Positions 1-32,837 of a stretch of 32,837 nucleotides of DNA are shown here, piece by piece. The DNA is from a virus. Within the stretch, counting starts at the first letter, position 1; every line of letters begins with the position of its first letter. Both the position numbers and the translations under genes were made by a program. Where the stretch lies: the IMG/VR virus record IMGVR_UViG_3300021197_000326, positions 1 through 32,837 of that record. One strand, given 5' to 3'. Under the pieces are notes generated by a model. That model searched no databases and had not been told where the DNA came from. It saw only the letters and a program-made list of their open reading frames with translations.

Positions 1-2
1 AC

Positions 3-974
3 GGTAATGACTTAAACAATGTTGCAGCACTAAAGAACACTAGTGGTCAGGACATAGTAGCTCTTACGCTGGGCTATATGAACACAGCAAACACTGCAGC
101 TACCAACGCAGGTAACTCAGCTACAGCAGCAGCGTCTAGTCAGACTGCGGCAGCATCGAGTCAAACAGCAGCAGCATCTAGTGCAACAGGGGCAGCATCA
201 TCAGCAACTGCAGCAGCAACATCACTTGACACATTTGATGATAGGTTCTTAGGTGCAAAGAGCAGCAACCCATCAGTAGATAACGATGGTGATTCTTTAG
301 CTACAGGTGCTCTCTACTTTAATACTGGAGACAATAACATGAGGGTCTACAATGGCTCTGCATGGCAAGCTGTAGGTCCAACCTCAACAGAACAAACTAA
401 CATCAATACAGTAGCTGGTATATCATCTGATATTACTACAGTGGCTGGTGTATCATCAGCAGTTACTACTACCTCACAAAGCGTAGCTATTCTAAACTCT
501 TTGAACGCTATGTTTACAGCAGCGGAGAACATAGCTGTAACTGTAGTCAACGATGGTGGTACAAACAAGTTTGCATTTAACGGTGCAACAGCACCAGCTA
601 TAACTCTTGTTAAAGGATTTACTTATACCTTTGATGTCAGTGCTTCTTCTGTATCTGGACATCCATTGGCATTTAAAGACTCTGGTGGTAGTGCTTACAC
701 CACAGGAGTTACAGTAAACGGTACTGCTGGTAGTGCAGGAGCAAACGTAGTTATAGTTGTTCCTACAACTGGTACAATGCCAGCTAGGTATTACTGTACA
801 ACACACGGTAATGCTATGGGTAATACTATTGCTACTCAAACTAACGACATAGGAACAGTAGCAGACTCAACAACAATATCAAATATACAAACAGTAGTAA
901 ACAATCTTTCAACAATATCAGCAAAGGCAACAGTAGACGAGGCGACTGCGCTTGCGATTGCCCTCGGTGGCTAG
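3..974 (+). CDS. Tail fibre protein, 5'-truncated, with cupredoxin-like domain
   Basis: The frame is open from the window edge, so the N-terminus is missing; an internal ATG at 78 is in frame but need not be the start. Counting residues from that ATG, residues 16-50 are five near-perfect Ala/Ser/Thr heptads. Next comes a segment typical of marine phage fibres (DDRFLGAKSSNPSVDNDGD, then GALYFNTGDNNMRVYNGSAW). Residues about 150-253 look like a cupredoxin: a beta-rich stretch with GHPLAF (His195) and YYCTTHGNAMG (Cys240, His243, Met247), the ligand order of type 1 copper sites. The C-terminus is Thr/Ala/Asn-rich and probably fibrous. It is followed by more tail-fibre genes on the same strand. 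A fibre role is well supported; the cupredoxin fold is inferred from motif order, and copper binding is unproven. Confidence 0.8.
   Translation, partial: GNDLNNVAALKNTSGQDIVALTLGYMNTANTAATNAGNSATAAASSQTAAASSQTAAASSATGAASSATAAATSLDTFDDRFLGAKSSNPSVDNDGDSLATGALYFNTGDNNMRVYNGSAWQAVGPTSTEQTNINTVAGISSDITTVAGVSSAVTTTSQSVAILNSLNAMFTAAENIAVTVVNDGGTNKFAFNGATAPAITLVKGFTYTFDVSASSVSGHPLAFKDSGGSAYTTGVTVNGTAGSAGANVVIVVPTTGTMPARYYCTTHGNAMGNTIATQTNDIGTVADSTTISNIQTVVNNLSTISAKATVDEATALAIALGG
123..227 (+). repeat. Five tandem 21-bp coding repeats (TAAASSQ heptads)
   Basis: Five consecutive 21-bp units encode TAAASSQ, TAAASSQ, TAAASSA, TGAASSA and TAAATSL. They lie in frame inside the fibre gene. Such low-complexity Ala/Ser/Thr heptads are common in the shafts of marine phage fibres, and slippage here would change fibre length by whole heptads. 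Confidence 0.85.
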
Positions 975-983
975 GAGAATAGA

Positions 984-1337
984 ATGGCAAATACATTTAA
1001 ACTTATTACAAGGGATGTAGCTCCAGCCACTGCTGGTACGCCCGAAACAATCTACACTGTCCAGACAGGTAGTACGATAGTTATGTTGGGAATGACATTA
1101 GCTAACGTTCACACCTCTCAGGTTACAGCAAGTGTAACGCTTGTTACTACAACAACGCAAACTGGGCAGACTCAGAACACTACAGCACACTTGATTAAAG
1201 ATGTCAGCATCCCTGCAGGAAGTACGCTTTCCCCACTTGAAGGAAAGATAAACATGAACGTAGGTGATATTATAAAAGTGGACTGTTCAGTAGCAGATAA
1301 ACTTTCTGTCACAATGAGCTATATGGAGATAACCTAG
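984..1337 (+). CDS. Small beta-rich virion/tail structural protein
   Basis: 117 residues. AGGAG sits just upstream of the ATG and overlaps the stop of the preceding fibre gene. The protein is Thr/Val-rich with alternating polar and hydrophobic residues (ASVTLVTTTTQTG, GDIIKVDCSVADKLSVTMSY), as expected for an all-beta particle protein. Its start (MANTFKLITRDVAPATAG) resembles small structural proteins often found beside fibre genes of marine podoviruses and cyanophages. No enzyme motif, signal peptide or membrane segment is visible. It lies between two fibre genes, so a role in the fibre or its attachment is likely. The exact function is not recognised. Confidence 0.6.
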   Translation: MANTFKLITRDVAPATAGTPETIYTVQTGSTIVMLGMTLANVHTSQVTASVTLVTTTTQTGQTQNTTAHLIKDVSIPAGSTLSPLEGKINMNVGDIIKVDCSVADKLSVTMSYMEIT

Positions 1338-2720
1338 ATGGGTGGATACATAGGAGCAAGGGCTGGAACTATTAGTGCTACGGTTGCTAACGTCCAAGAC
1401 GTAACAGCTACTGACACTACGCCAGAAGTTACTATAGTCAACACAACGCACGAAGACACTGACGGTGGGCGTGAAGGTAAGGTTATCTTCAAAGGTCAAC
1501 AAAGTGGCGGTGAGGAAACTACATTAGCTGAAATTCAAGGTAGCCATGACGGTACGGCTGACGATGAAAAAGGCGATCTGATATTCAAGACTAATGATGG
1601 GTCAGATGGTGCTAGTCCAACAGAGAGACTACGCATAGATTCTGATGGGTCAATCCTTACAGAAACCTTAGGCACAGACAATTTAAAATTTGGTGAAGGT
1701 GCTGGTGTATCTATTGCCTCTGGCGGTAATGAAAATATTTTAATTGGTAAAGATGCAGGAACAGCATTAAATACTGGCGACAGAAATGTTGCTATAGGTC
1801 ATTCTGCTTTTGATAGTGCTACAGACCAAACTAACAATGTTGCTGTAGGTTATAAAGCTTTATCTGCGGTAACTGCTTCTGGTGATACTCTATGCACTGC
1901 TGTCGGTTCTAAAGCATTAGAGTCATTAAGTGCTGGATACCATAACACTGCTGTTGGATATGGTTCACAGGATGCTATGACTCATGGAATTAGAAATGTG
2001 TCTTTGGGTAGAGATAGTCTTGGCGCAGATACTAAGGGAAATCGTAGTGTGGCTGTTGGTGATGAGGCATTAGCTGCTCAAAATTTTACATCAGATACAA
2101 ATGCTTTTAATACTGCCGTTGGTCCATCTGCTGGCTCACTAATTACTACTGGAACTAAGAATACTATTATTGGTGGTTTTGATGGTAATCAGCATGGTTG
2201 GGATATGCGTACTAAAAATAGTGCCTCTGTTATTTCAGACGGTGATGGCGAATTACACGGTCTGTTTTACGGCACTAGTAATATGACTATGAATTTATCA
2301 AGAATAACAACAGATGGTTATAATTATCATCCGAGCATTATTGCCGCTGCTGAAAATTTAAGTGACGATTTTACTACAGGAGCAGGTATAGCAACGATTG
2401 TTACTGCTGATTATGTTTTACCTTATCAAAAACAAGTAATGCTTCAAGTAACAGTGGGAAGTAGTGCTTATTGGAACCATGTTACTTATATGCTTACTTG
2501 TAATTACAGCAATGTTTCTGCCACCACTTTGGCTAGTGTATTTAATGGAAATGGAAATCTTACAATTAACAGCATTGGAATATCTTTTTCTGGTGCTTAC
2601 AATTCTAGAAAAGTGGCTATTACTTTAACGCCCAGCAGTGGAACAGCGTTGTCTAATTTTCAGGTTTATCTGCATTATGCGCCATCAACTTATAATGGCA
2701 GTAGCGATTTATATGTATAA
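1338..2720 (+). CDS. Tail fibre with YadA-head-like repeats
   Basis: 460 residues, starting directly after the preceding stop. The N-terminus opens with MGGYIGARAG, a short module echoed at 2994 (MAGYVGNVPV), and continues with segments common in marine fibres (GKVIFKG, ERLRIDSDGS). Residues about 128-280 carry repeated N-x-A/V-x-G/IG-x-x-A motifs (NILIGKDAG, NVAIGHSAF, NVAVGYKAL, NTAVGYGSQ, NVSLGRDSL, SVAVGDEAL, NTAVGPSAG, NTIIGG), the pattern of left-handed beta-roll heads of YadA-type trimeric adhesins. The last 120 residues form a separate Ser/Thr/Tyr-rich region, probably the distal receptor-binding part. From roughly 1680 on the DNA looks richer in T-ending codons than the upstream module. 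It probably forms a trimeric, surface-exposed adhesin. Confidence 0.8.
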   Translation: MGGYIGARAGTISATVANVQDVTATDTTPEVTIVNTTHEDTDGGREGKVIFKGQQSGGEETTLAEIQGSHDGTADDEKGDLIFKTNDGSDGASPTERLRIDSDGSILTETLGTDNLKFGEGAGVSIASGGNENILIGKDAGTALNTGDRNVAIGHSAFDSATDQTNNVAVGYKALSAVTASGDTLCTAVGSKALESLSAGYHNTAVGYGSQDAMTHGIRNVSLGRDSLGADTKGNRSVAVGDEALAAQNFTSDTNAFNTAVGPSAGSLITTGTKNTIIGGFDGNQHGWDMRTKNSASVISDGDGELHGLFYGTSNMTMNLSRITTDGYNYHPSIIAAAENLSDDFTTGAGIATIVTADYVLPYQKQVMLQVTVGSSAYWNHVTYMLTCNYSNVSATTLASVFNGNGNLTINSIGISFSGAYNSRKVAITLTPSSGTALSNFQVYLHYAPSTYNGSSDLYV

Positions 2721-2731
2721 GGAATATTAAT

Positions 2732-2983
2732 ATGGCTTCTTGGACTAAAATAAAACGTGAAGTTGACTTTGATGAAGTTACTAAAATAACAGCAACAAGG
2801 TCTGAAACTATTGATGGTGTAGTTTACAGTCAAACTCTTGATTGGCTTGTTCCTGAAGATGATCAGGAAACAATTTATTCTTACACGAAAGAACAAACAG
2901 CAACTTACTTAGACAGTAAAATGCCTATTGCTAGCATTGATCAATCTTTTATTGATTCAGCAGCCGTAGGCCTACCAGAATAA
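2732..2983 (+). CDS. Small acidic tail-module protein, unknown
   Basis: 83 residues with an AAGGA ribosome site. The sequence begins MASWTKIKREVDFDEVTKI and is acidic, with a predicted mix of strands (EVTKITATRSETIDGVVYSQTLDWLVPEDD) and a C-terminal helix. There is no signal peptide or membrane segment. I do not recognise the family. It sits between two fibre genes that share the short M(A/G)GY(I/V)G N-terminus, so it may be a fibre chaperone or minor attachment protein, but this rests on position alone. Confidence 0.6.
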   Translation: MASWTKIKREVDFDEVTKITATRSETIDGVVYSQTLDWLVPEDDQETIYSYTKEQTATYLDSKMPIASIDQSFIDSAAVGLPE

Positions 2984-2993
2984 GGATTAAAAC

Positions 2994-3446
2994 ATGGCTG
3001 GATATGTAGGCAATGTACCTGTTCCACAGGCAACGCAAACAAGGGATTTAACAACAGCAACGGCTGGTCAAACAACATTCCCTACTGGTGGTTATACTCC
3101 TCAGTTTTTAGACGTTTATCTCAATGGAATATTGCTCGTAAACGGAACAGACTACACAGCTAGTAATGGCTCTGATGTTGTCTTAACTGTAGGTGCTACT
3201 GTTGGCGATATTCTTTCTGTCATTGCTTACACAACCTTTGAAGTCGCTAACGTATCTGGCGGTGGGATGTTTAAAGGTGACAACGGAACGGTAGGCTCTA
3301 GGGCTGGTGATATATTTCGCATTAACGAACAGATACTAAACTCTAACACAACCATTGACGCAGCAGAAAATGCTTCATGCACAGGCCCACTTACAGTGGC
3401 ATCTGGAGCAACGCTTACTGTCTCTGGCAACTTAACGGTGGTATAG
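2994..3446 (+). CDS. Short tail fibre / fibre-docking protein
   Basis: 150 residues with AAGGA upstream. It starts MAGYVGNVPVPQATQTRDLT, like the start of the 1338 gene. Residues about 30-85 form the module QFLDVYLNGILLVNGTDYT...VGDILSVIAY, which is widespread in tail fibres of marine T7-like phages. The C-terminus is a run of beta-solenoid-like repeats (GPLTVASGATLTVSGNLTVV) that stops abruptly at the last strand. The next adhesin gene begins one base after the stop codon. It may be a stub whose former C-terminal head has been exchanged for the separately encoded adhesins downstream, or a complete short fibre. Tail role well supported; details inferred. Confidence 0.7.
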   Translation: MAGYVGNVPVPQATQTRDLTTATAGQTTFPTGGYTPQFLDVYLNGILLVNGTDYTASNGSDVVLTVGATVGDILSVIAYTTFEVANVSGGGMFKGDNGTVGSRAGDIFRINEQILNSNTTIDAAENASCTGPLTVASGATLTVSGNLTVV

Positions 3447-3447
3447 A

Positions 3448-3963
3448 ATGAGTACACTCACGGTTCAAACACTGCAAGCTCCTACAAGTGGGGCTAATGC
3501 AAATACAGTTTTAATTCCTAGCGGTCAAGAACTTCATTCTGCTGGTCATGTTATTCAAGTTGTTCAAGGTGTTTACACTAATGCTAATTCTACAACTTCT
3601 ACAAGTCTTGTTGCTACAAGTATATCGGCAACAATTACTCCGAAATTTTCTACAAGTAAAATTCTAATATCTCTTGCAATAAATGGTGTGTATCACAGTA
3701 CAGAAACAGACTATGCAGTTTTTCATATATATAAAAATGCTTCAAATCATCACTCTGTATCAACTAATGTTGGACAAAACGGAGAAACACAATCTCAATC
3801 TGTTGCTCACTATTATTTAGATTCACCTAGTACAACAAGTGCAACTACATACGCTGTTTATCAACGAAGTGGTAGTGGAGGAACTATAGGTCATAATAAT
3901 TACGGTATAGGTGGAGATGGAAGCACTAGAAGCACTATTATTTTAACGGAGATAGCAGCATGA
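3448..3963 (+). CDS. Modular tail adhesin, copy 1
   Basis: 171 residues; ATG begins one base after the upstream stop. It starts MSTLTVQTLQ, the short amphipathic module seen again at 3960 (MSILKVDTLQ) and 4418 (MSSVLKVDAIQ). Next comes LHSAGHVIQVVQG, nearly identical to LSAGHVVQVVQG in the following gene. The C-terminal about 120 residues form a Ser/Thr/Asn-rich all-beta head (ISATITPKFSTSKILISLAING, TTSATTYAVYQRSG). Proteins of this type occur as small tail-fibre proteins in many marine phages. The stop overlaps the next start as ATGA, so translation is probably coupled. Probably receptor binding at the tail tip. Confidence 0.7.
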   Translation: MSTLTVQTLQAPTSGANANTVLIPSGQELHSAGHVIQVVQGVYTNANSTTSTSLVATSISATITPKFSTSKILISLAINGVYHSTETDYAVFHIYKNASNHHSVSTNVGQNGETQSQSVAHYYLDSPSTTSATTYAVYQRSGSGGTIGHNNYGIGGDGSTRSTIILTEIAA

Positions 3964-4046
3964 GCATACTCAAGGTCGATACTCTCCAGCCAGCTACAGC
4001 AGCAAGGGTTCTATCTGCTGGTCATGTGGTGCAAGTTGTACAAGGA
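3538..4046 (+). repeat. Dispersed 33-bp direct repeat in adjacent adhesin genes
   Basis: Bases 3538-3570 and 4014-4046 match at 28 of 33 positions by eye, including an identical 14-base start (TCTGCTGGTCATGT), and encode SAGHV(I/V)QVVQG in both genes. They mark the junction between the shared N-terminal module and the divergent head, so they could support duplication or head swapping by recombination. Confidence 0.7.
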
Positions 4047-4421
4047 ACATCTACCGCCAGTGCTACTTTAGGTTCTAACAATACTCATGTAGACAGTGGA
4101 CTAACAGCAACAATTACACCTACATCTGCAACAAGTAAGGTTTTAGTTTTGCATTCCTCTTCTATTGCTTATCAAGGAAATGCTGACCATATTTTAAGAT
4201 TAGTTAGAGGTAGTACAGTTGTTTATCAACTTAACTTTTATAATAATGGTAGTACTCTTGGTAATATGACTGGTGCTTTTCAATTTTTTGATAGTCCAGC
4301 AACCACCAGTGCTACTACTTACAAAACTACAAACTACAAAAACGCTGGCGAATTGTATTATAATTATAACAATGAAGTTTCAACCACCTCAACACTTACG
4401 CTTATGGAGGTAGCCCAATGA
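3960..4421 (+). CDS. Modular tail adhesin, copy 2
   Basis: 153 residues, overlapping the stop of copy 1 by four bases (ATGA). The N-terminus MSILKVDTLQ and the segment LSAGHVVQVVQG are clearly paralogous to copy 1. The head keeps the same outline (GLTATITPTSATSKVLVLHSS, SPATTSATTYKTTNYKN, STLTLMEVAQ) but has diverged strongly between these anchors. The ending TLTLMEVAQ parallels STIILTEIAA of copy 1. A tandem duplication followed by divergence of the exposed loops is the simplest reading. Probably a receptor-binding subunit, perhaps in the same complex as its neighbours. Confidence 0.7.
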   Translation: MSILKVDTLQPATAARVLSAGHVVQVVQGTSTASATLGSNNTHVDSGLTATITPTSATSKVLVLHSSSIAYQGNADHILRLVRGSTVVYQLNFYNNGSTLGNMTGAFQFFDSPATTSATTYKTTNYKNAGELYYNYNNEVSTTSTLTLMEVAQ

Positions 4422-4900
4422 GTTCAGTATTAAAAGTAGATGCAATACAGAATACGGCTGGTACTAGTGCGCTGACTATAGATAGTGGTGGAAGAATATT
4501 GAAGCCAACAACCCCTCATTTTCATGTAACAAAAACGGATGGTCATGTAGGAGCAAACGCAACTATCGTTTGGAATAATAAAGTTAGAGATACTGAAACG
4601 GCGTATAATACTTCCACAGGACAATATACAATTCCATCTGGGTTAACTGGTCTTTGGTGGTTTGGTATTTGTGGTATGTCGTATAATACTGGTTATATAG
4701 AACTTTCTATACAAGTGAATAGCACTATTACTTTTAGTGCTAGAAACGAGTCAGCCAACAATGCAAAAAGCTGTGCTATAATGACTGTTGGGTATTATGC
4801 CACAGCAGGAGATGTAATATCTATTCATACACAAGGGTCATCAAGTTTGTACGGCACAGGAAGTCCATACGCTTATTGGACAGGATACTTTATAGGATAG
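4418..4900 (+). CDS. Modular tail adhesin with C1q-like knob
   Basis: 160 residues, overlapping the upstream stop by four bases (ATGA). It begins MSSVLKVDAIQNTAGTSALTI, sharing the docking module of the two preceding genes. The rest, from about residue 34, resembles the C1q/TNF-like jelly roll: TAYNTSTGQYTIPSGLTGLWWF matches the family pattern N-x-x-T-G-x-(F/Y)-x-x-P-x-x-G-x-(Y/W)-x-F, AGDVISIHTQG matches the GD-x-(V/I) strand, and the closing SPYAYWTGYFIG matches the final S-x-F-x-G-x-L strand. C1q-like knobs are trimeric and occur at the tips of phage fibres and bacterial adhesins. The docking module is thus fused here to a different head fold. Confidence 0.7.
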   Translation: MSSVLKVDAIQNTAGTSALTIDSGGRILKPTTPHFHVTKTDGHVGANATIVWNNKVRDTETAYNTSTGQYTIPSGLTGLWWFGICGMSYNTGYIELSIQVNSTITFSARNESANNAKSCAIMTVGYYATAGDVISIHTQGSSSLYGTGSPYAYWTGYFIG

Positions 4901-4905
4901 GAAAA

Positions 4906-5298
4906 ATGACAAATATAGCAACAGCACTAAACGAACTAGGCGTAACAGAATGGGTGTTACGTGGAGAGCCAACCTCTGAAGAAGAGTTTGCTGAGATGTA
5001 CCGCAAGGTAACAGGCGCAGATAGCAACGGCTCTGCAATAGAAAGCAACAATCCAGACGATTGGGGTACAACTTGGTCAGCGGTATCAGCTAAGAAAACT
5101 GAGCTAGTTAACGCCAAGCCAATGGCTGACCTTCGGGCAGAGCGTGACAGGCGATTAGCTGAGACAGATTGGATGGCTGGTTCTGATGTAACTCTAGCAG
5201 ACGCTTGGAAGACCTATCGTCAGGCACTTAGGGATGCCCCAGCGCAGGATGGGGTCACTGGATTAGATAACGTAACTTGGCCCACAAAGCCATCGTGA
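4906..5298 (+). CDS. Phage tail assembly chaperone-like protein (Phage_tail_APC type)
   Basis: 130 residues from the ATG at 4906, just after GGAAAA and beyond the upstream stop; an in-frame ATG at 4876 would overlap the C1q-like gene and lacks a better ribosome site. The C-terminal third contains LRAERDRRLAETDWMAGSD, then AWKTYRQALRDAPAQ and WPTKPS, the signature of the tail-assembly-chaperone family found beside fibre genes in many tailed phages (R-D-x-x-L-x-x-T-D-W ... YRQALRD-x-P ... WP-x-x-P). The N-terminus (MTNIATALNELGVTEWVLRG) is typical of marine versions. In these phages it probably helps fold or attach fibres. The family call is confident; the biochemical role is little known. Confidence 0.82.
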   Translation: MTNIATALNELGVTEWVLRGEPTSEEEFAEMYRKVTGADSNGSAIESNNPDDWGTTWSAVSAKKTELVNAKPMADLRAERDRRLAETDWMAGSDVTLADAWKTYRQALRDAPAQDGVTGLDNVTWPTKPS

Positions 5299-5306
5299 GG
5301 TAAAAC

Positions 5307-6425
5307 ATGAGTTTAGCAAGAGACATAGCAGACCTTGGTTCAGTAACAGCTAGGCTCGATACTGTTGGTGCTGCAAGTGGAAGCTTTGGTGTAGGCAGAA
5401 ATGTTATAGTCAATTCAGCTATGATGGTTTCGCAACGTGGAACCTCGTTTGCTAGTGTTGGCAATGTTTATACTTTAGATAGATTTTTATTTTATAAACA
5501 AAACTCTGGCGCAGCTTTTACTGTTACACAATCAAGCGTTACAGATTTAGCTGGATTTGCTAATGCGTTAAAAGTTGACTGCACAACAGCAGATACTTCT
5601 CTTGCTTCTAACGAGGAAGGATATATCCAACACAAAATTGAAGGTCAAGATTTACAGAGGTTTCAAAAAGGACACGCTACAGCTTTAGGTTTTACATTAT
5701 CTTTCTATGTTAAAACAAATAAGACTGGTGTGTATACTGTTAAAATCTTTGATAGAGATAATAGCAGAGATGTTTCTGGCTCATATACAGTAGCTGATAC
5801 AAATTGGAACAGGTACACTATTAATTTTCCTGCCGATACAACAGGTAAATTTGATGACGATAATGCTAGTTCTTTAGAAATATTTTTTAAATTATTTGCT
5901 GGGTCAGACACAACTGGTGGCACTTTAAACACTGCATGGAGAGCTAATGCAGATACTAGCGCTGCTAGTGGTCAGGTAAACTTTGCAGACAGTACAAGTA
6001 ACGATTGGGAAATTACTGGAATACAGTTAGAAACTGGAAGTGGAGCCGCCACGGACTTCGAGCATCGAAGCTTTGGGGATGAGCTTTTACGGTGCAAAAG
6101 ATATTTTGAAGTCTATTCTCCCACTGCAAGTGACAATGGAAGTATAGGGGTAATAAGGACTAGAACGAGTACTAATTCATATCAGGGATTAGTTAATTTC
6201 CTTGAAAAAAGAACGCAACCAACTTGCACCATTGATTTTACTATTATCCATAAGCCCGGCGTTTCTAAGGAATCTATTTCTTCTATTAGTGTCTCTCTTA
6301 GTAGTGGTGAAACGCAGTCTTGTACAATCAATGTCACACCATCTAGTGATAGTACTATTTCTACATACGGTTTTCTTGGAGTAAATTCTGGAACTGGTAG
6401 TTTAAAAATAGACGCAGAATTATAG
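5307..6425 (+). CDS. Tail fibre protein with carbohydrate-binding-like jelly roll
   Basis: 372 residues with GAGGT upstream. The N-terminal portion contains RNVIVNSAMMVSQRGTSFA followed by YTLDRFLF, and residues about 238-275 read ITGIQLETGSGAATDFEHRS and then LLRCKRYFE, a hallmark combination of marine phage fibre proteins. The stretch between them (GFTLSFYVKTNKTG, YTINFPADTTG, LEIFFKLFAG) looks like a beta-sandwich of carbohydrate-binding-module type. After the conserved CKRYFE segment the last 90 residues form a different, variable beta-rich tip. No glycosidase or lyase motif is visible, so binding rather than cleavage is likely. It ends the fibre module. Confidence 0.8.
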   Translation: MSLARDIADLGSVTARLDTVGAASGSFGVGRNVIVNSAMMVSQRGTSFASVGNVYTLDRFLFYKQNSGAAFTVTQSSVTDLAGFANALKVDCTTADTSLASNEEGYIQHKIEGQDLQRFQKGHATALGFTLSFYVKTNKTGVYTVKIFDRDNSRDVSGSYTVADTNWNRYTINFPADTTGKFDDDNASSLEIFFKLFAGSDTTGGTLNTAWRANADTSAASGQVNFADSTSNDWEITGIQLETGSGAATDFEHRSFGDELLRCKRYFEVYSPTASDNGSIGVIRTRTSTNSYQGLVNFLEKRTQPTCTIDFTIIHKPGVSKESISSISVSLSSGETQSCTINVTPSSDSTISTYGFLGVNSGTGSLKIDAEL

Positions 6426-6434
6426 GAAGTTGAT

Positions 6435-6626
6435 ATGAATATTGAATCTGCAAAATATCTAAGTCAAGTAATAGACTACGAGAAAAATACAAAAGAAAAT
6501 TCTATGATAGAAGTAGTTATAGATAATGAAACAATGTTTGTTCCACTAGACCCAGCAAACCGTCACTACGCAGCCATCATTGAGTGGGCAAAAGAAGATT
6601 CTAACGAGATAGCCGCAGCGGATTGA
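6435..6626 (+). CDS. Small XkdW-like tail protein
   Basis: 63 residues with AGGAAG upstream. The core VPLDPANRHYAAIIEWAKE resembles the V-P-x-D-x-x-N-x-x-Y-x-x-(Y/I)-x-x-W motif of small phage proteins near fibre genes, often labelled XkdW-like or tail assembly chaperone-like. The protein is acidic and has no membrane segment. Its TGA stop overlaps the start of the large terminase gene (TGATG), so it probably feeds translation of that gene. A small terminase subunit would normally be larger and carry a helix-turn-helix, which is not seen here. Function uncertain. Confidence 0.6.
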   Translation: MNIESAKYLSQVIDYEKNTKENSMIEVVIDNETMFVPLDPANRHYAAIIEWAKEDSNEIAAAD

Positions 6627-8161
6627 TGACACCCTTAGATCAAATCAGGATCGCTGCTGAAAGTGATCTTGTAACATTCATAAGGTTAGTAGCACCAGAG
6701 CAGGTACTAGGGCAAGCCCATGAAGATGTCTGTAACTGGTGGATAAGACCTGACTCAAAGTCACACCAACTATTACTCTTCCCTAGGGATCACGGTAAGT
6801 CAAGATTAATAGCGTTTAGAGTAGCTTGGGAGTTGACAAAGAACCCAACATTGCGTATACTGTACATATCAGCTACAGCTAACCTTGCTGAGAAACAACT
6901 AGGGTTTATCAAAGGAATACTTACATCAGAGATATACAGAAGGTATTGGCCTGATCACGTAAACTTTGATGAAGGTAAACGTACACGATGGACTAACTCA
7001 GAGATTATGTTAGACCATCCATTAAGGAAGAAAGAAAATGTTAGAGACCCTTCGATCTTTACTGGTGGACTCACTACTTCGCTTACAGGTTTACATTGTG
7101 ACATTGCTGTCCTCGATGACTGCGTGGTGTACGAAAATGCTTACACAGGTGAAGGAAGGAATAAAGTCAAAAGTCAATACTCTCTTCTCTCGTCTATTGA
7201 AGGTGCTGAAGCGAAAGAGTGGGTAGTAGGAACTAGGTATCACCCTGCTGATCTATACAACGATCTACTACAGATGACAGAGGATCAGTACAATCCAAGA
7301 GGTGATAAGATAGGTGAGGATAGTATCTACGAGATATTTGAGAAACCTGTAGAAGAACAAGGTGATGGCACAGGTGAGTTCCTTTGGCCTAGAACCCAAC
7401 GCAAAGACGGTAAGTGGTTTGGGTTTGACATGAAGATACTTGCAAAGAAGCGTGGTCAGTACCTAGACAAAGGACAGTTTAGAGCACAGTACTACAACGA
7501 TCCTACAGACCCAGACAACGTACCTGTGTCACCAGATAAGTTTCAGTATTTCGAAAGGAAACACGTAAGAGAGGACAACGGCTACCTGTTCTACAAAGAT
7601 AGTAGACTAAACGTATTTGCTGCTGTTGACTTTGCTTTTAGTTTAAACAAACGTGCTGACTATACAGCAATAGTTGTGGTAGGTGTTGATGCAGAAAACA
7701 ACGTATACGTCTTGGACATCGATAGATTCAGGACTGACAGAATATCTGACTACTTCGAAAACATACTCCATATGTCAAACAAGTGGTCATTCAGAAAGCT
7801 CAGAGCAGAAACAACAGTCGCACAAATGGCAATCGTCAAGCAACTCAAAGAACTTATCAAGCAACACGGACTAGCTATAAGTATTGATGAGTTCAGACCT
7901 AATAAGAACCAAGGTAATAAACAAGAGCGTATAGCTTCGATACTTGAGCCTCGCTATGACAACATGGGTATATGGCACTATAGAGGTGGCAATACTCAGA
8001 TACTAGAAGAAGAGTTGTCATCACGAAACCCTGCTCACGATGATGTTATAGACGCACTAGCTTCAGTCATAGACATGGCTGTCAAACCAGCTAGAGTAAT
8101 ACGTAGGAGTAGAGATAACGTGGTACAGTTTAACTCAAGATTTGGTGGAGTTTCCTTCTAA
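6626..8161 (+). CDS. terL: Terminase large subunit
   Basis: 511 residues from the ATG at 6626, which overlaps the preceding stop as TGATG; an upstream in-frame TTG at 6623 is less likely. It is the ATP-driven packaging motor and headful or terminus-cutting nuclease. The N-terminal ATPase has a Walker A-like loop PRDHGKS (53-59), a strand ILYISATANLAEKQ and a Walker B strand DIAVLDD (159-165). The C-terminal RNase H-like nuclease shows VDFAFS (Asp335), then VVVGVDAENNVYVLDIDRF, and AHDDVIDALA (Asp472/473). Length and order fit T7-like marine podovirus terminases. No convincing small subunit gene is seen next to it. The portal gene starts in the stop codon. Confidence 0.93.
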   Translation: MTPLDQIRIAAESDLVTFIRLVAPEQVLGQAHEDVCNWWIRPDSKSHQLLLFPRDHGKSRLIAFRVAWELTKNPTLRILYISATANLAEKQLGFIKGILTSEIYRRYWPDHVNFDEGKRTRWTNSEIMLDHPLRKKENVRDPSIFTGGLTTSLTGLHCDIAVLDDCVVYENAYTGEGRNKVKSQYSLLSSIEGAEAKEWVVGTRYHPADLYNDLLQMTEDQYNPRGDKIGEDSIYEIFEKPVEEQGDGTGEFLWPRTQRKDGKWFGFDMKILAKKRGQYLDKGQFRAQYYNDPTDPDNVPVSPDKFQYFERKHVREDNGYLFYKDSRLNVFAAVDFAFSLNKRADYTAIVVVGVDAENNVYVLDIDRFRTDRISDYFENILHMSNKWSFRKLRAETTVAQMAIVKQLKELIKQHGLAISIDEFRPNKNQGNKQERIASILEPRYDNMGIWHYRGGNTQILEEELSSRNPAHDDVIDALASVIDMAVKPARVIRRSRDNVVQFNSRFGGVSF

Positions 8162-9906
8162 TGGCTGGAACAACTATTGACCTTCAAACCATGATTGATC
8201 CCCACGGTCTAGCAGAAGACATTGCAGATCGTTGGACACAATGGCACAACGCAAGACGAACAAAAGTAGAAGAGTGGAAAGAGTTACGTAATTACATTTA
8301 CGCTACTGATACTCGCACTACGTCCAATAGTAAACTACCTTGGACTAACAGTACGACTACACCAAAGCTAACACAAATAGCTGACAATCTACACGCTAAT
8401 TACTTCTCAGCTTTGTTTCCTCAGAAGCGTTGGTTTAGGTTTGAAGCTAACGATGCAGCCTCAGACATAAAGAGCAAGCGTGATGTTATCCAAGCTTACA
8501 TGGAAAACAAGATAAGACAGTCTGACTTTGTCAATACTACAAGCAAACTAATCAATGACTATATTCAGTACGGTAATTGTTTTGCTACAGTAGAGTTTGA
8601 GAGAGACTACACTGAGTACGAAGATGGTGAACGTGCTGTAAACTACGTAGGACCAAAGCTTGTACGTATTAGTCCTTTTGATATTTGCTTTAACCCACTA
8701 GCAGCAAACTTTGGTGAAAGCCCTAAGATTGTCAGAAGCATGATGAGCATGGGTGAGTTAGCTAGAAAGATTGAAGAGACTGTAGAGAATGATTACTTAA
8801 GTAAAATCTTTGAAAAGATGGTGGGTAACAGGGCTGCAGTAAGCGGTAATGATGTTGACATAGATAAGTCTCACGCTTTTACAGCAGACGGTTTTACAAA
8901 CCTAAACGAATATTACGAGTCAAACTATGTAGAGCTTATGACATTCTACGGTGACATCTATGATGCTGACACCAAAGTCTTCCACAAGAACAGAGTTATA
9001 ACTATTGTAGATAGAGCATATGTAATCTACAATGAGCAGAACCCTAGCTGGTTAGGTAAGTCACCTATCTACCATGCAGGTTGGAGAGAACGCCCAGACA
9101 ATCTATATGCTATGGGGCCACTTGACAATCTTGTTGGTATGCAGTATAGAATAGATCACTTAGAGAACCTCAAGTCTGATGTCTTTGATCAGATAGCTTA
9201 CCCTATCATTAAGATCAGAGGTGACGTAGAGGACTTCGACTTTGAGCCAGCAGCACGTATATACATGGGTGAAGAAGGTGACGTAGGATACTTAGCTCCT
9301 GACGCTACAGCACTAAACGCAGACTTCCAGATACAGAACCTAGAAAACAAAATGGAAATGATGGCTGGTGCTCCAAGAGAAGCAATGGGTATCCGTAGTG
9401 CAGGTGAGAAGACAGCCTTTGAAGTACAGCAGTTGATGACTGCAGCAGGACGTATCTTTCAACACAAGACTGCACATTTTGAGAGAGTATTTCTAGAGCC
9501 TATCCTAAACGGAATGATCGAAGCTGCTAGACGTAACATGGACTACGCAGATACAATCAGAGTTCTTAACGAAGACTCAGGTGTGTTCTTCTTTGAAGAG
9601 ATTACAAAAGAAGACATCATGGCTAACGGTAAGATAATACCTATGGGTGCTAGACACTTTGCTGAAAGAGCACAGAGAATACAAAGCTTAACACAACTTT
9701 ATCAAATAAAATTAGCAGACCCAACTGTTGCTGTTCACTTGTCAGGTAAAGAGTTTGCTAGAATATTATCAGATGAACTAGGTGAACCAGCCTTGTTTGG
9801 TGATAACATTACAGTTTCTGAACAACTAGAAACTCAACGTATTACTACTGAAGCTGAAGTACAATACGAAGAAGAACAACAAATAGCAATAGAAGAAGGA
9901 TTATAA
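8161..9906 (+). CDS. Portal (head-tail connector) protein
   Basis: 581 residues; the ATG shares one base with the terminase stop (TAATG). Portals form the dodecameric ring at one capsid vertex through which DNA passes. Typical podovirus portal features are visible: an N-terminal helical stretch (IADRWTQWHNARRTKVEEWKE), LPWTNSTTTPKLTQIADNL, HANYFSALFP, DYIQYGNCFATVEFER, ISPFDICFNP, SPIYHAGWRERPDNLYAMGPLDNLVGMQYRIDHLENL, and the stem-like AGAPREAMGIRSAGEKTAFEVQ. The C-terminus is acidic and Gln/Glu-rich (EEEQQIAIEEGL). It lies between terminase and scaffold, as expected. Confidence 0.93.
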   Translation: MAGTTIDLQTMIDPHGLAEDIADRWTQWHNARRTKVEEWKELRNYIYATDTRTTSNSKLPWTNSTTTPKLTQIADNLHANYFSALFPQKRWFRFEANDAASDIKSKRDVIQAYMENKIRQSDFVNTTSKLINDYIQYGNCFATVEFERDYTEYEDGERAVNYVGPKLVRISPFDICFNPLAANFGESPKIVRSMMSMGELARKIEETVENDYLSKIFEKMVGNRAAVSGNDVDIDKSHAFTADGFTNLNEYYESNYVELMTFYGDIYDADTKVFHKNRVITIVDRAYVIYNEQNPSWLGKSPIYHAGWRERPDNLYAMGPLDNLVGMQYRIDHLENLKSDVFDQIAYPIIKIRGDVEDFDFEPAARIYMGEEGDVGYLAPDATALNADFQIQNLENKMEMMAGAPREAMGIRSAGEKTAFEVQQLMTAAGRIFQHKTAHFERVFLEPILNGMIEAARRNMDYADTIRVLNEDSGVFFFEEITKEDIMANGKIIPMGARHFAERAQRIQSLTQLYQIKLADPTVAVHLSGKEFARILSDELGEPALFGDNITVSEQLETQRITTEAEVQYEEEQQIAIEEGL

Positions 9907-9907
9907 T

Positions 9908-10024
9908 ATGCCGTATAAAAAAGGTAAAGTTATGGAATACAAAAACAAAACCGCAGGACCAAAAGGTTACTCTAAAAAGAAGAAAAAGAAAACAAAGATG
10001 AAATCTGGCGGTGGCGGCAAATAG
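9908..10024 (+). CDS. 38-residue lysine-rich peptide
   Basis: A 38-codon frame starts two bases after the portal stop and ends two bases before the next gene, so it fills the gap exactly. The product starts MPYKKGKVMEYKNKTAGPKGYS, then has six consecutive lysines, and ends KSGGGGK. About 40% of residues are lysine. Similar tiny basic proteins sit near structural genes of many marine phages. It may bind DNA or a particle surface, but no function is known. It is too short for most gene callers. The tight spacing in the operon is the main support. Confidence 0.65.
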   Translation: MPYKKGKVMEYKNKTAGPKGYSKKKKKKTKMKSGGGGK

Positions 10025-10026
10025 TA

Positions 10027-10269
10027 ATGAAAGCCGCTTGGTTTAAAAAATGTAAGACGCAAGAAGACAAGGACAAGATCAAACAAAAGATTGTGTCCAA
10101 CTCAGAAAGTCTTCTGCTTCTCGAAGAGATTCTTGAGTCTATGCTTGAGGATAGACCGACTACGGCTGACTATGACAGCCCTTCTTGGTCACACAAAATG
10201 GCTGATCGTATCGGCTACAACAGAGCACTAACCCAAGTGCTTGATCTTATTAACCTAGATAAGGAATAA
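10027..10269 (+). CDS. Conserved small protein between portal and scaffold, unknown
   Basis: 80 residues, starting MKAAWFKKCKTQEDKDKIKQK, mostly helical and charged. The C-terminal half, DYDSPSWSHKMADRIGYNRALTQVLDLI, matches a recurring motif of small marine phage proteins (D-Y-x-x-P-S-W-x-x-x-x-A-x-x-x-G-Y-N-x-A-L). There is no membrane segment or signal. It lies in the head operon four bases upstream of the scaffold gene, so an assembly or regulatory role is possible but not shown. Confidence 0.7.
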   Translation: MKAAWFKKCKTQEDKDKIKQKIVSNSESLLLLEEILESMLEDRPTTADYDSPSWSHKMADRIGYNRALTQVLDLINLDKE

Positions 10270-10273
10270 AACT

Positions 10274-11041
10274 ATGGTATTTACTGATAACACTGCAACC
10301 ACACAGGAAGATCAGAACAACGAGACTCAAGTACAGGAAACCCCTTCACAGGAATCCTTTCTTGATAAACTTGTACAGGCAAAGGGAGAGAACTGGAAAA
10401 ACCCTGAAGTGTTAGCTAAAGGCAAATTAGAAGCCGATGGTTACATTAAAAATCTTGAAGACCAACTCACTCAAATGAGGGAAGACTTGAAGAAACAGGA
10501 ATACAAAAACGAAGTTCTTGACCAGCTTCAGACCAAGGCCGCTGAAACTACTGCAGCGACTAATGAAGTGCCTAATAATAACAGTAGCACTAAAGACCAG
10601 AATACCACTGCAAACTTTAGTGAGGAAGACCTGAAGAGCCTTGTAGAAAAGACACTTGGTCAGCGAGAGTTAGAAGCCAAAGTTAATGGTAACTTACAAC
10701 TTGTTGATAAAGAACTAGAGGGAAGCTTTGGCACTGAAGCCAAGGCTCAAATCGAAAGGAAAGCTGAAGAGCTTGGTATGTCAATAGATCGTTTACGTGA
10801 TATTGCTGCTGAGTCACCCAACGCTTTCTTCGCTCTTATAGGTGAGAACAAACGTCCTGTCAGCCCTATGGTTGCTGGATCAGTTCGAACTGAGGGTGTC
10901 AATATGCAATCCTCTACGGAAAGAGATTTTAATTACTATCAGAAACTTCGTAGAGACAATCGTAACTTGTACTATTCTGCTAAGACGCAACAACAAATGT
11001 TCGAGGACAAATCTCGTCTTGGCGAAAAGTTTGGTGCATAA
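10274..11041 (+). CDS. Scaffold / capsid assembly protein
   Basis: 255 residues, highly charged and Gln/Asn-rich with little hydrophobic core. The first 45 residues are low-complexity acidic, followed by a heptad-rich coiled coil (GYIKNLEDQLTQMREDLKK). After a Thr/Asn linker comes a further helical region (ELEAKVNGNLQLVDKELEG) and a basic, Tyr/Arg-rich C-terminus (FNYYQKLRRDNRNLYYSAK) of the type that contacts capsid subunits in scaffolds. It lies directly before the capsid gene, where T7-like phages keep their scaffold. No protease motif is seen. The call rests on composition and position, and I am fairly sure. Confidence 0.85.
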   Translation: MVFTDNTATTQEDQNNETQVQETPSQESFLDKLVQAKGENWKNPEVLAKGKLEADGYIKNLEDQLTQMREDLKKQEYKNEVLDQLQTKAAETTAATNEVPNNNSSTKDQNTTANFSEEDLKSLVEKTLGQRELEAKVNGNLQLVDKELEGSFGTEAKAQIERKAEELGMSIDRLRDIAAESPNAFFALIGENKRPVSPMVAGSVRTEGVNMQSSTERDFNYYQKLRRDNRNLYYSAKTQQQMFEDKSRLGEKFGA

Positions 11042-11057
11042 TTAAAGGAACTTAGAC

Positions 11058-12023
11058 ATGGCAATGACCACATCTAACACTACGTTCCTGCAACGTGCTC
11101 AGGTCTACTCATCAGAATTAAAAGAGATTCTGCGTGATGAGATGATGGCACAAAGATATGTTCGTATGCTTGACGGTTTTCCTGACGGAAACACTTTCAA
11201 CATTCCTTCTATCGGGCAGGCACAAGTGGACAACTACACTGAGGACAGTGCTGTTACCTACCGTCCATTAGACACAGGTAACTTTACATTCTCAGTCGAT
11301 AAGTATCTCTCATCAGCTACTTATATGACCAAGAAAGCAGAGCAAGACACATTCTATTCTTCAGAATTAATGTCACGCTTTGTACCTGAACAAGAACGTG
11401 CAATCATGGAACATTTCGAGACAACAACTCTCGCTGCTCCTGAAGCTGGCGTATCAGCTAACTCAACAGAAGCAATCAACAGCATCTCAATGCGTGTTGG
11501 TTCTACTGGTACAGGGGAAGTTATCTCCTTAAAAGAGTTTGCTTATGCACGTTACGCTCTGAAGAAACAGAACGTTCCAGACAGCAACTTGGTAGCCATC
11601 GTTGATCCATCTGTTGAGTACACACTTAACACATTGAGCAACGTAATAAACGTGTCAAACAACCCACGTTTTGAAGGACTAGTTCGTGATGGTATAGCAA
11701 CTGGTATGCGTTTCGTAGCAAACGTATATGGGTTTGACGTATACTGCTCAAACTTCCTACCAACAGCAACCGATAACGCACTTCCAGATTTAGCTGCTGC
11801 TAACCAAGATTACTCATCAACAAACGGTGTTGTAAACTTGTTCTTCTCAGCAGACCAATCTGTAAATCCATTCGTGGGTGCGTTTAGACAGCAACCTCAG
11901 GTTGACTACGACTACAACAAAGACTTCCAAAGACACGAGTTTGTAACAACTGCTCGTTATGGTGTCAAGTTGTATCGTCCTGAAAACATGGTTCGTGTTG
12001 TCACGAAACCAACAGTAGCGTAA
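11058..12023 (+). CDS. Major capsid protein
   Basis: 321 residues with AAGGAA upstream. Probably the HK97-fold shell subunit. Visible features are an N-terminal helix (SSELKEILRDEMMAQRYVRMLDGFPDGNTFNIPSIGQAQVDNYTED), a likely E-loop, the P-domain spine helix (LKEFAYARYALKKQNVPDSNLVAIVDPSVEYTLN) and the A-domain segments FEGLVRDGIATGMRFVANVYGFDVYCSN and YGVKLYRPENMVRV. The length is in the range of T7-like marine podovirus capsids (T7 gp10A has 344). It is located after the scaffold and before a gene with a perfect AGGAGG. Confidence 0.92.
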   Translation: MAMTTSNTTFLQRAQVYSSELKEILRDEMMAQRYVRMLDGFPDGNTFNIPSIGQAQVDNYTEDSAVTYRPLDTGNFTFSVDKYLSSATYMTKKAEQDTFYSSELMSRFVPEQERAIMEHFETTTLAAPEAGVSANSTEAINSISMRVGSTGTGEVISLKEFAYARYALKKQNVPDSNLVAIVDPSVEYTLNTLSNVINVSNNPRFEGLVRDGIATGMRFVANVYGFDVYCSNFLPTATDNALPDLAAANQDYSSTNGVVNLFFSADQSVNPFVGAFRQQPQVDYDYNKDFQRHEFVTTARYGVKLYRPENMVRVVTKPTVA

Positions 12024-12035
12024 GGAGGTAGATTA

Positions 12036-12512
12036 ATGAGTTATGTAAACGCAGACGGTCTAGAAGTTCTTACCGCAGGTGAACAGGGAACTGCTGCAAA
12101 GCGTGGTACTTCTCTTTCAAGTCAGAAGAAAGCATTAGTGATGAATATCACAGGAACAGAAGTTCCTAGTGCTGCTGCAACTCCGCAGGATCACGATGCT
12201 TTCATTCCAGCAGGTTCGTACATCACTGGTGCTCACCTTATTGTCTCAACAGCTTTCACCTCAGGTGGTTCAGCTACATTGACAATCGGTGCATATCAGC
12301 AAGACGGTACGACTGTAGATGCTGACGGTATTGACGCAACTATTGCTTTAACAGCTATTAACGCTACAACAAAAGCAGTAGCTTGTGACGGTGCTTTAGT
12401 CGGTGGTGCAGCAAATGTTGGTGCAGCAGATGTATACATCGAAGCTATCTATGGCACAGCAGCATTAACTGCTGGTGAAGCCAAGTTGGTTATCGAATAC
12501 ATCGAGGCTTAA
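12036..12512 (+). CDS. Probable head decoration / head structural protein
   Basis: 158 residues, preceded by a perfect AGGAGG about eight bases from the ATG, one of the strongest ribosome sites in the window and suggesting high expression. It is Ala/Thr/Gly-rich and beta-rich: HDAFIPAGSYITGAHLIVSTAFTSGGSATLTIGAY, ALVGGAANVGAADVYIEAIYGTAALTAGEAKLVIEYIEA. Proteins with this layout follow the capsid gene in many marine podoviruses and are found in virions. It is probably an abundant surface protein of the head. A terminator follows directly. Confidence 0.7.
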   Translation: MSYVNADGLEVLTAGEQGTAAKRGTSLSSQKKALVMNITGTEVPSAAATPQDHDAFIPAGSYITGAHLIVSTAFTSGGSATLTIGAYQQDGTTVDADGIDATIALTAINATTKAVACDGALVGGAANVGAADVYIEAIYGTAALTAGEAKLVIEYIEA

Positions 12513-12519
12513 AAGCTTT

Positions 12520-12548
12520 GGGTGTTCCTTCGGGAGCACCCTACTTAT
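12520..12548 (+). terminator. UUCG-loop hairpin terminator after the head genes
   Basis: A 9-bp stem, GGGTGTTCC (12520-12528) with GGAGCACCC (12533-12541), contains one G-U pair and closes a TTCG loop, the very stable C(UUCG)G form. A weak T-rich tail (TACTTATT) follows. It lies eight bases after the decoration gene. Its position resembles T7 Tphi, which follows the capsid gene and lets only part of late transcription pass to the tail genes; partial termination here is inferred. Confidence 0.75.
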
Positions 12549-12564
12549 TCCCTAGGAGATATTA

Positions 12565-13023
12565 ATGGCAAACGTAAACCACTCTACTCTTTCTGATCCT
12601 TTCTTACACGAACCTAAAGGCGTTGCTTCAGCAAGTAGTGGTGACGTTTACTTAGCTAACGGTTCTGGCTCAGGTACTTGGACATCTAGACAAGCTATAC
12701 TAACAGTTCAGTTTCCAGACATTTCATCTGCAAGTAATCTTTATGTACCCATACCTTATGCAGGAACTATAACTAAAATACAAAGTGCTTTGACAGCAGC
12801 TATATCTGGTGGAGATGCTGTATTTACTGTAACTAATTCATCGGGTTCTTCAATGGGAGTCCTTACTATAACTCAATCAGGTTCTGCTGCAGGTGATGTA
12901 GATACACTATCACCTTCATCGAACAACACAGTAACAGCAGGAAGTTTTATAAAGATAGCGTGTGCAGGTGCACCAAGCTCACACGTTGAAGCTTGCATAG
13001 TTGTTTGTGTGGATGGATCATAA
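12565..13023 (+). CDS. Virion structural protein (beta-rich, Gly/Ser-rich)
   Basis: 152 residues with AGGAGAT before the ATG. The start MANVNHSTLSDPFLHEPKGVASASSGDVYLANGSGSGTW is a sequence type seen repeatedly in marine podoviruses at this position. The rest is a beta-sandwich-like chain (AILTVQFPDISSASNLYVPIPYAGTITKIQSAL, SGGDAVFTVTN, SFIKIACAG). It has no membrane segment or signal peptide. The gene lies between the head terminator and the tail-tube adaptor gene, so it may be a head or neck accessory protein. Particle membership is likely; the exact place is unknown. Confidence 0.65.
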   Translation: MANVNHSTLSDPFLHEPKGVASASSGDVYLANGSGSGTWTSRQAILTVQFPDISSASNLYVPIPYAGTITKIQSALTAAISGGDAVFTVTNSSGSSMGVLTITQSGSAAGDVDTLSPSSNNTVTAGSFIKIACAGAPSSHVEACIVVCVDGS

Positions 13024-13745
13024 TGAAAAGTAATCTCTTACAAATAGTACAGTCTATTCTATCTGATATGGATTCAGAGGATGTCAACACTATCTCTGAC
13101 ACAGTAGAGGCCCAACAGGTAGCCTCAGTAGTAGAAGATACTTACTTCAACATAATTGCAGCTAGAGATATACCAGAGCATAACAAATTAATACCTCTAG
13201 TTTCTTTAGCTAACAACGCAAAGCCTACTCACTTTACGTACCCTGCAAGAACAAAACAATTAATGCGTCTTGACTACAACATAGGAACTGCTTCTGTTCC
13301 TGACTACAGAGAAATAGTTTATGTAGAACCTTTAGTGTTCCTAGACAGAATGGATGAGACAGCTAAGAAAGTAACTACTGTTGACCAATCTGTAGAACTA
13401 TTTGTAGGAAACGATAAAGACCCATCGTATTACACTTCATTCAATGACAACCACATTATAATGGATGCTTATGATGCTGCAGTAGAAGCTAATTTAGCAG
13501 CTAATAAAACAAGAGCGTTCTGTTCTATATACCCAACCTTCAGTCAAACAGATGCTTTCGAGCCTGACCTAGATCAAACACTAATGCCTTTACTACTGGC
13601 TGAAGCTAAGTCAGCTTGCATGAGTTTATTTAAGGGAGGCTCTGATCCCAAGGTTGAACAGTCTGCACGTAGGTTAAAGTCTTACGTACAAAATGATCAG
13701 TACAAAACTAGACTAGCTTCAAGAAACCAGTACGGAAGAAGTTAA
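13023..13745 (+). CDS. Tail tubular protein A (gp11-like adaptor)
   Basis: 240 residues from the ATG at 13023, which overlaps the upstream stop as TAATG; a longer in-frame start at 12993 would overlap the previous gene by 31 bases. T7 gp11-type adaptors join portal and nozzle. The protein is helical at the N-terminus (LLQIVQSILSDMDSEDVNTISDTVEAQQVASVVEDTYFNIIA), with a central beta insert (FTYPARTKQLMRLDYNIG...YREIVYVEPLVFLDRM) and C-terminal helices (LLLAEAKSACMSLFKGGSDPKVEQSARRLKSY), the usual layout of the family. It stands before the gp12-like gene as in T7. Confidence 0.85.
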   Translation: MKSNLLQIVQSILSDMDSEDVNTISDTVEAQQVASVVEDTYFNIIAARDIPEHNKLIPLVSLANNAKPTHFTYPARTKQLMRLDYNIGTASVPDYREIVYVEPLVFLDRMDETAKKVTTVDQSVELFVGNDKDPSYYTSFNDNHIIMDAYDAAVEANLAANKTRAFCSIYPTFSQTDAFEPDLDQTLMPLLLAEAKSACMSLFKGGSDPKVEQSARRLKSYVQNDQYKTRLASRNQYGRS

Positions 13746-14044
13746 TGATTGAAATAGATATTGACACAGTGAACCAACATTGTGTAATAAAGTCTGATAA
13801 GATGTTATCAGAGATTTATGTCAGTAAAGAAGAAAGTGGATACAGTTTCTTTAAAGTAAAGTTTGAGAAGGGTTCAGTACCAAGTGAACTATCTGGCAGA
13901 TACTCTAGCTTACAAAAAGGCAAAGAAGCTGTAGAGCATTACTTAAGAAACAAAGTAAAAACTAAAACTGTTCAGCGTAATGAATACGCAGACCAACGTG
14001 AGAAAGAACGCAATGGCTCAAAGTCTAAGTCAAAAGGCAGTTAA
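13745..14044 (+). CDS. Unknown small protein between gp11- and gp12-like genes
   Basis: 99 residues; its start overlaps the upstream stop (TAATG) and its last 32 bases overlap the next gene. The N-terminal about 70 residues look like a small alpha/beta domain (IEIDIDTVNQHCVIKSDKMLSEIYVSKEESGYSFFKVKFEKG, KGKEAVEHYLRN). The C-terminus is very basic and low-complexity (KVKTKTVQRNEYADQREKERNGSKSKSKGS). I do not recognise it. The basic tail in the overlap could be constrained by the second coding frame. A tail-assembly factor or nucleic-acid-binding protein is possible. Confidence 0.6.
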   Translation: MIEIDIDTVNQHCVIKSDKMLSEIYVSKEESGYSFFKVKFEKGSVPSELSGRYSSLQKGKEAVEHYLRNKVKTKTVQRNEYADQREKERNGSKSKSKGS

Positions 14045-16157
14045 CAACTTTGTCAAAGGTCTTGTAACTGAGGCTGCTGAACTTACATTTCCTGAAGGTG
14101 CTTCTGTCGATGAGCTAAACTGTGACCTACGTAGAGATGGTACTAGGCGTAGACGCTTAGGCGTAGAGTATGAGACAGGTAATGTTCTGTCTTCGTTTAC
14201 CCTTAGTGATGCTGAACAGACAGCCACAGGCTCTTGGGTTAACGTTGGTGGTAATGCTGATCTAGAGTTCTTGGTTCTTCAGAAAGGAGCTACTCTTTTC
14301 TTTTACAACAAGGGTGCTTTACCTTACTCCAACCAAGTAGAGTCTAACTCAGTTAACCTAGCATCTTTTGAGCAATCTGGTTCTAATGGTGCAGACACAG
14401 CTAAGTGTCAGTTTACATCAATCAAGGGTACTCTAGTTGTATCATCACCTGAGATAAACACTATAGCTGTTCAGTATAGCTCAGGAACATTTACTGTAAC
14501 TACAATAGATTTTATAATCAGAGACTTTGAGTTTCAAGGTGACACAAGTACTTACTTTACAAACGAAAGTTCACCTTCACAAAACAGGAAGTATGATGCA
14601 CAGAACGCAGGTTGGAACACAGGCAATGGTGCTCCTACAGACCTAACCAAAAGACTTACGCACCCTTGGTACGCAGGTAAAGACACAGATGGTAACTACG
14701 ATTCTGCAGAGTGGGAAAAGATTTACGGTGGTACAACTCTAACAGGTAACGGTCACTACAAACTAGCTTTTTTTACAAAAAACAGAGGTTTGGCTGCTCA
14801 GTTATCTGGGTTAACAAAAATGACTGACCCTGAATCATCTAGGTTTAGATGTGCTGAGTCTTTCTCTGGTAGAGTTTTTTACGCAGGTATTGACAGTGCT
14901 GAAAATGCTGGTACAATACTCTTCTCTAAACTTGTTGAGACAGTAGATGACTTAGGTGTTTGTCACCAACAGAATGACCCTACTTCAGAGTACATATCTG
15001 ATCTCTTAGATACAGATGGTGGCACTATAAGAATACCAGACGCTGTTAAAATACAAAGGCTATACGCTTACCAAAACTCTCTCTTTGTGTTCGCTGAGAA
15101 TGGTGTGTGGCAAATCTCTGGTGTGGACGGTGTGTTTAGAGCAGCGTCCTTTTCTATAAACAGGGTTACTAGAGTTGGTATCTTACAGCCTCAGACATTT
15201 GTTGAAGCTGAGGGTGTTCCTTTCTGGTGGTCAAGATTTGGAATACACACACTACAAACAGATCCAGTGTCAGGTCAAGGTCAAGAACAGAACATAACAA
15301 TACCTACTGTTCAAACCTTTTGGGATTCTATTGACGCTGATGCTAAACTAAAAGTAACTGCTGTTTACGATGCAATCAACAAAAGAATATACTGGGGCTA
15401 TCCTGACGCAAGTGAAACTGTAGCCTCAAAGCTTAACAACTTTCTAATCCTTGACGTACCTCTGCAAGCTTTCTTTCCTTGGAAAATATCAGATGAAGCG
15501 TCTAACACAGACGCTGTAGTTGGCCTAGCTTTTTATTCAGGGTATGGTGCTAGTGAAGTAGCTCTAGACGTTACATCAAACAGCGGTGCAGACGATGTTG
15601 TTACATCTAATGGTAATGACGTCGTGTCTACACAAATATCTAATACTAACACAGGAGACCCAGCTATTGTTCTTATCTGTAGGGAAGGGTCAAACAACAA
15701 GATAACCTTTGGTGCATTTACAGGTATTGCTTTTCTTGACTGGACAACAACAAACTACTCATCATTTGCTGAAACAGGTTACGACTTTGTAGGTGATGTT
15801 ATAACCAAAAAGAACGCACCTTACATTGTTACATACTGTAGAGTAACTGAGACAGGATTTACAGGTAATGAGAATGATGGTTACGAAGCTGTAAGACCCT
15901 CAGGTTTAAAAGTTTCTGCTTCTTGGGATTTTGCTGAAGCCTTTGGTACAGCGCAACAAGTATACAGATTAAAGTATCCTTTGTTTCCTAACAACAGTAA
16001 CCTTAGTGACTTCAACTATCCAGATGATGTCATAACATCAAGAGTAAAAATACGTGGACACGGACGATCCATGAGAATAAAATACGAAAGTGAACAGGGT
16101 AAAGACTTCTTGCTCCTAGGTTGGGGCTTGGTACAAGGAAGGAACCCTAGATACTAA
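14013..16157 (+). CDS. Tail tubular protein B (gp12-like nozzle)
   Basis: 714 residues from the ATG at 14013 (MAQSLSQKAVNNFVKGLVTEAAELTFPEGASVDELNCDL), the standard start of podovirus nozzle proteins; an in-frame ATG 33 bases upstream adds residues that do not fit. The segment RRDGTRRRRLGVEYE is highly characteristic. Later segments (LFVFAENGVWQISGVDG, AASFSINRVTRVGI, VPFWWSRFGIHTLQ, KLKVTAVYDAINKRIYWGYPD, ILDVPLQAFFPWKI, RVKIRGHGRSMRIKYESEQGKDFLLLGWG) match the beta-propeller and C-terminal domain of the family. It forms the tail nozzle to which fibres attach. Confidence 0.92.
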   Translation: MAQSLSQKAVNNFVKGLVTEAAELTFPEGASVDELNCDLRRDGTRRRRLGVEYETGNVLSSFTLSDAEQTATGSWVNVGGNADLEFLVLQKGATLFFYNKGALPYSNQVESNSVNLASFEQSGSNGADTAKCQFTSIKGTLVVSSPEINTIAVQYSSGTFTVTTIDFIIRDFEFQGDTSTYFTNESSPSQNRKYDAQNAGWNTGNGAPTDLTKRLTHPWYAGKDTDGNYDSAEWEKIYGGTTLTGNGHYKLAFFTKNRGLAAQLSGLTKMTDPESSRFRCAESFSGRVFYAGIDSAENAGTILFSKLVETVDDLGVCHQQNDPTSEYISDLLDTDGGTIRIPDAVKIQRLYAYQNSLFVFAENGVWQISGVDGVFRAASFSINRVTRVGILQPQTFVEAEGVPFWWSRFGIHTLQTDPVSGQGQEQNITIPTVQTFWDSIDADAKLKVTAVYDAINKRIYWGYPDASETVASKLNNFLILDVPLQAFFPWKISDEASNTDAVVGLAFYSGYGASEVALDVTSNSGADDVVTSNGNDVVSTQISNTNTGDPAIVLICREGSNNKITFGAFTGIAFLDWTTTNYSSFAETGYDFVGDVITKKNAPYIVTYCRVTETGFTGNENDGYEAVRPSGLKVSASWDFAEAFGTAQQVYRLKYPLFPNNSNLSDFNYPDDVITSRVKIRGHGRSMRIKYESEQGKDFLLLGWGLVQGRNPRY

Positions 16158-16603
16158 TGTTAATACGTGATTTGCGTCAAGAAGACTTGTATGACGTTTT
16201 GTACTTCTGTAAAAAGTTCTACAAAAAAGCTGGCTTCGAAGACTTAGGAAAGCTTAACCAAGAAAAAACTCTACAATACATAACAAGTTTACTAGAAAAC
16301 CAAATGGCACTATGTAAAGTTGTAGTAGACGATGATGAGATAGAAGGTTTTGCTGCCTTTGCTCTTACAGAAAGTCCTTTTAGTGACGAGATAATAGGAT
16401 ACGAGCTTTTCTTTTGGTTAAACAACAAGAACGCTTTTACAGCTAAGAAACTCATAAAAGAATATGAGGATTGGTGTAAAGAAAAAGGTTGTGTTGCTGT
16501 ACGTTTTGGTAGTATAGCTGCACTAGAAGATGATAAATTTTTAAATTTTTTAACTAAGCAAGGTTTTACTAAAAGAGAAACCTTCTTCACGAAAGGAATA
16601 TAG
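16157..16603 (+). CDS. GNAT-like N-acetyltransferase
   Basis: 148 residues; start and upstream stop share one base (TAATG). The order of elements fits the GNAT fold: an opening strand-helix (MLIRDLRQEDLYDVLYFCKKFYKK), a central antiparallel hairpin (ALCKVVVDDDEIEGFAAFALTES), a strand (YELFFWL) and a helix after the acetyl-CoA site (FTAKKLIKEYEDWCKEKGC), with a final FLTKQGFTKRETFFTKGI typical of the family's last strands. The usual Q/R-x-x-G-x-G/A loop is degenerate (LNNKNAFTAKK), so cofactor binding is uncertain. Acetyltransferase-like genes are often found between nozzle and internal virion genes in marine podoviruses. The substrate is unknown. Confidence 0.65.
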   Translation: MLIRDLRQEDLYDVLYFCKKFYKKAGFEDLGKLNQEKTLQYITSLLENQMALCKVVVDDDEIEGFAAFALTESPFSDEIIGYELFFWLNNKNAFTAKKLIKEYEDWCKEKGCVAVRFGSIAALEDDKFLNFLTKQGFTKRETFFTKGI

Positions 16604-16604
16604 T

Positions 16605-17138
16605 ATGGCTTTTGTCCCTGCTCTAGGTGCTGCACTTTTAGGCGGTGGTGCTGTTGCTACTGCTGCTGGTACTATAGGAACTGCTATAGTAGGAGGTGTT
16701 GCTATAGCTGGTGCTACTGCTGGTGTTGTTAGTACAGTCAAATCTGTTAAGTCTGCCAAAGCTGCTTCTGCTACTGCTGTACAGATAGCACAAACACAAG
16801 TGCAACAACAGAAAGTAGCAGCTACAAGACAGCGAAGACAGTCTGTAAGAAGTTTTATTAGGCGAAGATCACAGCTTAGAGCCGCTGCTGCTGCAGGTGG
16901 TATCCAAGGATCAGGTGTTGCAGGTGGATTAGCTAGTTTGTCATCTCAGTATGGAGCAAACCTAGGATTTGGATCACAAATGGGAGCTTTAAGTGGTCAG
17001 ATTACTACACTTTCTGGTATACAAAGTACTCAGCAAGCACAATCTGGTATGTACAGTAACATAGCAAGTTTAGGTTTTGGTCTTACTGGTGCAACTATTA
17101 AATATGGTGAAGATATTGGTGAAAAACTGTTTAGTTAG
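16605..17138 (+). CDS. Internal virion protein, gp14-like
   Basis: 177 residues. The first about 45 are Gly/Ala-rich and hydrophobic (LGAALLGGGAVATAAGTIG, AIVGGVAIAGATAGVVS), enough for one or two membrane segments. Then comes a Gln/Ala-rich helix with basic residues (VQIAQTQVQQQKVAATRQRRQSVRSFIRRRSQLRAAAAAGGIQGSG) and a Ser/Gly/Gln-rich C-terminus. This is the usual outline of T7 gp14, which forms the outer-membrane pore during DNA ejection (T7 gp14 has 196 residues). It is the first of three genes in the position of T7 14-15-16. Confidence 0.82.
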   Translation: MAFVPALGAALLGGGAVATAAGTIGTAIVGGVAIAGATAGVVSTVKSVKSAKAASATAVQIAQTQVQQQKVAATRQRRQSVRSFIRRRSQLRAAAAAGGIQGSGVAGGLASLSSQYGANLGFGSQMGALSGQITTLSGIQSTQQAQSGMYSNIASLGFGLTGATIKYGEDIGEKLFS

Positions 17139-17150
17139 GATCACACTAAA

Positions 17151-20100
17151 ATGACAACTCTTTTAACTCTTGAAGATAAAGTCTCCAATGAACTAGCTTT
17201 AATGGACGAAACAGAGGCTGAACTTGAGAAACCCTATAACCCTACAAGTCAAGTAAACATAGACAAAGCCCAAGAAGTTTCCATAGCTACAGCTATACCT
17301 GTTGATCAGGTAGAGGCTGAGGTTGCTATGGGTGACAATACTGCTGAGGTTGTAGCTCTACAGCAAGGCGTAAACTTTAACTACGCAGCAGCTATAGAAA
17401 AAGCCTACGAAGATGGCCTTAGTGCAGAAGAGATGTCTGAAATAATCAAGGAGCGTACAGAGAAGGGTCAGGATATGACGCTTGGTGAGTACTCCTTGAT
17501 ACAACAGTTGATGTTAGATGATAACGGTGTCAACGGATACGCTGCTCGTACTCTGGCAAATATGAAGTCTTGGAATGACCTAGTAGCTAAGGAGCTAGAA
17601 GACAACGATCAGTCAGGTGTATCTAAAATACTATCATTTCTAGATGTTAATGTTCTAAGAGAGATAACTATAGGTGCTTTCGAGAACATAACCTACAGGT
17701 CTAACCGTGAAGGTAAAGAGATACGAGGTGCTTTCAATACACTATCCCCTAACGAGTTTAAGGACTGGGCTAAAGAGTACATAGCAGAACGTAAGAACGA
17801 AGGTATCTTCTCTGACGATAGTATCTGGAACCTTTACAAAGCAGCCAATGATGCTACTTACCTAGGTGATGACCCTATGGCAAACCTATGGGCTGTCTTT
17901 GGTGTAGTAGATATAGCTACACTAGGGTCTACCAAGGCTGTAACTTCACCTTTGAAGTCTTTAGTAACTAAAGGAGCTAAAGAGTTTGCTGGCGAAGAAG
18001 GTACAATACTAAACAAAATCTCTGGTTTGTCAAAGTCTCGTAAACCTGTAGACACTGTGGCTGTCATAAAGGGTGATGAAGCTGCTGCTGAGGTAGCAGG
18101 TAAGCTAGTGGATGATACTGGTGCACAGACAGACGTAGTAAATGCAGGACGAACACTACCAGAAGAACTAGACCCTGTGTCAGGACCAGCTAGTAGACCT
18201 AATGGTGTTACCTTTAGAGACTTTGTAAGGAAGAACTCTATTACAGAGATGCTAGAAAAGGCTAATCGAAGAGGTAGCTTTGGTGAGTATGTATCAAGAG
18301 AAACCTTAGAGAAAGTTTCTTTAGAAATAGCAGCTAGAATATCAGCTAGTGTCAATGACGCAGTAGTCAATGTAAAGAGAACTAAGATTATTGACGAAGG
18401 TTCAGAAGACTACAAGGTAGTAGTTAGACTAGGTAAGGATGGCTCAGGTGCTCCCTTCAGAAGAAAGATGGATGCTGAGGCTGTAGCTGCACAAGACCCT
18501 AGCCTGAAGGTTGTCAAGAAAGAAGAAGGTAGAGGCTGGTTCGTAGAAACTGAAGAGCGTGTCAATGTCCTAGGTTTACCAGATGAAATAGACAGGTTTG
18601 ATAAGGGTGGATTTGTCAAGGATGCAATCAATAAAGTATTTGGTGCAGCAACACTTAGGCTTGGTGACAAGATTGGTGGTAAGTTCTTACAGGCTGAAGC
18701 AGGTCAAGCCCTAGTATCTAACCAAGTAAAGCCTTACGAAAAGATTATAAGAAAAGTAAAAGGAAAAGAAAGAGAAAATCTTTCAGACTTCTTTACTCAG
18801 CTACGTGATGGTGAGTTATCTTGGATGAGAGCTTACCCTACTAGAGAATCATTTGACTCTATGTACAAAACAATGTACGGAGTCAACCCAAGTAAAGAGA
18901 CACTTGACGCATATGACGCTTTAGTAGACTTAAGTGACGCTTCTTGGCATATTCAGTCATCTGCTAGGCTCAAGCGTGTAGTAGCTGAGGGTGGTGAGTT
19001 TGTAAATATCACAGAAGAGTTTGGTGATATAGGCTACCGTGTATCTAGTGTGCCTGACAATGAGCTAATACTAGACCTAAAAGCAAAAGGTGGTAAAGGT
19101 GGATCATTTAAGCAGAGCGAGATCAATCCTGACAAACCTATCTACAAGATACCTAACACATTCTTAGACCATTTGTACGTAACTAACGTAGATTCTGTAC
19201 GTGTACTAGAGCGTGTGGACGTAATGCCTTACAATGCAGGTGGCCCTAGAACAAACGCAGAGTTTAGATACTTTATAGGTACTGTCAGAGAGCAGACCCT
19301 GTTCTCAGGTAACACAATCTCTACAGGTTTTAGAACTTTACTAGGGTCATTTGGTCAAGATCAAGCTAGACTAGCAGTTAAACAACTTAACAATGTAACA
19401 ACCAAAGTAAAGTCACTAATGGATGACATGGGTGTTGATGACATCCAGAACCTCAACCTATCTAAGGAACAATACGAAGAATTAGGTGATGTAATACGTG
19501 CTAACAATGATTGGAACAAGCACATAACAGACCTAGAAGACTTAAAAGGTTTGTCACTAAAGCACAACTTTAAGTTTACAGAAGAGTTTAGGTTCAAAGC
19601 TAGGGATCAGAAGGTACAACTAGACGAGGCTGGTCAAGACCCATCTATGGTTGACATGAGCTTCGGTCAGGTTGTAGGTTCACGACTAAACATGAAGCGT
19701 GGTGACACACCTCTCATAGAGTTTGGTGGTAAGAAAGCTACCAACGCAAGTCCTATCTCTACAATAGCTGATCAGTTTGGGTCAGAGGCTTTTGGTTACG
19801 CTAACCGTGCAGCATCTCAGAGTGCTATGGTTGGTTGGGTTAAACTTGCTGAGAAGACACAAGGTATTGTAAGCTTCCCTAAAGGTATACCTGAGAATGA
19901 CTACTATAACAGGTTTATGCAAGCTGAAGTAAGTAAGACAGGTAAGTACAATGACCTAGCTGCACAACTAAGAGAGCAACAAGACGTAATTAAAAGAAGA
20001 ATGAGTCAGTCTACTTGGCTTAGTGACAGGTGGGATAGCTTTACATCCTCAGCTACAGAGTTTGTCTTTGGTAAAACTGGTAAGAAGATAGACTTTACTA

Positions 20101-21623
20101 AGGCTGACCCTGCGTCTAGACTATTGCAGGTAGGCTTCTACTCTAAGTTTGGTTTCTTTAATCCTGATCAGTTTGTGCTACAGGGTATACACTCTCTAAC
20201 AATAGCTGCAATATCACCAAAGCAAGGTCTAAAGGCTCTAGGGCTTGTGACACCTATGATGGTTATAGCCAACGCACCAGATTCAGCAGCTAGAAGACTA
20301 GCAGTCCAAAGACTGTCAAAATTTTCAGGTATGGATGAAACTGAATTAAACACTTTACTTAGGTACATGGATGAAAGTGGTAGAAACTTTATCAATAACG
20401 AGGTCATAGAACTACAAGGACCAACCACCTTTGGGTCAGCAAGTAGTCTGACAGGTAAAGCTCAAGAAAAAGTAGGTAGTTTCCTAGATTACAGTACTAT
20501 GTTCTTTAGAGAAGGTGAAAGAGTATCACGTTTAACTGGTGTTATTACAGCTTTCTTAGAGCACAGAGCCAGAAGACCTAACATAGACCCATTGTCACCA
20601 GACGGTAAGCTCTGGATAACAAACAGAGAGCAAGACCTAACCTTTAGAATGACTACTCAGTCACGTAACCTTGCTCAGAGTGGACCTATGAGAGTGCCTA
20701 CACAGTGGCTATCCTTCAGTATACGTGCTATGGAGAACATTGTAGTAGGTAGAAACTTTAGTGCTGGTGAACGTGCAAGAATGTTCATGGTTATGGGGCC
20801 AATGTTTGGTCTTACAGGTCTTGGTGCAGGTAAGATGGCTACCTACTTCACTGAACAACTAGGGTATAACCCAAGTGATGAGAACGCTGTAGAGACACAC
20901 AACAGAATTAAGTACGGTTTGATAGACGCACTGTTGTCAAACGCTCTAGGTACTGAGACAGCCTATGCAACTAGGGTAGCACCTGTGGATCAGTTCTTTG
21001 ATACACACAAGAAGCTTACAGAAGAAAGTTTCTTTACAGCTTTATTTGGCCCATCAGGTGAAATATCTAGGGATATGCTAGGAGTAGCCTCATCTGCTGT
21101 CAAAGCCACACTAGGTGGTAGACCTGAGATGGTAAGAGAAGACTTGACGCAGTTAGTTCGTAACCTTTCTACAGTTGATAAGGCTGTAAAAATAAAAGAA
21201 CTGATAGAAACAGGGTCATACCGTAGTAGAACAAGAAAAGAGGTAGTAGGAAACCTAGAACCTGTGACTGCTGCTGCAGTACTGTTTGGTGCTACTCCTG
21301 CACCAGTACAGAACTACTATGATTACCAAGAAATGGTCTACAAAAAGAACGATTACTTCAGAGATATGTCTAAGAGATTGAGATCAAAAGCAACTCTTGC
21401 CGATTCCCTCTTGACAGAAGGTAGCGAAGATGATATGATAAGAGGATTAAAGCTAAGACAAGAAATAAATGATGAGATTGATTCGTCAAGACTGTCTGCA
21501 ACTCTAAAACTTGAGTTACAAAAAAGTTTAATAAACCCTGATTCTGTTATTAATTACTATAGAAATGCTATACGTCTTGGTGTAGAATACGAAACAGATT
21601 TACTTAATCAACAAATGAGATAA
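17151..21623 (+). CDS. Large internal virion / DNA ejection protein
   Basis: 1490 residues, the largest protein in the window. It is mostly charged and helical, with a hydrophobic Gly-rich stretch around residues 990-1060 (FYSKFGFFNPDQFVLQGIHSL, LVTPMMVIANAP) and another near 1200-1235 (MFMVMGPMFGLTGLGAGKM). Size and place after the gp14-like gene fit ejection proteins of T7 gp16 type (1318 residues), which help form the periplasmic channel. I see no clear lytic transglycosylase motif at the N-terminus. In T7 the largest protein is the last of the set; here it precedes the 669-residue one. Function inferred from position and size. Confidence 0.8.
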   Translation: MTTLLTLEDKVSNELALMDETEAELEKPYNPTSQVNIDKAQEVSIATAIPVDQVEAEVAMGDNTAEVVALQQGVNFNYAAAIEKAYEDGLSAEEMSEIIKERTEKGQDMTLGEYSLIQQLMLDDNGVNGYAARTLANMKSWNDLVAKELEDNDQSGVSKILSFLDVNVLREITIGAFENITYRSNREGKEIRGAFNTLSPNEFKDWAKEYIAERKNEGIFSDDSIWNLYKAANDATYLGDDPMANLWAVFGVVDIATLGSTKAVTSPLKSLVTKGAKEFAGEEGTILNKISGLSKSRKPVDTVAVIKGDEAAAEVAGKLVDDTGAQTDVVNAGRTLPEELDPVSGPASRPNGVTFRDFVRKNSITEMLEKANRRGSFGEYVSRETLEKVSLEIAARISASVNDAVVNVKRTKIIDEGSEDYKVVVRLGKDGSGAPFRRKMDAEAVAAQDPSLKVVKKEEGRGWFVETEERVNVLGLPDEIDRFDKGGFVKDAINKVFGAATLRLGDKIGGKFLQAEAGQALVSNQVKPYEKIIRKVKGKERENLSDFFTQLRDGELSWMRAYPTRESFDSMYKTMYGVNPSKETLDAYDALVDLSDASWHIQSSARLKRVVAEGGEFVNITEEFGDIGYRVSSVPDNELILDLKAKGGKGGSFKQSEINPDKPIYKIPNTFLDHLYVTNVDSVRVLERVDVMPYNAGGPRTNAEFRYFIGTVREQTLFSGNTISTGFRTLLGSFGQDQARLAVKQLNNVTTKVKSLMDDMGVDDIQNLNLSKEQYEELGDVIRANNDWNKHITDLEDLKGLSLKHNFKFTEEFRFKARDQKVQLDEAGQDPSMVDMSFGQVVGSRLNMKRGDTPLIEFGGKKATNASPISTIADQFGSEAFGYANRAASQSAMVGWVKLAEKTQGIVSFPKGIPENDYYNRFMQAEVSKTGKYNDLAAQLREQQDVIKRRMSQSTWLSDRWDSFTSSATEFVFGKTGKKIDFTKADPASRLLQVGFYSKFGFFNPDQFVLQGIHSLTIAAISPKQGLKALGLVTPMMVIANAPDSAARRLAVQRLSKFSGMDETELNTLLRYMDESGRNFINNEVIELQGPTTFGSASSLTGKAQEKVGSFLDYSTMFFREGERVSRLTGVITAFLEHRARRPNIDPLSPDGKLWITNREQDLTFRMTTQSRNLAQSGPMRVPTQWLSFSIRAMENIVVGRNFSAGERARMFMVMGPMFGLTGLGAGKMATYFTEQLGYNPSDENAVETHNRIKYGLIDALLSNALGTETAYATRVAPVDQFFDTHKKLTEESFFTALFGPSGEISRDMLGVASSAVKATLGGRPEMVREDLTQLVRNLSTVDKAVKIKELIETGSYRSRTRKEVVGNLEPVTAAAVLFGATPAPVQNYYDYQEMVYKKNDYFRDMSKRLRSKATLADSLLTEGSEDDMIRGLKLRQEINDEIDSSRLSATLKLELQKSLINPDSVINYYRNAIRLGVEYETDLLNQQMR

Positions 21624-21632
21624 GGATTTACT

Positions 21633-23642
21633 ATGGCTGGATTTTCCATAGACATTGGTGACGAAGGAGCAGGTTACGAAAAAGCTGTTAAGATGCCATC
21701 GTCAAGCACATCAGCAGCAGCAGTGGCTGGTACACTAAAGATAGCTGATGGTATTTTTAAAGTACTGGATCAGTATGATAAAGCTCAAAAGTCTTCAGCA
21801 CCAACAGAAGGGTCAGTAAAGAGAGCAGCTTTTGCTAACTTTGCTCAGTCTGTCAATGCAACAAGAGGACAAGACCCTTTAAAAGCTAAGGTAGCTATAA
21901 ACTCAGCAGTAGTTGCTTACACAAATGCTGGCTTTGAGATTGGTCAAGCTGAAAAAGACTTAGTACAAAGTTCTACAGGTCTTTCACTAGACTATATAGG
22001 TCTTGATCCTAATCAACAAGCTATAACTAAAGCTTTAGATACAATGTCTGAGAACCCTTCTTACTATCTTGGAGAGAAAAATAAGTTAGACGCTACAGGA
22101 AAACCATATACACAGACAGAACTTATCCAGAACACAGTGGCAGAGATTCAAAGAGTAGAGTCAGCGTCTTTATACATAGCAAATACCCAAGTAACAGACC
22201 AAGCAAACTTCCAAAAAGAGTATATGCCAAGAGCTAAGGAGTTAATCTCAGACCTAAGAAACAAAGTTGTTCTAGGTTTGCAGATAGAAGCTGACGAAGG
22301 TAAGAGCATAATGGCTGAGAATATGGTTAGCTTAGAAGTTGAGTTAGCTAACTTAGAAGGTTTTCTAAAGAGTAAGATACCAGCAGGATTACCTACAGAT
22401 ATAAGTAAACCTTTGTTTGATGACATAGAAGTACTAAGAGGACAGCTAGACATTCTGAAAAACTTCGATAAGAAAAGAATAGATGCTAAATCCCTTGATC
22501 TAATAAACAGAAACACTGAAGTTCTCCTAGACTTTGTTGAAAAAAATGTAGATAATCCTATTGTTGCTAAAGCAATGCTAAGTGGAAACTTTGATGTTAC
22601 TGATCTAGTTTTAGGGCAAATAACTGACTTAAAAACCTCTTTAAACAACTTAGACAAAGAAGACCTAGAGTATGTTGACCTATTTACCTTTGCTCCACCT
22701 GAGGCTGCTTCTGAAGTATCTGGAAACAAGATTGAGTCAGAGACAGGTGTAAAGACTACTTTACTAGATAACAACTTAACTAGCATACATGATGTAGAAG
22801 AAATAGAAAAAGCTGAAAATCGTAGCATGACTAAGCGTAAAGATGCTATATTTTTTGCTTCTCTTGAAAGAGTAAATCGTGTTGATCCGTCCAGTATGAA
22901 TAGACCAGAACATAGAGACAACTTCTTGGGTGGTGTAGGACAGGCAACTATAAACATCTCTACATCTCCTGAGATATTCAAGACAACCACACTTACTCAA
23001 ATCTACAATGAGCAGACATACAAAAGCTTAGAGATCATAGATGATCTAGACCCAACACAAGCTACTGTAGCTAGGGCTAGACTAGCAGATGGACTAAAGG
23101 CTCAGTTAAACCTTGTCTCTACTGCTGTATCAGGCTCTGATCAAGGCTCATACTTCAAGGTCACTGGTCTTGGAGAGATACAGTACGACTTAGAGAGCCG
23201 TGTAGACACAGGTATGATACGAATGGATAAGTCTGTGTTACCTTTAGTGAAAGGTTATGCTTCTAAGCACTACAATGGTGACGTAACTTCTATGGTAGCA
23301 GACAGAGGACGTAGGTTAGAAACTCTAGAGCGTAGTCAGATAGAAGATGCAGGTTTCAAGTTTATTACAGCTTACGGTGACTACAAGAAAGTACTAAAGA
23401 ACTCCAATAGAAAGAAGTTCTACATCAAGCACATGAAAAGACTAGGTTTGTCAACAGGAGACATAGAACAAAGCTTGATAAGAGAAATAGAACAGACAGA
23501 ACAAAAAACTATGGGTACTCTACGTAACCCTTGGCAGATATTCTGGTCAGATGAAACAGATACTGATGAGAAACTATTCTTATCTATTGAAAAAGGTGAG
23601 TACTACACTGACATCAACGGTGATGTAAGGGTTAAAAACTAG
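21633..23642 (+). CDS. Internal virion protein (gp15-like by position and size)
   Basis: 669 residues with AAGGAT upstream. Largely helical and charged; the N-terminus (FSIDIGDEGAGYEKAVKMPSSSTSAAAVAGTLKIADGIFKVLDQYDKA) is followed by coiled-coil-like stretches (MAENMVSLEVELANLEGFLKSK) and Lys/Asp/Glu-rich helices. No enzyme motif, signal or membrane segment is visible. T7 gp15 is similar in size (747) and forms part of the ejected core. Its TAG stop overlaps the GTG start of the next gene (TAGTG), so the muralytic protein is co-translated with the ejection proteins. Confidence 0.75.
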   Translation: MAGFSIDIGDEGAGYEKAVKMPSSSTSAAAVAGTLKIADGIFKVLDQYDKAQKSSAPTEGSVKRAAFANFAQSVNATRGQDPLKAKVAINSAVVAYTNAGFEIGQAEKDLVQSSTGLSLDYIGLDPNQQAITKALDTMSENPSYYLGEKNKLDATGKPYTQTELIQNTVAEIQRVESASLYIANTQVTDQANFQKEYMPRAKELISDLRNKVVLGLQIEADEGKSIMAENMVSLEVELANLEGFLKSKIPAGLPTDISKPLFDDIEVLRGQLDILKNFDKKRIDAKSLDLINRNTEVLLDFVEKNVDNPIVAKAMLSGNFDVTDLVLGQITDLKTSLNNLDKEDLEYVDLFTFAPPEAASEVSGNKIESETGVKTTLLDNNLTSIHDVEEIEKAENRSMTKRKDAIFFASLERVNRVDPSSMNRPEHRDNFLGGVGQATINISTSPEIFKTTTLTQIYNEQTYKSLEIIDDLDPTQATVARARLADGLKAQLNLVSTAVSGSDQGSYFKVTGLGEIQYDLESRVDTGMIRMDKSVLPLVKGYASKHYNGDVTSMVADRGRRLETLERSQIEDAGFKFITAYGDYKKVLKNSNRKKFYIKHMKRLGLSTGDIEQSLIREIEQTEQKTMGTLRNPWQIFWSDETDTDEKLFLSIEKGEYYTDINGDVRVKN

Positions 23643-24883
23643 TGGCTAATATATCTGTAGAACGTGGTACATTAGTAGAAGGACAACGACAGAAAGTTGT
23701 TGAAACTATAGCTGCTGTCAACGAGGGTAACGCATCTGTAAAGGGCGGTACTCTTGTAATGAAGAAAATGGCTACAAATATAAACGAAAATATAAAAGGT
23801 GCGATGGGTGCTATGAGAGCAGCCACGATAAAAGAAGATGGACCAATATCAGAAAATCCAGAGAGGCAGTTTTATCAGTCAGGTGTACCTTTGGATCAAA
23901 GGATTACTGAGCCTGAAGCTGATGGTGCTCCTGATCCTACTGTTGTCACAATGGAACCAGCCGATAAAAAAGTAGAGATACCTCAAGCTCCTGAGGTTAC
24001 TACACAAGAGATAACACAACCAGAGGCTACTCAAAGCAATAACGTAGATGCAATAGAAGCTCGTAAAGCAGAAGCTATGGAAGCACAGAAACTTTTAGGT
24101 GTTACTGTTGATGGTGATTTTGGTCGTGGTTCTAAAAGAGCTATGGCAAGCTTTCAGTACAAAGTAGGACTTCCTGTTTCTGGAAAGATAGACCCTGACA
24201 CAATGGAGGCTTTAAGAAATCCAAACAGTGCTGATCCTAGAAATGTCAAACCTAGAATAAATGTGCTAAATGAGGCTGGTAATGCTCCTGACATGGGTAA
24301 AGTTACAGAGTGGGCGAAGAAGAATATAGCTGATCCATTAAAAGCAGCCGCTTTTGTATCTACTGTTGAAGCAGAAACAGGGCAACGAACATTAGTAGAG
24401 ACAGGCTACTCTAAAGAAAGAGCTATAGAAGTATTTGTAGATCGAAATGCTAGGGAAGATGGTACACTTGGACCAAAGATGACTGCTAGAAAAGCAGCTA
24501 TTGAAGCATTACCTTCAAATCATTCTGCAGATGATATTTTTGACATAGTATATGGGAACCGTTTAGGAAATGATCAACCCACTGACGGTAGTAAATTTAA
24601 GGGCAGGGGTCTGATCCAAATTACTGGCAAGGCTAACTATAAAGCAGTAGGAGATATAATAGGTGTAGACCTTGTTACAAATCCTGAGTTAATAAATGAT
24701 CCCAAGAATGCAGCCCCTGCTGCTATGGCTTACCTCAGTTTAGCAGGTAAAGACTTTTTTGATAAAGATGTAACTCAAGACAGCCTTGCAAAAACTGTAG
24801 GACATTCTGACGATGCCTCTAACACAGAAGCTAAAGCACGTTTTGACAGGGCAAAACAATTAAAAGAAGAGATGTACCCATGA
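23642..24883 (+). CDS. Peptidoglycan-binding GH19-type muralytic enzyme
   Basis: 413 residues from a GTG start that overlaps the upstream stop (TAGTG). The first about 135 residues are low-complexity and of unknown fold. Residues 146-190 match the PG_binding_1 domain (MEAQKLLGVTVDGDFGRGSKRAMASFQ, SGKIDPDTMEAL). Residues about 228-405 resemble glycoside hydrolase 19: AAAFVSTVEAETGQRTLVE (Glu245, the probable general acid in E-T/S-G, and Glu253), VYGNRLGN, and FKGRGLIQITGKANY (about 319-333). It should cleave peptidoglycan glycan strands. There is no signal peptide. It may be the endolysin, since spanin-like and other membrane genes follow, or a virion-borne hydrolase, since it is coupled to the ejection genes. 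Confidence 0.85.
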   Translation: MANISVERGTLVEGQRQKVVETIAAVNEGNASVKGGTLVMKKMATNINENIKGAMGAMRAATIKEDGPISENPERQFYQSGVPLDQRITEPEADGAPDPTVVTMEPADKKVEIPQAPEVTTQEITQPEATQSNNVDAIEARKAEAMEAQKLLGVTVDGDFGRGSKRAMASFQYKVGLPVSGKIDPDTMEALRNPNSADPRNVKPRINVLNEAGNAPDMGKVTEWAKKNIADPLKAAAFVSTVEAETGQRTLVETGYSKERAIEVFVDRNAREDGTLGPKMTARKAAIEALPSNHSADDIFDIVYGNRLGNDQPTDGSKFKGRGLIQITGKANYKAVGDIIGVDLVTNPELINDPKNAAPAAMAYLSLAGKDFFDKDVTQDSLAKTVGHSDDASNTEAKARFDRAKQLKEEMYP

Positions 24884-25251
24884 AACTAGCACTAGCACTA
24901 ACACTCGTACTATTCCTAGGTGGCTGTCTGTCACCTCTAGCACTAATGGGAAGCCTTGGTGGTGGGGGTAAAGGTGATGGCACATCAGTCAACGCCAACA
25001 CACAGATAGGTAAAGAGAACAACCAGTCAGCCATTGACCAGAGTAAAGACATATCAGGTGAGAACGTATCAGTAGATCAGTCAGAAGGTAACTTCAGCAT
25101 TGATGGTGACGCAGGTAACGTCAAGGTGCTGAACCAAGACATACCTATGTGGATGATACTACTAGCTGTACTAGGCTGGATGCTACCGTCACCAATAGAA
25201 ATTTGGAGAGGCTTTCTTAAAACTATAACATTTGGTAGGTATCGTGGCTAA
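24880..25251 (+). CDS. Probable unimolecular spanin (lipoprotein with C-terminal TM)
   Basis: 123 residues, overlapping the lysin stop by four bases (ATGA). Residues 1-15 form a lipoprotein signal with lipobox LGGC (Cys16). The middle is Gly-, Asn- and Asp-rich, probably extended strands (NTQIGKENNQSAID, GENVSVDQSEGNFSIDGDAG). Residues about 89-106 (PMWMILLAVLGWMLPSPI) form a membrane segment followed by a basic tail (RGFLKTITFGRYRG). This layout, acyl anchor in the outer membrane and C-terminal segment in the inner membrane, is that of phage T1 gp11-type u-spanins, which fuse the two membranes at lysis. The QIGKENNQ segment recurs in marine phage lysis genes. Confidence 0.75.
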   Translation: MKLALALTLVLFLGGCLSPLALMGSLGGGGKGDGTSVNANTQIGKENNQSAIDQSKDISGENVSVDQSEGNFSIDGDAGNVKVLNQDIPMWMILLAVLGWMLPSPIEIWRGFLKTITFGRYRG

Positions 25252-25486
25252 GATAGACAAATCAAAGATGAAGTGCAACAGCCCTAAGCGTCAGGTTTCT
25301 GGCGGCAAGAAGTTTGTTGTCAAGGCTTGTCAGGGTGGTAAGGAAAAGATCATTAGGTTTGGTGATGCCAACATGACAATCAAGAAGAGTAACCCTAAGC
25401 GTAGAAAATCTTTTCGTGCAAGACATAAGTGTGACACAGCTAAAGATAAGATGACTGCACGATACTGGTCATGTAAGAAGTGGTAG
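25244..25486 (+). CDS. Basic Cys-containing conserved phage protein, unknown
   Basis: 80 residues from a GTG at 25244 that follows TAGGT closely and overlaps the spanin gene by eight bases; an upstream TTG is less likely. The sequence (KCNSPKRQVSGGKKFVVKACQGGKEKIIRFGD, then MTIKKSNPKRRKSFRARHKCDTAKDK, then ARYWSCKKW) is a type I have seen as strongly conserved in marine phages, with invariant-looking Cys11, Cys29, Cys63, Cys77 and His61. Net charge is strongly positive. The cysteines could bind zinc or form a compact knot. Function unknown; position puts it among the lysis genes. Confidence 0.75.
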   Translation: MAKIDKSKMKCNSPKRQVSGGKKFVVKACQGGKEKIIRFGDANMTIKKSNPKRRKSFRARHKCDTAKDKMTARYWSCKKW

Positions 25487-25491
25487 AGTAA

Positions 25492-25881
25492 ATGGAGTTA
25501 CCTAAAGTAAATATAGCAGTGATTGGTATTGTCTGCAGTTCCTTAGGTGGGATGGTGTGGTACGCTAGTGAGCAAGCATCCATAATAGCTAACCTAGAAG
25601 AGACTGTCGCAGTGCTTGATGCACAAAGCAATACAACTGACAAAGTAAATATGCTCAGAGATATTGAGCAGAACAAAGACAACATAAACGAAGCAGTTGG
25701 TATCATGGCTGAGATGGAAGCAGACGTATACGATGAGACTGACGAGTTATGGGAAGAGATAGACGGTATGAGCATGAGTATAATGCGTATCGTTGAACTA
25801 CAGCAGAGGGTAGCCCTACTAGAAAGAACACTTGAGTTCATCAATAGAGACCACAAAGATATTCTTGATCCGAGGCACTAA
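25492..25881 (+). CDS. Single-TM coiled-coil membrane protein (Rz-like or holin-like)
   Basis: 129 residues. One N-terminal membrane segment at about residues 7-24 (NIAVIGIVCSSLGGMVWYAS) is followed by a long acidic helical region (IIANLEETVAVLDAQ, EAVGIMAEMEADVYDETDELWEEIDGM, RIVELQQRVALLERTLEFINRD) with coiled-coil heptads. This is the layout of an inner-membrane spanin subunit (i-spanin) or of small phage membrane proteins placed beside lysins. Since the neighbour at 24880 already looks like a complete one-gene spanin, an alternative is a holin regulator. It belongs to a run of four membrane proteins after the lysin gene. Confidence 0.65.
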   Translation: MELPKVNIAVIGIVCSSLGGMVWYASEQASIIANLEETVAVLDAQSNTTDKVNMLRDIEQNKDNINEAVGIMAEMEADVYDETDELWEEIDGMSMSIMRIVELQQRVALLERTLEFINRDHKDILDPRH

Positions 25882-25883
25882 CT

Positions 25884-26330
25884 ATGATTGATCCACTCAG
25901 CGCATTAGCGATGGTCAAGGGTGGCATAAGTGCAGGCAAGGCACTATCCTCTATGTCCAAAGAACTAGGTGGTTTCTTTGACAGTGTAGACAGCGCAAAG
26001 AAGGAACACGAGAAGAAGAAGCAAAGCCTTTTTAGTAGTACAAACGAAGAAGCTATGGACACGTTTATGAAACGTCAACAGGCTAAACAGGCTGAGGAAG
26101 AATTAAGAGAGTTCATTGTTAACACTATTGGTTATTCTGCCTATCAGGAACTACTCAAGCTTCGTAGAGAAATAGCTCAAGAAAGAAAAGAAGAAGAGAG
26201 ACAAGCAAGAATAGATGCTGAACGCATGAAAGAGAACGCTGAGATGGCGTTCATTGCTGTAGTAATATTCTTGTTGATTTGTGGTGGGGCGTTAGGTTTA
26301 CTAGTCGCTATGGGTTGGGTCGATTTATAA
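25884..26330 (+). CDS. Tail-anchored membrane protein, unknown
   Basis: 148 residues, starting two bases after the upstream stop. It begins MIDPLSALAMVKGGISAGKALSSMSKELGGFFDSVDSAKKEHEKKK, continues with a long charged helix (EELREFIVNTIGYSAYQELLKLRREIAQERKEEERQAR) and ends in one hydrophobic segment (MAFIAVVIFLLICGGALGLLVAMGWV). Proteins with this opening and central helix recur in marine podo- and myophages and are uncharacterised. A C-terminal anchor with a cytoplasmic coiled region would suit an inner-membrane lysis or exclusion factor. Its stop overlaps the next start (TAATG). Confidence 0.7.
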   Translation: MIDPLSALAMVKGGISAGKALSSMSKELGGFFDSVDSAKKEHEKKKQSLFSSTNEEAMDTFMKRQQAKQAEEELREFIVNTIGYSAYQELLKLRREIAQERKEEERQARIDAERMKENAEMAFIAVVIFLLICGGALGLLVAMGWVDL

Positions 26331-26632
26331 TGGTAGAAGAATACGACTTAGATAAGAACGGTAAGCTAGATGCCGAAGAGCGTCAGCTTTACTTAGAAGA
26401 TAGACGTAGAAAAATTGAAGATGACGATGCCAAGCGTGATGCCCAACGCAACATGACTTGGTTTGCTCTATCAGGTATGGTGCTGTACCCTGCAGGTATC
26501 TTTTTCTGTACTGTAATTGGTCAAGAGACTGCTGCAATGTTGATAGCTGACATAGCTAACATCTACGTTGTGTCTGTATCAGCACTTGTCGGAGCATACT
26601 TTGGGTTTACTGCGATGGGAAGTAAGAAATAA
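26330..26632 (+). CDS. EF-hand / two-TM membrane protein, holin candidate
   Basis: 100 residues from the ATG at 26330, which shares a base with the upstream stop; a longer in-frame start at 26279 would lie inside the previous gene. Residues 6-17, DLDKNGKLDAEE, fit the canonical 12-residue EF-hand calcium loop (Asp1, Asp3, Asn5, Gly6, hydrophobic 8, Glu12). A charged helix follows (QLYLEDRRRKIEDDDAKRDAQR), then two membrane segments at about 42-63 (MTWFALSGMVLYPAGIFFCTVI) and 76-96 (ANIYVVSVSALVGAYFGFTAM). Small size, two TM segments and position near lysin and spanin suggest a holin. Only half of a normal EF-hand pair is present, so pairing between subunits would be needed. Confidence 0.75.
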   Translation: MVEEYDLDKNGKLDAEERQLYLEDRRRKIEDDDAKRDAQRNMTWFALSGMVLYPAGIFFCTVIGQETAAMLIADIANIYVVSVSALVGAYFGFTAMGSKK

Positions 26633-26646
26633 TACGAGGTTAAGTA

Positions 26647-26820
26647 ATGGCTAAATCAGTACCAACTAATCCTGCTCTCTGGTCAAGAGCTAAAACAGCA
26701 GCAAAGAAAAAGTTTAAAGTATATCCTTCAGCTTACGCAAATGCTTGGGCAGCTAAATGGTACAAGTCCAAAGGTGGTAAGTGGAAGGGTGCAGATAACA
26801 GAGTGAAGAGGAAAGCGTAA
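26647..26820 (+). CDS. 57-residue basic conserved phage protein, unknown
   Basis: 57 residues, preceded by CGAGGT. The sequence starts MAKSVPTNPALWSRAKTAAKKKFKV and contains YPSAYANAWAAKWYKSKGGKW, a motif that recurs in very many environmental phages as a small stand-alone domain of unknown function (Y-P-S-A-Y-A-N-x-W-x-x-x-x-Y-K-x-x-G-G). It is strongly basic and aromatic. Its TAA overlaps the next start codon. It may bind nucleic acid or be packaged, but nothing specific is known. Confidence 0.8.
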   Translation: MAKSVPTNPALWSRAKTAAKKKFKVYPSAYANAWAAKWYKSKGGKWKGADNRVKRKA

Positions 26821-26894
26821 TGAGAAGATATTTGAAAAGACTTTGGTGTGCGTTGAGAAACCGTAAGTGTAACCCAGAGTGTACCTGTTGCTGA
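26820..26894 (+). CDS. 24-residue Cys-rich basic micropeptide
   Basis: 24 codons, starting in the stop of the previous gene (TAATG) and ending one base before the next start. The product starts MRRYLKRLWCALRNRKCNP and ends ECTCC: a basic amphipathic N-terminal half and a cluster C-x3-C-x-C-C in the last eight residues. The perfect fit between neighbours suggests a real gene. The cysteines could bind a metal or form disulfides. No function known. Confidence 0.6.
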   Translation: MRRYLKRLWCALRNRKCNPECTCC

Positions 26895-26895
26895 C

Positions 26896-27066
26896 ATGGC
26901 TAAAGGTGTAAAGCATTACTTCAGGGATGGAACTGAGCACAAAGGTGGTAGTCACAAGATGCCTAACGGAGACATACACTCAGGTAAAACCCACGGTAAA
27001 ACAAGTAAGAAGTTATACCACTTCAAAGACCTTAGTGCTACAGCAAAGAAAAAGGCTAGAGGCTAA
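26896..27066 (+). CDS. 56-residue Lys/His/Gly-rich protein, unknown
   Basis: 56 residues, starting one base after the Cys-rich peptide and overlapping the next start (TAATG). The sequence begins MAKGVKHYFRDGTEHKGGSH and continues with KMPNGDIHSGKTHGKTSKK. It has six histidines and many lysines and glycines, and looks like a small basic, partly disordered protein. Small proteins with the Y-F-x-D-G-x-x-H-x-G-x-x-H-K-M-P-(N/D)-G pattern are frequent in marine phages. Role unknown; DNA or metal binding are possible. Confidence 0.75.
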   Translation: MAKGVKHYFRDGTEHKGGSHKMPNGDIHSGKTHGKTSKKLYHFKDLSATAKKKARG

Positions 27067-27293
27067 TGGCTAAGAAGGGTGGCTTAGGGAAATGGTTTGC
27101 TGAGGATTGGGTTGATGTTAAGACTGGCAAACCTTGTGGACGTAAGAAAGCTAAGGGAAGCAAGCGTCCGTATCCAGCCTGTCGCCCGAAGTCGGTGGCA
27201 GGAAGAATCTCCAAGAAGGAGGCTTCCAAAAAGAAAGGACCGAAGAGAGTATCTTGGTCCACAACAGCATCAGGTAAGAAGAGAAAGAAATAA
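27066..27293 (+). CDS. 75-residue basic protein (GGLGKWFAEDWVDV family)
   Basis: 75 residues. The segment GGLGKWFAEDWVDVKTGKPCGRKK...YPACRPKSVAGRISKKEA belongs to a widespread family of unknown function in environmental viruses (from memory the DUF5872 type; number not verified), marked by W-F-x-E-x-W-V-D-V, P-C-G-R and Y-P-x-C-R-P. Two cysteines (24 and 39) might bind metal. The C-terminus is Lys/Arg-rich (KKKGPKRVSW, GKKRKK). It is the last gene of the plus-strand arm, directly before the convergent terminator. Confidence 0.8.
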   Translation: MAKKGGLGKWFAEDWVDVKTGKPCGRKKAKGSKRPYPACRPKSVAGRISKKEASKKKGPKRVSWSTTASGKKRKK

Positions 27294-27319
27294 GGGAGCC
27301 TAAGTAGCTCCCCTTTTTT
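27294..27319 (+). terminator. Bidirectional terminator between convergent arms
   Basis: Stem GGGAGC (27294-27299) with GCTCCC (27307-27312), a seven-base loop, then C and six T's: a classic intrinsic terminator for the plus arm. Read on the minus strand the same hairpin is preceded by an A run and followed by TTATTTCTTT, so it can also stop minus-arm transcription. The stop codon of the last minus gene lies in the T run. Confidence 0.9.
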
Positions 27320-27503
27320 ATACCTTAGCACCCCATCTATGACAGTGAGAATCCAATATCATCCAACCCTGTGCTTCTAGTTGGAGTTTACCATCGGATA
27401 CAGAGGCAAGACACTCCTTCTCTGAGTTAAAAACTCTAGGTGTACCAAAGCTTCTACAGTCTGTCACTGACATATTACAGGCTAGAATTATAGCAGTAAA
27501 CAT
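27318..27503 (-). CDS. Small Cys-containing protein, possibly exported
   Basis: 61 residues, last gene of the minus arm. It starts MFTAIILACNMSVTDCRSFGTP, with a short hydrophobic N-terminus, and contains four cysteines in all (9, 16, 31, 54), with a central KECLASVSDGK and an ending DSHCHRWGAKV. GGAA lies upstream, overlapping the previous stop. Related small proteins with an opening MFTAIILAC are familiar from marine podoviruses. The hydrophobic start could be a signal or simply part of a small fold; disulfides would need export. Function unknown. Confidence 0.65.
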   Translation of the reverse strand: MFTAIILACNMSVTDCRSFGTPRVFNSEKECLASVSDGKLQLEAQGWMILDSHCHRWGAKV

Positions 27504-27782
27504 TTAGTTTCCTTCCATCTCCTGTATCAACCTGTCTAAGTACCACTTAGCTTTCTTCAGGTCTTCTACAGGTTTACCTTTGTATCTGTACCTATGTAGA
27601 TACTTCTTACAGTTACCCTCTAGGTAGCCCATGAACATCATAGTATCCATGTTGTCTTTCATATAGTCTATACACTCTATCTCGCCATCACCATAGTGTG
27701 GTGGCTTATTTACTACAGTGTCTAGGTCTACATCTCCTATCTCATCCAACATTTCTTCTATTGTAAAATCTTCTTTTTCCAT
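27504..27782 (-). CDS. DUF3310 family protein
   Basis: 92 residues. The segment VNKPPHYGDGEIECIDYM, then FMGYLEGNCKKYLHRYRYKGKPVEDLKKAKWYLDRLI is the clear signature of DUF3310 (SaV-like), a small phage family with conserved H-Y, G-N-x-x-K-Y-x-x-R and K-A-x-W-Y-L-x-x-L. The N-terminal 24 residues are acidic and variable. Its function is not established; it is commonly found among nucleotide-metabolism and replication genes, as here next to RNR and MazG. The start codon directly abuts the RNR stop. Confidence 0.88.
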   Translation of the reverse strand: MEKEDFTIEEMLDEIGDVDLDTVVNKPPHYGDGEIECIDYMKDNMDTMMFMGYLEGNCKKYLHRYRYKGKPVEDLKKAKWYLDRLIQEMEGN

Positions 27783-29687
27783 CTAAGCTCCTATATCTAC
27801 TACTTCACATACGTCACCACTGCAAGCAAACGTCTGACTTGAGTTAGTACTATCTTCTTTTTCGTATTCTGTCAAGAGTGACCAGTCTATTTTGTCTGGC
27901 ATTAGTGACAATAATGTCACATACTCACTCTTCATTATGTCCTGATAAGGTGCTTGTTGGTACGTGTGTTCGTTGTATGGTAAGAACGACACGCCTGACA
28001 TCTCATCAAAGTGTTTGTAGACAAATGCTCCAACCTCAAACCACTCATCCTTTCTTACGTTGATAGTTACACTAGGCTTGTGCTCACACCAATGTCTCTG
28101 ATACATAAGCCATGTCTCTAGCTGATCTATAGCTGACATATCCTCAGTAACTATAGCGTTGGCAGGAGACTTAACAGGGAAGCTAAACACTGTGGTCTGA
28201 TCAGGTTTCATTACACAAGGTTCACTAGGTATGCCCTGATCCTTCATAAAGGCTGTCAGTGGGTCTTTGTTGTCACCTCTTACAGTCCTGATGTAGTGTT
28301 TGGAATGTCTTGCGTGGATACCTGAGGCACTGTCCACAAGTTGACTGACGGTTCCTGAGGGTTTGACACAGGTAATAGCAGTGGAAGGATTAATCCCAAG
28401 AGTATTAGCCAAACTATTATTTGTGTTAACTGCAACCTGTCTAAGATTTTCGAGATTCTTTGATAGCCCATTGCTCTTACTCGTTAATAAAGGGTTGTCC
28501 ATTATGCCTGTCAGGGATACACCTAGCAGACGCTCTTCTTCTGTGTTGTCTTTCCATATCTTACGAAGGTAAGGGAACTTAGTGTAGGTAGACTGTATAG
28601 TTCCTAGTGTTGTAGCTATCCTTACCTTACGTGATAAGTCAGCAAAGTTATCACTAGACCTTACGACAACTTCTGTCAAGTTACAGAACTGATAGGGTCT
28701 AAGTATTATTTCTGAGCAAGGGTTAGTTCCAAACTGCCAATCAGGGTCACGCCTACCATACTTAGCTGCTTGTGCCTTGCTTGCTTCTCTGTTGAAGATA
28801 CCTCGCTCACCACTACCTGATTCGACTAGAGCCATCCACTCACGCATGAACGACAGGCTATCAGGCTTCTCTGTGTAGGACACTGAGTTGTTAGCTAGAG
28901 CACGTTGAGGATCGTTAGTCCACCAATCACCTGACTTAGCGTGTCGCATCCTATCATCTGACAAATTAGACAGACTAATCATAGCTGACCTACGGACACC
29001 ACCAACTACTACAACCTCACCAATCTTACACATAAGATCGTGACACTCTATTGATGATAGTCTACGTCCTTGTGCGTCCTTGAATATCTTTATAGAGAAG
29101 TTAAACAAGTCAACCAAGGGGGCAGGACCACTAGCTCTACCACCGAAAGTCTTTAGCCTAGCACCTGCAGGTCTGACCTTTGATACATCCCACTTAGGTA
29201 TCTCTCCTGCCCACAACAATGCTAGTATCTGCCTGAAAGCTTTAGCCCAACCCTCTTTACTATCCTTGACAACAACTGTGGTGTCACTTTCGTACAACTC
29301 AGGTACTTCAGGTAGCTGCTGTACGAACTGTCGCTCTACTGAGAAGCCTACACCAGTGCCACACAACAGGATAAACATAGCCTCATCGAAAGACTTAGGG
29401 TCATCGACAGGTAGGTAACTGCAGTTGTATCCTGATGTGTTGTCTCTATCCAATGCCTTACCTGCTGTCATCATAGCTCTCATGCTAGGCATAACCTCTA
29501 GGCTAAGGATTGATTGTTCTATCTGGGTGACAAAGCTGTCTTTACCCATGACAGGTATGACTACATTCTCCATGTATCTGTCAACAGTCTCAGCCCAAGT
29601 CTCTCTTCGTTGTTCTTTCTCTAGCCAACGTGCGTATCTGCTTGTGTGTATGAACGCTTGGTAATCTGTTGGTAAGTAGTTGTTCAT
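27783..29687 (-). CDS. nrdJ: Adenosylcobalamin-dependent (class II) ribonucleotide reductase
   Basis: 634 residues. Reduces ribonucleotides to deoxyribonucleotides with a B12-generated thiyl radical. Motifs: Cys89 (NCSYLPVDD), the finger loop TNPCSEIILRPYQFCNLTEV with Asn322, Cys324 (radical site), Glu326 and Cys335, the phosphate-binding CVKPSGTVSQL (440-450), and a C-terminal shuttle pair Cys622/Cys627. The spacings Cys324-Cys335 (11) and Cys622-Cys627 (5) equal those of the monomeric Lactobacillus RTPR (408-419, 731-736). It lacks the Tyr pair and N-terminal ATP cone of class I, and no separate beta subunit gene is seen. The ATG overlaps the MazG stop (ATGA). Smaller than RTPR (739). It would require cobalamin in the host. 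Confidence 0.95.
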   Translation of the reverse strand: MNNYLPTDYQAFIHTSRYARWLEKEQRRETWAETVDRYMENVVIPVMGKDSFVTQIEQSILSLEVMPSMRAMMTAGKALDRDNTSGYNCSYLPVDDPKSFDEAMFILLCGTGVGFSVERQFVQQLPEVPELYESDTTVVVKDSKEGWAKAFRQILALLWAGEIPKWDVSKVRPAGARLKTFGGRASGPAPLVDLFNFSIKIFKDAQGRRLSSIECHDLMCKIGEVVVVGGVRRSAMISLSNLSDDRMRHAKSGDWWTNDPQRALANNSVSYTEKPDSLSFMREWMALVESGSGERGIFNREASKAQAAKYGRRDPDWQFGTNPCSEIILRPYQFCNLTEVVVRSSDNFADLSRKVRIATTLGTIQSTYTKFPYLRKIWKDNTEEERLLGVSLTGIMDNPLLTSKSNGLSKNLENLRQVAVNTNNSLANTLGINPSTAITCVKPSGTVSQLVDSASGIHARHSKHYIRTVRGDNKDPLTAFMKDQGIPSEPCVMKPDQTTVFSFPVKSPANAIVTEDMSAIDQLETWLMYQRHWCEHKPSVTINVRKDEWFEVGAFVYKHFDEMSGVSFLPYNEHTYQQAPYQDIMKSEYVTLLSLMPDKIDWSLLTEYEKEDSTNSSQTFACSGDVCEVVDIGA

Positions 29688-30046
29688 CTCTTATCCCCAT
29701 TTCCTCGTAGTGTTCCTCGTTTCTGTCTGCTATGTAACTTCTCTAGGTTACTATAAGCTACGTTCTCCATGTCAACATTCAAGTCTCTACACAGAGCAGC
29801 TATATACCAGAGACAATCTCCTATCTCGTCAGCTATAGCCTCACGATCAAAGTCTCCATCTCTCATAATCTTTTTGACTTTGTTTGCTACCTCTCCTGCT
29901 TCAGCAGCTAGACCCAAGGCAGGGTAGATCACTGCGTGTTTCTTATCGTAGATAGCTGTCGATGCAGCTTGCTTTTGGTAATTGTCCATATCAAGAGGGT
30001 CTTGATTGTAGTATTGAAAAGCATTTATATCGTCTAGAGTTATCAC
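29684..30046 (-). CDS. mazG: MazG-type nucleotide pyrophosphohydrolase
   Basis: 120 residues from a GTG at 30046, which overlaps the upstream stop as GTGA and follows AAGGAAC; a longer in-frame GTG at 30064 has no such support. The MazG metal motif is complete: Glu49-x-x-Glu52 in GLAAEAGEVANKVKK and Glu74-x-x-Asp77 in ADEIGDCLWYIAALCRDL. Such enzymes split NTPs or dNTPs to monophosphate and pyrophosphate; phage MazG proteins are linked to nucleotide recycling, and a role in (p)ppGpp control has been proposed. The single domain is typical for phages. Its stop overlaps the RNR start, so the two are probably made together. Confidence 0.92.
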   Translation of the reverse strand: MITLDDINAFQYYNQDPLDMDNYQKQAASTAIYDKKHAVIYPALGLAAEAGEVANKVKKIMRDGDFDREAIADEIGDCLWYIAALCRDLNVDMENVAYSNLEKLHSRQKRGTLRGNGDKR

Positions 30047-30228
30047 TGTTCTTGTTCCTTCCACTGTTTTATCTCAACATCCAAATAAAAGTAATCATTC
30101 ATGTTGATAGTTCCATCGTCCACCAACTTTCTTACGATTGCTTCCTCATCTAAATCATTTTGTTCCATCAATAACTTTAGTCCGTAGTTATTGACAAGAG
30201 CTTCTATCTTACTATCATGGTCAAACAT
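30043..30228 (-). CDS. Small acidic protein upstream of MazG, unknown
   Basis: 61 residues from the ATG at 30228, with AAGG seven bases before it (overlapping the previous stop); an in-frame TTG two codons upstream is less likely. The sequence FDHDSKIEALVNNYGLKLLMEQNDLDEEAIVRKLVDDGTINMNDYFYLDVEIKQWKE is helical and acidic. The pattern N-D/N-Y-G-L-x-L-x-x-E-Q-N-D recurs in marine phage genomes. No enzyme motif. Overlaps the MazG start by four bases, so it may be a partner of MazG or RNR, but that is position only. Confidence 0.7.
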   Translation of the reverse strand: MFDHDSKIEALVNNYGLKLLMEQNDLDEEAIVRKLVDDGTINMNDYFYLDVEIKQWKEQEQ

Positions 30229-30237
30229 TGTCAAGCC

Positions 30238-30447
30238 TTAATGTATCCAAAGGGAAGTTTCTTTTTCGTGAAGTATGGGTGTAGTTGATTGCTTAAGCTT
30301 GTTCATAAAGTTGTAAGCAGTGTTGAAGTCTTTGAACTCTAACTCTTCATCAAAGACTAGACCCTTCTCTTCAATCATACACAGTAGTATCCACTTATCT
30401 CCTTGGTCTATCGGACCATCAAGATACTGATGTACTTTAACTTGCAT
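30238..30447 (-). CDS. Small unknown early protein
   Basis: 69 residues with GAAGGGAT upstream of the ATG. The sequence MQVKVHQYLDGPIDQGDKWILLCMIEEKGLVFDEELEFKDFNTAYNFMNKLKQS suggests a small alpha/beta fold. No cysteine pairs, signal or membrane segment. I do not recognise a family. It stands between endonuclease I and the genes leading to MazG and RNR. Confidence 0.65.
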   Translation of the reverse strand: MQVKVHQYLDGPIDQGDKWILLCMIEEKGLVFDEELEFKDFNTAYNFMNKLKQSTTPILHEKETSLWIH

Positions 30448-30511
30448 TTTTTATCCCTTCAATATGAAAGTATCTTATGTTATCATTAGTCTTAGACAAT
30501 ATAGGTATCAT
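30437..30511 (-). CDS. Possible 24-residue micropeptide after endonuclease I
   Basis: A 24-codon frame starts one base after the endonuclease I stop, with AAGG about eight bases upstream, and overlaps the next gene by 11 bases. The product would start MIPILSKTNDNIRYFHIEGI and end KNAS. It fills an otherwise empty 65-base gap exactly, as do other tiny genes here. Support is limited to spacing and ribosome site; it could be chance. Confidence 0.4.
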   Translation of the reverse strand: MIPILSKTNDNIRYFHIEGIKNAS

Positions 30512-30512
30512 G

Positions 30513-30923
30513 TTAGAGTACCTTGTTCAAGCATATTTTCTTCTTTTTCTCTTTTATCCAGTCATGTGGTATTACTTCTTTAGCAAATAAGAAGCCGTAG
30601 TAATCACACCAGTCTGCGTAGGTACTCTTTGCACCCTTGTTTAATCTCTGGTAAGGATTACTAAAGACAAACCTTACGTCAAGCTCAGGGTGTATCTCTT
30701 GTATCCACTTGTGCTTGTTCCTATCAGGTAAAGTAAACCTACCCTTAGTCTCAACTATGATACCGTTGGGTAGGATAAAGTCAGGAGTATACTTCCTTAC
30801 TCTCATATCACGCCACTGTACCTTTAGTGTCTCGTACTCAAACTTGACACGTTTCTTTGTAAGGTACTTAGCGTTACGTTCTTCTAGTCCTGACCTGAAT
30901 CTGTGAACTTGGGTGGTTGCCAT
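30513..30923 (-). CDS. Endonuclease I (T7 gp3-like Holliday junction resolvase)
   Basis: 136 residues from the ATG at 30923 (MATTQVHRFRSGLEERNAKYL); a longer TTG start is less likely. The active site of T7 endonuclease I is intact: Glu14 (T7 Glu20), Asp48 in YTPDFILPNG (Asp55), Glu58 and Lys60 in VETKG (Glu65, Lys67), with equal spacing between the last three. It cuts branched DNA and, in T7, host DNA. Later segments YADWCDYYGFLFAKEVIPHDW also fit. The C-terminus is Lys-rich. Its start overlaps the exonuclease gene by 40 bases, so both nucleases are expressed together. Confidence 0.93.
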   Translation of the reverse strand: MATTQVHRFRSGLEERNAKYLTKKRVKFEYETLKVQWRDMRVRKYTPDFILPNGIIVETKGRFTLPDRNKHKWIQEIHPELDVRFVFSNPYQRLNKGAKSTYADWCDYYGFLFAKEVIPHDWIKEKKKKICLNKVL

Positions 30924-31597
30924 ATCTGTTCTTCTTCTCTTCTTAACCAAAGTAATCTACCATTCTCGATGACCCTATCTTCATCACCACCGTAAGCTCT
31001 GACACACTCTTCGTACAACTCCTGCTCTGTCTTACAGTCAGCAAGTATCTTATCAGCTTTCTTAGGACCAACGCCATAGATACCTTGTATGTTATCTGCT
31101 GAGTCGCCTGTCAGTATCTGCTTGTAAAAGAACTTGAGTCCACCAAACTCTTCTACTGTCTGCCATGATCTTTTGTGTGGGTTGTAGTGTGTGCATGGTA
31201 GCTGTAACATATCCTTGTCTATTGATATGACAATCCTGTCAGGGTTAGACCAGATACCTATAAGGTCATCAGCCTCTTCATCCTTGGACACAATAGCTTT
31301 CCAATTATCAATCATATGCTGTCTAATACCACCAAGGTGTACAGGCTTCTCTTGCTTCCTGTTGCCTTTGTATTCTCTAGTGACAGCAATCTTCTTTCTG
31401 AAGTTACCTTTACCTGTCAGGAATATCTGGTACTTGTCATCAGTTACTTCCCACAGTACTGCCTCAAGTGCAGTCTCTAGTAGCTCATCAATCTTTTCTA
31501 CTGCTGCTTGTGTCTCTTCATCTGCACAGGAGAAAGCTGCACGATAAGCAAACGGATCACCATCAACCAGTATTTGCAAGTTGTCGTTCTTTTGCAC
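30884..31597 (-). CDS. 5'-3' exonuclease (T7 gp6 / FEN-like)
   Basis: 237 residues from a GTG with AAGGAAC upstream. FEN-type motifs in order: LVDGDPFAYRAAF (Asp12, Asp14), FRKKIAVTREYKGNR (arch region), EEADDLIG (Glu108-Asp111), VISIDKDMLQLP (Asp127, Asp129), LTGDSADNI (163-170) and a helix-hairpin-helix GIYGVGPKKADKIL. All acidic metal ligands expected for the two-metal site seem present. In T7-like phages this enzyme removes RNA primers and degrades host DNA. It is somewhat shorter than T7 gp6 (300 residues). It overlaps genes on both sides. Confidence 0.93.
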   Translation of the reverse strand: MQKNDNLQILVDGDPFAYRAAFSCADEETQAAVEKIDELLETALEAVLWEVTDDKYQIFLTGKGNFRKKIAVTREYKGNRKQEKPVHLGGIRQHMIDNWKAIVSKDEEADDLIGIWSNPDRIVISIDKDMLQLPCTHYNPHKRSWQTVEEFGGLKFFYKQILTGDSADNIQGIYGVGPKKADKILADCKTEQELYEECVRAYGGDEDRVIENGRLLWLRREEEQIWQPPKFTDSGQD

Positions 31598-31808
31598 GTT
31601 GCCGTTCCTTCTCTGTCATTGGCCTAAGTATCTCGTCACTATAGTCCACTATGATTCCTGTGTTCCACTTACTACGTTCTATCTCTGCTGCTTCGTAAGT
31701 ATCAAACAGCTTTGGTTTGTAACCCTCTGTAGTATTACAAGGCCACTCTTCAGGTACGTAGTTGTAATCCTCGTCTGTATCAAACATAATCATTACTGCG
31801 TATTTCAT
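31563..31808 (-). CDS. Small acidic unknown protein before exonuclease
   Basis: 81 residues. AAGGAT lies upstream, within the end of the preceding micro-gene. The sequence MKYAVMIMFDTDEDYNYVPEEWP...LFDTYEAAEIERSKWNTGIIVDY begins with a strand-turn and looks like a small alpha/beta fold; similar short proteins with K-Y-A-V-M-I and Y-V-(P/T) motifs occur in early regions of marine phages. The C-terminus is basic (KERQRAKERQLANTG) and overlaps the exonuclease start by 35 bases. Function unknown. Confidence 0.7.
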   Translation of the reverse strand: MKYAVMIMFDTDEDYNYVPEEWPCNTTEGYKPKLFDTYEAAEIERSKWNTGIIVDYSDEILRPMTEKERQRAKERQLANTG

Positions 31809-31817
31809 ATTTAATCC

Positions 31818-31880
31818 TTAGTGTAAGTACTGAATTACTTGGGCTGCTAATAAAAAGAAACTTATCATAATTACCCACAT
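31818..31880 (-). CDS. Possible 20-residue membrane micropeptide
   Basis: From the ATG at 31880, nine bases after AAGGAG, a 20-codon frame would encode MWVIMISFFLLAAQVIQYLH, a single membrane segment. An in-frame ATG at 31898 would add six residues but lacks a ribosome site. It sits between the terminator after ssb and the next gene. A good ribosome site and a clean hydrophobic product support it, but a chance frame is possible. Confidence 0.45.
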   Translation of the reverse strand: MWVIMISFFLLAAQVIQYLH

Positions 31881-31903
31881 CAGAGCTAACTCCTTCATAG
31901 GAG

Positions 31904-31929
31904 AAAAAGGACAGGGCCGAAGCCCTGCC
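31904..31929 (-). terminator. UUCG-loop intrinsic terminator after ssb
   Basis: Read on the minus strand: GGCAGGGC, loop TTCG, GCCCTGTC (one G-U pair), then C and five T's. An 8-bp GC-rich stem with a UUCG loop and T tract is a strong factor-independent terminator. It lies about 30 bases past the ssb stop, separating ssb from the nuclease operon. Confidence 0.92.
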
Positions 31930-31957
31930 AGTTACAACGAAAGGAGTACATGGGTTG

Positions 31958-32446
31958 TTACCAACGATCCTCTGTATCCATTTCTACAAATGGTACGTGT
32001 TCTAGGATGCCGACTTTCTCTAATCTAACTGAGGCAGTAGCACCTTCCCCATAGATAGAGACCTTAACCTTGGCCTTAGTGCCGTTACCAAGAGCACCGT
32101 CTTCAATATAATCCCAAGGTTTATTGGTAGTGCCGTGGGTAACGGATGGCGCACCACCAAAATCTTCAATACCAGAAGGGTGTTTATTAGGACGTTTGAG
32201 TTTCATACCTGCACGATTGTCTGCTGCAGAGATTGGCTTGATCATACGGTTGCCCATTGATTCTTCAGGGAAACCTAGTTCAACAATCTTCTGTAGCTCA
32301 TCATCATCCTTGGGTACGAACACAGTATTGAACTGTCCTTCTGTACGTTCATGGTATTCTGAGTCATCTATGTTGTCTTCAAAGATACGTGCGTAATACA
32401 AGTCACCTTCGAATACACCATACTTAGTTTTCTTTTTAGCAGTCAT
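31958..32446 (-). CDS. Single-stranded DNA-binding protein (T7 gp2.5-like)
   Basis: 162 residues with AAGGA upstream. It coats ssDNA at the fork. The C-terminal part of the OB fold, GTKAKVKVSIYGEGATASVRLEKVGILEHVPF, aligns well with T7 gp2.5 (GSKLKVKYSL...GASVKLQLESVMLVELATF). The protein ends in an acidic tail with a terminal aromatic (EMDTEDRW); in T7 the acidic tail ending in Phe contacts polymerase and helicase. Shorter than T7 gp2.5 (232). It is flanked by its own promoter and a strong terminator, which suggests separate, high expression. Confidence 0.85.
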   Translation of the reverse strand: MTAKKKTKYGVFEGDLYYARIFEDNIDDSEYHERTEGQFNTVFVPKDDDELQKIVELGFPEESMGNRMIKPISAADNRAGMKLKRPNKHPSGIEDFGGAPSVTHGTTNKPWDYIEDGALGNGTKAKVKVSIYGEGATASVRLEKVGILEHVPFVEMDTEDRW

Positions 32447-32477
32447 TTATAAATTCCTTCTACTGATTCGTTCTGCA

Positions 32478-32506
32478 TATATACTATACTTGTTTAGCTT
32501 TGTCAA
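32478..32506 (-). promoter_or_regulatory. Sigma70-like promoter upstream of ssb
   Basis: On the minus strand a perfect TTGACA (32506-32501) is followed, after 17 bases, by TATATA (32483-32478). The surrounding 100-base gap is AT-rich and holds no gene. Initiation would fall about 20-25 bases before the ssb ATG. It indicates reading by the host RNA polymerase. A neighbouring TATAGT gives too short a spacer. Confidence 0.7.
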
Positions 32507-32549
32507 GAGTAAAGATAAATAATAATACAACAAGTTATAAACATAGTCA

Positions 32550-32837
32550 CTAATGTGTGTCCTTCCAATTATATCCTATGTCAGTTGATCCTGCGAGTGG
32601 GCAGACCATACCAAACTTTTCACCAGTGTCAACAATGGATTGCCTTTGTATCTTACCTAGTAGTTCAGCGTCTTTCATCTGCCCACGCACTTCTGTTTGC
32701 CACTCATCATGGGGCCAAGTCACAAGCTTAAACTCAAGGAACTGTCTCTTAGCTTTGTGTACCCAATCAAGTGACGCATGTTTCATTATGGTTGACTCAC
32801 CATTCTGAAGCATACCTGCTAGTGTCTTGTGTTCTGA
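32550..32837 (-). CDS. DNA polymerase, family A (T7-like), C-terminal fragment
   Basis: The frame is open to the window edge, so only the last 95 residues are present. Motif C of family A polymerases is visible as TWPHDEWQ; the Asp is a catalytic metal ligand. The motif ends 50 residues before the C-terminus, against 49 after Glu655 in T7 gp5. The first residues (EHKTLAGMLQNGESTIMKHA) match the helix before motif C (T7 HAALNTLLQSAGALICK), and the end GYNWKDTH matches T7 GPNWAICH. It replicates the phage genome. The internal ATG at 32813 is not the start. Confidence 0.93.
   Translation of the reverse strand, partial: SEHKTLAGMLQNGESTIMKHASLDWVHKAKRQFLEFKLVTWPHDEWQTEVRGQMKDAELLGKIQRQSIVDTGEKFGMVCPLAGSTDIGYNWKDTH

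Follow-up and report, generated by a model that had tools for sequence, protein, structure and literature searches.

In plastocyanin, the first His ligand of the type 1 copper site precedes the HN-V-V-F strand, and the Cys ends a strand, with the second His and the Met lying around the next turn. The site tolerates some variation: two residues separate the second His from the Met in amicyanin, and Gln serves as the axial ligand in stellacyanin-type sites. In phage fibres, a different metal site has been reported. Both T4 gp37 and tail fibres of marine phages are reported to have HxH sites that bind iron through paired His residues of the trimer, on the fibre axis (PMC11705849). Searches of the open-licence literature turned up no account of a cupredoxin, blue copper or plastocyanin domain in phage fibres. 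Here, we describe a domain with a predicted cupredoxin fold and four putative copper ligands in the tail fibre of a marine phage, and its relatives in other phages and in bacteria.

The DNA that we analysed, referred to as the window, is a viral stretch of 32,837 nucleotides (positions 1 to 32,837 of IMG/VR record IMGVR_UViG_3300021197_000326). The tail-fibre gene lies at positions 3–974 on the + strand and matches a tail fiber PHROG at 5e-26; 323 residues of its product are seen, because the 5' end is lost at the contig start. The frame begins with an Ala-rich coil, which is followed by a FLGAKSSNP...YFNT fibre domain, coil repeats, the cupredoxin-like domain and a C-terminal coil that ends KATVDEATALAIALGG. 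The cupredoxin-like domain (525–839, + strand; 105 residues) occurs once in the window and is an insertion in the coiled shaft, about 45 residues before the C-terminus of the fibre. As noted in a preliminary description of this DNA, the motifs GHPLAF and YYCTTHGNAMG are present, at nt 657 and nt 789, respectively, and both lie in the frame 3–974 on the + strand. They supply, in order, the proposed ligands His (H46 of the domain; 660–662), Cys (C91; 795–797), His (H94; 804–806) and the axial Met (M98; 816–818), all on the + strand, so that the claim of a complete type 1 ligand set in the fibre is borne out. The spacing in the ligand loop is C-x2-H-x3-M, a small correction to that description. 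The earlier numbering (His195, Cys240, His243 and Met247) is right only when residues are counted from the internal ATG at nt 78; it does not hold for the whole protein, as the frame is open at the first base of the window. Because of this, and because L002, a relative with 91% identity in the domain, has its start (MAKRPTV...) far upstream, the true N-terminus of the fibre lies outside the window. The 323-residue fragment contains a single Cys and just two His residues, and as all three are proposed ligands, the motif is more than chance. No HxH motif, the hallmark of the T4 gp37-type iron fibres, occurs among these 323 residues.

The rest of the tail-fibre module (984–6425, + strand) consists of several fibre- or virion-like ORFs upstream of the terminase, and it holds no second cupredoxin domain. 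One of its products, a 460-residue protein encoded at 1338–2720, carries NVAIGHSAF/NTAVGYGSQ-type repeats and matches tail-spike and virion-protein PHROGs. The large terminase (6623–8161, + strand) shares 84% identity with its counterpart in Roseobacter phage CRP-5 and 80% with the one in Lentibacter phage ICBM2. The match to CRP-5 places the genome, a podovirus fragment, with the Zobellviridae/Cobavirinae roseophages (Veravirus-like). Cobaviruses carry variable tail-fibre genes between the terminase and the genome end (PMC6775973), and positions 1–6425 of the window, read as a fibre module, fit this layout. Homology to annotated fibre proteins and the position in the module both identify the protein as a phage tail fibre, as proposed earlier. 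The window also encodes a B12-dependent ribonucleotide reductase, MazG, endonuclease I, a 5'-3' exonuclease and a lysis protein with GH19 and peptidoglycan-binding parts.

The preliminary description called for structure prediction and a fold search, and both support a cupredoxin fold. The AlphaFold2 model of the domain, built from an alignment of 73 sequences (A1), has a pLDDT of 96.7 and a pTM of 0.89. In this model, His46 lies just before a strand, Cys91 is the last residue of a strand, and His94 and Met98 lie around the following turn; the predicted strand order puts the Cys-His-Met loop between the last two strands. The ligand positions on the predicted strands and loop are thus those expected for a type 1 site. 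Foldseek against the PDB returned mostly rusticyanin, plastocyanin, pseudoazurin, copper nitrite reductase and laccases, at E values of about 0.01 and all above 1e-3. The non-copper SO1698 aspartic peptidase, which came first in that list, has a beta-sandwich in common with the domain and was discounted, as the top 50 after VIA re-alignment contained only cupredoxins. The first of these 50 PDB rows was 2dv6, the N-terminal domain of the Hyphomicrobium denitrificans nitrite reductase, with an rmsd of 2.6 over 99 residues and a Z of 9.4, which exceeds the stated background (7 to 8) by a moderate margin only. For a separate model, of a divergent gp9-type cyanophage relative, 2dv6 was again the best match (Z 8.4, rmsd 2.4 over 85 residues); rusticyanins came next, and Ig domains ranked lower. 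In a viral structure library, 51 models matched at E <= 0.001, many of them from cyanophages. Matches by fold only were seen to small beta-sandwich proteins of Marseillevirus LCMAC201 and Pithovirus LCPAC302/304. From the modelled Greek-key beta-sandwich, with which the second family member agrees, we consider it very likely that the segment has a cupredoxin fold.

Sequence comparison connects the family to known copper proteins at the level of profiles. Searches with the window domain as a single sequence gave nothing significant in Pfam, NCBIfam or the PDB and did not reach known cupredoxins. The PDB matches that did appear (binary-toxin binding components at E 0.13 or worse, and antibodies) were rejected as chance. 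The domain stays below the cut-off of Pfam PF00127 (plastocyanin/azurin), which 4 of 60 relatives match with a best E of 0.0073; we take the weak Pfam matches to the At5g54830-like, rusticyanin and Copper-bind families as hints only. The At5g54830-like domain (PF25489), a possible eukaryotic relative, was weakly matched by 11 of 60 divergent members, with a best E of 1.3e-4. For profile-profile alignment, bacterial PF00127 proteins formed the comparison set; two members of this set match pseudoazurins and plastocyanins of solved structure in which the ligands are the same. Aligned by hhalign with the mixed PF00127 set, the profile of phage and cellular copies reached a probability of 86% at an E of 5e-6, and the Cys, His and Met columns coincided. 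When the short-loop subset was used, the column of the first His coincided as well. The hhalign score was 35.5, whereas none of 100 column-shuffled controls exceeded 16.0 and the reversed profile scored 12.0. Against pseudoazurins alone, the narrow domain set gave a probability of 4% and the set including cellular relatives 64%. These alignments in the ligand register support well, together with the model and its structural neighbours, the fold proposed in the preliminary description.

The preliminary description also asked whether the ligands are conserved among homologous fibres, and the four positions proved essentially invariant. All four are invariant in A1. In a wider set of 287 distinct domain copies, 280 of which were assessable, 271 have H-C-H-M, four have H-C-H-Q, the axial Met being replaced by Gln (L353, L363, L366 and L100), and the remaining five have lost two or more ligands together. 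None of the 280 has lost a His while keeping the Cys. Clustering at 60% identity left 42 representatives, which have a median pairwise identity of 33%. All four ligands are present in 33 of them, and two more have Gln; two residues separate the second His from the Met in 27 of the representatives and three in six, the window domain being of the latter kind. The conservation does not stem from the search patterns, as 76 of 77 copies had Cys, the second His and Met in a scan with patterns free of these residues. In the divergent alignment A5, whose rows were chosen for retained H, C and H, the Met is at least 90% conserved, compared with a mean column identity of 36%. The relatives have about one Cys per domain copy, whereas outside the domain Cys accounts for 0.2% of the residues in these viral frames. 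A chance resemblance in a beta-rich fibre might be suspected, given that single-domain sequence searches miss the known copper proteins. It is extremely improbable in view of the confident model, the shuffled controls and the near-invariance over 280 copies, and we consider it ruled out by the ligand conservation.

The conserved residues might instead serve folding, or hold another metal such as zinc, in a purely structural Ig-like domain, as such decoration domains are often found on phage virions. Copies without all or most of the ligands do persist, for example in cyanophage PSS2 and in a SAR86 protein. However, wherever Cys and both His are kept, the axial residue is always Met or Gln, losses are joint, the ligand order and register are those of type 1 copper proteins, and Met is rare in zinc sites. 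We therefore regard this explanation as unlikely. The copies that keep the framework and lack two or more ligands include L088 (cyanophage PSS2, frame 1, aa 1003–1091), L104 (aa 911–1008), L233 and L124. Very probably, a metal site is built of these four residues. That the domain binds copper is likely, as judged from the fold, the profile alignment in ligand register and the near-total conservation with joint loss, and copper is probably the native metal, with zinc, iron or an apo form being less probable.

The domain is not peculiar to the fibre in the window. By tblastn, it was found in 103 of 50,697 phage records, chiefly of Synechococcus and Prochlorococcus phages, but also of Pelagibacter and Methylophilales phages. 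Some isolates, such as the cyanophages S-SSM4 (of Synechococcus) and ACG-2014d, bear several copies. Searches of IMG/VR from three seeds found pattern-matching stretches that encode relatives, 441 for the first seed, at least 591 for the second and 397 for the third; the three sets may overlap. In phages, the domain is borne by tail fibres, by the gp9 connector of baseplate and fibre, and by baseplate proteins or other components of the virion. It is also found in contigs of marine bacteria (SAR86, SAR116, Neomarinimicrobiota and Akkermansiaceae), some of which may be viral, often in frames of more than 1,000 residues; these large bacterial proteins look like surface proteins. In a giant SAR116 protein (L111, L121–L126), one copy is intact, and in several others no ligand loop can be recognised. 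Two related fibres differ in this respect: in Lentibacter phage ICBM2, the N-terminus and the fibre domain are shared and the cupredoxin domain is absent, and in Pelagibacter phage Baldr, the domain lies further along, with all ligands present. The domain is thus shuffled between fibre proteins. It is a mobile module that is widespread in tail and baseplate proteins of marine phages.

What the copper site would do is a separate question, on which the distribution also bears. The site could be redox-active, exchanging electrons with a redox protein of the host surface or quenching reactive oxygen at the virion surface. Type 1 sites of plastocyanin, pseudoazurin and rusticyanin carry electrons, and stellacyanin-like Gln variants occur in the family. 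Nevertheless, no redox partner gene was found within the window, and the hosts of the phages that carry the domain (cyanobacteria, SAR11 and methylotrophs) are very different; with so wide an occurrence in phages and bacteria, a role tied to a single redox partner of one host becomes less likely. Redox activity is thus unlikely, and electron transfer to a redox partner the less likely role. Alternatively, the fibre might offer its copper site to, or bridge it with, an outer-membrane copper-uptake or copper-binding receptor of the host, as a copper "Trojan horse". An analogous Ferrojan-horse proposal has been made for the HxH iron sites of marine phage tail fibres (PMC11705849), the module is present in host-contact proteins of many marine phages, and the conservation of the site exceeds what a plain decoration domain needs. 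Against this, the domain is also found away from the receptor tip, in the gp9 connector and the baseplate, and in large bacterial proteins, and a buried type 1 site would be a poor handle for a receptor. We consider docking of this kind quite unlikely.

Because the domain occurs in the connector, the baseplate, fibre shafts and large bacterial proteins, we favour a general metal-locked display module over a receptor tip or an electron carrier. Our overall reading, which we think is probably correct, is that the domain is a cupredoxin-fold fibre module with an H-C-H-M type 1 ligand set, locked by copper, with a structural or adhesive role. Taken on its own, the preference for such a role over a redox one is evenly balanced. 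Each fibre chain would bind one copper ion at this domain, and a trimeric fibre would show three copper domains near its distal part. The main effect of copper might be to lock, and so stabilise, a beta-sandwich module for decoration or adhesion that is exposed to seawater, and the site might perhaps add metal-dependent stickiness toward the host surface.

The fold itself is old, and what is new is that it is a common part of marine phage tails, which was apparently overlooked. If copper occupies these sites, a class of metalloproteins would be part of the virions of very common marine phages, and phages that bear the domain would join the iron-binding fibres among the metal ligands of seawater. 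Phage infectivity could then hinge on copper supply or chelation, and many domains now called "tail fiber, unknown" would gain a testable biochemical property. A bolder view, which we consider less likely than not, is that cyanophages, pelagiphages, methylophages and roseophages bear true blue-copper virion proteins, so that their particles form a copper pool in seawater and copper-loaded fibres contact the host.

The domain can be compared with three known groups of proteins. Phage tail proteins of PHROG 677, 30742 and 693 already contain it, unrecognised; their annotation goes no further than tail fibre or gp9 baseplate-fibre connector and mentions neither a metal nor a cupredoxin. With the iron-binding HxH fibres of T4 gp37 and marine phages (PMC11705849), it shares a metal, predicted in our case, at a fibre protein that contacts the host. 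It differs from them in being self-contained, with Cys, His and Met supplied by each chain and without HxH. With the type 1 cupredoxins (the 2dv6 domain, rusticyanin, plastocyanin, pseudoazurin and amicyanin), it shares the predicted fold, the ligand order His...Cys-x2-His-x(2-4)-Met, the ligand positions relative to the strands and the occasional Gln for Met. It differs from them in lying below recognition by PF00127, in its own conserved framework of GHP and Y-x-F-D and, in the subfamily of the window fibre, in the three residues between His and Met. Whereas the type 1 cupredoxins are electron carriers of the periplasm or the thylakoid, this domain is built into a phage fibre.
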